A stretch of 43,989 bases of DNA from a virus. Shown piece after piece: positions 1 through 43,989 of this stretch. Positions within the stretch are counted from its first letter, which is position 1, and every line of letters begins with the position of its first letter. Under the pieces are notes generated by a model. It searched no databases. It was not told the DNA's origin and saw only the letters and a program-made list of their open reading frames with translations. Made by a program: the position numbers and the translations under genes. The DNA is taken from positions 1 to 43,989 of the IMG/VR virus record IMGVR_UViG_3300044732_000635. One strand, given 5' to 3'.

Positions 1-224
1 CAGACACCAGGCTTGGGACACTGACGACGATTACCTTCTGAACGGCGAGCGGGTTAGTGAGCCCGAACACGACATCACCGCCGCGATCGATCTCGCTTGA
101 AAGTGTTACCAGATCCGAGTTACGAGTCTGGGTGCCGTCACTGACCACCGCATAGTACGAAATCGGCGTGTTCTGCGGGGCCTCGTAGTCGGCAGCGATC
201 AGAGAGTTGACCGCTTCCTTCTTG
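1..224. repeat. Left copy of 224-bp terminal redundancy
   Basis: Bases 1-224 recur at 43766-43989 with one difference: T at 97 against C at 43862. The contig therefore closes into a circle of about 43,765 bp, and the tail gene crossing the ends is intact when joined. This may be an assembly overlap of a circular or circularly permuted molecule, or a true terminal repeat; the mismatch suggests sequence variation in the population. Confidence 0.95.
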
Positions 225-367
225 AAGGCCCCGCGAACAGCCTGCGTACCGTCGGGGGTGAGTCGGTTGATAGTCGCTTCGGTCATGCCTTCGCACGTGA
301 GCGTAAGAACAACCCAGCGCGAAGTCGGGTCCAGTTCCGAGGTGAAGGTGATCTCACCTAGAGCCAT
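1..367 (-). CDS. Distal tail protein, N-terminal part (continues at 43350-43765)
   Basis: The ATG at 365-367 lies after a strong AGGAGG site, and its first bases overlap the stop codon of the tape measure gene. The reading frame runs off the left end and continues in the right-hand copy of the terminal repeat. Joined across the circle it encodes about 260 residues. Its position directly after the tape measure, and its size, match the distal tail (Dit-like) protein of siphophages, which connects the tube to the baseplate; this is inferred from gene order more than from sequence motifs. One codon differs between the two copies (Ser here, Gly on the right). Confidence 0.7.
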   Translation of the reverse strand, partial: MALGEITFTSELDPTSRWVVLTLTCEGMTEATINRLTPDGTQAVRGAFKKEAVNSLIAADYEAPQNTPISYYAVVSDGTQTRNSDLVTLSSEIDRGGDVVFGLTNPLAVQKVIVVSVPSLVS

Positions 368-3300
368 TAGTACCTCCTACCCGAAGTGACATAGTTGAGC
401 GAACTGCCGTCGGCAGCCGCGACACGGACATCGATCATGTCCGTCAGTTCACGGTCGCCGATGTAGACGCGAACATCAGGCACCGACTGGCCTGATCCAT
501 TGAGGCTCGGAAGAGTTGCGTTCGACATGTTGAGCGAAGCCACCTCCACGCGGGAGAGTGACGACTCCATGCCGATTGCAAGCCCTTCGCCCACCCAAGC
601 GCCGTACTGCTCCATCACCTTCGATGGAGAGTTGATCTTGAGGGCCTTCGAGATCGTTGAAGAGACCTTGTTCGCAATGCGCTCAGCCGCCGCAACAACC
701 AACGGCTCCATCTCCTCGAGACCCTTGATGAACCCATCCATCGCGTTCTTACCAAGAATCGCGGTGTTCTTCGGGTTCTTCGGGTCCGTCAGTTTCGCCA
801 GGCTCTTTTCGATGGACGCACTGATGTCAGCCGCCGTCTTAGCGTTGGCTTCCAACTGCGCCTTGAGCACCAGCGAGTGAGCGTCAGTGGCATCTGCCAC
901 AGCCTTGAGGTCAGCATCGAGCGCTGCCTTCTTCATCTGGTAGGCAGCCTGCGTATCAAGCAGCGCCTGATTCGCAGCATCCTTAGCGATCTGCATCTGA
1001 TTGACGAACGCCTGCTGCTGAGCAATCCCCGCATCGAACCACGTCTGCGACGCGTTCCGCTGGATACCTGCAGTCACCGAAGCGAGTTCGGTCTGAATCG
1101 AGTTGATCTCGTCAATCGACTGCTGCGAACCGTTCACCAGATCGGTCATGACCTGGCTGGTGGCCTCGGGGCCTTGCGAAACAAGATCCTGCAGCAGCGT
1201 GCTGCTCAGACCCCTGGCCTGTAGGGCCTTGATGTTGGCAGCCCAGTCCTTGAGCGTCTGGAGACGCTCGGCCATCTGATCCTTGAGAGATGCAGTCTTC
1301 TGCTTCTCCGTGGAGATGAACGAGCCGACGTTGTCAAGGCGCGTATACTCGGTGATCGTCTTCGCGGACAGTTCAAGTGCATTGACGAACGAACGAGCAG
1401 AGTCGCGGATTCCGTTCAGGAACTCATCACGAGCGGACACCAGGTCGGCCAACTTCGCGTTAGCGTCGTCGTATGCCTGGGTGGCCTTGTCGAGCATGGA
1501 CTGTGCCTTGGAGATCGCGCCCTCAATGGCGTACCCACGGGCATCGAAGGTGCCGTTGTAGGCGGCGTCGAGTGCGTCCATCTGCGACTGCAGACGGTCA
1601 GTCTCGGTCTTCTGCCAGGTATCGAGTTCCTTAGCAATCCGCTCGTTCTCGCGAGCGAGATCGACCAGGCGCTGAGTGTCTTCCTTCAAGCGGTTCAGCA
1701 TGGAGTCGCGCTCGGCGGCTGCCTTAGCGGCAGCAGCCTTGCCACCAGCCTTGGGGCTTGCAAAGACCCTGTAGTACTTGGTGATCGCAGCAGACACGGT
1801 GTCGAACATGCCGATGATCGACTTGATGTTGCCCTGGTAGTTCGACGAAGCGTCTCCGAAGGAGAATGCCTCAGCGATCTTGCTCATCTCGCCGAACGGC
1901 TGAGCGGTGAGCCCCTTGAGTTCCTTGAGCGCTTCCTTGAAGTCGTTGATCAGTTCACGCATGAACTTGATCCACTCTTGCCACTTCTTCAGGCGCGGAT
2001 CCTTCTTGGAATCGCCAGTGGTATCACCGACAGTATCCTCGAAACCAGGAGTAGGGCTTGTCTTGAATCCGTTACCGCCAGGTGTGTACCCGATGTTCTT
2101 GCCGAAAGAGACTTCCTTGAACTTCGGGAAGTTCATCACCAAGCCAGCCCAGGCATTACCTGCCGCTGCCGCGCTATTGACGAATGCGCCACCAGCGATG
2201 TTGGCACCCTCGACCGCAGCGTTCGCCATCGTCTTGATCGACTCGGTAGCGGACTTCATAGCATCCTGCCACGGGCCAGGCACATACGAGGCAACCTCGA
2301 TGATGCCGCCCAACTTGTCGAGCACCTGACCGACGACCAACTGGATTGCAGCCCATACGCCGTTGACCACCAACATGAAGGTGTTCCACAGCGCACGCAT
2401 CACCGCAAAGGTGATCGAGGCAACGTAACCAATGAGATTGATCGCCTTGGCAATGGTCTGCGAAATGCTCGCAGCGGTGCCCTCAGCGTCGGCGCCCATG
2501 TCGCCCATAGACTGCTTGAAGTACCCAACAACCTGCTCCCAGGCTTGGGCGATGTACTCGAAGTTGAAAGCCTTGATGAAGTCCTTCACCCATTGCAGGA
2601 TCGGCTTCAGAGACGCCAGCAACCCACCAAAAGCGTTAGACATCTTGACGTTGGCAATGTCCTTGATGTTCGAGATCATGCCCTTGGCGGACTCGTTCAT
2701 CTTCTTGGCGGTCTCTTCGGACGACTTACCCACCTTGACGATCGCGGGAAGCAACTTGTCAGCGGTCGCATTACCCGAGGCAACCATCTTCTGGAACTCG
2801 CCAGTGGTCATCCCCAGTGACTTAGCCAACTTGTCAATGCCAATCGAGGCATTCGCCAACTGCTTGATGTCCTGCGTGTACGCCTTGCCCTGTGCGTTGA
2901 TCTGACCGATAACGTAAGCCAGGCCCTGAATCTGCCCAGTAGACAGGTTCACCGCCGACCCGTAGTCAGCCATGAACTTGACGAGGTCTTGGCGCATGGT
3001 CTGGCTGGTGATGCCGAACGCCATGAGTTGGCGGTTAGCCTCCATGATCTGGTCGGTCGGCACAATGCTCGTCTGAGCAAGCGACTGCAGGAACGCGACT
3101 TCCTCTGTGGCTGCCTGAGCAGAGCCCAGCATGCCCTCGAACGAAATCTTCAACTGCTCGAGATCGGCGGCAGCACTAACACCAGACTTGGCGATAGCCG
3201 CACCGATGCCCGTGAGAGCAACACCGACAACGACTGGTGCGGCGGCGATAGCCGCGATCAGCCCAGCCATTCCAGCAGCGGCACCCCCAGCAGCGGGGGC

Positions 3301-3696
3301 TATGCCCTTGAGTGCAGTGCCGAGCGAACCCGCAGCCTGGCTCGCACCAGCGAGGAAGCCGAGCGGGTTTCCGTAGCGCAGGTTGATGAATGCCTGCGAG
3401 GAGCGGAACATGGCGGCTTCCAGAGCCTTCATTGGCTTGGCTGCCGACTGAGCGCGGAGCCCAACCTCGGCGACACCCCGCGCGGCCTTGTTCGCCTCGG
3501 TGCTGACCTTGCCCGCAGCAGCGGCAGTCTTCTGCAGCCCCGACGCCGTAGCGTTGGCGTTACCACCCATCGTGTTGATGTTGTTCTTGACCTCGCGGAC
3601 CTTCTTGTCGAGAAGATCCAGTTTCGTGATCGCAGGACCGATGTTGGCATCAACAGCAACCCAAAGGCGACCTACGCCAGCACTTTGACCAGCCAC
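367..3696 (-). CDS. Tail tape measure protein
   Basis: A 1,109-residue protein, by far the longest in the genome, with long Ala/Lys/Gln-rich helical stretches. There is a hydrophobic Gly/Ala segment around residues 135-180 (GIAPAAGGAAAGMAGLIAA) and a tape-measure-like core soon after (AADLEQLKISFEGMLGSAQ). Tape measure proteins occupy the tail lumen, set tail length and help deliver DNA; roughly 1.5 angstrom per residue suggests a tail near 165 nm. GTG at 3696 is chosen because an AGGAG site lies six bases upstream; the in-frame TTG at 3702 touches that site. It follows the frameshifted chaperone pair, the classic siphophage order. The C-terminus contains the phrase KINSPSKVMEQYGAWVGEGL, common in tape measures. 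Confidence 0.95.
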   Translation of the reverse strand: MAGQSAGVGRLWVAVDANIGPAITKLDLLDKKVREVKNNINTMGGNANATASGLQKTAAAAGKVSTEANKAARGVAEVGLRAQSAAKPMKALEAAMFRSSQAFINLRYGNPLGFLAGASQAAGSLGTALKGIAPAAGGAAAGMAGLIAAIAAAPVVVGVALTGIGAAIAKSGVSAAADLEQLKISFEGMLGSAQAATEEVAFLQSLAQTSIVPTDQIMEANRQLMAFGITSQTMRQDLVKFMADYGSAVNLSTGQIQGLAYVIGQINAQGKAYTQDIKQLANASIGIDKLAKSLGMTTGEFQKMVASGNATADKLLPAIVKVGKSSEETAKKMNESAKGMISNIKDIANVKMSNAFGGLLASLKPILQWVKDFIKAFNFEYIAQAWEQVVGYFKQSMGDMGADAEGTAASISQTIAKAINLIGYVASITFAVMRALWNTFMLVVNGVWAAIQLVVGQVLDKLGGIIEVASYVPGPWQDAMKSATESIKTMANAAVEGANIAGGAFVNSAAAAGNAWAGLVMNFPKFKEVSFGKNIGYTPGGNGFKTSPTPGFEDTVGDTTGDSKKDPRLKKWQEWIKFMRELINDFKEALKELKGLTAQPFGEMSKIAEAFSFGDASSNYQGNIKSIIGMFDTVSAAITKYYRVFASPKAGGKAAAAKAAAERDSMLNRLKEDTQRLVDLARENERIAKELDTWQKTETDRLQSQMDALDAAYNGTFDARGYAIEGAISKAQSMLDKATQAYDDANAKLADLVSARDEFLNGIRDSARSFVNALELSAKTITEYTRLDNVGSFISTEKQKTASLKDQMAERLQTLKDWAANIKALQARGLSSTLLQDLVSQGPEATSQVMTDLVNGSQQSIDEINSIQTELASVTAGIQRNASQTWFDAGIAQQQAFVNQMQIAKDAANQALLDTQAAYQMKKAALDADLKAVADATDAHSLVLKAQLEANAKTAADISASIEKSLAKLTDPKNPKNTAILGKNAMDGFIKGLEEMEPLVVAAAERIANKVSSTISKALKINSPSKVMEQYGAWVGEGLAIGMESSLSRVEVASLNMSNATLPSLNGSGQSVPDVRVYIGDRELTDMIDVRVAAADGSSLNYVTSGRRY

Positions 3697-3698
3697 GC

Positions 3699-4231
3699 TC
3701 AACTCCTAGATTTCAGTGCGAACTCTCGCGGGGTCATCGCCTTCGGCCTGAGATCCTTCTCATGCGGGCGCGGAACATGCAATGGCTTACCAACATTCTT
3801 GGCACCATTGGCTTTTGCAGTAAGTAGATACAGCGCGTGCAGCAGTTCAAGGATGGAAGCAAGCAACTCATCCGACTGCGACCACCGCGTCTCGTGGCGG
3901 ATGACAGCGTCCTCCAGAGCGTCAAACATCTCGGGATCATCCGTGATGGAGTCTGGAGGCACGCCCATCATCACCGCTAGATCAGCGACGCGCCTTAAGT
4001 AGGGTTTGTATCGCCCTCGGTGTCGTCGACAGGCTCAATGTCGTCAACGATCTCAAGCCACTCATCGAACGTCTTCTCAGTGTTCGACGAAAGCCAAGCC
4101 AATTTGTACGACGACTCAATGCTGGCGGAAAGTCCGCCGCCCTCGCGCTCGACCTTGAGGATGTGCTTCGGCTTGACCGTGTAGGTCTTCTTCGCGCCGT
4201 CCTCGTACTGAACTGTGAACTGGGTTGCCAT
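3699..4231 (-). CDS. Tail assembly chaperone, -1 frameshift fusion (G-T type)
   Basis: The extended chaperone would be made by reading 4231 down to 4001, slipping back one base and continuing to 3699. This gives about 177 residues: 77 from the upstream frame and 100 from the downstream frame. The downstream frame is open through the join, with no stop between the slip site and its internal GTG at 3974. In lambda-like phages the G and GT products bind the tape measure and recruit tube protein, and the frameshift sets their ratio. Independent start at GTG 3974 is possible but has no good ribosome site. Position between tube protein and tape measure supports the role. Confidence 0.8.
3995..4231 (-). 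CDS. Tail assembly chaperone, short form (G type)
   Basis: A 78-residue protein starting MATQFTVQYEDGAKK, with an acidic C-terminus (VDDIEPVDDTEGDTNPT). The ATG at 4231 is preceded by a GA-rich AAGAGAGAAA ribosome site; an earlier in-frame ATG at 4270 lacks one. It is the zero-frame product of the two-frame chaperone pair upstream of the tape measure. The final codons contain the slippery heptamer. It would act transiently in the host cytoplasm during tail assembly and is not part of the virion. No enzymatic motif is visible. Function rests on gene order and frame arrangement. Confidence 0.8.
   Translation of the reverse strand: MATQFTVQYEDGAKKTYTVKPKHILKVEREGGGLSASIESSYKLAWLSSNTEKTFDEWLEIVDDIEPVDDTEGDTNPT
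4001..4007 (-). promoter_or_regulatory. Programmed -1 frameshift slippery site A AAC CCT
   Basis: On the minus strand the upstream chaperone frame reads ACA AAC CCT ACT TAA. AAACCCT fits the X XXY YYZ slippery pattern (A AAC CCT) exactly in the zero frame, and slipping back one base enters the downstream chaperone frame with no intervening stop. The zero-frame stop is one codon beyond the heptamer. Confidence 0.8.
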
Positions 4232-4311
4232 GTGTTTCTCTCTTCCGTAGCCGATTGATTGCAAGCGCAAGCCCCGCCCTCCTTGTGAGAGGACGGGGCC
4301 AGCAGCGTTAG

Positions 4312-4953
4312 TTAGACCGTGGTGTCCGCAGCCGCAGTAGCGGTGCTGGTGGAACCCGAGGTCGATCCCTTAGTAGTCGCTACAACGGGATCAGGAGCGG
4401 GCGCAGCAGGTGCTGCAAACGCTTCATCGTTCGTGAGGATCTCGTACGCAGGGGTTGCCGCGAGAACACCGAACTTGATCGGGTAGGTGACTGCACCCGA
4501 ACGGGTCAGGGTGAAGGTAACCTCGCCCTCGACCTGAACACGCGCGAAGATGTAACGGTACGTGACGTCACCATCGGTGAACTCGATCACGATCGAACGC
4601 TCTTCGTTGGTGCCACTAGAAGCGGGGGTGAACTTGAACTCGCCAGCAGAGCCAGTGACGGTGCCGCCACCGAAAGCGGTGGTCAGAACGTCAGAGTTTG
4701 ACTGCATGAGAGCAAATTCAATGCTCTTCGGCTCCTTGAGAGTGAGCACGCGAACCTTGTCACCCTGCCAGGCGTTCAGATCCTCGGTCTCACGACCGAA
4801 CGTGAAGGTGACACCGTCCTCGGTGACGTAGCCGAGATCGACCCAGTCATCGGTAAGAGCGGTGGATGAATCAGTCGGAAGGGCAGTGCCCTTCGGGGCC
4901 ACGTAGACGTGACCAGTTCCTGCGACGCGGACTTCCGCACCATCAAGAGCCAT
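4312..4953 (-). CDS. Major tail tube protein
   Basis: A 213-residue protein opening MALDGAEVRVAGTGHVYVAP, with the phrase DDWVDLGYVTEDGVTFTFG, characteristic of actinophage tail tube proteins. It polymerises into the hollow tail tube. The core is predicted beta-rich to about residue 180, followed by an Ala/Thr/Ser tail (TTKGSTSGSTSTATAAADTTV) that may be flexible or surface exposed. An AAGGAG site precedes the ATG. It lies between the neck genes and the chaperone pair, the usual place for this gene. Confidence 0.9.
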   Translation of the reverse strand: MALDGAEVRVAGTGHVYVAPKGTALPTDSSTALTDDWVDLGYVTEDGVTFTFGRETEDLNAWQGDKVRVLTLKEPKSIEFALMQSNSDVLTTAFGGGTVTGSAGEFKFTPASSGTNEERSIVIEFTDGDVTYRYIFARVQVEGEVTFTLTRSGAVTYPIKFGVLAATPAYEILTNDEAFAAPAAPAPDPVVATTKGSTSGSTSTATAAADTTV

Positions 4954-4963
4954 TTACTTCTCC

Positions 4964-5362
4964 TTAGATACTGCGCGCCGTCATCTGAACGGTCACGACA
5001 TTGCGATACCGAGTAGGGGTCCAAGCCCCGTCCTCAACTGGGGTAATGCGTTGGGCTTCGCTGTATGCGACCACGCCCTCTGGCTGACCGCCGACAACTG
5101 CATTCACTGCAGCCTCGACAGCACAAGCGATCTGGAAAGACTCCGCAGGATCAACTGCGTGAACATCCGCCGAGACCGTCAAGTCCCACCACTGAGTCGT
5201 GGGGGCCGTGGTCGGACGACGCGAGATCGACCGAACCAAGATAAGAGGTGTCAGCGAATCAGGAGGGATGAAGCCCCCGAAGATTCTTCCTGACACAGCA
5301 GCACTGACCGAGTCATCCTCGAGCAGTGTGCGAACAACAACAGTTACGGGATCGAGGCTCAT
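4964..5362 (-). CDS. Tail terminator protein
   Basis: A 132-residue protein (MSLDPVTVVVRTLLEDDSV...) with the layout of the tail terminator/tail completion family (DUF3168/gpU-like): an N-terminal helix, a PLILVRSISRRPTT strand region and a C-terminal GAWTPTRYRNVVTVQ strand. Such proteins cap the tube at its head-proximal end. Its ATG shares bases with the upstream stop (TGATG), so the two are translationally coupled. Identification combines weak sequence resemblance with gene order, just before the tube gene. Confidence 0.7.
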   Translation of the reverse strand: MSLDPVTVVVRTLLEDDSVSAAVSGRIFGGFIPPDSLTPLILVRSISRRPTTAPTTQWWDLTVSADVHAVDPAESFQIACAVEAAVNAVVGGQPEGVVAYSEAQRITPVEDGAWTPTRYRNVVTVQMTARSI

Positions 5363-5793
5363 CAGGCCCTACTCTTCGACTTCTTGCTGAGGCCAGTGAA
5401 CAGAGTTCCACCGAGCGCCAACACAGCCTTCGTCATCGGGTACAAGCCAGGCGTCTTGCCGCTGCCATACTCCGTGACATTCGCCGAAGCAGCACCGCCG
5501 ACAGGAGACACGAGCGCAACACGAATCGTCGACCCGCGCATGAACTTCTTACGCGGAAAGTCAACGCCAGCATCAACACGCTGCACAGTGTTGTAGTAGG
5601 TCGTCAACTCCGACGACTCCGACAGGTTCGCGGGTGACTCACTGGCGATCACTGACTTGGTCTCATCAACAACCATGTCAGCAACCCTGTTGATCGTTTC
5701 CTGCAAGGCAGGAGTCGCCGCTGCGGCGCGGTTAGCGCGCCCGAACGGGCCCGAGTTCCTTACGGTCTCGTAGCCAGCCTTTGCTCTAATCAT
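5362..5793 (-). CDS. Neck/tail completion protein, HK97 gp10-like
   Basis: A 143-residue protein starting MIRAKAGYETVRNSGPFGR. The phrase VTEYGSGKTPGLYPMTKAV near residues 105-124 matches the C-terminal region of HK97-gp10-type neck proteins, which join the head connector to the tail. The ATG at 5793 is preceded by GGGGGA and overlaps the upstream stop (ATGA); a longer in-frame start at 5853 lies inside the preceding gene and is rejected. The C-terminus is Lys/Ser-rich (GLSKKSKSRA). Confidence 0.75.
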   Translation of the reverse strand: MIRAKAGYETVRNSGPFGRANRAAAATPALQETINRVADMVVDETKSVIASESPANLSESSELTTYYNTVQRVDAGVDFPRKKFMRGSTIRVALVSPVGGAASANVTEYGSGKTPGLYPMTKAVLALGGTLFTGLSKKSKSRA

Positions 5794-6125
5794 CCGATCC
5801 CCCTGCGAAGGTAAAGGGCGTAGTACTGCACGGAGCGCCGTAACGGGTTCCAATGCGGCATCGGCTCACCATCCATCTGGTAGCGAATGCCGTCGACGAC
5901 CACGGACTCGATCGAAGTGATCGACACCGACGGTTGAACGATGACCATTGCGTCGCTCGACATGACTTCGCCACCAGCGACGTACGTGTTGGATCGGCGG
6001 GGACGGAAGTACCCCTTGATCGTCACAACGGAACTCGACACTCGCGGCGTGTTGTATGCAGATACCGAATCCTCGACTCGGTAGTGAATCTCGATGTCCT
6101 GCGACATCATGTGAGCAGGAATCAT
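5790..6125 (-). CDS. Head closure / head-to-tail stopper protein
   Basis: A 111-residue beta-rich protein (MIPAHMMSQDIEIHYRVED...) in the second connector position between the adaptor and the neck protein. Segments VVTIKGYFRPRRSNTYVAGG and VDGIRYQMDGEPMPHWNP resemble head closure (gp16/gpFII-like) proteins, which seal the portal channel and provide the tail docking face. It has a GGAGGA site and a start overlapping the upstream stop. The assignment is mainly by order and size. Confidence 0.6.
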   Translation of the reverse strand: MIPAHMMSQDIEIHYRVEDSVSAYNTPRVSSSVVTIKGYFRPRRSNTYVAGGEVMSSDAMVIVQPSVSITSIESVVVDGIRYQMDGEPMPHWNPLRRSVQYYALYLRRGIG

Positions 6126-6535
6126 CAGTCCTCCTGATACGGGACCGCCAGTGGGCGCAGTTCAGGCATCGTCACCGCGACGGACTTAACGGCGCCACCA
6201 CAGCCAGAGGACGACGTGATGATGCGCTGCTCCGACGGAGAGAACGGGCCAGTGCTAGATGAGCCTGCGCCAGAAACCAATGTGTACGAGTACTCGCCGA
6301 TGGTCTCCTGCTTGATACCACGCGGGTTGTCAGCGGAGCGCGCAAGTGCGGCGACAAAGATCGCCTGAACGTCAGGCGGAAGAGATGCGAAATCAGTCCA
6401 CTCGGACTTCTTGCACGGAGCCATGAGGCGCACGTACGCCATAGCCTCAGCAGATGCCTGCTCGAGCCAGTCCGCATCGACAGGCTGACCAGTGCGCGCC
6501 TCAATGGCAGCAGCGAGGTCGGCGTCGTAAGCCAT
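6125..6535 (-). CDS. Head-tail connector adaptor (gp6/gp15-like)
   Basis: A 136-residue protein starting MAYDADLAAAIEARTGQPVDADWLEQASAEAM. It begins with several helices and has the TDFASLPPDVQAIFVAALARSADNP segment seen in head-tail adaptor proteins that form the first ring under the portal. The C-terminal third is Ser/Gly-rich (SGAGSSSTGPFSPSEQRIITSSSGCGG), typical of actinophage adaptors. AGGAGG precedes the ATG. It sits first after the coat gene. Confidence 0.7.
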   Translation of the reverse strand: MAYDADLAAAIEARTGQPVDADWLEQASAEAMAYVRLMAPCKKSEWTDFASLPPDVQAIFVAALARSADNPRGIKQETIGEYSYTLVSGAGSSSTGPFSPSEQRIITSSSGCGGAVKSVAVTMPELRPLAVPYQED

Positions 6536-6601
6536 AGAGCCTCCTAGTTAGAAAGTGAACGGAGGAGAGGGCCGATTACTCGACCCCCTCCCCCGAAGGA
6601 A

Positions 6602-7498
6602 CTACTTGGTCGTGGCTGCCGCAACGACGGGGACAGCGCTATCGTTGAGCGCCAACTTCACGACGGCCTCGCTGGTGAGCAGAGCGCCACCAGTGAGCAT
6701 GTCGAAGGAAGCAACGGTCTGCTTCTTCTGCACGTCGTAGTCGATGACGGTGCGCATTGCGACACCCTCGAACGTCTGTGCGGAAGCGGTGCCGCCCATC
6801 GTCTCCATTGCACGGGAGACAAAGACTGCTGCGTCCTGGCCGAAGAGGAAGCCCTCTTCTGCACCGACGTACGGGGACTCGTACACGGTCGCACCAGCGA
6901 CGCGACCGATGATCGCGTTGCGGAGCGCATCCGAGGAACCCGAAGCGTCAACGCGAAGCAGGTTCTCGCTCTTCTTGAGCGCTGCTGCCATCGTGGTGCC
7001 CACAACGATGTTGCGGTTCGCCATCGAGACCTTGTTGGCATTCAGAATGGCAACGGCATCGATCAGCGACTGCACGGGGGATGCAACCAAGATGTCAGCG
7101 GTCAGCGTTGCGGTCTTGAGGATGTCGATGCACAGAGCCTCGGCCTTCTCGGCCAGAGCGATCGTTGCGGGGTAGGTGACCTGCTGACCGAAGTTGGTCA
7201 GGCTCAGGGTGACCTGCTCGGCGGTCAGAGCAACCGACACGTCCCAAATCTTGTCGATCTTCACGGGCACGGTCGTCTCGACGATGTCCTGAATCTCGAT
7301 GCCAGTCGCGCGGTTAAACGCCTTAGCGGCGAACGACGCGGGCTTGCGGACGTTGACGGTGTCACCGACAGCGAGCGAACCACTGACGCCAGTGTCGAAA
7401 CGGAGCAGACTCGGAAGCAGAATCTGAGTGTGCAGAAGACCAAGTGCCTGCGAGCAGACGGGGCCTACCTGCTGGGTGATAAGGGCATTACCTGCCAT
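6602..7498 (-). CDS. Major capsid protein, P22 coat-like
   Basis: A 298-residue coat protein. The N-terminus (MAGNALITQQVGPVCSQALG) and the following VGDTVNVRKPASFAAKAF, IWDVSVALTAEQVTLSL and MANRNIVVGTTMAAALKKSENL segments match the P22-type coat protein family, which has the HK97 fold. It would assemble with the scaffold into the icosahedral shell. An AGGAG site lies ahead of the ATG. The length is shorter than P22 coat (430), as is usual for actinophage members. Confidence 0.9.
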   Translation of the reverse strand: MAGNALITQQVGPVCSQALGLLHTQILLPSLLRFDTGVSGSLAVGDTVNVRKPASFAAKAFNRATGIEIQDIVETTVPVKIDKIWDVSVALTAEQVTLSLTNFGQQVTYPATIALAEKAEALCIDILKTATLTADILVASPVQSLIDAVAILNANKVSMANRNIVVGTTMAAALKKSENLLRVDASGSSDALRNAIIGRVAGATVYESPYVGAEEGFLFGQDAAVFVSRAMETMGGTASAQTFEGVAMRTVIDYDVQKKQTVASFDMLTGGALLTSEAVVKLALNDSAVPVVAAATTK

Positions 7499-7564
7499 GT
7501 GTTTCTCCTAGATGAAGCGCCCGTACGGGCATTGAGCAGCCACGCACGGGCGTGCGGGCCTGGA

Positions 7565-8092
7565 TTAACGACTGCCGCGTACTGCAGCAGCCAGTTCAAG
7601 CGGATTGGAAGGTGCATCAGCGTCACCAACGACGCCTGCGCCAGTCGCATCAGGGGAAGGCTTCGCCTTAGGGGCGAACTGACCCTTGAGACCCTCGAGA
7701 AGAGCGTCAGCATCCGCTGCCATCTCTTCCTCAGTGTCCCCACGAAGTCGATCCACCAATGACGGCGGAAGGTTCTTCGACTGTGCAACCTTGAAACGGA
7801 GCATTTCGCCCTTGAGGGTGTCGCGCTCCTGTTGTGCCGAAGCCAGCGCCTCAGCCATACGTTCCTGCTCGCTCTTCTGCGACTGCACGTACTCGTCGTA
7901 CTTAGCAGCCTTATCGGCGAGTTCCTTGTTCTGCGTGCGGTACTTCGCCGACTCCTTACGGAGTTGACGGACATACTCAGCATCGAAGGACTGGCCCTCG
8001 TCGGCAGTGTCGGCGTCGACAGTTACGTCTTCACTGACCGTCTCATCCGAAGCCACGGCCTCGGTTGCGTTCTCCACATTGACTTCACTCAT
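7565..8092 (-). CDS. Scaffolding protein
   Basis: A 175-residue acidic, coiled-coil protein. Residues 1-35 are strongly acidic (VSEDVTVDADTADEGQSFD). A long charged helix follows (YVRQLRKESAKYRTQNKELA ... QKSEQERMAEALASAQQERD), then a Pro/Ala-rich tail. This is the standard build of actinophage scaffolds (DUF4355-like), which template procapsid assembly and are then released. The ATG at 8092 follows GGAGGG; an in-frame start at 8143 lacks a site. It lies directly upstream of the coat gene, as expected. Confidence 0.85.
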   Translation of the reverse strand: MSEVNVENATEAVASDETVSEDVTVDADTADEGQSFDAEYVRQLRKESAKYRTQNKELADKAAKYDEYVQSQKSEQERMAEALASAQQERDTLKGEMLRFKVAQSKNLPPSLVDRLRGDTEEEMAADADALLEGLKGQFAPKAKPSPDATGAGVVGDADAPSNPLELAAAVRGSR

Positions 8093-8160
8093 TGCACCCT
8101 CCAGGGGTCTCGCATCACTCCATCTAGGAGTGGAACCCGCCACACGGCGGGAGTCTTTGG

Positions 8161-9150
8161 TTATAGATTCGCGAAGAAGTCTTCGCGCGACAGAAACGTC
8201 TTCTGAGCCATAATCCGACCCAGTTCGTACTTCCTGCCAGTCTTCTTGTGCGACCAGATCGCAGCCGCATACGCATCGGAATCACCGACGACCACATTGC
8301 GGAACGCCTTGTTGCTCGGAACAGGGAACAACGTGCACCGACAATGAGCATGAACCGTCGCATTGCCGTCCACACGGAACGGACGCGGACCTCGGTGATT
8401 GTCACGCGAGTGCGTGAACGAGTCGCGGTAGTACACCGCTCCCTTGGTAGCCAGCATCAGGCAGAACGAGCATGCACCAACAGACGGCACGCGGATGTAC
8501 CGCTGCACGCCTGGCATCACGTCGCCTATGCCCTGCCGCATACGCTGCGTGTGACTCGTGTTCCGACGCGCCCGACGAGTCTCAGCATCAAACTCAGCAG
8601 AGCGATGCTCCTTAAGCCACTGCTCCCACTCAGCATCACGCGCGGCCCAGTCAAGGTCATTCGTGTCAGCCTTGAGGACATCCACTGCCGCCTTGCGGAA
8701 CTCATCATGGACAGCGTCAGAGACAGCCTCCATGAGGTGTGCCTTGGTCATCTGCATCGCGAGGTCAGCAGGCATGCCGTTCTCAATGCGGTGAAGAATC
8801 GCGGAAGGCGCACTGCCGAGCAGATTCTGCACAGGCAAACCAGACGGTAAACGCAAGTTTCGCTGCTCAGCCTCAACAGGAACTGCAATCCCATGCAGCC
8901 CCGCACCAGTGCCCAGCGCCAGCGTCGACAGATACACCGCCATCGTGTTGCGGCCCGCCATCTGCTGAGCAGCGATCAACTGGGCATACAACGGAGCGAC
9001 ACGAGGCCACTCGCGCTCGAAATTGCTCAGCGTCACCATGTTCAGGATCTGACTAGCAATCACCACACCCTGGCGACGATAGGTCTCCAGTTCACGGATG
9101 ATGCGCGCACGCTGCTGAGCAGTGAAACGCGCACCCGTCATCGTGCTCAC
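8161..9150 (-). CDS. MuF/VG15-like minor capsid protein
   Basis: A 329-residue protein between portal and scaffold. The C-terminal part carries VPSVGACSFCLMLATKGAVY at about residues 224-243 and later AHCRC, the Cys-X2-Cys and His/Cys arrangement of MuF/VG15-type head proteins. Their conserved C-terminal domain packs near the portal and may bind metal. The N-terminal 200 residues are helical. The GTG at 9150 overlaps the portal stop (GTGA), indicating coupling; ATG at 9141 is the alternative start. No toxin domain fused to the C-terminus is visible. Confidence 0.8.
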   Translation of the reverse strand: MSTMTGARFTAQQRARIIRELETYRRQGVVIASQILNMVTLSNFEREWPRVAPLYAQLIAAQQMAGRNTMAVYLSTLALGTGAGLHGIAVPVEAEQRNLRLPSGLPVQNLLGSAPSAILHRIENGMPADLAMQMTKAHLMEAVSDAVHDEFRKAAVDVLKADTNDLDWAARDAEWEQWLKEHRSAEFDAETRRARRNTSHTQRMRQGIGDVMPGVQRYIRVPSVGACSFCLMLATKGAVYYRDSFTHSRDNHRGPRPFRVDGNATVHAHCRCTLFPVPSNKAFRNVVVGDSDAYAAAIWSHKKTGRKYELGRIMAQKTFLSREDFFANL

Positions 9151-10487
9151 GGAGCACCGTTAGCCGACCCTGCACCAATCGGGGCCTGGCTCGGAGCCAT
9201 ACCGAATGCGGCAGCCGAAGTAGCAGCAGCAGTCGCCTGCTCCTTAGCCGAGGCATCCATCACACGCTTGATCGCCTGCGGAGTGAGACCGAGGCGCTCG
9301 AGTAGGAACTCCATCGGAAGGCCCATCGAGCGGAGTTTCAAGGCACCATCAACGCGCTGCGCATCAGAACGACGCTCAAGATCAGCCCACAGCACCTCAG
9401 CATCATCAGCGATCTCGTACCCGACGATGTTGCCACCGAGACGCGCGGCGTACTCGATAGCCTCGCCCCACTGCAACTGGCGCTCCTGCACCTTCGCAGC
9501 AAGACCAGCCTCGAGAGCAACAAGTGCCTCAGCGGAGATGTTGGAGATAGTGTGCGGAGCCAGCAGATGCGGCGGAGTCTGTGAAACAGCAGCAGCCTGG
9601 CGAATGTCATCCTCAACCGCACGCAGATGAGCGTCGAACGGAGACTCCGACCACTCACCGAAGCGAGCATCGGGATTCTCACTAACCACAATCTGGTCAA
9701 CACCGACGCGGAACGGCGGAATGGCATTGCCTTCCTCGTCCTGCTCAATGCTGATGCCACTGATGTAGCGCTGGCGCCACGAAGCAGCGCGCTGCACCAG
9801 AAGGCGGTCAGCGATCGTCTGCAGAATGCGGCGCTGAGGTGACGCAATAAGCGAGATCTCGCTCATGTCACGCCCGCGCGAGTCAAGACGGTTCGGGAAG
9901 CGCACCAGCGGCGTAGCACCAGCATTGTGCGGCGTTTCCTCGACAACGACCCAGCCACGCTCCCAGTCCTTGGTCGACCTACGCAGCGCGTAGATCACCT
10001 CGTCCGTGTAGAGCCAGCCGTAGTCATCAACCGTCTTCGCGCCGAGCAAAACCTTCGTCGGGTCAGTTGGGTCGTACTTCACCGACAGGTTCAGGGGTGA
10101 CTCTGCCGAGAACTTCGGCATGTCACCATTCGGGACCACCGACAGGAAGCCCGAGCCAAAGATCATGGCGTCGCGGTACAGCAACGTCTGCCGAGCATCG
10201 AAGTTCGACGACTGCAGCCACTGCCACACCGTGTCATCGTTCTGACCAGTGCCAGTCGAGCGGATACCTTCGATCTGCAGGCGGTCAACCACCGCAGACA
10301 CGATCAGCGCACAGATGTTGAGGTCAGCGCGGGAGAGCAGATCCTGATACTCCTGCGCGAGCATCGAACGGTTGACACTGGGCAGGTACGGAGGCTCAAA
10401 CTCGCCTCGGTGGTACTTGTCCCACTGCTCCAACTGCTCCCACTTGGCATTGCCGATCAAGTCGACGAATGTCTTGACAACTTCCAT
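9147..10487 (-). CDS. Portal protein, SPP1 gp6-like
   Basis: A 446-residue protein forming the dodecameric DNA entry channel. Recognisable portal-family phrases include NICALIVSAVVDRLQIEGIR, LLYRDAMIFGSGFLSVVPN, ASWRQRYISGI and SQTPPHLLAPHTISNISAEA; the last is the conserved segment preceding the crown helices. The C-terminus is Ala-rich. ATG at 10487 is chosen because GGAGGGG lies six bases upstream; the in-frame TTG at 10517 has no site. It follows the large terminase with a 33-bp gap. Confidence 0.93.
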   Translation of the reverse strand: MEVVKTFVDLIGNAKWEQLEQWDKYHRGEFEPPYLPSVNRSMLAQEYQDLLSRADLNICALIVSAVVDRLQIEGIRSTGTGQNDDTVWQWLQSSNFDARQTLLYRDAMIFGSGFLSVVPNGDMPKFSAESPLNLSVKYDPTDPTKVLLGAKTVDDYGWLYTDEVIYALRRSTKDWERGWVVVEETPHNAGATPLVRFPNRLDSRGRDMSEISLIASPQRRILQTIADRLLVQRAASWRQRYISGISIEQDEEGNAIPPFRVGVDQIVVSENPDARFGEWSESPFDAHLRAVEDDIRQAAAVSQTPPHLLAPHTISNISAEALVALEAGLAAKVQERQLQWGEAIEYAARLGGNIVGYEIADDAEVLWADLERRSDAQRVDGALKLRSMGLPMEFLLERLGLTPQAIKRVMDASAKEQATAAATSAAAFGMAPSQAPIGAGSANGAP

Positions 10488-10520
10488 GCGCCCCTCCAAG
10501 GCTGACGGCGCATCCAACGC

Positions 10521-12050
10521 CTAGAACGCGAAGACCTTAGGCTTCGGCTTGCGGTACTCGTCTTTCCAGAACTCGGCACGATCAAGTGCCATAACTGCAC
10601 ACACCGCAAGGTCGATCTTGCGAGAAGTGCCGCGCGATTCCTTCACCAGGCGAGAACCACGGTTATCGACCTTGAGCATGGCGTTCGAGATGTGACGCGC
10701 CAGGCGCAAATCTCCGTCATGCTGAATGGTCTTATTCACCACGCCCTCGTACATGCGCGAGGTAGCGGGGCCCATGCGGTTAGCCGTCTGCGGGAACTCC
10801 ACGACAGGCAGGCGTTCATCAAGAAGAACCTGCATCGTGCGCGCCCAGCGGTACGGGTCACATGCGATCTCAAGGACATTCCACGTGCGTGCGCACTCGC
10901 GGATACGGTCCTCGACATCGAGAACGTCAACAGTCCAGTGCTCATCCGCGTGTGGCGGGCGCTCCCAGACACCAGCGACGAAGATGTGTGGCTTCTCGTC
11001 TTCATTGACGGGAATCTTCACACCGACGAGCGCCGTCGTATCGTTGTTGTACGAGCCGTCAAGGGCGAGAACCACGGGATCACCGAGGCCAACCTCAGCC
11101 GTACCCTGAACTGCGTCCCAGGCACCAGTCGGGAGCCATGCAGTTGCGGTGTCGACCCACAGATTGAGTCGCTTCGTACGGAACTCAGCCTCAGGCGTGC
11201 GAAGCACAGCAGCCGCGAAGTCTTCGGGGTCTTGGATGTCTCCGAAGCCAGGGTTCGCCTGCTTCCACACCTCGGGATCGCGGTGATCAGCATCGATCTT
11301 CTTCGGCGCCCACCAGGCCATGCCGAACGACGGGTCTTCAACCTCACCAGCCGCTACACGGACGCCGTAGTTGAACATCCCATAGCAGAGCGATTCGTTT
11401 CCGAAGCGGTCGTACTTGACGCCCGCCGTCGTGATGCCAACCATCTGCGGATCAGGCCGTGCAGCCATTGCGAGGCTGAACACGTCCCACAGTGATCGGT
11501 CAGGCAGGGCGTGAACCTCGTCCACGATGACGTAGGTCGGGTTCAGGCCCTCGAGTTGCGGGGCCTCAGCAGCCATGACGCGCATCACCGAGTTAGTACC
11601 AGGCACCTCGATGGCGTCGCGGTACAACTTCGTCATACCAGACAGTTCAGGATCGAGTTCGACCATGCGTCGGGTAGTACCGAAGACGATACGGGCCTGC
11701 TCACGGGTCGTGGCGACAGTGAACACCTCACCGCCGTCGGCACCGAGGATCAACTCGTAGAGAGCGAGACCAGACAGCAGTGCGGACTTACCCGACTTAC
11801 GCGGGAGACCGATCAGAGCCTGGCGGAAACGCTTCTTGCCGTCAGCGCGACGCGACAGCGTCCAGTCCATCAGATGTGACTGCCACGGGCGCAAGTGAAT
11901 GTGCGAACCCGTCTTACCACCGACGGAGTCCTTCACCACGCGCGCGTAGTTCTCGATGAACTGCGTCGCGAGGTCGCCGTCACCGCGCTTCATCTCGGCA
12001 GCAGATGCCTTCGTGATGTAGCGGGGAGGCCAACCGTTCGCGGCACTCAC
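10521..12050 (-). CDS. Terminase large subunit
   Basis: A 509-residue DNA packaging motor and nuclease. The Walker A-like segment LIGLPRKSGKSALLSGLALY lies near residues 87-106 and the Walker B YVIVDEVHAL near 173-182. RNase H-like nuclease strands include VLALDGSYNNDTTALVGV (catalytic Asp near residue 334) and later LEIACDPYRWARTM. It cleaves and translocates DNA with the small subunit and portal. The GTG start overlaps the small-subunit stop (GTGA). Confidence 0.96.
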   Translation of the reverse strand: MSAANGWPPRYITKASAAEMKRGDGDLATQFIENYARVVKDSVGGKTGSHIHLRPWQSHLMDWTLSRRADGKKRFRQALIGLPRKSGKSALLSGLALYELILGADGGEVFTVATTREQARIVFGTTRRMVELDPELSGMTKLYRDAIEVPGTNSVMRVMAAEAPQLEGLNPTYVIVDEVHALPDRSLWDVFSLAMAARPDPQMVGITTAGVKYDRFGNESLCYGMFNYGVRVAAGEVEDPSFGMAWWAPKKIDADHRDPEVWKQANPGFGDIQDPEDFAAAVLRTPEAEFRTKRLNLWVDTATAWLPTGAWDAVQGTAEVGLGDPVVLALDGSYNNDTTALVGVKIPVNEDEKPHIFVAGVWERPPHADEHWTVDVLDVEDRIRECARTWNVLEIACDPYRWARTMQVLLDERLPVVEFPQTANRMGPATSRMYEGVVNKTIQHDGDLRLARHISNAMLKVDNRGSRLVKESRGTSRKIDLAVCAVMALDRAEFWKDEYRKPKPKVFAF

Positions 12051-12511
12051 TTCGCGTCCTTGAGCGCCTTCAACTTCTCGAGAGTTGACTGCGCCTTCAC
12101 CTCAGCGAGGCCCAGGCGCGAGCGGTCAGTCGGAGTCAGCCCGAGGAGGGACAGCATCTTCACCATCTCAGACTCGATAGTCGAGATCATGCCCACCAGT
12201 GGGTTCGCGTATGCGTAGCCCTTGTCGGTGAAGAGGATGAAGGCGTTGTTCGAGTTTGAGAGTTGCTCGACCATCTCAGCGTGGCGATCGACCTTCGCGC
12301 AGTACGCAGCGAGCAGGTCAAAGTCAGTAGCGCCAGTCCAGGCACGAGCAGTGTCGAGGATGCGGTTCCAAGCCTCGAGGCCCTTCTCCCCCAGGTCCAC
12401 TGGAGGCTCAGCCACTGCACCGATGATGGCGATCTCGCCAGGCTTCGGTAGGGCGCGCTTGCCAGGGTTGCCGAGTGCACGCTTGCGCTCGATGGGGACG
12501 GGTGCGGTCAT
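12047..12511 (-). CDS. Terminase small subunit, P27-like
   Basis: A 154-residue protein. Its N-terminus (RKRALGNPGKRALPKPGE) is the signature of P27-type small terminases, which recognise the packaging site. Helical segments and a C-terminal LAEVKAQSTLEKLKALKDAK follow. ATG at 12511 is preceded by AGGAGG; an upstream extension to 12691 is proline/arginine-rich low-complexity translation and is rejected. It is the first gene of the leftward late operon and is divergent from the rightward GP88 island. Confidence 0.9.
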   Translation of the reverse strand: MTAPVPIERKRALGNPGKRALPKPGEIAIIGAVAEPPVDLGEKGLEAWNRILDTARAWTGATDFDLLAAYCAKVDRHAEMVEQLSNSNNAFILFTDKGYAYANPLVGMISTIESEMVKMLSLLGLTPTDRSRLGLAEVKAQSTLEKLKALKDAK

Positions 12512-12784
12512 GGAATGCCTCCTGGGCGGTTGTGCCGCATCAGGCGGCGAGAGGGTAGAACGTCCGCTTATCGGACACTGCCAGGGGGGCAGAGTGCGGC
12601 GGCATGTGTGGCGTGGGCGCGGGGGGGCGGCTCGCGTGGGCGGGATGGGTGCCCCCCACGGTAGGCACGTCCCCCGCGTGACGTAGGTCACACGAAAGGA
12701 TGGAACGCGAGACGTTTAGCGCACGTCGAATGGTGGAAGGCTTGAGACATGAGGCGCAAGGCCTCACCTAACGAAAGGCAAGAC
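12512..12784. promoter_or_regulatory. Divergent intergenic region, candidate packaging/late-promoter site
   Basis: This 273-bp gene-free stretch separates the late operon (left) and the GP88 island (right). It is GC-rich with long G runs near 12585-12632. It has a perfect dyad GTGAC-GTAG-GTCAC at 12678-12691 and a hairpin TGAGGC-GCAAG-GCCTCA at 12750-12766 directly before the first rightward gene. Its place beside the small terminase makes it a reasonable place for a cos/pac site, but no site can be proven from sequence alone. Confidence 0.4.
12768..12784 (+). promoter_or_regulatory. Repeated translation leader, copy 1
   Basis: CTAACGAAAGGCAAGAC directly precedes the ATG at 12785. Near-identical leaders precede the genes at 13141 (13126-13139) and 14193 (14176-14192). 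AAAGG is the likely ribosome site. Each copy lies just after a hairpin. Confidence 0.8.
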
Positions 12785-13066
12785 ATGGACGTTTGGACGT
12801 ACACCACGGACGGGCGCGAGTACACCGTCGCGAAGACTCTCGGGCGCGACACGTACAACGTGTACGCACGCGGCGCCTACGTAGGCACCGCCGACGCCCT
12901 GGCAGGCGCGCCGATCATCGCCGACGCGCACGCAAAGCGCGAGGTAAAGCGCGCCGAGCGCCTCGAGCGCGACAACGTCACCGCGCGTCAATTCGAGAGC
13001 GCACGCGCCGACAGAGTGCGCGCCGAGAATGCTCTCGTGTGGTCACTCATTGAGGAAGCGCGCTAG
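12785..13066 (+). CDS. Small hypothetical protein, first gene of rightward island
   Basis: A 93-residue protein I do not recognise. The first 45 residues look like a small beta-rich fold (WTYTTDGREYTVAKTLGRDT, NVYARGAYVGTADALAG). The rest is a highly charged helix (AHAKREVKRAERLERDNVTA). The ATG at 12785 directly follows the shared leader. Codons ending in C or G dominate, with many CTC, GCG and CGC, unlike the leftward genes. It lies upstream of the GP88-like gene with a hairpin between them. It may be a nucleic-acid or partner-binding accessory; no function can be assigned. Confidence 0.75.
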   Translation: MDVWTYTTDGREYTVAKTLGRDTYNVYARGAYVGTADALAGAPIIADAHAKREVKRAERLERDNVTARQFESARADRVRAENALVWSLIEEAR

Positions 13067-13079
13067 TCGTTTCACGTGA

Positions 13080-13101
13080 GGCACGGGCTCGAGTCCGTGC
13101 C
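13080..13101 (+). terminator. Intergenic hairpin between first and second island genes
   Basis: GGCACGG and CCGTGCC form a perfect 7-bp stem round an 8-base loop, 14 bases after the stop of the first gene. No T run follows, so it may act as an attenuator, RNA stabiliser or processing site rather than a full terminator. Confidence 0.5.
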
Positions 13102-13125
13102 GCGCGTAAGGCGACTAGGCCGAAT

Positions 13126-13139
13126 ACGAAAGGCAAGAC
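13126..13139 (+). promoter_or_regulatory. Repeated translation leader, copy 2
   Basis: ACGAAAGGCAAGAC ends one base before the ATG at 13141 and matches the leaders of the first and third island genes, implying shared translation control or cassette duplication. Confidence 0.75.
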
Positions 13140-13140
13140 G

Positions 13141-14115
13141 ATGACAACGGAATCCCTCGAGCGCATGTCAGACGCCGTCTGCGTCGACACTCCCCCGCGC
13201 GCGGCACTCACTTACGCCGAGCGCCTCATGCTCGCCGCATTCGATAGCGGCATGCTCGCGGGCCTCTCGGCCTCGCGCGATCGTTCTGCAGTAGGCAACG
13301 CGCGCCGCGCATACGCCGAGTATCGCAAGGCGCGCGGATACGCAACGCACGCCGAGATGCTCACGCGCCCCGAATCTCAACCGAAACTCGGCAAGGGCGA
13401 ACGGTACGCGCTCGGGCTCATGCTCACGCCCGCGCGCTCTCTCGCATTCGCCGACGCGGGACTCTCGCGACCCGTCAACGCGTGCCCGCGTGCGTCTCGC
13501 GGATGCGAGTCCGCATGTCTCGCGACTAGCGGGCACGGCGCATTCACGTCGACGCAGAAGGCGCGGCAAGTGCGGCACGGGTTCTTACTGTCAGACCCGT
13601 ACTCGGCAGGCGTGCTTATTGGTGCCGAGACATTGCGCGCCGTGCGCAAGTACGGGCCCGACAACGTGACGCTACGCCTCAACGTGCTCACGGACTACCG
13701 CTGGGAATTCATCGCACCGCAAGCCCTGGCACGTCTCGAGACTCTCGGCGTGCGCGTGTACGACTACACCGCATGGACGCCCGCCGACCGTGACCCCGTG
13801 CACGGATACGCGCTCACGTACTCGGCGAAAGAATCGGCGCACACATCCGCCGAGTATCTCGAGGCTCTACTACTTGATGGGCACAATGTCGCGGTGCCCT
13901 TCACTACTCGCAAGGGTGAAGACTTGCCCGCGTGGCACACGTTCGACGTGCCGCGCGATAGGTACTCGATCCTTTTCGAGGTCACCGACGGCGACCTCAC
14001 GGACGATCGCACGGACGACCCTCGCGGGCCCGTCGGCGTCATTATCGGACTCCGTGCAAAAGGCGCGAAAGGTAAGGCGGACTCTAGCGGTTTCATTCGC
14101 GAGCCCATGCGCTAG
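13141..14115 (+). CDS. GP88-family protein
   Basis: A 324-residue protein resembling the phage GP88 family, of unknown function. The diagnostic region is near residues 98-135: RYALGLMLTPARSLAFADAG is followed by CPRASRGCESACLATSGHG, a Cys-X6-Cys-X3-Cys cluster that could bind metal. VTLRLNVLTDYRWEF, GVRVYDYTAWTP and YALTYSAKESAHTS follow, suggesting alternating strands and helices in a barrel-like fold. It has the shared leader and the C/G-ending codons of the island. It is the largest gene of the rightward operon. Function is not inferred beyond the family. Confidence 0.75.
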   Translation: MTTESLERMSDAVCVDTPPRAALTYAERLMLAAFDSGMLAGLSASRDRSAVGNARRAYAEYRKARGYATHAEMLTRPESQPKLGKGERYALGLMLTPARSLAFADAGLSRPVNACPRASRGCESACLATSGHGAFTSTQKARQVRHGFLLSDPYSAGVLIGAETLRAVRKYGPDNVTLRLNVLTDYRWEFIAPQALARLETLGVRVYDYTAWTPADRDPVHGYALTYSAKESAHTSAEYLEALLLDGHNVAVPFTTRKGEDLPAWHTFDVPRDRYSILFEVTDGDLTDDRTDDPRGPVGVIIGLRAKGAKGKADSSGFIREPMR

Positions 14116-14129
14116 TCGTCTCACGGTAG

Positions 14130-14151
14130 GCGCGCGGCATTAGTCGCGCGC
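14130..14151 (+). terminator. Intergenic hairpin between GP88 gene and third island gene
   Basis: GCGCGCG and CGCGCGC form a perfect 7-bp stem with an 8-base loop, 14 bases after the GP88 stop, the same spacing as the hairpin at 13080-13101. A second small stem (GTGCC/GGCAC) follows before the shared leader. Confidence 0.5.
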
Positions 14152-14175
14152 ACTCCGTGCCATTACTAGCGGCAC

Positions 14176-14192
14176 CTAACGAAAGGCACGAC
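14176..14192 (+). promoter_or_regulatory. Repeated translation leader, copy 3
   Basis: CTAACGAAAGGCACGAC directly precedes the ATG at 14193 and differs from copy 1 at one base. Confidence 0.8.
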
Positions 14193-14477
14193 ATGACCGA
14201 CACAAGCGCACCCGCGCTCGATCTCTCGCCGTTCACTGTCGACGCGCTCGCGCGCTTCGCATTGAATGATCCGACTCTCACGGGCAACGCGCGCACGTTC
14301 GCGCGTCCGTATCTCGAGGCTCTCACCGCGTGCGAGACTCTCGCGGACAACTATGGCGCCGACTCGGCGCGCATGCTCGCGGCGTACGCCGTCTCTAATC
14401 TCGGCGCGTGGCGCGGCGACAGTGCGCGCGCGTGGAAAGCCGAGATGAACGCGCGTCTGCGCAAGGTGACGCGATGA
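14193..14477 (+). CDS. Small hypothetical protein of rightward island
   Basis: A 94-residue helical protein (MTDTSAPALDLSPFTVDALA ... ) with no recognised family. Two or three helices rich in Ala and Leu are visible, with a basic C-terminus (AWKAEMNARLRKVTR). Expression follows the third copy of the shared leader. Its stop overlaps the start of the next gene (ATGA), so the last three island genes are coupled. Function unknown. Confidence 0.7.
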   Translation: MTDTSAPALDLSPFTVDALARFALNDPTLTGNARTFARPYLEALTACETLADNYGADSARMLAAYAVSNLGAWRGDSARAWKAEMNARLRKVTR

Positions 14478-14596
14478 ACGCGCGCCCTGTACGTCTCACG
14501 GCTCGCGGGCGCATGCTCGCGGGCCTCGCGTTCGCGCTCGCACTTGCGGGGCTCTCGGCAGTGCTCGAGGGACTATCGGCAATGGTGGCGTCATGA
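14474..14596 (+). CDS. Small single-pass membrane protein
   Basis: A 40-residue product with a basic N-terminus (MNARPVRLTARGR) and one hydrophobic segment (MLAGLAFALALAGLSAVLEG), giving a likely single transmembrane helix with the N-terminus inside. The ATG overlaps the upstream stop and the gene overlaps the next start in the same way (ATGA). The opening bases ATGAACGCGCGCC are shared with the next gene, suggesting local duplication. It could be a small holin- or toxin-like membrane peptide, but nothing specific supports that. Confidence 0.6.
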   Translation: MNARPVRLTARGRMLAGLAFALALAGLSAVLEGLSAMVAS

Positions 14597-14784
14597 ACGC
14601 GCGCCGCATACGTGCGTTCCGCGCGCTCTCACTCGAGCCCTGCCAGTGTGGCGGGCCCGCGTCCGTAGTTGAGACGCGCGCCGCGCGTGGCGTCCCTACG
14701 TGCAAGGCGTGCGCGCTCTCGCGTGCTCGCGACAACTACGCCCGACGGAAGGATGACGCCATGACTCGGCGAGAGTCTTTCTAG
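14593..14784 (+). CDS. Small zinc-ribbon protein
   Basis: A 63-residue basic protein with CQCGG near residue 17 and CKAC near residue 40, a CxC/CxxC pattern consistent with a small zinc ribbon. Arg-rich stretches surround it (NARRIRAFRALSLEP, SRARDNYARRKDD). It may bind nucleic acid. It is coupled to the membrane peptide gene by a 4-base overlap and ends the rightward operon. Confidence 0.65.
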   Translation: MNARRIRAFRALSLEPCQCGGPASVVETRAARGVPTCKACALSRARDNYARRKDDAMTRRESF

Positions 14785-15014
14785 ACGCACTGACGTTCGA
14801 TCGTCCGCGCCGTAGCGGCGTAGTGCAGAACCTTCCTAGCCCTAGTGAAATGGGCACCTACTCGAGCGCGCCTAGTGGCTCGAGCGACTCGGCGAGCCCC
14901 CGTGCATTGCACGCGGGGCCCGTCGGCATGCGCTCGAGCCTCTCGACATTCTCGAGCGCTTTCGCATGCCCTGGCACCGTCACGGGCTCGAGCCCTCACG
15001 CGTGCCCGTCTCGC

Positions 15015-15041
15015 GCCCGTAGCGGGGCGAACGGCGCCCGC
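15015..15041 (+). repeat. 27-bp direct repeat, copy 1
   Basis: The 27 bases starting GCCCGTAGCGGGGCG recur exactly at 15164-15190. Each copy contains a GGGCG/CGCCC mini-hairpin. Confidence 0.9.
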
Positions 15042-15163
15042 GTGGCAGATAGTGCCCGCGCGCATGCTCTCGCGCCTACGGGCTCGAGGGGCCCACGCAA
15101 TTGCATGCGCCCCACGGGCTCGCGTTCGCGTGCACTTTCGCCCCTAAGGGGAAGCCCTGTAAA

Positions 15164-15190
15164 GCCCGTAGCGGGGCGAACGGCGCCCGC
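15164..15190 (+). repeat. 27-bp direct repeat, copy 2
   Basis: Exact second copy of the repeat at 15015-15041, 149 bp apart. Confidence 0.9.
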
Positions 15191-15257
15191 TCGAGTACTT
15201 GTGCCCGATAGGGCTCTCGAGCCCTTAGGGACCGTCCTAGGGCACCCTCACGCGTTG

Positions 15258-15353
15258 CCCCCTATTCGAGAGCCCGCGCGCCCCCCATTCGAGGTATACG
15301 GCGCGCCCCCCATTCGGGGGACATGTAGAGGAAATGTCCCCCATTCAGGGGAC
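15258..15353. repeat. Four C-run/ATTC boxes, iteron-like
   Basis: A run of 5-6 C/T bases followed by ATTC occurs four times, with the ATTC at 15264, 15287, 15312 and 15343 (spacing 23, 25 and 31 bp). The last two are dyads: CCCCC-ATTC-GGGGG (15307-15320, allowing overlap) and GTCCCC...GGGGAC (15336-15353). They could be protein-binding iterons, or hairpins ending the leftward HNH transcript. Confidence 0.6.
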
Positions 15354-15459
15354 GGTTGGACAAACGCGACATTTCGGACAGGCCCTCCTGCCCCTTACCA
15401 GTAAAGGGCTCAGAGATTCATCCAGTAAAGATTCCAGAGAACCATTTTACTCAGAGTGT

Positions 15460-15789
15460 CTAGAGACACGTTCGAGTGTTCTCCAAGCGAGTCTTCTCAG
15501 CATGGCAAGGCTTGCACAAAGTCTGCATGTTCTCTACCGCATGCTCACCAGCATCAGCCAGCCGAGCAAGATGGTCAGCCTCAAGCGAGCGGCCCGACAG
15601 ATCCCTCAACCCGCACATCTGGCACGTGTAGTCATCACGAAACAGCACCTGACGGCGAAGCCTCGTCGAGACCGTCCGAGACACACGGCGCTTCACCGAA
15701 GGGCGAGTATCAGGCAGCGTGTGCTGCTGGCAACGCGACTTCGGTGACGGGCGACCGCAGACAACGCACGGGCGCGGAGCAGAAGTCAC
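15460..15789 (-). CDS. HNH endonuclease
   Basis: A 109-residue protein with an N-terminal knuckle CVVCGRPSPKSRC, a basic linker and an HNH core: VLFRDDYTCQMCGLRDL, then LEADHLARLADAGEHAVENM and CKPCHAEKT. The two CxxC pairs bind structural zinc and EADH carries the catalytic His. Phage HNH nucleases near terminase genes often assist cos cleavage and packaging; others are mobile homing enzymes. The start is GTG at 15789, overlapping the upstream stop (GTGA) after a GAGG site. Confidence 0.85.
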   Translation of the reverse strand: MTSAPRPCVVCGRPSPKSRCQQHTLPDTRPSVKRRVSRTVSTRLRRQVLFRDDYTCQMCGLRDLSGRSLEADHLARLADAGEHAVENMQTLCKPCHAEKTRLENTRTCL

Positions 15790-15971
15790 TGCGTCACGAC
15801 CTCGACAGCATGGGCTCGGCACACGGCGATCATCGGTCGCGGATTCGGGGCAGGCGTCGGATGGACAGCCAGCGAAGCAGGAGCACCGCAACGGCGACCA
15901 GACTCGTCACGGAAGGCACAGCGATAGCCCGAGGTGCGCAGCACCTGTAGGGCAGTTCTCGTGTCATCCAT
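15786..15971 (-). CDS. Small Cys/His-rich hypothetical protein
   Basis: A 61-residue protein with paired cysteines and a C-terminal Cys-His: YRCAFRDESGRRCGAPA, then VCRAHAVEVV. The pattern suggests one bound zinc. ATG at 15971 follows GGAG at good spacing; the TTG at 15983 is rejected as it overlaps that site. It is coupled to the HNH gene and may be its partner. No family recognised. Confidence 0.65.
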   Translation of the reverse strand: MDDTRTALQVLRTSGYRCAFRDESGRRCGAPASLAVHPTPAPNPRPMIAVCRAHAVEVVTQ

Positions 15972-15984
15972 TGAAGGCTCCAAA

Positions 15985-16026
15985 ACGTGAGGGGGGAGGG
16001 GTGTCTAGACGTGAGGGGGGAGGGGT
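15985..16026 (+). repeat. Two 18-bp G-rich direct repeats
   Basis: ACGTGAGGGGGGAGGGGT occurs exactly at 15985-16002 and 16009-16026, 24 bp apart, just upstream of the leftward HNH gene pair. The four long G runs could form a G-quadruplex on the plus strand. The second copy also starts a hairpin GGGGGGAG/CTCCCCCC. A binding site for a regulator of the HNH pair is possible. Confidence 0.85.
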
Positions 16027-16262
16027 CTCCCCCCTGCCACTTCCCAGGGACACCCGCCAGGGGGTAAGAAGGGGGCCAGTCGCGACGGAGCAGATCAGGC
16101 TCAACGTCCACTGGCGCTACCGTGCGTCCACAGCAGAAACCCCGCTTGCCCTAAGGCGGCGGGGAGTTGGGCTGCCTGCGAACCGTCCTCAAAGGCACAC
16201 GGTCGCGTCAGGCAGTAGTAGTAGAAGATGCCCGCATAACGGACATACCCCTCTACTATGTT

Positions 16263-16282
16263 CAGGTCTCAGTGGTGACGAA
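16263..16282 (+). repeat. 20-bp genome repeat, copy A
   Basis: CAGGTCTCAGTGGTGACGAA. Five copies of CAGGTCTCAGWGRTGMCGAA occur, all in the same orientation. This one lies 64 bp before the rightward integrase start; the other four lie just upstream of leftward genes. Confidence 0.95.
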
Positions 16283-16345
16283 CTTGTTAGTACATTCTGT
16301 TGTAGTCCGCCAGCAGGCTACGACGGTATGCAGTACGATCCCGCC

Positions 16346-17716
16346 ATGACCTACGCAGGCTATTCCCGACTCTCCATCAGCCAGGACACCAGCGTCAGCA
16401 TCGACGCCCAGCATGCCATTCTCGAGCGGTGGGCCGCAGCCCACGGACACGAGATCACCCTGTACACCGACGACGGATTCTCAGGGTCTAAGGACATCGA
16501 GCGCCCAGCGTACGAACGCATGCTCGCAGCAATCGAGGCAGGGCAGCACGATGCTGTGGTGGTCAAATCCATCGACCGACTAGGCCGCAGACTCAGAGCA
16601 TTCATCGACCTGGCAGACAGCGTGCGCATCATCACCGTAGAAGGAGGTATCGATACCGATACCCCGACAGGGCGGATGATGCTCAGCCTCCTCTCCACCT
16701 TCGCAGAGTTCGAGGCCACCCAGATCGGGCAACGCCAAGCCACCAGCCAGGCGTACCGACGCAAGGCAGGCAGAGCACTCGGCTCCCCCGCATTCGGGTA
16801 CACGAACGAGCACCGAGCCGACGGCGCTTACCGTGTCCTCGAGGAGACCGAGGCACGTGAGTTGCGGTGGGTAGTTGAGGAGATCCTGGCAGGCAGTTCG
16901 CTGCGCTCCATCGCCGACGACCTCAACACTCGAGGCATCGCAACGAAGCAAGGCAACCTATGGTCAGCGGCAACCATCAGCCAAGTAGTCGAGTCACCGC
17001 AGATCGCAGGCATGCGCCCATCGAAGGGTGACGTGGTGCGTGAGAACGGGCTGCCCGTCATCGACGAGCACCTCGCCATTGTCAGCATGACGGAATGGCA
17101 GCGGCTGCAGGAAGCACGGGGCAAGCGGCAGGCATTCGCACCGCACGGTGCCCAGCACGAACGGCTGCTGCTGCATGGCCTTGCAGTGTGTGGCTCGTGC
17201 GGCAGGAACATGACCCGAGGGTCAACCACAGTCAAAGGTAAGCAGTACGAGAACTATCGATGCCCCACCGACGTGAAGACGAAATGCACAGGCAGGCCAA
17301 CCATCAGCGCCCGCATGCTTGACGCCTATGTCGAAGAGCAGTTAGCACCGCTCATGAGCATGCCCGTCATGGAGACAGTGCATGCAGCAGATGATGCAGC
17401 GGTGCAGCAGCGGGCTCTCCTGCAGCACGAGATCGATGCACTGGCAGCAAGCATCGGTGAGGCCAGCGTGGCAGACATCGGACGCATCGCCGAACGGGTA
17501 TCAGATCTGCGACAGCAGTTGGATCTCATCGTGGTCGACACTGTCGAGACTGTCCGTCCCACGGGCGAGACACTGTCCCACGTTTGGCAAACCGTCCCAC
17601 GGCTCGTTGTCGAGCAGGCGATCGAGCAGGTGATCGTCTACCCCGCAACGACGAAAAGGGCCCCCGCCGAAGCGAGGGCCCAAATCGTGTGGCGAGACTA
17701 CTCGTCAGGGTTGTGA
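16346..17716 (+). CDS. int: Large serine integrase
   Basis: A 456-residue serine recombinase for site-specific integration. The N-terminal catalytic domain has YAGYSRLSISQDTSVSIDAQ with the nucleophile expected at Ser10, then VVVKSIDRLGRRLRAFIDLA and the long-helix region FAEFEATQIGQRQ. The recombinase domain includes AFGYTNEHRADGAYRVLEET. A zinc ribbon follows (CGSCGRNMTRG, then YRCP and C). A C-terminal coiled coil comes next (QQRALLQHEIDALAASIGEA). It is compact for the family (450-600). The start has no clear ribosome site; ATG at 16328 is an alternative and a leaderless message is possible. Its 3' end overlaps the convergent 36-residue gene. Confidence 0.94.
   Translation: MTYAGYSRLSISQDTSVSIDAQHAILERWAAAHGHEITLYTDDGFSGSKDIERPAYERMLAAIEAGQHDAVVVKSIDRLGRRLRAFIDLADSVRIITVEGGIDTDTPTGRMMLSLLSTFAEFEATQIGQRQATSQAYRRKAGRALGSPAFGYTNEHRADGAYRVLEETEARELRWVVEEILAGSSLRSIADDLNTRGIATKQGNLWSAATISQVVESPQIAGMRPSKGDVVRENGLPVIDEHLAIVSMTEWQRLQEARGKRQAFAPHGAQHERLLLHGLAVCGSCGRNMTRGSTTVKGKQYENYRCPTDVKTKCTGRPTISARMLDAYVEEQLAPLMSMPVMETVHAADDAAVQQRALLQHEIDALAASIGEASVADIGRIAERVSDLRQQLDLIVVDTVETVRPTGETLSHVWQTVPRLVVEQAIEQVIVYPATTKRAPAEARAQIVWRDYSSGL
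17658..17681 (-). terminator. Intrinsic terminator of early block (inside integrase 3' end)
   Basis: GGGCCCCCGC-CGAA-GCGAGGGCCC forms a 10-bp stem with one mismatch and a tetraloop. On the minus strand it is followed by TTTTCG and lies 16 bp beyond the last leftward early gene. It lies within the integrase coding sequence. Confidence 0.8.
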
Positions 17717-17808
17717 TCGCAGTACGCCTCGCGGATCTGATCCTCGCGGAAGTACTCGTTCGACCACAGTTCTGCGATCTTCTTGCGGATGTCAGGCGAT
17801 GTCGACAT
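17698..17808 (-). CDS. 36-residue hypothetical protein, last gene of early block
   Basis: A tiny protein (MSTSPDIRKKIAELWSNEYF...), mostly one or two amphipathic helices with an acidic end (DHNPDE). The ATG overlaps the 3' end of the reductase gene, with a GGGGTGTGAAG ribosome site. It overlaps the convergent integrase gene by 19 bp. No family recognised; the short coupled frame and following terminator make it plausible. Confidence 0.55.
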   Translation of the reverse strand: MSTSPDIRKKIAELWSNEYFREDQIREAYCDHNPDE

Positions 17809-19708
17809 CTTCACACCCCGTATCGGAACTGCACGCGAGTTCCCTCGCGCCCTTGGTCTCGTCCTCGAATTCGTAGAACGAGAGATCAGCGAAGCGCACC
17901 GACGACGGAGATGCTGCACGCAGCGCTTCGTACTCGTCGACTGTCACCTCCTGGTACGGAGCCTGCGCATACGAGTGCTCCGTGTGCGGCAGGAACGAGA
18001 CACCAGCAACGATGTCCCAGTTCTCCCACACCCAGTTCGCCACGGGCACCCACTCCTCGGGGCGCACGGTGACAGTGATGGACACCTGATGCTCGGCCCA
18101 CCACATGCGGTAGACCTTGTACATCTCGAGGTGATCCAGCGCAGTGATCTCGTTTCGCGTCACGGCACCAGGCGGGGCCTCGACAGGGAACGAGAACACC
18201 GTGGTGTTGTCGGGGTTCATCACGTCAGGCTCGAACGGCACGCCTGAGTCCATCATCAACCGAGTGAGCGGGTCAGAGTTCGAGCCACGCACCGTGCGGA
18301 TGTAGTACTCCGAGTGCCACGGGTGAATGCCGCTCGACACCCCAGTCAACTGCGACACCGTGCCCGACGGCTTGATCGTCGTCGTCGACACCGACGGCTC
18401 AATACCGAGCCACTCCGCCTCGCGCTCGTTCGCAGCGACCACAGCGTTCTGCATCGCAGCCAGGCGCTCAGTCAAGCCCCTGTCCTTGTGGTCGTTCAGC
18501 AGCACATTGCCGTAGATGCCAGTCAGACTCACACCGAGCAGGCGCTCCTCTTCGGCGTTCTTCCGCCACTGGCTACGCACGTACTTGAACTTGGTCAGGG
18601 TCGACTGCCACGTGCCGATGATCGATGCGATCTCAGCCTTGTGGACAAGTTCGTTCAGCCCGTCATTCGGGCGGACCACGATCTCCGTGAGATTACACAG
18701 CCCCATGTTGCGCAGACTGATCTCACCGCACGGATTCGTGCCCACAACCTTCTCGCCGTCGCGACGGTTCGGCACGTTCGCTTGAATCCCAGCAAGGTTG
18801 AAGATGCCGCGCTCACCCGACTGCGACTCAATCAGGTTGCGCCACTCGCGGAGGAACAGTTCAGCGGACGGCTTCTTCACATACACGGCAGAGTTATTCG
18901 CCAGCGCGCGCTGCCCGTTGTTCTCCCACCAAGTACCGCTCTTGCTCTTCGCCATCTCGAAGTCGGAGAGATCCGACAGGGAGATCAGCGCCGAGCGGCG
19001 GACGCCGCCTGAGACAATGACCTCGCCCACCTTGCAGGCAATGTCATGCACCTCGAGCGGAGTCAGGCGGCGACCAGCAGCAGCGACGAACGTCTGCACC
19101 GTGAAGTCGAACAACTGCAGCAGCGGGCCAGGGCCAGACGCGCGGCCACCGAACGTGTGCAGGCGCGCGCCCTTCGGGCGCACCTTCGACGTGTCGATGG
19201 ACGTAGTGAATCCGTGATACAGGTGGTCGATCAGTTCACGGAACGCTGCAGCCCAGCCCTCGCGCGAATCCTCTACCACAATGCGAGAGCCAACGCGGTG
19301 CTCGAATCGGCTAGCGATGATCGGCAACTGATCCACGTAACGCTTCTCCACCGAGAAACCGACGCCAGTGCCGTTCGCCAGGATGTACAGCAACTCGTCA
19401 AAGGCGCGCGCGTTGTCGAATGCGAGGAAGGAGCAGTTGTAGCCCGCGAGTGGCTCGCGCTTGAGTGCAGGCCCAGCGGTCATGAGAGCGCGCATAGACG
19501 GCAGCACATCGAGGTTGAAAATGGCCTCGCGCACCTCATCGAAGATGGGGTCGTTGCGGTCCTTGCCGTACGCCTCGAGATGGTCACGGAAGAAGTCGAC
19601 GTAGCGATCCACAGTCTCAGCCCAGGTCTCACGGCGGTTCTCCTTCTCGACCCAACGGGCGTAACGGGACGTGTGGATGAAGGATTGATACGGGGTCATG
19701 TCAGTCAT
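17792..19708 (-). CDS. nrdJ: Class II (B12-dependent) ribonucleotide reductase
   Basis: A 638-residue monomeric adenosylcobalamin-dependent ribonucleoside triphosphate reductase, making deoxynucleotides for phage DNA. Key features: GYNCSF with a redox Cys near residue 92, HDIACKVGEVIVSGGVRRSA, the active-site NPCGE at about 325-329 (thiyl-radical Cys and catalytic Glu), STTTIKPSGTVSQLTGVSSG, and a C-terminal Cys pair (C626, C632) that shuttles electrons from thioredoxin. It needs no small radical subunit, so no partner gene is expected. The start overlaps the upstream DUF3310-like gene. It is shorter than Lactobacillus RTPR (739). Confidence 0.92.
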   Translation of the reverse strand: MTDMTPYQSFIHTSRYARWVEKENRRETWAETVDRYVDFFRDHLEAYGKDRNDPIFDEVREAIFNLDVLPSMRALMTAGPALKREPLAGYNCSFLAFDNARAFDELLYILANGTGVGFSVEKRYVDQLPIIASRFEHRVGSRIVVEDSREGWAAAFRELIDHLYHGFTTSIDTSKVRPKGARLHTFGGRASGPGPLLQLFDFTVQTFVAAAGRRLTPLEVHDIACKVGEVIVSGGVRRSALISLSDLSDFEMAKSKSGTWWENNGQRALANNSAVYVKKPSAELFLREWRNLIESQSGERGIFNLAGIQANVPNRRDGEKVVGTNPCGEISLRNMGLCNLTEIVVRPNDGLNELVHKAEIASIIGTWQSTLTKFKYVRSQWRKNAEEERLLGVSLTGIYGNVLLNDHKDRGLTERLAAMQNAVVAANEREAEWLGIEPSVSTTTIKPSGTVSQLTGVSSGIHPWHSEYYIRTVRGSNSDPLTRLMMDSGVPFEPDVMNPDNTTVFSFPVEAPPGAVTRNEITALDHLEMYKVYRMWWAEHQVSITVTVRPEEWVPVANWVWENWDIVAGVSFLPHTEHSYAQAPYQEVTVDEYEALRAASPSSVRFADLSFYEFEDETKGARELACSSDTGCEDVDIA

Positions 19709-19931
19709 TAAGGTCCAGACGTTCGAGGCGTGTGATCTCGCGGTCGATGTACCAGCGAGCCTTCTTAAGGTCTTGCACCTCGGAGCCCTTGTGCCGTGAA
19801 CGGATCACGTACTTGAGGGCGTTGCCAAGGTTGAAATTGAACTGCTCCGTAATGTCAATGGCCTCGAGGCCATGCGGGAGCCAGGTGTAATGCGGCGGGT
19901 GATTGACCATGTCGGCCTTCGGCTCAGACAC
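19701..19931 (-). CDS. DUF3310-like protein
   Basis: A 76-residue protein with the DUF3310 signature: MVNHPPHYTW at about residue 8, GLEAIDITEQFNFNLGNALK, then YVIRSRHKGSEVQDLKKARW and YIDREITRLE. The family is common in phages near nucleotide-metabolism genes; its biochemical role is unknown. GTG at 19931 is chosen because GGAGG lies six bases upstream and the codon overlaps the upstream gene's end. It is coupled to the reductase gene, fitting a nucleotide-pool role. Confidence 0.8.
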   Translation of the reverse strand: MSEPKADMVNHPPHYTWLPHGLEAIDITEQFNFNLGNALKYVIRSRHKGSEVQDLKKARWYIDREITRLERLDLND

Positions 19932-20079
19932 GGGCAGCCTCCGCACAATCAGCGCAGACCATGATCGAGTCACCGTTCAGGCTCAGGAACTCGAGACCGT
20001 TCGGCACCCAGAACACGAGGTTGCACCAGAGACAAATGTCCTCGAGTTCGTGCAGGACTTCGGGATCAAGCGTCTCCAT
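19924..20079 (-). CDS. Small zinc-ribbon protein
   Basis: A 51-residue protein with CLWC near residue 17 and CADC near residue 44, a typical two-knuckle zinc ribbon. The N-terminus is acidic (METLDPEVLHELEDI). GAGGAGG precedes the ATG at 20079. It sits between the unknown 104-residue gene and the DUF3310-like gene with short overlaps. Such ribbons in phage early operons are often nucleic-acid- or protein-binding adaptors; no specific role is visible. Confidence 0.7.
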   Translation of the reverse strand: METLDPEVLHELEDICLWCNLVFWVPNGLEFLSLNGDSIMVCADCAEAARV

Positions 20080-20380
20080 CAGTGGCCTCCTCAACCTGGT
20101 TAGCGGGGAAGAACGAGGTCTCAATACCGTCGGCTTCATCTGCGAGTTCGATCAGCGTGACCGCCAGGATTCGAGCGGCCTGCGGGCTGACCATGATCGT
20201 GCCGACGAACGCAAGGTGCGTTGCCAACTCGAGTTCCTGCCAGTCCTCCACAACGGTGCTCAGAGAGATCACCGTGGTGTCCAAGCCAGGCTCACCGACA
20301 CGGTGCACCTCGAGGTAATCGCCTTCGGCCAGATCGCACGCGAAAAACGACGCATCGGAAGTCAGAGAATCGTCGCTCAC
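20066..20380 (-). CDS. Hypothetical protein
   Basis: A 104-residue acidic protein, first full gene after 20-bp repeat copy B. It alternates strands and helices (GDYLEVHRVGEPGLDTTVIS, HLAFVGTIMVSPQAARILAV) and ends in an acidic tail (VEEATDGDA). The GTG at 20380 overlaps the stop of a 14-codon upstream frame. I do not recognise a family. It begins the run leading to the ribonucleotide reductase. Confidence 0.65.
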   Translation of the reverse strand: MSDDSLTSDASFFACDLAEGDYLEVHRVGEPGLDTTVISLSTVVEDWQELELATHLAFVGTIMVSPQAARILAVTLIELADEADGIETSFFPANQVEEATDGDA

Positions 20381-20421
20381 AGGCTGCCCCCTGCAAACAG
20401 GACGGCAGAGTCATAGTGCAT
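20377..20421 (-). CDS. 14-residue leader peptide
   Basis: ATG at 20421 follows GGAGG five bases upstream and encodes MHYDSAVLFAGGSL. Its stop overlaps the GTG of the next gene, so it could couple ribosomes into the reductase operon. It lies 50 bp downstream of repeat copy B. No runs of a single regulatory amino acid are seen. Confidence 0.45.
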   Translation of the reverse strand: MHYDSAVLFAGGSL

Positions 20422-20470
20422 AGGTGCCTCCAGGGCTAGGGACAAACGGGGTGTAGTTGCTACGTACTGA

Positions 20471-21295
20471 TCAGGTCTCAGAGGTGCCGAACTTCTCGGC
20501 GAGCAGTTCGAGCCCGCGATCGAGACGCGACTTGAACGTCATGCGGGCAATACCTGCGTGCTCAGCGATCTGCACGACCGACCACTCGGGGTACTCGAGG
20601 TACAGAACGACCGCTTCTCGGTTGCGCTCAGGCAACTCAGCGACCAGCGCTAGAACACCTCCCACATCTCGCGATGCACTGGACGACTGGCTTATCTCCA
20701 ACGGCGCAAGAGCATGCACCGCATCAATGGACGCGCGCCCGACGAACTCGGGGTCAGCAGCAGTGTTGACATCATCATGCTCGGTGGTAGCCCAGTGATC
20801 ACCGAACGGCTGCTCGTCATCAAACGCCTCGTCGAAGACCTTGTCGTAGGACTCGACCTGCTCCATTGCCACGAAGGTCAGCAGAGCCGCGACCGACACA
20901 TCGTTGGACTTAGCGGCGTCCTGCATCGTCGTCTCGTTACCGAGCGCCCAGGAACCATCAACAGCCTGCATAGCCTTGTGCGCCTTGCGCAGGCGATTCA
21001 CCGTTGCATGCGGCATAGACGCATGCGCGGAGGACTCCAACGCCCAGCCCACCACGTTACCGAGATCGCGACGCAGCAGCCGCGCCTGCTCAGGCGTTGC
21101 CACCATCACGTACTCAATGGCTGCCAGCGTCGCCACCTGCATCGCCTCCTCCATGCCACCGAGGCGGTGCTTCCACTTGTCGGCTGGCTTAGCGATGTTG
21201 TTGTGGTACTCGCTAAGCAGCGCCTCGAGTGCCGAAGTGTCACCTGCCTGCGCGGCAGCGACCTGGGCTACATCTTCACTGTACGAACGGGTCAC
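20471..21295 (-). CDS. Sigma-70 region 4-like regulatory protein
   Basis: A 274-residue protein. The C-terminal 55 residues form a sigma region 4-type helix-turn-helix: LPERNREAVVLYLEYPEWSV followed by VQIAEHAGIARMTFKSRLDR. The N-terminal portion has an AQAGDTSALEALLSEYHNNI segment like the start of sigma region 2, but the central part is divergent. It may be a phage sigma factor or a sigma-like DNA-binding regulator. The GTG at 21295 follows GGAAGAA and structured leader element 3. Its 3' end carries repeat copy B. RNA polymerase binding is not demonstrated. Confidence 0.7.
   Translation of the reverse strand: MTRSYSEDVAQVAAAQAGDTSALEALLSEYHNNIAKPADKWKHRLGGMEEAMQVATLAAIEYVMVATPEQARLLRRDLGNVVGWALESSAHASMPHATVNRLRKAHKAMQAVDGSWALGNETTMQDAAKSNDVSVAALLTFVAMEQVESYDKVFDEAFDDEQPFGDHWATTEHDDVNTAADPEFVGRASIDAVHALAPLEISQSSSASRDVGGVLALVAELPERNREAVVLYLEYPEWSVVQIAEHAGIARMTFKSRLDRGLELLAEKFGTSET
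20472..20491 (+). repeat. 20-bp genome repeat, copy B
   Basis: CAGGTCTCAGAGGTGCCGAA. On the minus strand it spans the last codons (FGTSE) and first stop base of the sigma-like gene and lies 50 bp before the leader peptide of the reductase operon. Confidence 0.95.
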
Positions 21296-21303
21296 AGTCG
21301 TTC

Positions 21304-21381
21304 TTCCTGCACCGAGCACGTTCGGCTCGGACTGCGTGCCACGGGAGGGGCTTGCTCCCTCCATTGCCGCTAGTTCGTGGC
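21304..21381 (-). ncRNA. Structured 5' leader element 3 (upstream of sigma-like gene)
   Basis: Outer stem GCCAC/GTGGC (21377-21381 with 21338-21342) encloses an inner stem CCCTCC/GGAGGG... read as 21357-21362 with 21344-21349 round a 7-base loop. ACGCA follows, then a second hairpin CCGAGC/GCTCGG, then TGCAGGAAGAA ahead of the GTG. It shares architecture with elements 1 and 2. Confidence 0.65.
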
Positions 21382-21389
21382 GTCTGGCA

Positions 21390-21749
21390 TTAGGCGACTG
21401 CCAGTGTCCTGTAGTAGTTGGCCTTCGCAGCGTCGACAACCTTGCGCGACGCCGACGGTGACTCGAACGGCAGGTCCAACTCCGAGAGCAACAGGTTGCT
21501 CTTCGCCTGATTGCAGACATGGTGAGCGATCGCCAGGTTCTCTGGAATGTTCTCCCCGCCACGGTCCAGTGGGATCACGTGGTCGACTGTCGGAAAGAGA
21601 TCCGAGGGCTTACCGTTCGCCAGCCGAGTCTCCTCAGTAGCGATGCCGCACAAGTAGCACGGCGTCATCACGACACTCAGCGGGGCTGCAAGCATCCTGC
21701 GCGCCTGGGCGCGGGCGGTCTGCTTCTGGTTCTTCGTCATGCTCTTCAT
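21390..21749 (-). CDS. HNH endonuclease
   Basis: A 119-residue HNH nuclease. Zinc cysteines are at CYLCG (about residue 31) and the core is DLFPTVDHVIPLDRGGENIP, with catalytic His after VD, then NLAIAHHVCNQAKSNLLLSE. The N-terminus is basic (MKSMTKNQKQTARAQARRML). The ATG at 21749 follows GGAAGAAAGACG and structured leader element 2. It may be a homing-type nuclease inserted between two regulatory genes or serve DNA metabolism. Confidence 0.85.
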   Translation of the reverse strand: MKSMTKNQKQTARAQARRMLAAPLSVVMTPCYLCGIATEETRLANGKPSDLFPTVDHVIPLDRGGENIPENLAIAHHVCNQAKSNLLLSELDLPFESPSASRKVVDAAKANYYRTLAVA

Positions 21750-21791
21750 CGTCTTTCTTCCTGCAGCAGGGACGGTCGCCCTACGTTGCGT

Positions 21792-21831
21792 GCCAGCCGA
21801 GGACTCGAACCTCGGAGTATGCCTTTCTGGC
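21792..21831 (-). ncRNA. Structured 5' leader element 2 (upstream of HNH gene)
   Basis: Outer stem GCCAG/CTGGC (21827-21831 with 21792-21796). An 11-base linker leads to inner stem CCGAGG/CCTCGG (21810-21815 with 21797-21802), capped by the T-loop-like TTCGAGT. It resembles a tRNA acceptor/T-arm minihelix without D or anticodon arms. It lies 43 bp before the HNH start. Confidence 0.75.
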
Positions 21832-21850
21832 GCGATACACTCATCGACTG

Positions 21851-22087
21851 TCACATCTTCTGAACGGTCATGGAAGTGTGCAGTTCGTTCTTCGGATGGT
21901 TGACCTGCGCCCGAAGGAGATCGGTCAGGAAATCAATCTCATAATCGATGTCGCCCTGGGTGATCTCGGGATCGATGTCGGCACCGCGCTTGTTCCTGTC
22001 ACTGATGTACTGAGTGATCCAAGCCGTGCGAGCCAGCGCATCAGTCTCGAGAGTGATGACTACCTTGGTGTTCGTAATTGTGTTCAT
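21851..22087 (-). CDS. Hypothetical protein downstream of structured leader 1
   Basis: A 78-residue protein (MNTITNTKVVITLETDALAR...), probably a beta strand followed by helices, with an acidic middle (ADIDPEITQGDIDYEIDFLT). I recognise no family. ATG at 22087 follows AAGG. It is the first gene after a TATAAT-containing AT-rich promoter-like region and leader element 1, so it may be an early regulatory product. Confidence 0.65.
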   Translation of the reverse strand: MNTITNTKVVITLETDALARTAWITQYISDRNKRGADIDPEITQGDIDYEIDFLTDLLRAQVNHPKNELHTSMTVQKM

Positions 22088-22127
22088 AACCTTGTTTCTG
22101 CACCGCCGACAGGGCGACGGATTGCGT

Positions 22128-22167
22128 GCCAGTCGAGGACTCGAACCTCGAGGTATGCCGTTCTGGC
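22128..22167 (-). ncRNA. Structured 5' leader element 1 (upstream of 78-residue gene)
   Basis: Outer stem GCCAG/CTGGC (22163-22167 with 22128-22132). An 11-base linker leads to inner stem TCGAGG/CCTCGA (22146-22151 with 22133-22138), with loop TTCGAGT. Compared with element 2, the first pair of the inner stem changes from C-G to T-A, a compensating change. ACGCAA and a second hairpin follow. Confidence 0.75.
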
Positions 22168-22260
22168 GGACCACCAGTAGCGCCGCTCGGGCCTATTGGG
22201 CGGGGCTCAGCGCTCGCCCCGAGGGGGTCTTCGCGAGAAGCGATCTGTACTCACTATGGA

Positions 22261-22316
22261 CTTGTCAAGAAGTTGCTCGAATGTAATTTGGTCAAACTTT
22301 CTTGACTGGATTATAC
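22261..22316 (-). promoter_or_regulatory. AT-rich leftward promoter and inverted-repeat operator candidate
   Basis: On the minus strand a perfect TATAAT at 22315-22310 would start RNA near 22303, inside a dyad made of GTCAAGAAGTT (22264-22274) and AACTTTCTTGAC (22295-22306), apart from one extra base. The -35 match is weak (TGGTTT at 18 bp). The dyad over the start point is a typical place for a repressor. A rightward pair TTGGTC/TTATAC with 17-bp spacing overlaps it. Confidence 0.5.
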
Positions 22317-22368
22317 ACACGTCGAGACGCGTGAAACCACTATTGGCTCTTTTTCTGTGTGTTCTGCG

Positions 22369-22695
22369 TCACACCCCAGTTTCCCAGCGGGACATGGCGA
22401 CCTCGAGGCCACGACGCACCCCAGCCACCTTCACCAGGGCGTCCTTCACCAGGCGCTCCGAGCGCTGCACCTGGGTACGGATCGCCAGGCGAGCGGGATC
22501 GGTCACGATCGCCCCAGTCGGGTCATTGATTGCACCCGACGTGTCAGCCACGCGAACCTCGCGCTCGATCATCCCAGCGGGCGACGCCTCCCATTGAGCC
22601 GCGTCGACCACCGCGAGGAGCGGCAGCAGCGCCTCAGCCTCAGCGATCAGCAGAGCCAGGTGGTGCTCAATCTTGTTGATCTCAGTCGTTTCCAT
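22369..22695 (-). CDS. Conserved-type actinophage hypothetical protein
   Basis: A 108-residue all-helical protein (METTEINKIEHHLALLIAEA...). A central SGAINDPTGAIVTDPARLAI segment and a C-terminal GVRRGLEVAMSRW have the layout of a common actinophage early-gene family of unknown function. GAGGAGG precedes the ATG, which overlaps the DNA polymerase 3' end by 14 bp. It is the last gene of the primase-polymerase run. Confidence 0.7.
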   Translation of the reverse strand: METTEINKIEHHLALLIAEAEALLPLLAVVDAAQWEASPAGMIEREVRVADTSGAINDPTGAIVTDPARLAIRTQVQRSERLVKDALVKVAGVRRGLEVAMSRWETGV

Positions 22696-24535
22696 GCTTG
22701 GCCTCCTCGTAGCCGTACCCCATCGCCCACGTTGAGCCGATGACTTCTCCATCTGCGATCAGCGGCACGCCCATGAACTCGTACTGCTCCATCACCTTCT
22801 TCATCTCGCGCACGACATCGTCGGCTTCACCGATCGGTGCCTGCCCGAGAACCTCATCGTGGATCGGGAGCAGGAAGTGCTCACCGAGTCCAACCTCGTG
22901 CATGTTGACGATCGCCTGTGCGAGCACGTCGCGAGCCGTCGACTGCACGATGTAGTTCGTCGCTGCGTACAAGCGGTCACGGTCAAGCGGAAGATGCCGA
23001 CCACTCGGGGTCACCACTTCCTTCGCACCGTGCTCGGCACGCGACTGCAGCGAACGCGAGTAGCGAGCAATGCCGAGGTACGTCTGGTCGTAAGCCTTGA
23101 TGGCCTGACGCACCGACGCAATGTCCGCACCAGTCTGGCGAGACAGCGTCTCGGCTCCACCGCCGTACACCTTGCCGAACGCCACACCCTTAGCGATCTT
23201 GCGCTGCTTCGACGTGAAGTCGTCACCGAACAGCATGCCAGCAGTGAAGTCGTGCAGGTCAGTACCCGACTTGATCGCGTTGATCATCTGCTTATCGCCA
23301 GCGAGACCAGCGAGCACGCGCATCTCGATCTGCGAGTAGTCGATCGAGATCATCGTCTGACCAGGATCAGCGACGAAGCATCGACGCACCATCCAGTCGC
23401 TCGACGGCAACTGCTGCAGCGGCGGACGCGACACCGACATGCGAGCCGTGCGAGCCTGCAGCGTGCCGATCCACGGGTGCAGACGATCGTCAGCATCCTT
23501 GAGATCGAGGAACGCCTGCGCGTACGCGGTGTCCCACTTTTCGGCGCGCTTCGCGCGAAGGATGGCGTCAGCAAGAGGGTTAGGCTCGCGTGCACCGATG
23601 CGCTTCCAGTCGCGATCGAGATCGGCAAGCGGCAGCAGCACAGCCTTGTCAACCTTCGCAGCGCCCGAGGGTGTCGTCTCAGACAGCGTCTCCCCCATCG
23701 CCGTCAGAGCCGTAGCAACCTGAGCAGTCGAGTTGATCGACGTGATGCCGTAACGGGTAGCGACCTTGGAGAACTCCACCGACTCGGCCTGCAGACGCTC
23801 ACGCAGCCGCTCCGTGTACGCCACGTCCAAGCGCATGCCCTTGCGCTGCATCAAGCAGACGACCCACTGCAAGCGATGCTCAAAGTCAACGAGCGACTGG
23901 AAGCCAGCCTGCTTGCACAGATCGCGCAGCACCTCGAACACACGGAACGTCAGCAGCGTGTCAACGCCCGCGTACTTGAGCAGAATCGGATCGTCCTCAT
24001 CGATGATCGCCCAGCCAGTGTCGACCGTAGCCTTCAACTCACGGAAGCGGTCCTTGAGCGCTTGCTCTGAATCGGGAGCCGACGCATCGACCCAGATCGC
24101 GGCGAGACGCTTGAGCGAATGCCCCGAGCCACCTTCCATCTCGGTGCGTGGGTCAAGCAGATGAGCAAGGATACGGGTGTCGAGAATGCGACCCTCGAAC
24201 TTCTCGAGCGACACACCGACGTGACGGTCAACCACGAGCATGTCGAACGGCGCGTTGTGCGCGATGAGGAAGGGCGTCGAGATCAACGCCTTCTGGATCA
24301 TTGCGCGCCAGCGAGCGACGTTGAGCACCCACGCCTCAGTGGCATTGCCGAACTGCACCGTGTAGGCACGGAAGTGGGGAGAGTAGATGTCGAGCCCACT
24401 CGTCTCAGTATCGAAGGCAACAATGCGCTGTGCCGAAAGCCACTCCTCGAACTTACGACGATCGTCATCAGACTCGACAACGCGCACCACGCAGGCACTC
24501 GAGTCGAGGGTCACATCAAACGTCTTCATCTTCAT
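22682..24535 (-). CDS. Family A DNA polymerase with 3'-5' exonuclease domain
   Basis: A 617-residue replicative polymerase. The exonuclease motif I is VAFDTETSGLD near residue 38, and FLIAHNAPFDMLVVDR is exo II. Polymerase motif A is DYSQIEMRVLAGLAGD (near 395), motif B RKIAKGVAFGKVYGGG, and motif C LPIHDEVLGQAP (near 575) with the catalytic Asp. It copies phage DNA with the adjacent primase-helicase. ATG at 24535 (or 24529) overlaps the upstream small acidic gene. No 5' nuclease domain is present, as in T7-type enzymes. Confidence 0.95.
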   Translation of the reverse strand: MKMKTFDVTLDSSACVVRVVESDDDRRKFEEWLSAQRIVAFDTETSGLDIYSPHFRAYTVQFGNATEAWVLNVARWRAMIQKALISTPFLIAHNAPFDMLVVDRHVGVSLEKFEGRILDTRILAHLLDPRTEMEGGSGHSLKRLAAIWVDASAPDSEQALKDRFRELKATVDTGWAIIDEDDPILLKYAGVDTLLTFRVFEVLRDLCKQAGFQSLVDFEHRLQWVVCLMQRKGMRLDVAYTERLRERLQAESVEFSKVATRYGITSINSTAQVATALTAMGETLSETTPSGAAKVDKAVLLPLADLDRDWKRIGAREPNPLADAILRAKRAEKWDTAYAQAFLDLKDADDRLHPWIGTLQARTARMSVSRPPLQQLPSSDWMVRRCFVADPGQTMISIDYSQIEMRVLAGLAGDKQMINAIKSGTDLHDFTAGMLFGDDFTSKQRKIAKGVAFGKVYGGGAETLSRQTGADIASVRQAIKAYDQTYLGIARYSRSLQSRAEHGAKEVVTPSGRHLPLDRDRLYAATNYIVQSTARDVLAQAIVNMHEVGLGEHFLLPIHDEVLGQAPIGEADDVVREMKKVMEQYEFMGVPLIADGEVIGSTWAMGYGYEEAKHGND

Positions 24536-24701
24536 CGTCCCATTCGTAGAGCGGAAACACAGGGTCAGGCGCAAAGCTGAAGGAGTGGTCCGAAGTAGTC
24601 AGACGGGTATCGCCGTCGTACTCCTCGGCCTCCTCGAGGTCGGGCGGCTCGACATCGATCGAGAACACCGCGACCCCGAGGATGCGGAAGGTCAACTTCA
24701 C
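24516..24701 (-). CDS. Small acidic hypothetical protein
   Basis: A 61-residue protein with a beta-like start (MKLTFRILGVAVFSIDVEPP) and strongly acidic middle and end (DLEEAEEYDGDT, DDEDEDV). It overlaps the primase-helicase end (ATGA) and the polymerase start. Tight coupling between two replication enzymes suggests a replisome accessory or DNA mimic, but nothing proves it. Confidence 0.65.
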   Translation of the reverse strand: MKLTFRILGVAVFSIDVEPPDLEEAEEYDGDTRLTTSDHSFSFAPDPVFPLYEWDDEDEDV

Positions 24702-27115
24702 GCCAGGCCCTCCGCCACACTCACACCCGACACGAGCGGAGTCTCGGGAGGCAGCCGCTCCACATCGACCTCGTCCTCGAGGTCAGGGAAGTCCGACGGA
24801 CGCGCACGGCGGATACCGTCGAACGCGACACCGCCCTTCGACGCGCGCTTAGCGATACCGCGCTCCTCGAGCCAGGAGAAGAACTTGCGCCGAGTAACGA
24901 TCTCTGACGGCTTAAGGTTCTCGGCCTCGGCCCAATGCAGGTACGCATCGAACACGTCCTTACCGAGCACGCGCTTCGCATGCACATCCGCGATGAACAC
25001 ACCAGGCAGAAAGCCCGACAGAGGATCGCTCGTCGAGCGGTACTCCGTCGTCGCATGCTGGATCGGTGACGGGTCATCAAGCCCACGCGCGAACCACGTC
25101 ACGGAGCCACGCACCGCCCACGCCAGAATGCCCTGAGCCTCACCGAGCAGCACGTCAGGCAGACGGTGATCACGCTCATTCGGAGCGAAGTAGCGAGACC
25201 ACTCGATCAACTTCACGCGACGCCACAGGCCCTCATCCTGACCCTTGAACGACGGCTTGTTGTTCGTCGCCAGCATCAACTGGAATGTCGGACGGAAGGT
25301 GAAGAACTCCTTGCGCAGGAACCGAGCCGTCACCAGATCGCGGCCAGTCAACGACTTGAGCAGTGCCTCAGCCATCGGCTTATCGGCTTCACCCTCAGCA
25401 GCGAACACCAGACGCGCACCGCGCAGAGCCGCAAGGTCATTCGGGATTCCACCCGACGCCTTCTGCTCGAACGTGGAGAACGGGGTCGTCACCGAGATCG
25501 CCTCGAACACCTCAGACAAGGTCGACGTGAACACAGTCTTACCGTTCGCACCCGAACCCCACAGCACCGAGAAGCACTGCTCCGTCGTCTCCCCCGTAAT
25601 GCCGTAGCCGACGAGACGCTGCAGGTAGTCAACCATCACCGCGTCACCACGCATAACCTCGTGCAAGTACTGCACCCAGCGGGGACAGTCAGCAGTCGGG
25701 TCGTAGTCAAGATCGATGCGCTTCGTCAGCAGCAACAGCGGGTCATGCTCGAGCAGCACACCCTCCCGAAGATCGAGCACACCGTTACGCACTGCGAGCA
25801 GGTGATGGTGACGGTCCAGATCCTCGATGCGGGTAGCCACCATCGGCAACGCCTTGATCTCAGACAGCACCGCATCGATGCCGCGCTTCGACGCGCAGTA
25901 CTTCGCCCACGCCTTCCAGCGGCGAGCCTCAGCCTGCAACTGCTGGTCGTTACCAGCGGACTCCATCAGCGCATCAGCGATGTCACCGACAAGGTCAGCC
26001 GACTCATGCACCAAGGCGCGGGAACGCTCGAGGCGATCCTCAGTCCAGATGCCGTTCGACAGCACGAGGAAGCCGATCTCCTCGATGTAGCGCAACGCCG
26101 TGCCATGCTGCGCTGCTAGCGCTGCCACGTAGCGGGCGTTTCCCAGATCCGTCAACGGAAACAGATTCTCGTCACGCTGCATCAGAGCCAGCGCAGTCGA
26201 CGTGGTGGCGGGAGTAGTCGTCACCGCGTGGATCAGCGCGTTCGGGAAACCAGCGAAGTCAGAGGCAAGCCAGTCGGTGAGATCCATACCATCAGGAAGA
26301 GCCAGCACCTTCACCGTCACGCCCATGTCAGCGAGCGCATCGGCAAGCGTGGTCGAAAACGAGCGGCCAGCATTGTCACCATCGCCAGCCAACACGATCG
26401 GACGGTTAGGCACCCACGCCACGATCTGCTCAGCGAGTTCGCGACCAGCCAGACCAGCACCACGCACCGCGATCGCGTCATAGCCGACAGCGCACGCAGT
26501 CAGCGCATCACCAGGGCCTTCCGTGATGATGACCTCATCCCAGCCAGAATCGCCAGAGAAGAACCCAAGGCGAGACCACGAACCTTGCTCGGGATTGCGC
26601 GGCCCATACCAACGGACCTTCGCCTCGGGATCGATAGCGCGAGCCTGGAAACCGAGCGCAACGCCATCGGGATTGCAGAACGGCACCACCAGGCGAGTAC
26701 CACCAGGAAGGTCAGCAGCCTTGCCAAGGCCGAGGCGCTCGAAGTCGTAGTTGTCAATGGCAAAGCGCTCGAGCGCATACTCACGCACCGCGATCGACAC
26801 ACCAGCCGCGTAGCGGTCAAGGTCAGCACGCAGCGCGGCGATGGTTGCGATGTCAAGCGGCGCAGTGCGCTCGGAAGAGATCGCAACACCAGTCACCTCA
26901 GTGATGCCACGGAGGTCAGAGAACGACAGCCCCACAGCAGCGAGCACCCTCGCCGTGTCACAGCCAGCACGGCACTTAAGCAGCCCAGTGCCGTCAGGGG
27001 TGACCGCGATGCGCAGGGACGCTTGAGCGTCACTATGTGCAGGGCAATGCGCCAGCCAGCCGTCATGCTGCTGCTGCACACTGCCAAAGCGATCAAGCAG
27101 TTCTGTAAGTCTCAA
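24698..27115 (-). CDS. Primase-helicase fusion
   Basis: An 805-residue replication protein. A CHC2-like zinc finger has Cys/His at residues 24, 27, 48 and 52. A TOPRIM primase core includes VIITEGPGDALTACAVGYDA and IVLAGDGDNAGRSF. A D5-type helicase domain has Walker A FSVLWGSGANGKTVFT near residue 520 and VFAAEGEADK. LMLATNNKPSFKGQDEGLWR is a conserved D5 segment ending in an Arg finger candidate. The start is TTG with GGAGG just upstream, which could keep expression modest. It follows a terminator and repeat copy C, so it heads its own operon. Confidence 0.93.
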   Translation of the reverse strand: MRLTELLDRFGSVQQQHDGWLAHCPAHSDAQASLRIAVTPDGTGLLKCRAGCDTARVLAAVGLSFSDLRGITEVTGVAISSERTAPLDIATIAALRADLDRYAAGVSIAVREYALERFAIDNYDFERLGLGKAADLPGGTRLVVPFCNPDGVALGFQARAIDPEAKVRWYGPRNPEQGSWSRLGFFSGDSGWDEVIITEGPGDALTACAVGYDAIAVRGAGLAGRELAEQIVAWVPNRPIVLAGDGDNAGRSFSTTLADALADMGVTVKVLALPDGMDLTDWLASDFAGFPNALIHAVTTTPATTSTALALMQRDENLFPLTDLGNARYVAALAAQHGTALRYIEEIGFLVLSNGIWTEDRLERSRALVHESADLVGDIADALMESAGNDQQLQAEARRWKAWAKYCASKRGIDAVLSEIKALPMVATRIEDLDRHHHLLAVRNGVLDLREGVLLEHDPLLLLTKRIDLDYDPTADCPRWVQYLHEVMRGDAVMVDYLQRLVGYGITGETTEQCFSVLWGSGANGKTVFTSTLSEVFEAISVTTPFSTFEQKASGGIPNDLAALRGARLVFAAEGEADKPMAEALLKSLTGRDLVTARFLRKEFFTFRPTFQLMLATNNKPSFKGQDEGLWRRVKLIEWSRYFAPNERDHRLPDVLLGEAQGILAWAVRGSVTWFARGLDDPSPIQHATTEYRSTSDPLSGFLPGVFIADVHAKRVLGKDVFDAYLHWAEAENLKPSEIVTRRKFFSWLEERGIAKRASKGGVAFDGIRRARPSDFPDLEDEVDVERLPPETPLVSGVSVAEGLA

Positions 27116-27143
27116 GGTTCCTCCATTGCTCGGACACCTTGAT

Positions 27144-27163
27144 CAGGTCTCAGTGGTGCCGAA
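27144..27163 (+). repeat. 20-bp genome repeat, copy C
   Basis: CAGGTCTCAGTGGTGCCGAA. It lies between the terminator at 27172-27208 and the primase start at 27115, where an operon promoter would be expected. Confidence 0.95.
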
Positions 27164-27171
27164 ATGCGAAA

Positions 27172-27208
27172 GACGGCGGCAGCCCTCGGGAAGAGAGCCA
27201 CCGCCGTC
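27172..27208 (-). terminator. Intrinsic terminator after transglycosylase gene
   Basis: GACGGCGG and CCGCCGTC form a perfect 8-bp stem with a 21-base loop, followed on the minus strand by TTTCGCATTT. It lies 9 bp after the transglycosylase stop. Confidence 0.75.
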
Positions 27209-27216
27209 GTCAAGAT

Positions 27217-27690
27217 TCACAGTGAGCAGGCGAACCTTCCGCCAGCCCAATGCTTCGCACCACGCTCGTCTCGCTCCCAGTTAAGGACCGTCGCAAACGC
27301 CATGTGCTGATAGAAGGGAGCCCACCGATTCATCGGTGTCGCCCGCAAACGAGCCGCAATCTCGCGACCTGTCTTCTTCCCGAATAGATGCTGCAACTCG
27401 GGGGTGATCATCCAAGTCGAACCACGCGCAAGCGCATCGTTGAACTGGAAAGCACCTCTGTAGCCGCCACTCTTGTTCGTCGAGAACCAGTGACCGTTAG
27501 ACTCGCGGCGCAGAACACACAAGGTGAACGTGCGCTGCGAAGGACGCCAATAGCGCCCGCGATACGGAGCCTTAAGGCCAGTCATCAAAGGAGACGACGC
27601 AGCGACCGACGTATCTGGGGTTGAAGCAACGGGCAGCGGAGCCGAAGGCCCAACCATCACCGCTGCTGCCAGGATCAATCCTTCCAGCAT
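27217..27690 (-). CDS. Secreted Rpf-like transglycosylase
   Basis: A 157-residue protein with a hydrophobic signal-like N-terminus (MLEGLILAAAVMVGPSAPLP) and a lysozyme-like domain. VLRRESNGHWFSTNKSGGYR holds the expected catalytic Glu (near residue 63), then GAFQFNDAL and the closing HWAGGRFAC. Resuscitation-promoting-factor-type enzymes cut peptidoglycan glycan strands. It sits in the early block, not the lysis cassette, so it may act in host-wall remodelling or as a second lysin. AGGAGG precedes the ATG. It ends at an intrinsic terminator. Confidence 0.75.
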   Translation of the reverse strand: MLEGLILAAAVMVGPSAPLPVASTPDTSVAASSPLMTGLKAPYRGRYWRPSQRTFTLCVLRRESNGHWFSTNKSGGYRGAFQFNDALARGSTWMITPELQHLFGKKTGREIAARLRATPMNRWAPFYQHMAFATVLNWERDERGAKHWAGGRFACSL

Positions 27691-27701
27691 TGTGTTACCT
27701 C

Positions 27702-27965
27702 CTAGCGGGCCCGAACCGCACGCTTATTGCGCACGACCTTCACCGCATCGGTGCGAACCGACGTCCACTGCCCATCAGGCGAGAACACGTCAATCCACTC
27801 GGAGTCGCCTTTGATGACATGACGGATGAACCGCCACTCACCGCGACGACCTGTCAGACGCAGGGACGTGCCCTGGTCAACGATGCGACTGTGAAGCCGC
27901 ATCGAGTAGTTGTGGGCGACACCTTCAACAGGGTCGCCGAACGGGTGCTGCCTTCTTCGCTTCAT
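27702..27965 (-). CDS. Small basic hypothetical protein
   Basis: An 87-residue, strongly basic protein. After a basic N-terminus (MKRRRQHPFGDP), a small beta-barrel-like region is visible (SLRLTGRRGEWRFIRHVIKG, WIDVFSPDG) with a basic C-terminus (VVRNKRAVRAR). GAGGAGG precedes the ATG. The composition suggests nucleic acid binding, SH3- or OB-like. It overlaps the upstream gene (ATGA). Not assigned to a family. Confidence 0.65.
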   Translation of the reverse strand: MKRRRQHPFGDPVEGVAHNYSMRLHSRIVDQGTSLRLTGRRGEWRFIRHVIKGDSEWIDVFSPDGQWTSVRTDAVKVVRNKRAVRAR

Positions 27966-28198
27966 CGAGCCTCCTCATGTGACCAACACTTACGAATAGC
28001 GTCAAACGCCATCTGTATTTCTTTCATGAATTCATCCCAATCAGAATTTGGATGGCTCTCCCAGATTTTCGCTACTGCTTGCTCTGCTTCATCAAGAGTG
28101 CGCTCGTCCTCTCGCACTTTGGCGATGAGGTTGCACCACATACACTCAGTCCAAGCGGGATGCGGTTCGGTGACAGGGCATAGCGGGTCGTGTGTCAT
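27962..28198 (-). CDS. Small Cys-containing hypothetical protein
   Basis: A 78-residue protein opening MTHDPLCPVTEPHPAWTECM and continuing WCNLIAKVREDERTLDEAEQ. The Cys spacing (C7, C19, C22) plus His could bind zinc, and a helical C-terminal half follows. It has GAGGAGAACAG ahead of the ATG and overlaps its neighbours at both ends. Similar short zinc-site proteins are common in actinophage early operons; no role is assigned. Confidence 0.65.
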   Translation of the reverse strand: MTHDPLCPVTEPHPAWTECMWCNLIAKVREDERTLDEAEQAVAKIWESHPNSDWDEFMKEIQMAFDAIRKCWSHEEAR

Positions 28199-28383
28199 AG
28201 ACTGTTCTCCTCGTGATAGCGGGCCTGACGCAGCCAAGCCTGTGCCTGATCCATCACCTCGTTCGGGCAGTGTTCGACGAGTGCCTCGTAACGGTTGCCG
28301 CAGTCACCGCAGTCCCACATGGTTGCCTCGACACCAGCGAGGTAGCCCTCGCGATACTCGATTGACTTCACTTCCACCACCAC
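28195..28383 (-). CDS. Small zinc-knuckle hypothetical protein
   Basis: A 62-residue protein with CGDCGNRYEALVEHC in the middle, a likely single zinc site, and a helical C-terminus (QAQAWLRQARYHEENSL). The start is one of several clustered GTG codons (28383 down to 28371) overlapping the upstream gene's end, so the exact N-terminus is uncertain. No family recognised. Confidence 0.6.
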   Translation of the reverse strand: MVVEVKSIEYREGYLAGVEATMWDCGDCGNRYEALVEHCPNEVMDQAQAWLRQARYHEENSL

Positions 28384-28712
28384 GGACCCTGCTCCTCAGC
28401 AGCGCGATCCTGCGCAGCGAAGTCGTACTTCGGGAACGGCAGTTGCTCCTGCGGCTCCTCGACAACATCAGTACCGCAGTCGTGCATCGGCACCAGCACA
28501 TCGAACTCGTGCTCGCCGTACACGTGATCACCGCATTGGATCTGGTAGCAGTCGTAGACCACACGGCTGATGTACAGCGGCGCGTAGTCCTCGAGTTCTT
28601 CATCGATACCGAAGCCCAACGCAAGTGCTTCGTCCACCCACGCCTGAATGTCGCGGACAGTGAGAACCTTCTTCGCGGGGGTGACAACAGAAATGATCGC
28701 CTCAGTAGGCAT
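28368..28712 (-). CDS. Hypothetical protein
   Basis: A 114-residue protein with a helical segment (VRDIQAWVDEALALGFGIDE) and a beta-rich region with Cys/His (VVYDCYQIQCGDHVYGEHEF), ending in a Trp cluster (GPWWWK). ATG at 28712 follows GGAAGAAGG and lies within the upstream nuclease gene's last codons, so the two are coupled. I do not recognise it. Confidence 0.6.
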   Translation of the reverse strand: MPTEAIISVVTPAKKVLTVRDIQAWVDEALALGFGIDEELEDYAPLYISRVVYDCYQIQCGDHVYGEHEFDVLVPMHDCGTDVVEEPQEQLPFPKYDFAAQDRAAEEQGPWWWK

Positions 28713-29100
28713 CGCTTGCCTTCTTCCAGTGGGAACGGACATACGGATCAGCCTTAACGAACTGCTCCGCGAGATTCATTCGCTGCAACAGCGCGAGGAG
28801 GGTGTCGTACGACATCACCGTGTATGCCTCGCCGATGCTTGCCTTTCGCTTCTTCATCACCAGTACGGCGAACGGAAGCCCTGCTCGCTGCGCTTGATCG
28901 TGAGCATCTTGCAGATGCTGTGCTACTGACCAGCGAGCAATGTCTTTGGCTTGCACACAGACAAGCCCATCTACGTGAACATCACCTAGATCACCAGCGC
29001 CTGCTTGGGCGGGACGGAACGCTTTGTGGCGAAGTTTGATGGCGTAGTCACGGAGTGCGGACTCGAAGGCAGTCCCGCGACGCTTATTCGCATTTACCAT
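28702..29100 (-). CDS. Holliday-junction resolvase-like PD-(D/E)XK nuclease
   Basis: A 132-residue protein matching the archaeal Hjc/phage resolvase layout. It has N-terminal RRGTAFESALRDY with the first acidic residue, then AGAGDLGDVHVDGLVCVQAK, which supplies the Asp and the Gln-X-Lys of the metal-binding site, and a helix with Gln (AQHLQDAHDQAQRAG). It would resolve branched DNA before packaging. The gene overlaps its upstream neighbour by 17 bp. The ATG has only a weak ribosome site. Confidence 0.75.
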   Translation of the reverse strand: MVNANKRRGTAFESALRDYAIKLRHKAFRPAQAGAGDLGDVHVDGLVCVQAKDIARWSVAQHLQDAHDQAQRAGLPFAVLVMKKRKASIGEAYTVMSYDTLLALLQRMNLAEQFVKADPYVRSHWKKASDAY

Positions 29101-29680
29101 TAGTCGCCTCGCGTATCAGGTCAACCCACGCGGTTAGCGCGCGCAGAGTGTTGAATGGGATTAGGTGGTCTGATGACCAGGCTTCGGTCCAACCAGAGAA
29201 GCCGTCCTCGCGAAACTCTCGGCGGTAAACACCAGTGGTTCGCATAGTGTTCTTGATTTCGTTCTCCACGCGTAGCACGTCAGAACCGATGCCAGACCAG
29301 GCATCAACCAACGACCATCCGTGGTTACGGTGGGTTGACATTCTCTGAGAGACATTTGTGGTGATCCCGTACTGGCGCTCCTGCCGACCTCGGCGGTCAC
29401 GAGCCAGTAGATAGAGGACTGCATCTCTAGACGGGTTGAATCCATACGTCGAGCAGTTCTTACATCTGAGCCTGAATCTGGTCAGGTCGTACACCTTGTA
29501 GGAGAACTCGCCACCGCAGTTTCCACACGCGAACACTAGGAAGGCTTTGTGGTTAGACCGCGCCTCCTGCACTGGCACCATGTCCACGCGGAGGAAGACG
29601 TTTCCCTCGGCCTCAATCTCTGAGATGAGTGCCTGGCGTCGCTCAGCACCGCGCTGGTGATTAGTGACAGGCCGAGCCAT
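29084..29680 (-). CDS. GIY-YIG-like nuclease with zinc ribbon
   Basis: About 198 residues. The first half has a zinc-ribbon pattern (CGNCGGEFSYK, then CKNC). The second half has LYLLARDRRGRQERQYGITT, where YLL and YGI stand for the two GIY-YIG strands, then NVSQRMSTHRNHG with the catalytic Arg/His, and VENEIKNTM with a Glu. Such nucleases are often mobile (homing) or act in DNA processing. ATG 29680 is used; GTG at 29695, with GGGG six to seven bases upstream, is an equally good start. It follows a long hairpin. Confidence 0.65.
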   Translation of the reverse strand: MARPVTNHQRGAERRQALISEIEAEGNVFLRVDMVPVQEARSNHKAFLVFACGNCGGEFSYKVYDLTRFRLRCKNCSTYGFNPSRDAVLYLLARDRRGRQERQYGITTNVSQRMSTHRNHGWSLVDAWSGIGSDVLRVENEIKNTMRTTGVYRREFREDGFSGWTEAWSSDHLIPFNTLRALTAWVDLIREATNGKCE

Positions 29681-29710
29681 GTTCTCGTTCTTCACACTTT
29701 TCCCCAATGG

Positions 29711-29748
29711 GGAGGACTAGTCGACCTGAATGAATCGACTAGCCCTCC
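29711..29748 (-). terminator. Long hairpin after membrane protein gene
   Basis: GGAGG-A-CTAGTCGA and TCGACTAG-C-CCTCC form a 14-bp stem with one mismatch and a 10-base loop. It lies just after the stop at 29756. No clear T run follows, so it may attenuate rather than end transcription; it could also mask the ribosome site of the next gene. Confidence 0.6.
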
Positions 29749-29755
29749 ACCTCAG

Positions 29756-30001
29756 TTATTCAGGACGCCCGTAGTCCGACAGGTCATGCCCGAGGTGAAC
29801 CTCACGCATGCGACGGTCACGGGACTTGCGGTACTCGCGCGAGTAGTGATCCTCACGCTCCGCGCCCGACTGGTACAGGACACCTGCAACGACCGCAGCG
29901 AAGATCAACACCACCAAGGCCATCAGCACGAGGTCGTTCGCGAGGATCTTCCCCAGGACAAGCCCGAAGACGAAGACCCCTGTGACTGCGAATGTCTTCA
30001 C
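29756..30001 (-). CDS. Small two-helix membrane protein
   Basis: An 81-residue protein with two hydrophobic segments (TFAVTGVFVFGLVLGKILA, LVLMALVVLIFAAVVAGVLY) and a charged cytosolic-type tail (REDHYSREYRKSRDRRMREV). GTG start overlaps the RDF gene stop (GTGA), so it is co-translated. Possible roles include superinfection exclusion or membrane anchoring of early proteins; holin is less likely because it is far from the endolysin. Confidence 0.65.
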   Translation of the reverse strand: MKTFAVTGVFVFGLVLGKILANDLVLMALVVLIFAAVVAGVLYQSGAEREDHYSREYRKSRDRRMREVHLGHDLSDYGRPE

Positions 30002-30672
30002 TCGTCACCGCCCTCGTACGCCCCCGTCAAGGTGCACACGGTCTTGGTGAACTTGCGCAGGAGACCGCTGTCCTTCGCAGTGAACTCCACCTGCTCGAGA
30101 GCGAGAGTGCCCACGGCCTTGCCGCCGTACGCTGCGAGATCCGACTCGACCTTGGCGATGTCACGAGCCATGCTCCACGAGCCAGTCTTGAACTCGAAGA
30201 TGCCCAGATCAGGAGCCTCAGCGAGACGGAAACGGATCGTGATGTCAGGCTGGCAGCCCGTACCACGCTCAGCAGCAGCCTTGCGATCAGCCAGGGAAGT
30301 GAACTTCGCACACTCGCACGGCTCACCAGCCTGATCCTCGGGGTACGACAGAGTCTGACCATCGCACTTACGGATCGGACCAGCACGGCCCCAGAGAGTC
30401 ATCGAGGAGAAGACCTTCTCCACGATGACGTCGACCTTGTTAGCGGAGGTGAAGACCTCCCAAGGCTGACGCTCGTTGTCCCACTGCTGAGCAGTACCAC
30501 CGAGCATGGTGGCGATGGTCTCAGCGAGTTCGGGATCATCAGTGGTGACACGGAAGTCATTCAGTGTCTGGGGACGCTTGCCAATCATGTGACCCGCACG
30601 GAAGCGGCCCACAGTGTCGAACGACTGGCGAGGCTTAGCGTCAGCCTCAACTGCAAACAGATTAATTGCCAT
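29998..30672 (-). CDS. Recombination directionality factor, phiC31 gp3-like
   Basis: A 224-residue protein resembling the phiC31 gp3 RDF family: AKPRQSFDTVGRFRAGHMIG near the N-terminus, LNDFRVTTDDPELAETIATM, WEVFTSANKVDVIVEK, then CDGQTL with Cys residues, RKAAAERGTGCQPDITIRFR and LGIFEFKTGSWSMARDI. These proteins bind the serine integrase and switch it from attP x attB to attL x attR recombination, i.e. excision. The partner integrase is at 16346-17716, about 13 kb away in the same genome. Confidence 0.8.
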   Translation of the reverse strand: MAINLFAVEADAKPRQSFDTVGRFRAGHMIGKRPQTLNDFRVTTDDPELAETIATMLGGTAQQWDNERQPWEVFTSANKVDVIVEKVFSSMTLWGRAGPIRKCDGQTLSYPEDQAGEPCECAKFTSLADRKAAAERGTGCQPDITIRFRLAEAPDLGIFEFKTGSWSMARDIAKVESDLAAYGGKAVGTLALEQVEFTAKDSGLLRKFTKTVCTLTGAYEGGDE

Positions 30673-30685
30673 GTGGTGTCTGTTC

Positions 30686-30853
30686 CTAACCGCGAGCCCT
30701 GATGGCCCGCATTGAGATGGACTTGCTCTTCATCTCCTTGCCGCACTTGCACCAGGCTTGTGCAGAAGGGAGTCCGTAAAGCACCACCCACTTGTCGGGG
30801 TGCTTACTGCACGAGAACTCCATAGGAGCCCCGTTGTACTGACTGGCACGCAT
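30686..30853 (-). CDS. 55-residue zinc-site protein
   Basis: A short gene encoding MRASQYNGAPMEFSCSKHPD..., with C15, H18, and later WCKCGKEM (C35, C37), so one zinc site is likely. The C-terminus is basic (KSKSISMRAIRARG). ATG at 30853 shares bases with the nuclease stop (TGATG) and has GGGGG upstream. It lies between the RecB-like nuclease and the RDF genes. No family recognised. Confidence 0.65.
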   Translation of the reverse strand: MRASQYNGAPMEFSCSKHPDKWVVLYGLPSAQAWCKCGKEMKSKSISMRAIRARG

Positions 30854-31635
30854 CAGGCCCCCTTGAAGATCGGGGTGAGCGGCTTACCGATGACGGTCTT
30901 CGAGATGGTCTTGTCCCACTCGAACACCGTGTTGCGCAGCGCCAGGAAGACGTCGAAGACTTCCTCGTCGCACTTCATCGGGATCAGTTCGTAGTGCTCA
31001 GGCGACATGTGGAAGACCGCACCGCCGCTGATGTTCTTCGGCAGCGGAACCTGATTGCCGTCCGTGCGCTGCACGTAATCGGCGTAGCGGTAAGCAGCCA
31101 ACTGCAGACCGACCTCCGCGTAAGTGGCCTTGGTCGTCTTCCAGTCGCCGACAACGACCTCGCCGCCGATCTCAGCAATCCAGTCGAACGTGCCCGCGTA
31201 ACGGTGCTTGTCCGAGAAGATCGTCTCTTCCGTCATCAGGAAGGTCGGCTGGAAGTCCTTGACGAACTGATCAAAATGCTTGAGGTAAGGCTCGGCATCA
31301 GCAGTGACACGACCGAGCGTCTCGCCCTTCGACAGGCGATCGAATGCGTCATGCACCTCGGTGCCGATGTCAGCGCGGCCAGTGGTGTAGCGACGAGGGG
31401 CAGCCTTGAGCAGGTCAATGGCAGCCTGACGCTGCCCATTCATGATCAGAGCGCTGTACGCCCCGAAGTTGTCGACCGCGAACTCAGCGACCATCTTCGC
31501 AGCCCAGTGCTGCAGGAACGGCTTCGGCAGCATCGACAGGATCGAGGTAACGCCTGGCACCTTGTCGTTCGTGACAGGGTTGACGTAGAAGCGGGAGCCG
31601 CTACGCGAGATGGTTTGGATCTTGGGTGTAGTCAA
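30853..31635 (-). CDS. RecB/Cas4-like PD-(D/E)XK exonuclease
   Basis: A 260-residue nuclease. The N-terminal phrase PVTNDKVPGVTSILSMLPKP and the GRADIGTEVHDAFDRLSKGE helix with His are typical of PDDEXK_1/RecB-type phage nucleases. The catalytic part is YAGTFDWIAEIGGEVVVGDW followed by KTTKA, giving the D...D-X-K set, then VGLQLAAYRYADYV (the QxxxY motif). It probably recombines or degrades DNA ends. The start is TTG (31635) with GGAGG eight bases upstream, headed by repeat copy D. Confidence 0.85.
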   Translation of the reverse strand: MTTPKIQTISRSGSRFYVNPVTNDKVPGVTSILSMLPKPFLQHWAAKMVAEFAVDNFGAYSALIMNGQRQAAIDLLKAAPRRYTTGRADIGTEVHDAFDRLSKGETLGRVTADAEPYLKHFDQFVKDFQPTFLMTEETIFSDKHRYAGTFDWIAEIGGEVVVGDWKTTKATYAEVGLQLAAYRYADYVQRTDGNQVPLPKNISGGAVFHMSPEHYELIPMKCDEEVFDVFLALRNTVFEWDKTISKTVIGKPLTPIFKGA

Positions 31636-31679
31636 GTGAGACCTCCGAGTACGGAGAGGTGATTTCCTCTACACACTGC

Positions 31680-32513
31680 TCAGGTCTCAGAGGTGACGAA
31701 GTTGAGATCCTCCGCGTCATAAGCCAGATCGAGAAGCCAGTCGAACTCCGCGAGGGAGCAATTGGCAACCGACTCACGCTGAGCCGAATAGCCACCCATC
31801 GACGCGAAGGCTCCAGCAGCCTCCGTTACCGAAGTGAGGCGCTTCTCGAACGACAGCGCGATAGAACGCAGCGGGAACTGACGACGGCGAACCGTTGACG
31901 GATCGAAGGCAGCACCATAAGCATCGGCGTAGCAACTCATACGCAGGTGGTACGTGTAATCACGAGCCGTCGTAATGCCGAACACCACGCCACCATTCAG
32001 CGGGAACCAGTACAGGAACGTTTCCCACGGAGACGGGCCAGGCTGACCTACCTGCTTGGAACGACGATAAGCACGGTCGCATTCGACGCACCAGTTACCA
32101 GCAGCGCGCTTACGACTACCGTTGTAGTGAAAGTCCGCACGGGTCAACAGCCGCTTACAGGCCCCGTAGCAGCGCATGGGTTCCTTTGGGTCAAGCAGAC
32201 CAGCGTCACGAAGAACGGCATTCGATGCTGAACGCTGAGCACCAAGCACCCGATACATGTCAGCAGCATCCGCGTAGCGGCTCGGTGCAGACTCACGCTC
32301 GACAATGTCAAGAGCCTCACACAGGGCATGCTCAATCCTCTGACGAGACTTCTGTACTGCTCGGCGGTTTCTCCCTAAAGTCACTGCAATCTCAGCATCG
32401 GTTGCACCATCGAGGCGGAGGCGCATCAGGTCACGCTTACAGGGGGTAAGTCCTTCGATCCACTCAACAGCAGCAGGCACTAGATGGGCGTTCTGCCACC
32501 CAACAACCTGCAT
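31680..32513 (-). CDS. HTH / zinc-ribbon regulatory protein
   Basis: A 277-residue protein. An N-terminal sigma-4/LuxR-type helix-turn-helix (LTPCKRDLMRLRLDGATDAE, IAVTLGRNRRAVQKSRQRIE) spans about residues 22-60. A middle Cys4 ribbon has CYGACKRLL and later CVECDRAYRR. The C-terminal half is unrecognised, with a WETFLYWFPLNGG strand region. It may be a transcription regulator or DNA-targeting nuclease relative. ATG 32513 and GTG 32531 are both possible; neither has a good ribosome site, so a leaderless message starting just after repeat copy E is conceivable. Confidence 0.6.
   Translation of the reverse strand: MQVVGWQNAHLVPAAVEWIEGLTPCKRDLMRLRLDGATDAEIAVTLGRNRRAVQKSRQRIEHALCEALDIVERESAPSRYADAADMYRVLGAQRSASNAVLRDAGLLDPKEPMRCYGACKRLLTRADFHYNGSRKRAAGNWCVECDRAYRRSKQVGQPGPSPWETFLYWFPLNGGVVFGITTARDYTYHLRMSCYADAYGAAFDPSTVRRRQFPLRSIALSFEKRLTSVTEAAGAFASMGGYSAQRESVANCSLAEFDWLLDLAYDAEDLNFVTSET
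31681..31700 (+). repeat. 20-bp genome repeat, copy D
   Basis: CAGGTCTCAGAGGTGACGAA. On the minus strand it encodes the last residues (FVTSE) of the HTH/zinc protein and lies 46 bp before the RecB-like nuclease start. Confidence 0.95.
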
Positions 32514-32539
32514 CCCAAAGTCTGGATTCACATGAGGAA

Positions 32540-32559
32540 CAGGTCTCAGAGATGACGAA
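32540..32559 (+). repeat. 20-bp genome repeat, copy E
   Basis: CAGGTCTCAGAGATGACGAA. It lies 8-26 bp upstream of the two candidate starts of the HTH/zinc gene and directly abuts the 12-bp hairpin at 32559-32601. Confidence 0.95.
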
Positions 32560-32601
32560 GTCCCCCTAGCGGGTGCGGGCATTGCCCGTGCTAGGGGGAC
32601 T
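32559..32601 (-). terminator. 12-bp-stem hairpin
   Basis: AGTCCCCCTAGC and GCTAGGGGGACT pair perfectly, and GGGC-ATT-GCCC pairs inside. It separates the large inverted repeat from repeat copy E and the HTH/zinc gene. No T run, but the stability suggests termination or insulation of the first early gene. Confidence 0.65.
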
Positions 32602-32712
32602 AAGGGTGGTGAAGTGGTGAAAGTGGGGGTATTTCAGGTTTAGTTCATAGAGAGAGACTCAATTTGTAATATCAATCTGAAATAGGGTCACTTTCACCAC
32701 TTCACCACCCTT
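32602..32712. repeat. Large two-tier inverted repeat with AT-rich centre
   Basis: Perfect 24-bp arms (32602-32625 and 32689-32712, beginning AAGGGTGGTGAAGTGG) flank an inner perfect 8-bp pair TATTTCAG/CTGAAATA (32630-32637, 32677-32684). The 39-bp centre is AT-rich (TTTGTAATATCAAT). The arms contain iterated GTGGTGAA words. It lies between two early genes and codes for nothing I can see. It is a good candidate for a replication origin or a large operator. Confidence 0.85.
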
Positions 32713-32753
32713 TTGCCACCTTCGGTGAATTGCACATCGCGCCTTCGGCGCTC

Positions 32754-33356
32754 CTACGCCTTCGCGGCGGTGCGTACCTCACGGAGACGCTCCGCAAGAT
32801 GGTCAAGGAAGACCTGACACACCTTCTTCTCTACGGGGCTCAGCGTGGTGAGACTGATGTTGTCGAGCAGGTTCGCGGCGCTGCGCAAGGCAGCCTGGAC
32901 CTCGGCGGGGTCGGTGATCTGCTCCTCCCCCAGCACCGCTGTCCGCTGCATCTTTGCCCGCTGCACCCGATCCTTGCGCGCCCGATCGAGCGGGGCCGTC
33001 TTGAGGAAGCCGTAATCCTCGAGTTCCTCGGGGGTGAGACGAGCCCGCACAGCATTACCAATGTGATAGCGGATCGCATTCATGACCTTCGCACGCTCAG
33101 ACTCACTGATACCAGCCGAACCCATCACCTCAGCAACTGCCTGACGGTACGCATACGTGTTGCCCTGTAGGTCAGCCTTGCCGTAGCGATCCGTGTAGGT
33201 CATGCGGAGGTCGATGAGGCGCTCGGCTGCCTCCTTGATGTATTGGGTGTTGTACTTGCCATCAACTACTTCGCGCGTGGCATGACGGATCGCCTCCGTC
33301 GCTTCCTCGATAATTTGTTCGCGCGACTTCGTGATGTCCCCTGAACTGGTACGCAT
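32754..33356 (-). CDS. Hypothetical protein, first gene of early block
   Basis: A 200-residue, mostly helical and highly charged protein (MRTSSGDITKSREQIIEEAT ... ). A middle segment (YRQAVAEVMGSAGISESERA) could be a helix-turn-helix but does not match a known repressor. The C-terminus ends in a coiled helix (VFLDHLAERLREVRTAAKA). GGGGAC precedes the ATG. It is divergent from the rightward 63-residue gene and lies beside the large inverted repeat, a place where a replication initiator or early regulator is often found. Function not assigned. Confidence 0.65.
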   Translation of the reverse strand: MRTSSGDITKSREQIIEEATEAIRHATREVVDGKYNTQYIKEAAERLIDLRMTYTDRYGKADLQGNTYAYRQAVAEVMGSAGISESERAKVMNAIRYHIGNAVRARLTPEELEDYGFLKTAPLDRARKDRVQRAKMQRTAVLGEEQITDPAEVQAALRSAANLLDNISLTTLSPVEKKVCQVFLDHLAERLREVRTAAKA

Positions 33357-33435
33357 GTCGTCCCCAATGTCTGACCCTAGTGGTAGTTACTTCTCGTACA
33401 GTACCAGACTGCAAGCAGTAATGCACTAACACTTC

Positions 33436-33465
33436 TTGGCCCTGGTACGTACGTCATGTTATGGT
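33436..33465 (+). promoter_or_regulatory. Candidate rightward promoter
   Basis: TTGGCC (33436-33441) and TATGGT (33460-33465) with an 18-bp spacer, a fair match to actinobacterial housekeeping promoters. RNA would start near 33472, ahead of a GGGGG site and the ATG at 33509. Confidence 0.5.
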
Positions 33466-33508
33466 CGCTAAACAGGGCATTTCGGCCCTACAGAAGGGGG
33501 AAGTTGGG

Positions 33509-33700
33509 ATGGCATTGCAGTACGACCTCAGTGCAATCGAGCAGGAGTACTGCGAAGCACTAGGGAAACTCGAAGAGATAGGGGCAAGGTACCTCGAAGA
33601 CGAGTACTGCGAAACGCTCCACAGGCTTGAGAAGATTGCAGCCCGCTACTTTGAGGCGGGCGGAAAGCGCGCGGTGCTGGACCTCATCCAGACCTTCTAG
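33509..33700 (+). CDS. 63-residue acidic protein with tandem repeat
   Basis: The only rightward gene between 17.7 and 43.9 kb. It contains a 19-residue tandem repeat: EYCEALGKLEEIGARYLED followed by EYCETLHRLEKIAARYFEA, probably a helical hairpin or coiled coil, with one Cys per repeat. ATG at 33509 follows GGGGG; an upstream ATG at 33461 lies in the -10 element. It has its own promoter candidate and terminator and is divergent from the early block. It could be an early anti-host or control protein; nothing specific is recognised. Confidence 0.7.
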   Translation: MALQYDLSAIEQEYCEALGKLEEIGARYLEDEYCETLHRLEKIAARYFEAGGKRAVLDLIQTF

Positions 33701-33711
33701 CCCCCAAACGA

Positions 33712-33756
33712 CGAAAGGCCCCCCACCCAAATCTGGGCAGGGGGCACTTTCGCTTT
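33712..33756 (+). terminator. Intrinsic terminator after 63-residue gene
   Basis: CGAAAG-GCCCCC and GGGGGC...CTTTCG pair with an inner CCC/GGG, giving a long stem followed by CTTTG on the plus strand. On the minus strand it could also stop leftward lysis transcription. Confidence 0.8.
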
Positions 33757-33770
33757 GTGGAGGTGAGACA

Positions 33771-33831
33771 GTCGACCGTTCCAGACGGTGACTTACCCAG
33801 GGAGCCGAGGGCTACGGGCTCGACCCCCTGG
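33771..33831 (-). terminator. Two further hairpins between holin and 63-residue gene
   Basis: ACCGT/ACGGT (33775-33779, 33785-33789) and CCAGGG/CCCTGG (33797-33802, 33826-33831, with inner AGCC/GGCT) follow the holin stop in the leftward direction. With the terminator at 33712-33756 they form a three-hairpin barrier between convergent transcripts. Confidence 0.55.
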
Positions 33832-33857
33832 TGATTGTGGGGATAGGTGTGTGGACC

Positions 33858-34052
33858 TCAGTCGTCCTTACCGTCATGCCCAGCCGAGGCCAGGAGCGCG
33901 ATCCACGCACCGAGACACACCGACCCGAGAACCGTCAGGGCCACGCGAGTCTCAGGCGATGCGCCTCCGTGGAATGCCAGCGCTACCCCGCCCGTCAGCA
34001 AGACGCCAGTAGCAAGCAGCAAGGGCCAGCGGGCGAGGTCGCGAAGGTTCAT
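33858..34052 (-). CDS. Holin-like two-helix membrane protein
   Basis: A 64-residue protein with two transmembrane segments (WPLLLATGVLLTGGVALAF, VALTVLGSVCLGAWIALLAS), a basic N-terminus and a charged C-terminus (GHDGKDD). This is the size and shape of class II holins, which open the inner membrane to release endolysin. It overlaps the endolysin stop (ATGA) and ends the lysis cassette. Confidence 0.75.
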   Translation of the reverse strand: MNLRDLARWPLLLATGVLLTGGVALAFHGGASPETRVALTVLGSVCLGAWIALLASAGHDGKDD

Positions 34053-34747
34053 GACGGGGTGTTCTCCAACTTCTTGAAGATCGCCTTGTGCGTCTTCTCG
34101 CAGTACGGCTGAACGGTCCAGCCCATCCACTTCTGCATCGACTCGATGGCCTTCACGGGGAAACCCTGCTCTCCCTCGGGCTGAACGTCGCCGTGGTAGA
34201 AGCCCAACTCGGCCAGACGGCACGCAAGCCGCCAGGTCGCCTTGTTCTTCTCACCGTTCTCCAAGGAGCGGATCATCACGTCGAAGTACGGCACCGAGCC
34301 ATCCCACAGATCGGCCTGACCATCCAGGATCGGAATGTCGTAGTGCTGGCCACCCTGCTCCGCCGCCGAGGTGAACGAGATGTGCAGGTGGTGGGTGTGG
34401 CCGTAGCCGCTGCCACGGAACGTCCAGTACGTATCGGCATAGGTGCCTGACGCCACCTGGTCCTCGTACACGATGTTCTTGAATCGGTTGGAGCCAGAGC
34501 GCTTCTCCCGTGCGTAGGCAATCAACTGATCAGCGAGCCAACGGTTGTCGTACTTGGAGCCGCGCAGGTCCTCATCGACGTCAATGGCATGGACCCAACC
34601 GTTCGCGTCAGGATTGTGATCGCTCTCCCTGTCGGCGTGGTCGGCATCTCCAACCGACCCGTCGCTGGCCTTATCGCGGGTCGTCCAGCGTGCGTTGATC
34701 TGATCACGCAGAGTGACGCCACCTTTGACCAACTGCCAACTACTCAT
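34049..34747 (-). CDS. Endolysin, M15-type peptidase
   Basis: A 232-residue lysin. The N-terminal zinc peptidase domain has SDHNPDANGWVHAIDVDED (His and Asp ligands) and GHTHHLHISF (the second His site), typical of M15 L-Ala-D-Glu or D-Ala-D-Ala peptidases that cut peptidoglycan stem peptides. The C-terminal part (RLAELGFYHGDVQPEGEQGF...) resembles a peptidoglycan-binding domain. ATG 34747 overlaps the glycosidase stop (ATGA). No signal peptide is seen, so release depends on the holin. Confidence 0.85.
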   Translation of the reverse strand: MSSWQLVKGGVTLRDQINARWTTRDKASDGSVGDADHADRESDHNPDANGWVHAIDVDEDLRGSKYDNRWLADQLIAYAREKRSGSNRFKNIVYEDQVASGTYADTYWTFRGSGYGHTHHLHISFTSAAEQGGQHYDIPILDGQADLWDGSVPYFDVMIRSLENGEKNKATWRLACRLAELGFYHGDVQPEGEQGFPVKAIESMQKWMGWTVQPYCEKTHKAIFKKLENTPS

Positions 34748-35643
34748 GACGGGTTTCCATTTCTCTTGATCGCAGCCCAAGCGGTGCTGCCGTCCTTGAT
34801 CTGCAAGCCACCGAGGTCGGGGCGATTCCACGCGTACCAGTAAATCTGTTGCACCCCAAGGGCTTCTGCGTGCTGATACGTCTGGTCTACGACGTCGTTA
34901 CCCTTCTCCTCGGGAATCGGGTCACCGAGTAGGCCGTAAGTTGTCTCCGTCACCCAGACCTTGCTCTTGTTCGGAGCGTTCAGCGCGGCCAACTTGTCCT
35001 TCACGGCTTCCAAGTAGTCGCGCCAGCGCGGTGCCCAGTAGCCAACCTCGGGGTAGATGTGGCAGGCGTATGCGTCGACAGGCCAGCCCTTGTCCTTGAG
35101 AGCCGTTAGATACTTCGTCGCCTTGTCCATGCCACCAGACGACGGACGCGGCAACACCGACGCCGAGATCACCATGGCGGCAGAGTCGATCGAGTCAATC
35201 GTGTTCTTCGCACGCTGAGTCATCGTCGCCAGGCGGTTGCAGGTCGAAGTGTCATACGGGTACATGAAGTCGGCCAGTTGCGGCTCGTTCCAGATTTCGT
35301 AGTAGTGGATGCGGCCCTGGTAGCGGGTCGCCAGATTCCAGATGAACTTGTTCCACTCGTCAATGTCATACGGCAACGAGTTGCTACCTTCGCCCAGCCA
35401 CGGCGCGAAGTGCGGCGCGTGCGGGTCCATCGCCAGCCATTGCGGAGTCGCGCAAGCGACGTATGTGATCTTGACGCCCTTGGCGGTGTAGAAGTCCACC
35501 ATCGCGTCAAGGCGATCCCAGTTGTACGTGTCTACTGCCGTGTGGATAGCGCGCCATGAGACACCGTTGTCCCACAGACGAACGTGAGTCGGGCCATCTA
35601 CCCACGGCTCGTTCTCCCAGCCTGTGAAGTGCATACCGAGCAA
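34744..35643 (-). CDS. Glycoside hydrolase, (beta/alpha)8 clan A-like
   Basis: A 299-residue protein with the look of GH5/GH39-type barrels: early THVRLWDNGVSWRAIH, then YYEIWNEPQ (proton-donor Glu near residue 118) and VWVTETTYG (nucleophile Glu near residue 232). It ends in a YWYAWNRP strand. It probably cuts a surface glycan and could be a lysin or a depolymerase. The TTG at 35643 follows AAGGAG at ideal spacing. It starts the lysis cassette just after the tail-gene terminator and is coupled to the endolysin gene. Confidence 0.8.
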   Translation of the reverse strand: MLGMHFTGWENEPWVDGPTHVRLWDNGVSWRAIHTAVDTYNWDRLDAMVDFYTAKGVKITYVACATPQWLAMDPHAPHFAPWLGEGSNSLPYDIDEWNKFIWNLATRYQGRIHYYEIWNEPQLADFMYPYDTSTCNRLATMTQRAKNTIDSIDSAAMVISASVLPRPSSGGMDKATKYLTALKDKGWPVDAYACHIYPEVGYWAPRWRDYLEAVKDKLAALNAPNKSKVWVTETTYGLLGDPIPEEKGNDVVDQTYQHAEALGVQQIYWYAWNRPDLGGLQIKDGSTAWAAIKRNGNPS

Positions 35644-35668
35644 GAGGACTCCTTAGCCTGAAAATGGA

Positions 35669-35694
35669 AGAGCCCCGCCGATGGGCGAGGCTCT
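35669..35694 (-). terminator. Intrinsic terminator of late tail block
   Basis: AGAGCC-C-CGCC, loop GATG, GGCG-A-GGCTCT forms a 10-bp stem with one mismatch; on the minus strand TTCCATTTTC follows. It separates tail genes from the lysis cassette. Confidence 0.8.
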
Positions 35695-35712
35695 ACTGGT
35701 GACGCGGTGGGG

Positions 35713-35919
35713 CTAGATGGACTCTTCGCCCCACTTGCCGATGGGGCACTCTGCGTGTGCCAACTTCACCTTCATCGGCATGAAGCACTTGCACTCTCCG
35801 CAAATCCTGGCGTGCAGACGGTCGCAGCCATTGCAGATGTTGAGACGGGTTAGAGCCGTCTCCTCCATGCTGCGCGGCACCGACGGACGCAGTAGGTCGA
35901 TTGGGCTTGTCTTAGCCAT
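35713..35919 (-). CDS. Small Cys-rich protein, DUF6171-like
   Basis: A 68-residue protein with CNGCDRLHARICGECKCFMP and later AECPIGKWG. The pattern of Cys pairs followed by CPxGKW matches a phage family of small zinc proteins (DUF6171-like) found near tail genes; its role is unknown. The ATG overlaps the end of the upstream gene. It is the last gene before the late terminator. Confidence 0.7.
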   Translation of the reverse strand: MAKTSPIDLLRPSVPRSMEETALTRLNICNGCDRLHARICGECKCFMPMKVKLAHAECPIGKWGEESI

Positions 35920-36238
35920 CGATGGTCACCGTGCCTGACTCCTGCATCACCACTTCGTCGTCCATCCCTACGACAATGAACTCGTACTCGGACACACCGT
36001 CTGGGAGGAACGAGGGCACGGGGCTCTCGTATCTGATCCACCACTTCGAGTTGTAGTGCATGAGTTTGAGCACGTCGGCGTTGTTGACGCGGTCTAGCGA
36101 CGCTACGAGTTCACCGTAGTGTGAGAACGCAAGTTCCTCACCCTTAGTGTTCAGGTGCACGGTTGACTCGGGCGGGTCAGTGAATGGCAACTCGAACTCG
36201 AGAATGAGGTTCGCCCCTCGGGGGATTGTCATGTTCAT
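35912..36238 (-). CDS. Tail-tip accessory protein, hypothetical
   Basis: A 108-residue beta-rich protein (MNMTIPRGANLILEFELPFT...), with an Ig- or BppU-like strand pattern (WWIRYESPVPSFLPDGVSEY, then EFIVVGMDDEVVMQESGTV). ATG at 36238 overlaps the upstream stop (ATGA). Position in the tail-fibre region suggests a baseplate or fibre-associated role. No firm family assignment. Confidence 0.65.
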   Translation of the reverse strand: MNMTIPRGANLILEFELPFTDPPESTVHLNTKGEELAFSHYGELVASLDRVNNADVLKLMHYNSKWWIRYESPVPSFLPDGVSEYEFIVVGMDDEVVMQESGTVTIDG

Positions 36239-36831
36239 ACCGTCTTTGCCCACTCTCCGAATTGATCGACGTAGCCTTGCGGGCCGTAGTTGTCCTTGAT
36301 GTCAGGGTTGTCAGTGCAGGTAGAGCCCGCTGATCCACCGCAGCAGATGGTGCCGTCAGCCCCACACGAACCGTCTCCCTGGCACGAACCTGTGCCATTG
36401 AAACAGTTACCTGAGATGGGGCGACAGTTCGGGGAACACGACTGACCGCCGTCGGTGTAGGTGTACGCCTTGCGCTCGAAGTACCCGAGGCCAGACTGCG
36501 GAGAGGACGCCGCATACCCAGCAGTGATGCTGAACCGTGCATTGACATCCGACAGTGTTACGACCGCTCCGCTGCGGGAAGCAGTGCCGCCGCCTGCTAC
36601 TCGCACAGTCGTGTACGCGAGCGTGGCGTCGTAATTCTGGATGGTGAACTTGCCCGTCGCAGTGTGCTTCATCACGGGTGCTGCAGGCGGCTGCCCGATG
36701 GTGCCCTGTCCCCAGCCGCCAGGGGTCTTCACGTACGACGCGGTAACGGTCCGCCAGACACCGTCGACCTTGACGAACGCATTCGCAGTGTCATGCCACT
36801 GCCCCGCAGCCTTGATCTTCGATGCCGCCAT
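36235..36831 (-). CDS. Minor tail protein with cysteine-rich domain
   Basis: A 198-residue protein. The first 55 residues repeat the tail-fibre phrase type DTANAFVKVDGVWRTVTASY and VKTPGGWGQG. A middle beta region follows. Residues about 130-170 form a compact Gly/Asn/Cys-rich domain with eight cysteines (CSPNC, NCF, SCQ, SCG, ICCG, TC), like a knottin or a metal/disulfide-stabilised tip. It probably sits at the tail tip and contacts the host surface. Confidence 0.75.
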   Translation of the reverse strand: MAASKIKAAGQWHDTANAFVKVDGVWRTVTASYVKTPGGWGQGTIGQPPAAPVMKHTATGKFTIQNYDATLAYTTVRVAGGGTASRSGAVVTLSDVNARFSITAGYAASSPQSGLGYFERKAYTYTDGGQSCSPNCRPISGNCFNGTGSCQGDGSCGADGTICCGGSAGSTCTDNPDIKDNYGPQGYVDQFGEWAKTV

Positions 36832-37094
36832 CAGACGTACACGAACCAGATGTCGCCGTCCATACCGACCGTATTGCCCGCTGGCGCGGCAGTCGACACG
36901 GTGATGTTGCGCAGCACTGCGAGGTTTGTGGACGCTTGAGTGACACTGGCGTCGGCGCTACCGATGCGAGTCTGCACTGCGCGATCCACGTCTTCGCTGT
37001 AAGTGCGGAAGACGGTCTCACCGTCGACGATGTCGCCATACTCGGGAATCGTGTACGACTGGGATGATCCCGACGGGGTGTACTGCTGTGGCAT
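36831..37094 (-). CDS. Small minor tail protein
   Basis: An 87-residue protein with Ser/Thr-rich N-terminus (MPQQYTPSGSSQSYTIPEYG), a helical middle and the C-terminal phrase AGNTVGMDGDIWFVYV, the same type of short ending (DGDMWV) found in the 172-residue tail protein at 39916. Such endings are common in fibre proteins. It overlaps the start of its downstream neighbour. Confidence 0.7.
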   Translation of the reverse strand: MPQQYTPSGSSQSYTIPEYGDIVDGETVFRTYSEDVDRAVQTRIGSADASVTQASTNLAVLRNITVSTAAPAGNTVGMDGDIWFVYV

Positions 37095-37103
37095 GAGGGC
37101 TCC

Positions 37104-37361
37104 TTAGCGCTTACCGATTGCGACGAGTTGCGAGTTCTGATGCAGAAGCCACACGACGTCGTTGACTGCTGGCGTGTAGGACGCCATGTGAGGCACGCCA
37201 CGGATCACCGTGCCCCCGACCTCGCAAGAGAGTGTCTTGCTGGTGGGGTCAACTGCTGTGACAGTTCCGTAGCGCAGTACGACCGTTTGGTCGACCGCAG
37301 CAATTCGCGCGGCCTGTACCGTCTGGTCGAGAAGTTGATTGGTGAGACGGCGAGACATCAT
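37104..37361 (-). CDS. OB-fold tail spike/baseplate protein
   Basis: An 85-residue protein with a helical start (MMSRRLTNQLLDQTVQAARI) and an OB-fold-like beta region (VVLRYGTVTAVDPTSKTLSC, then EVGGTVIRGVPHMASYTPAV, NDVVWLLHQNSQLVAIGKR). This matches the small OB-domain of gp5/gpV-type spike or hub proteins in actinophages. It has AAGGAG-like site coupling with its neighbour by a 4-base overlap. Confidence 0.75.
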   Translation of the reverse strand: MMSRRLTNQLLDQTVQAARIAAVDQTVVLRYGTVTAVDPTSKTLSCEVGGTVIRGVPHMASYTPAVNDVVWLLHQNSQLVAIGKR

Positions 37362-37576
37362 GCTGCCTCAGTAGGCTCCGTAGGCGGATCGACTGGTGCA
37401 ACATAGGGCTGCTCGAAGCCACTGATCGGTTCCCATGAGAGACCGATGTGCGCGGGCATTTCCTCAGTGGACTCGATGAACTCGTAACCATCGATGCCGT
37501 TGTTAGCGGCGACCCACTCTTCATCGGCAACCTCGATGTTGACGACGACTCCGTCCTTGATGCGTGCAACGTTCAT
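37358..37576 (-). CDS. Small tail-region protein
   Basis: A 72-residue acidic protein (MNVARIKDGVVVNIEVADEE...) with YEFIESTEEMPAHIGLSWEP, resembling the short WP-type domain often fused to tail fibre C-termini in phages, and a Pro/Thr-rich end (VAPVDPPTEPTEAA). Likely a tail-fibre accessory. It overlaps the next gene start (ATGA). Confidence 0.6.
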   Translation of the reverse strand: MNVARIKDGVVVNIEVADEEWVAANNGIDGYEFIESTEEMPAHIGLSWEPISGFEQPYVAPVDPPTEPTEAA

Positions 37577-37587
37577 TTGCGAATCTC

Positions 37588-38355
37588 CTACTCGACTGGA
37601 TAACGAATAATGACGACGCCTGCTGCGCCACCAGTAGCCCGACCCGAGCCACCACCGCCACTGTTGGCTTCTGGTGAGCGGAGTCCTTGGCCTGCTTCAT
37701 TCGGGCACGCCCCGTCTCCACCTCGACCGAAGATGAGCGCGGTTCCTGTGATCAGGCTTTCGAGGCCAACACCGCCAGCGCCGCCACCTCGGTAGCCGAA
37801 GTTGCCACCGACACCGCCAGCGCCGCCACCACCGCCGCCCGCGCCGTTACCGCCGTAGTCGGCACCTTGACCGCCAACCCCGCCAGCCTTACCAGCACCA
37901 CTGCCTGCACCGCCGCCAGCGGTTCCACCGCCAGCACCGTCCAGGTACGCACCACCACCGCCAGAACCGTTAGTGGCTCGACCAGTGCCGCCGCCACCTC
38001 CACCGCCGCCGCCGCCTGTGAGGCCAGCGAACGTGGTGTCTGCGCCTGGTGCACCGATGACGATGTTGTATGTCTGGGGGGTGAGCGCCTTGGTTCCCGT
38101 GAGAACACCTCCGCCACCGCCGCCAGCCCACGCTCCGCCGTTACCGCCGCCACCTACAACGACGTACTCGACCGATCCCGCTGCGGTGCAGATGAACGAT
38201 GAGTTGGCCTTGAAAACATGGAGTGCGTGAAGGACATCGTTGATGAACACAAACGACGTGGTTCCGCCGCTGCCGATCATCTTCTGCTTGACGCTCGGCG
38301 GGTTAGCGGGGCCGATCTCCTGCCACTCGCCCGCTTCTTTGATGTAGATACCCAC
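37588..38355 (-). CDS. Glycine-rich tail adhesin-like protein 1
   Basis: A 255-residue protein. It starts with IYIKEAGEWQEI, a beta domain follows (TSFVFINDVLHALHVFKANS), then a long glycine-rich part with runs such as GGGGAYLDGAGGGTAGG, ending GGAAGVVIIRYPVE. Glycine-rich blocks like this form polyglycine-II bundles in T-even-type gp38 receptor-binding adhesins (established for S16 gp38). GTG at 38355 is used with AAGGAG upstream. It is one of three paralogues in a row. Confidence 0.75.
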   Translation of the reverse strand: MGIYIKEAGEWQEIGPANPPSVKQKMIGSGGTTSFVFINDVLHALHVFKANSSFICTAAGSVEYVVVGGGGNGGAWAGGGGGGVLTGTKALTPQTYNIVIGAPGADTTFAGLTGGGGGGGGGGTGRATNGSGGGGAYLDGAGGGTAGGGAGSGAGKAGGVGGQGADYGGNGAGGGGGGAGGVGGNFGYRGGGAGGVGLESLITGTALIFGRGGDGACPNEAGQGLRSPEANSGGGGSGRATGGAAGVVIIRYPVE

Positions 38356-38363
38356 ACTGCTCC

Positions 38364-39125
38364 TTATCCGATTCGATACGCGACGATGACGACACCCGTC
38401 GCGCCGCCGCCGCCTTGGTATCCCGAGCCGGGAGCGCCGCCCGCTGTGGTGTAGCCGGAATGCCCTCCAGTGCCGCTGTTCGCGGGCGGGCTTGCTGGTT
38501 GCGGCCATCCCATACCCGCGCCGCCTTGGCAGTAGGTCACCGACGCGCCCGAGATTGTGGAGGTCACGTTGCGGCCCGTGCCAGGTTCACCAGCCGACGG
38601 GAAGTACCCGCCGAGCCCGCCCTGAGCCGTTGCGACGCTGCCAAGGTTTGACGTTCCTCCTGTGCCGCCACGTTCACCCGCGTAGCCCCAACCGACAGGA
38701 GCGCCGCCAGCGCCCACCACGACGCTATGGGCGCCGACAGGAATCGCCTTACTGTCGTTGGTAAGGGAGTAGGCGCCTTCTCCGCCTTGGGAGTGCCTTG
38801 CATTATCAGCGCCGCCGCCCGCGCCGCCGCCACCACAAACAAACACGCGGAACGGTTGCGCCGCCGTAGACACGGTGAACGTGCCGTTCCCCGTAAACCT
38901 GTGGACGCGCCACTTCTGGCCCGTGCCGTTGTAGTTCGTAACGTCGGTCACAGTGCCACCAGTCGCCGCGTTGTACGGTTCCAGTGCTGTTGCTACAGCG
39001 ACGTTCGACCAGGCGGAGCGCCTGCCCTCAGCGGACACTGCGCGCACGCGATAGGCGTAGGAAGTGCCAGGCGTGAGGCTTGTGTATGTCTTGGCAAGTA
39101 CGTTGCCAACGTTGTCAATAGTCAT
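38364..39125 (-). CDS. Glycine-rich tail adhesin-like protein 2
   Basis: A 253-residue protein. The N-terminus is the C-terminal half of a fibronectin III-like domain (TYTSLTPGTSYAYRVRAVSA, then WSNVAVATA). A shared domain follows (EPYNAATGGTVTDVTNYNG, WRVHRFTGNGTFTVST), and then a Gly-rich body ending GATGVVIVAYRIG. It is homologous to protein 3 in the shared domain. ATG at 39125 follows GAGGTGG and overlaps the upstream stop. Confidence 0.75.
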   Translation of the reverse strand: MTIDNVGNVLAKTYTSLTPGTSYAYRVRAVSAEGRRSAWSNVAVATALEPYNAATGGTVTDVTNYNGTGQKWRVHRFTGNGTFTVSTAAQPFRVFVCGGGGAGGGADNARHSQGGEGAYSLTNDSKAIPVGAHSVVVGAGGAPVGWGYAGERGGTGGTSNLGSVATAQGGLGGYFPSAGEPGTGRNVTSTISGASVTYCQGGAGMGWPQPASPPANSGTGGHSGYTTAGGAPGSGYQGGGGATGVVIVAYRIG

Positions 39126-39919
39126 TAGGCCACCTCGTACTCCACGACAACTGCGCCAGCATTGCCAGCCTGACCAGGAATGGAGGCTTGCCCTCCGTCT
39201 GGCGCGCCACCTGCGCCACCTTCGCCAACGGTTGTTGCCAGCCCAAGTGCGGCCTGCTTGCCTGTGCAAGGGCTGGTCTGCGGGTGATTGTTGCCGCCAC
39301 CGTTGCCGCCGTTAGCGGCGGGAGCAGGTACGCCAGGTCGGCCATCGCCGCCCGTGATTGCATCCTGGCCCCACGCGCCGTAACCGCCGCCGCCAGAAGT
39401 GAATCCAAGGGCAATCGAGTCGCCGCCAGGGCCGCCAGCGTGGGCAGTGCCAGCAGAGCCGCCAGCACCTACCGTGATGGTCGCAGCCCCAATGGCAACG
39501 CCAACCGCTTCGCCAATGTAGTAGCCACCGCCACCACCCTTGCCGCCGCCATGGGGGCCACCGCCGTCAAAGCCGTTCTTGCCTCCGCCGCCTCCGCCGC
39601 CGATCAGGTAGACGTAGAACGGGTTAGGGCTTTTGACGACATTGAGGGAGCCGTTGGCGGTGAAGGTGTGCCGAGCGAACTTCCTGCCATCAGAGGTGTA
39701 GGTAGTCATCGTGCCGCCAGTCGCCTCGTTGTACGGCACGGGAACGTTCTCGACCTCATAAGACCCGATCGAGCCCGCTGCCACTGTGCCAGCAGTCCAA
39801 GTCAGACTGATGCCATTACCGACTCCTGTCGCCGTCAGCACGGGTGCTATAGGTAGCGGCGGATGCGGATACACCTGTACCCATTCGCCAGCATTCTTCA
39901 CTCGGATTGCACTTGTCAC
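39125..39919 (-). CDS. Glycine-rich tail adhesin-like protein 3
   Basis: A 264-residue protein. It starts with a short IRVKNAGEWVQVYPHPPLP phrase like protein 1, then the N-terminal half of a fibronectin III-like domain (PVLTATGVGNGISLTWTAG, SIGSYEVENV). The shared domain follows (VPYNEATGGTMTTYTSDG, ARHTFTANGSLNVV), then a Gly-rich body ending AGNAGAVVVEYEVA. GTG at 39919 overlaps the upstream stop. Together with proteins 1 and 2 it probably forms receptor-binding structures. Confidence 0.75.
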   Translation of the reverse strand: MTSAIRVKNAGEWVQVYPHPPLPIAPVLTATGVGNGISLTWTAGTVAAGSIGSYEVENVPVPYNEATGGTMTTYTSDGRKFARHTFTANGSLNVVKSPNPFYVYLIGGGGGGGKNGFDGGGPHGGGKGGGGGYYIGEAVGVAIGAATITVGAGGSAGTAHAGGPGGDSIALGFTSGGGGYGAWGQDAITGGDGRPGVPAPAANGGNGGGNNHPQTSPCTGKQAALGLATTVGEGGAGGAPDGGQASIPGQAGNAGAVVVEYEVA

Positions 39920-40434
39920 GGCAGCGTCACCCACATGTCCCCGTCGGAACCATCGCTTGCGGTCGGTACACGATCACTGACCGTGTACCCCTTCGCGCCT
40001 GCACCTTCTACCCACGCGGTACCGTCCCACGTGAGGACATCACCAACCTGCGGGTCTGTCAGAGTGACATCCGACAGGTCACCGAGTGCTGAGGGCGCTG
40101 CCTCACCTGCTGACCCAGCCACCCAACTTTCAGCGGTTGCGTCGTAGGTGAGGAGAGCACCGTCAGTGACGGGGTCAGTTACATCCACGTCCCAAAGGTC
40201 GGTCAGATGCGTGATCTTGTTGCCCTCATCGCCCGTACCCTCGATGGCGGCGAGGCGATCGCGAACGGTGGGGAAACGCCCCTGCGGGTTTGTGCCGAGC
40301 ACCTGCTGAATGGACTCCACCGCGTTGTTTGCATTCGCATGCTGTTCGGCGTGAGGGACTTGAAGAGAGTCCAGCGGGTCGCCTGCTGTGGGATTGTTCA
40401 GGTTGTCGAAACCTGCTGGGTAGTTGCTTGCCAT
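39916..40434 (-). CDS. Minor tail protein / adhesin stem
   Basis: A 172-residue protein with the widely shared fibre N-terminus PAGFDNLNNPTAGDPLDSLQ and VPHAEQHANANNAVESIQQV followed by LGTNPQGRFPTVRDRLAAIE, which marks actinophage tail-fibre proteins. Then come two short repeats (GALLTYDATAESWVAGSA, GDVLTWDGTAWVEGAG) like fibre-shaft modules. Ends DGDMWVTLP. Likely links the hub to the adhesins. Confidence 0.85.
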   Translation of the reverse strand: MASNYPAGFDNLNNPTAGDPLDSLQVPHAEQHANANNAVESIQQVLGTNPQGRFPTVRDRLAAIEGTGDEGNKITHLTDLWDVDVTDPVTDGALLTYDATAESWVAGSAGEAAPSALGDLSDVTLTDPQVGDVLTWDGTAWVEGAGAKGYTVSDRVPTASDGSDGDMWVTLP

Positions 40435-40475
40435 TCGTACTCCCTTAAGTCGGGCTGGATGAGGGCGGTCGTGGG

Positions 40476-42113
40476 TTAGGCCGTCACCACGGGTGCGTCA
40501 GCAGCAGCGACCGTGAACGGCACAGTGTTCGACTTCGCGTCCGAGTAGCCGACAGCCAGCGTGTGAGCGCCAGCGGCGACAGTCGCCAGGTTCAGGTTGA
40601 ACGAAGCAGCAGTCGAGGTGACGCCAGTAGCGGCTCCGACATCGGTGCCATCGAGGTACACCTTGAGGCCAGAGGCGAACAGCGTGCCAGCGAATGTCAC
40701 GGCAACCGTGCCACCCGTGACACCCGAGTTCGGGGTGGCAGAGGTCAGGTTCGGCTTGGCGTGGGCGACAGACACCGTGCGGCCATTCGACAGGACCGAG
40801 TTAGCGGGGACGCCAACCTTGAACTCGTAGGCCGTGAACGGGGCGTACTGCGACTTCGGCAGGGACACCGTGGCGCTGGTCGCTGACACGAACGTGAACG
40901 GCACCGAAGTACCCGTGCGGGTCACGGTCATGTTCGGGGTGAACTGCGTTCCAGCGAGGGTGACCACCATCGGGTCGGTGATGGACTCCCAAGCGGGAGC
41001 AGCAGGCGTAACGGACACCATCGTCGGGTTCACGGCGGTCACGACCAGGTTCTTCGACGCCGTGAACGTCTCCCCCGTCATACCGACCTCGACGGTGTAC
41101 GTCTTAGCAGTCGAAACCAGTGAGCGCGGCACAGACAGGTGCATCTCCGTGGCCGACACGAACGTCAGTGAGCGCAGGGCCGCGCCTCCGTCGATCTTGG
41201 CAACCATGCCGTCACGGAAGTTAGTGCCCTTCAACACCACGATGGTCGGGTCAGCCATCATCTGACGGTTGATCGACGCGGGGGTCAGGCTGGTCAGGGT
41301 CGGGTCAGCAGGCGGGGCAGGCGGCTCCACAGTCAGCGTCATCACGTTGCTGGACTTGCCGTCGGTGTTAGTCACCTTGACGGTGTGGTCGCCAGTTGCC
41401 AGGTCAGCAGCGGCCAGTGCAACGGTGATTGAACTCGCCGACACGAACGTAGAAGCCTTGCTGACACCATCGACAGCCACGGTCGGGGCGGTCAGGAAGT
41501 TACCGCCAGTGATCGTGACAGTCTCCCCATCGGCAGCCTGCGCGCTAGTGATTGTGACTGGCGACAGCGAAGAAATGAACGGCGGCGGCGGGGTAACGAT
41601 GAACACCTTCTCGTTCGACCAGATGCCCTGCGAGACGTATCCGATCTTGACCGTATGCGCCGAGTTCCCAGGCAGCATCGAGGCGGGGACCAGGATCTCC
41701 GCAGTCGAGTTGCTGATGATGGTTGTCGGAACAGCCACGCCATCGAAGTAGGCCCCGCAGCCTGCGGCGAAGTTCAGTCCTGTGAGGGTGATCTTGGTCG
41801 GGTCAGTTGCGGGCGGGTCGATCTGCGACGGAGTGAGTGAGTTCAACACAGGAGCGACAGGCGGTGAGGTTACGGAGCCGATGGTAAAGGGCACCTCATT
41901 GGACCAGTAAGCACTACTGCCAACTCTGACGAGGTGAACACCTTCGGCGTACCTTGATTGGTCGAAGTTGTTCGACCTGAACTCACCAGAGTTGATGAAC
42001 TCCGTGTACGGCACCTTCATCCGATCTATCTGCACAGTCATGTGAGAGGCGAAGTTGGCCCCTGTAACCACTAAGGACACTGTGAGGTCCGCGTTCTTAA
42101 CCAATGTAGGCAT
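40476..42113 (-). CDS. Multi-domain Ig-like (IPT/TIG) tail protein
   Basis: A 545-residue protein built from about six tandem Ig-like IPT/TIG domains, each near 85-90 residues. Typical pieces are LNSLTPSQIDPPATDPTKIT, VTITGGNFLTAPTVAVDGV, ITVALAAADLATGDHTVKVT and SNVMTLTVEPPAPPADPTLT. Such Ig-like domains decorate phage surfaces and help adhere to glycans or host cells. ATG at 42113 follows GAAGGAAAC; an upstream start at 42197 lies inside the hub gene. The domains differ from one another, so recent duplication is unlikely. Confidence 0.85.
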   Translation of the reverse strand: MPTLVKNADLTVSLVVTGANFASHMTVQIDRMKVPYTEFINSGEFRSNNFDQSRYAEGVHLVRVGSSAYWSNEVPFTIGSVTSPPVAPVLNSLTPSQIDPPATDPTKITLTGLNFAAGCGAYFDGVAVPTTIISNSTAEILVPASMLPGNSAHTVKIGYVSQGIWSNEKVFIVTPPPPFISSLSPVTITSAQAADGETVTITGGNFLTAPTVAVDGVSKASTFVSASSITVALAAADLATGDHTVKVTNTDGKSSNVMTLTVEPPAPPADPTLTSLTPASINRQMMADPTIVVLKGTNFRDGMVAKIDGGAALRSLTFVSATEMHLSVPRSLVSTAKTYTVEVGMTGETFTASKNLVVTAVNPTMVSVTPAAPAWESITDPMVVTLAGTQFTPNMTVTRTGTSVPFTFVSATSATVSLPKSQYAPFTAYEFKVGVPANSVLSNGRTVSVAHAKPNLTSATPNSGVTGGTVAVTFAGTLFASGLKVYLDGTDVGAATGVTSTAASFNLNLATVAAGAHTLAVGYSDAKSNTVPFTVAAADAPVVTA

Positions 42114-42123
42114 AGTTTCCTTC

Positions 42124-43350
42124 TCAGGCAGTCGGGTGACCGTCGTAAGTGTGTGCAGGGCTTCCGTAGTTGATTCCGTCAGCGTCGTACGTGCCACCGC
42201 TGCTGCGAACCACGCGCGTCTGCATGCTCATCACGCCGCCCGCCAACGGGATCGACAGCGTGTCGATGATGTGACGCTCAATGGTGTTGTCAGGAAGTTG
42301 CACCGCAATCACGTCGCCAGGTTCCATCAGCGGGTTGTGCAGCGTCTGCAGTTGAATGCCGCGCGTCTGTCCCTTGTACTTGTCGAGCAAGGAACGCGCT
42401 GCATCAAGAGCCTGCGCCTCCGTGGTGATGGTTGACACCGTCTCTTCGGGGCGAGGCTTGCGCCCGAACGGTCCATCGAAGTACGTAGGCGACTCGGGAT
42501 CAGAGTCGACAAGGTACACAATGCCACCGCCGCTATTGGGAGATTCCCAGCGAACGCCGACAGCGTTGTACTGCTCACGTCGCGAGAACGTCGTCTCCTC
42601 CGAGACCAGCACGCCGCTATCGCCAGCGTCAACTTCCCACACTGGAATGTGACTGTCGACCACGGGTTGCACCGTCCACCGCCCGAGATGATCGGGTGCC
42701 ACGCGGGTGTTGATTGCTACCGCGAGTGCTTGAATCGCATCCCAACGGCTGCCAGTGAAGACAGTGCCGTCAGGCGGAAGGGACGTTCCATCGACGCCTT
42801 CGTTGATGATCCACTCGGGCGGGTTAGTGCTGGGGTATGCCACGTTGACTAGATCCTGAATGGCCTCTAGGTACGTCAGTTTCGTGTTGTCGATGCTGAA
42901 CGGTGCATACGGAGTGATGAGGTAGAAGTCTGCAATCCGAGTACCAGGATCGTACGCCGCAGTGACCTGCAGCGAGCCTGAGACAGCAGCCTTCACGGAC
43001 TCGTCCACGCGCAAGCGCGCCAACGTCACCCACTCCTCCGAGAGGTCTGGGTAGATCAAGCCCCACTCGATCTCAAGTTCAGCGGACTTCGCTGTGAGCG
43101 CCTCAAAGAAGTCACGGGCCGCGTCGCCAGTGACAGCACTTGCGATGGTTGACTCGAGGGTAGACACCTGCATCTGAGCCTGCCGCACGATGTTGCGGGA
43201 GTTGTCAATCGTCAGCGTTCCGTCGACTACACCGAAGTGACCGTTGAACTCGTACTCCCCCAACTCGTTGGGGAGGTACAGCCCGATGCGGACCCTGCGG
43301 CTGTGAGAAGACCGCAGATGCGTCTTGAACTTATCGCTTGCACCCAGCAT
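42124..43350 (-). CDS. Baseplate hub / tail protein (gp27-like)
   Basis: A 408-residue protein. The N-terminus (SDKFKTHLRSSHSRRVRIGL) followed by GVVDGTLTIDNSRNIVRQAQ and WGLIYPDLSEEWVTLARLRV resembles actinophage hub proteins of the DUF5047 type, which form the central ring below the tail tube. The middle has WIINEGVDGTSLPPDGTVFT, and the C-terminus QTLHNPLMEPGDVIAVQLPD resembles the final domain of gp27-like hubs. ATG 43350 shares bases with the upstream stop (TGATG). Confidence 0.8.
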   Translation of the reverse strand: MLGASDKFKTHLRSSHSRRVRIGLYLPNELGEYEFNGHFGVVDGTLTIDNSRNIVRQAQMQVSTLESTIASAVTGDAARDFFEALTAKSAELEIEWGLIYPDLSEEWVTLARLRVDESVKAAVSGSLQVTAAYDPGTRIADFYLITPYAPFSIDNTKLTYLEAIQDLVNVAYPSTNPPEWIINEGVDGTSLPPDGTVFTGSRWDAIQALAVAINTRVAPDHLGRWTVQPVVDSHIPVWEVDAGDSGVLVSEETTFSRREQYNAVGVRWESPNSGGGIVYLVDSDPESPTYFDGPFGRKPRPEETVSTITTEAQALDAARSLLDKYKGQTRGIQLQTLHNPLMEPGDVIAVQLPDNTIERHIIDTLSIPLAGGVMSMQTRVVRSSGGTYDADGINYGSPAHTYDGHPTA

Positions 43351-43989
43351 CACTTCACCTGCAGTCTCAGCCAGGTTATACCTGCCTGCTTAAGGCTGTC
43401 CCACGACACGCTCTCCGACCAGAGGTCTCCCCAAGTGCGGAAGGCGGGGCCGACGAAGTCAGCGGGCGGTGGTGCGACACGGCGGAACTCGAGATCGAAG
43501 TAGCGCTCGGGGGCGTGCCCGATAGGCGAAATACGCCGCTCCGTGACATTGCCAACCGCGAGATACCACACGTCGGAGAAGCCATAGTTCGGCTGATGCG
43601 GCGAGAAGGCCAGCAGCCCACCGTCGTTCAACAGTTGGTAGAGGCCGAAGCGCTCCCCATCGGTGAGGGTCGCGAGTGTGAGAGTCCCTGTAGGGAAGGA
43701 GCGCACGTCGGATACGACCACCGCATCACGGCGACCGACAACCTGCACAACATCCTGACGGCTCTCAGACACCAGGCTTGGGACACTGACGACGATTACC
43801 TTCTGAACGGCGAGCGGGTTAGTGAGCCCGAACACGACATCACCGCCGCGATCGATCTCGCCTGAAAGTGTTACCAGATCCGAGTTACGAGTCTGGGTGC
43901 CGTCACTGACCACCGCATAGTACGAAATCGGCGTGTTCTGCGGGGCCTCGTAGTCGGCAGCGATCAGAGAGTTGACCGCTTCCTTCTTG
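43350..43989 (-). CDS. Distal tail protein, C-terminal part (continues from 1-367)
   Basis: This is the larger part of the distal tail gene whose start is at 367; bases 43766-43989 duplicate 1-224. The frame encodes FGLTNPLAVQKVIVVSVPSL and TLTDGERFGLYQLLNDGGLL, then FSDVWYLAVGNVTERRISPI, FDLEFRRVAPPPADFVGPAF and RTWGDLWSESVSWDSLK at the C-terminus. Beta-rich with the late Trp-rich segment common in actinophage distal tail or minor tail proteins. At the junction one residue differs between the copies (Gly here, Ser at the left end). Confidence 0.7.
   Translation of the reverse strand, partial: KKEAVNSLIAADYEAPQNTPISYYAVVSDGTQTRNSDLVTLSGEIDRGGDVVFGLTNPLAVQKVIVVSVPSLVSESRQDVVQVVGRRDAVVVSDVRSFPTGTLTLATLTDGERFGLYQLLNDGGLLAFSPHQPNYGFSDVWYLAVGNVTERRISPIGHAPERYFDLEFRRVAPPPADFVGPAFRTWGDLWSESVSWDSLKQAGITWLRLQVK
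43766..43989. repeat. Right copy of 224-bp terminal redundancy
   Basis: Matches 1-224 except C at 43862 against T at 97. Confidence 0.95.

What the first reader, a model, noticed from the sequence alone, without database searches (positions are those of the whole stretch)
21304..22167. Three tRNA-arm-like RNA elements with covarying stems in the leaders of three consecutive genes
Seen directly: on the minus strand, three consecutive genes (78-residue protein, HNH, sigma-like protein) each have a leader with the same plan. An outer 5-bp stem closes over an inner 6-bp hairpin with a 7-base loop (TTCGAGT in two copies), next to a linker containing GGCA. ACGCA follows, then a second hairpin, then a GCAG-AA-type ribosome site. 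The outer stem changes from GCCAG/CTGGC (elements 1, 2) to GCCAC/GTGGC (element 3), and the inner stem first pair from C-G to T-A between elements 2 and 1, all keeping pairing. The second hairpins differ completely in sequence but still fold. That is covariation, so selection for RNA structure is likely. Inference: a family of cis-acting leader RNAs, mimicking a tRNA acceptor/T-arm, controlling translation of a regulatory cluster.
Basis: partly seen in the sequence, partly recalled or inferred. Interest (0 to 1): 0.86.

Follow-up and report, generated by a model that had tools for sequence, protein, structure and literature searches.

The report
Mini-tRNA punctuation elements between phage genes
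Three genes in this phage are each preceded by a small RNA fold that copies the top half of a transfer RNA, and the same fold recurs, with changing but matching stem letters, between genes of many unrelated phages, probably so that the host's tRNA-cutting machinery acts on the phage message.

Summary
E1 (22128-22167), E2 (21792-21831) and E3 (21338-21381), all minus strand, each have an acceptor-like stem, a short GG-containing linker, a 6-bp stem with a 7-nt loop abutting the acceptor's 3' strand, and the tail ACGCA. A covariance model built from other phages only hits E1 and E2 at 55 bits (E about 1e-12; next hit 19.8). E3 belongs to a sister class with homologues elsewhere. A search fixing only linker and loop letters gave 172 distinct matches, 86% with all nine free stem pairs complementary, against 3% when strands are mixed. 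A linker base not used to define the family pairs with T-loop position 60 in 204 of 206 elements, using all four Watson-Crick pairs. Mycobacterium phage Papyrus and Streptomyces phage Verse carry series of these elements, unannotated. The elements typically sit 6-8 nt after a stop codon and 20-55 nt before the next start. Rfam and the papers I could search do not describe them. The likeliest role is cleavage of polycistronic phage mRNA at a tRNA mimic, most plausibly by RNase P. The structure is well supported by sequence; the enzyme and function are inferred.

The parts
22128..22167 (-). E1, mini-tRNA element class b: acceptor 5 bp, linker AACGGCATACC, T-stem 6 bp, T-loop TTCGAGT
   Evidence: held-out model R2: 55.3 bits, E 1.2e-12; X-60 pair is A-U
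21792..21831 (-). E2, mini-tRNA element class b
   Evidence: held-out model R2: 55.0 bits, E 1.4e-12; top hit of the class a model
21338..21381 (-). E3, mini-tRNA element class c: acceptor 6 bp, linker AACTAGCGGCAAT, stem 6 bp, loop AGCAAGC
   Evidence: not hit by R1/R2; class c homologues share the linker, e.g. L465 AACCAGCGGCAA with TGCAAGC, and L357 ACTAGCGGCA with TGCGAGC
22123..22127 (-). ACGCA tail of E1 (R73 C74, no CCA)
   Evidence: R73 and C74 each conserved in about 97% of class b elements
21787..21791 (-). ACGCA tail of E2
21333..21337 (-). ACGCA tail of E3
22103..22120 (-). second hairpin before the ribosome site, copy 1
   Evidence: a second hairpin of 7 bp or more in 46% of class b elements against 7% of shuffles
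21766..21784 (-). second hairpin, copy 2
21312..21330 (-). second hairpin, copy 3
   Evidence: paired in the MFE fold
21851..22087 (-). 78-aa ORF after E1, no known family
21390..21749 (-). HNH endonuclease gene after E2
   Evidence: Pfam HNH 8e-9
20471..21295 (-). sigma-70 region 4 protein gene after E3
   Evidence: Pfam 5e-7; counterpart of the ~265-aa gene that follows DUF7169 in relatives

Best explanation
E1-E3 are members of a widespread family of minimal tRNA mimics placed between genes of phage messages. The fold is the tRNA acceptor/T-arm stack (11-12 bp) plus a remnant of the D-loop (the linker with GG, or AG in class c) that docks on the T-loop to make a tRNA elbow. There is no D stem, no anticodon arm and no CCA end (shown by sequence and covariation). 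Inferred: host RNase P recognises elbow and acceptor end and cuts 5' of the first G. That splits the polycistronic transcript, and each downstream gene gets its own message whose 5' end is capped by the folded element, often followed by a second hairpin, which should slow 5'-end decay and free the ribosome site from the upstream cistron. Lacking C75 and CCA, the element is not matured or charged like a tRNA. My probabilities: structured tRNA-like family about 0.97; acts through a host tRNA-binding factor about 0.8; RNase P cleavage as the main role about 0.5.
For: Homology: model R2, built without window sequence, gives E1 and E2 E about 1e-12. Covariation not selected for: 148 of 172 matches fixed only in linker and loop have all nine free stem pairs (3% when mixed), with 95 stem combinations. 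X-60 is Watson-Crick in 204 of 206, including 43 of 43 with a base other than T at position 60; 18-55 is G-U 190 and A-G 15. Context: 130 of 148 have a ribosome site and start within 80 nt; upstream stop-to-element gap peaks at 6-8 nt. RNase P-like determinants: in Papyrus and Verse (20 elements, no tail selection) first base G 20/20, position 73 A18/G2, position 74 C 20/20, position -1 mostly A and never Watson-Crick with 73, position 75 never C; 11-12 bp from T-loop to 5' end. RNase P cleaves acceptor/T-stem/T-loop hairpins at the right site, measures the conserved 12 bp, and is known to cut phage M3 and C4 RNAs and T4 gene 32 mRNA (PMC11143913); it docks on the elbow (PMC4919913). Occurrence in phages of several actinobacterial hosts, and in AT-rich contigs, points to conserved host machinery.
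Against: No RNA or cleavage data. RNase P normally reads R73-C74-C75, and C75 is avoided here. Class b has 11, not 12, stacked pairs. E3 lacks U54 and U55. The closest relatives lack the minimal element, so it is dispensable to the lineage. A tRNA-like RNA could be bound rather than cut.
Confidence: 0.55

Rival explanations
1. Uncut translational element: the tRNA-like fold is bound by a host or phage tRNA-binding protein or the ribosome and sets translation of the next gene.
For: Nearly always next to a ribosome site; second hairpin just before it; no cleavage shown.
Against: Present in phages of different hosts with diverse downstream genes, so no shared regulator is apparent; the fold does not overlap the ribosome site; conserved G1, R73-C74 and unpaired -1/73 are cleavage-site features.
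Confidence: 0.22
2. 3' processing by RNase Z: the enzyme clamps the elbow and cuts after position 73, leaving a short leader that often starts with the second hairpin.
For: No CCA (an RNase Z antideterminant, PMC4919913); hairpin often begins a few nt after position 73.
Against: C74 is almost invariant (143/148), unexpected if only cleavage after 73 mattered; does not explain the constant G1 and the 6-8 nt gap to the upstream stop.
Confidence: 0.13
3. Decayed tRNA genes or attachment-site fragments (3' ends of host tRNA genes).
For: Some relatives carry near-complete cloverleaves in similar places.
Against: Both strands of both stems covary; X-60 pair is not a tRNA feature; up to seven copies within 6.6-12.6 kb; the window has a serine integrase; ARAGORN and Rfam find nothing in the window.
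Confidence: 0.02
4. DNA-level element (operator, mobile repeat) whose dyads only look like RNA.
For: Recurring intergenic position and several copies per genome.
Against: Elements with start context sit upstream of genes on the coding strand; T-loop and non-dyad tertiary contacts conserved; stem sequences free to change.
Confidence: 0.03

Closest known systems
RNase P hairpin substrates: acceptor/T-stem/T-loop model substrates, phage M3 and C4 RNAs, T4 gene 32 mRNA (PMC11143913)
   Same: Acceptor stem stacked on a T-arm, T-loop, unpaired -1/73; phage RNAs cut by host RNase P
   Different: Natural, repeated, intercistronic family with D-loop remnant and X-60 pair; no RCCA end; cleavage not shown
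tRNA punctuation of mitochondrial polycistronic RNA (from general knowledge)
   Same: tRNA-shaped RNA sits between stop and next start, with little spacer
   Different: Here a non-tRNA miniature in DNA-phage operons, with an SD and leader downstream
tRNA-like structures at 3' ends of plant RNA virus genomes
   Same: Viral RNA mimicking the acceptor/T half of tRNA
   Different: Here internal, before genes, no CCA, many copies, in bacterial DNA viruses
SAS/ESAS of cluster K mycobacteriophages (PMC3203893) and Microbacterium cluster EF (PMC7302621)
   Same: Repeated elements just upstream of starts of many small non-structural genes
   Different: SAS is a 13-bp RBS-like word, cluster K ESAS 17-bp inverted repeats; in cluster EF phage AnnaSerena the GTAGAG motif sits in promoter-like sequence with no T-arm

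Membership tests
tRNA | full cloverleaf with anticodon arm, recognised by ARAGORN or Rfam RF00005 | tested here: not met
   none in the window; linker only 11-13 nt
tRNA | acceptor stem continuous with a T-arm, conserved T-loop | tested here: met
mini-tRNA elements (this report), class b | held-out covariance model match; linker GGCANAC; X-60 Watson-Crick | tested here: met
   E1, E2:
mini-tRNA elements, class c | linker A(C/T)AGC(A)GGCA with loop [AT]GC[AG]AG | tested here: met
   E3; loop has A54 where most others have T54
bacterial RNase P substrate | 11-12 bp T-loop-to-5'-end stack, elbow, G1, unpaired -1/73 | tested here: met
   (by sequence)
bacterial RNase P substrate | 3' R73-C74-C75-A | tested here: not met
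   R73-C74 present, C75 avoided
bacterial RNase P substrate | cleaved 5' of G1 | not testable with these tools
   no RNA data
SAS/ESAS start-associated sequences | 13-bp GGGATAGGAGCCC-type word and 17-bp inverted repeats | tested here: not met
   not present at E1-E3; definition read; AnnaSerena leaders compared
any Rfam family | match at gathering score | tested here: not met
   window; ten element-bearing loci gave no hit on an element

The most novel reading that the evidence does not exclude
An undescribed RNA class: phages of several bacterial phyla punctuate their operons with stripped-down tRNAs (no D stem, anticodon arm or CCA; a new linker-T-loop pair) that host RNase P cuts, giving one transcript many independent, capped messages.
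Probability: 0.45. Interest if true: 0.95.

Novelty: new variant of a known kind. Interest (0 to 1): 0.87.

Why it matters
It would give a simple, testable answer to how phages with long polycistronic transcripts of small genes make separately regulated, stable messages, and would show that host RNase P is used on a large scale for phage mRNA. The elements lie in laboratory phages (Papyrus on Mycobacterium smegmatis, Verse on Streptomyces venezuelae), so it can be tested at once. The 40-nt fold is also a natural minimal elbow-containing tRNA mimic for studying RNase P, RNase Z and other elbow binders, and it supplies many intergenic RNAs that annotation now misses.

Tried and rejected
Exact pattern TGGCACGCA..TGCAGRAA found only three near-identical contigs. 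tblastn of the 78-aa and sigma-like proteins in named phages found nothing. Folding energy is uninformative. GGCACGCA frequency alone is near chance. A 3-base pseudoknot between ACG and the second-hairpin loop was considered; the bases barely vary, so it could not be tested. Cluster EF ESAS as the same element: rejected, they look like promoters. Minimal elements in Sonali, Jace, CN1A, WRightOn, Weasels2: none. Full tRNA or attachment site: rejected. Alignments A5 and A6 were selected by pairing, so their covariation is not counted as independent. Ten literature searches found no description; subscription papers and preprints were not searchable.

Full report
Setting. The window is a 43,989-base IMG/VR virus record. 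Its DNA polymerase is about 57% identical to those of Arthrobacter phages of the Azeevirinae (SWEP2, Soondubu, Liebe). On the minus strand the order is pol I, DUF7169 protein, a 280-nt gap, a 78-aa ORFan, an HNH endonuclease and a sigma-70 region 4 protein. In the relatives examined, DUF7169 is followed by a 70-320 nt gap and then the ~265-aa DNA-binding or sigma-like gene (weak but positional homology), so the 78-aa and HNH genes look inserted.

Observation. E1, E2 and E3 are exactly as described. Each has an acceptor-like stem, a linker containing GGCA, a 6-bp stem with a 7-nt loop whose 3' strand runs without a gap into the acceptor's 3' strand, ACGCA, a second hairpin, and a purine-rich site before the start. 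Energy z-scores are unremarkable and three copies are too few for statistics, so I looked for homologues.

Homologues. A descriptor of the fold (two abutting stems, then ACGCA) run on relatives fetched by DNA polymerase gave independent elements in L143 (three copies before three consecutive genes) and L219. Many hits are real tRNA arrays, but many are 39-65 nt miniatures followed by a ribosome site and a start. Searching the descriptor with seven permuted loop words gave 0-5 hits per word against 175 for the T-loop word; some of those loci had been fetched with that word, and in the unbiased relatives the count is 10 against 0-5. Two well-aligned classes emerged: class b, linker GGCATAC with loop TTCGAGT, including E1 and E2; and class a, linker ATGGTCGYAG with loop TTCGACT.

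Held-out test. Model R2, built only from five class b elements of four other phage records, was searched on the window with filters off. E1 scored 55.3 bits (E 1.2e-12), E2 55.0 bits (E 1.4e-12), the third hit 19.8 bits. The class a model also ranks E2 and E1 first and second, though weakly.

Unselected covariation. Of 172 distinct matches in 103 loci, 148 have all nine free stem pairs complementary, with 95 different stem combinations. Pairing the 5' strands of one with the 3' strands of another succeeds in 59 of 1983 trials. A linker base, X (GGCANXC), pairs with T-loop position 60: on the 39 model matches A-U 27, G-C 4, C-G 2, U-A 1, and on 206 elements 204 Watson-Crick against a shuffled mean of 133. 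All 43 elements with a base other than T at position 60 obey the rule, and these were not selected by X. Position 18 (G or A) goes with T-loop position 55 (U or G): G-U 190, A-G 15. This is what a D-loop/T-loop elbow would give.

E3. It is not recovered by R1 or R2. A search for loops [AT]GC[AG]AG gave 31 elements against 2-11 for four control loops. Eleven carry an AGC..GGCA-type linker (E3 among them) against none in the controls, and 28 of 31 have a ribosome site and start against 1-2 per control. L465 (AACCAGCGGCAA, TGCAAGC) and L357 (ACTAGCGGCA, TGCGAGC) match E3's linker AACTAGCGGCAAT. With that register E3's X is G and position 60 is C, which pairs. I file E3 as class c, with A54 as its odd base.

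Named phages. Blastn of one element-rich contig region against named phages found only 44-nt islands, each an element: in Mycobacterium phages Papyrus, Send513, Rope and others, and in Streptomyces phage Verse. None is annotated. In Papyrus 13 of the 15 intergenic gaps listed hold an element. In Verse seven of 13 gaps do, and several of the others look promoter-like (inspection; model hits). AT-rich contigs (30-48% G+C) also carry class b elements, which suggests non-actinobacterial hosts; that is inference. Rfam has no family for them. By contrast, the 92 loci of DNA-polymerase relatives show no class b element (best E 0.27), so the window's lineage appears to have acquired them horizontally.

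Anatomy and mechanism. Upstream stops end most often 6-8 nt before the element, and the start lies mostly 20-55 nt after it. A second hairpin of 7 bp or more lies between element and start in 46% against 7% of shuffles. In Papyrus and Verse, with no selection on the tail, the first base is G 20/20, position 73 is A or G 20/20, position 74 is C 20/20, position 75 is never C, and -1 never forms a Watson-Crick pair with 73; the larger set agrees. RNase P recognises exactly an acceptor/T-arm stack with a T-loop, measures about 12 bp, docks on the elbow, and is known to cut phage RNAs and mRNAs (PMC11143913; PMC4919913). I therefore favour RNase P cleavage of the polycistronic message 5' of the element, leaving the fold as a 5' cap on the next message. 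Shown: the fold, the family, the position, the determinants. Inferred: the enzyme, the cut, the effect on stability or translation. Missing C75 is the main argument against a standard RNase P substrate; it may keep the element from being treated as a tRNA. RNase Z, or binding without cutting, remain open.

Limits. Covariance-model E-values are rough. Alignments A5 and A6 were chosen by pairing and are not used as independent evidence. Some loci were fetched by loop or tail words, so tail statistics are quoted from unselected sets. The pseudoknot between ACG and the second-hairpin loop could not be tested. Novelty rests on Rfam 15 and open-access papers only.

Noticed in passing
L062-L071, L107, L123, L126, L130, L132, L181, L185 upstream of DNA polymerase: Arthrobacter-type relatives carry a T-arm ending ACCGGCC-AC before GTTTACACGACC and the polymerase start, with a long variable insert: apparently a larger tRNA-like form at a conserved locus.
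   Followed up: partly
L138, L142, L146, L152, L154, L188, L190, L191 (Streptomyces phage/prophage): Near-cloverleaf RNAs before gene starts; ARAGORN calls some tRNA-Gly(ccc), Ala, Thr or '???' (none in L191). They may be tRNA mimics wrongly annotated as tRNAs.
   Followed up: no
L388:4240-4305 (IMGVR 3300005367_000113): Pistol ribozyme hit (65.8 bits) in the same short contig as four mini-tRNA elements: another RNA-cleaving device on such a message.
   Followed up: no
L395:4797-5256 (Mycobacterium phage Papyrus): GOLLD RNA, 190 bits, in a large gene gap of Papyrus.
   Followed up: no
L063, L064, L066 leaders of the sigma-like gene: Repeated TTGCGTGAG/GCGTCT-type palindromic words, probably operators or promoters; the window has CACGCGTCTCGACGTGTGTATAAT near 22310-22333.
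   Followed up: no
window 21390-22087: The 78-aa ORFan and HNH gene look inserted between DUF7169 and the sigma-like gene relative to all ten named relatives viewed.
   Followed up: partly
L385:4192-4233 and the element just upstream: Two class a elements in tandem separated by two bases (AC) before one gene.
   Followed up: no
L402, L406, L413, L418 (30-38% G+C): Class b elements before genes with little or no SD, in likely non-actinobacterial phages.
   Followed up: partly
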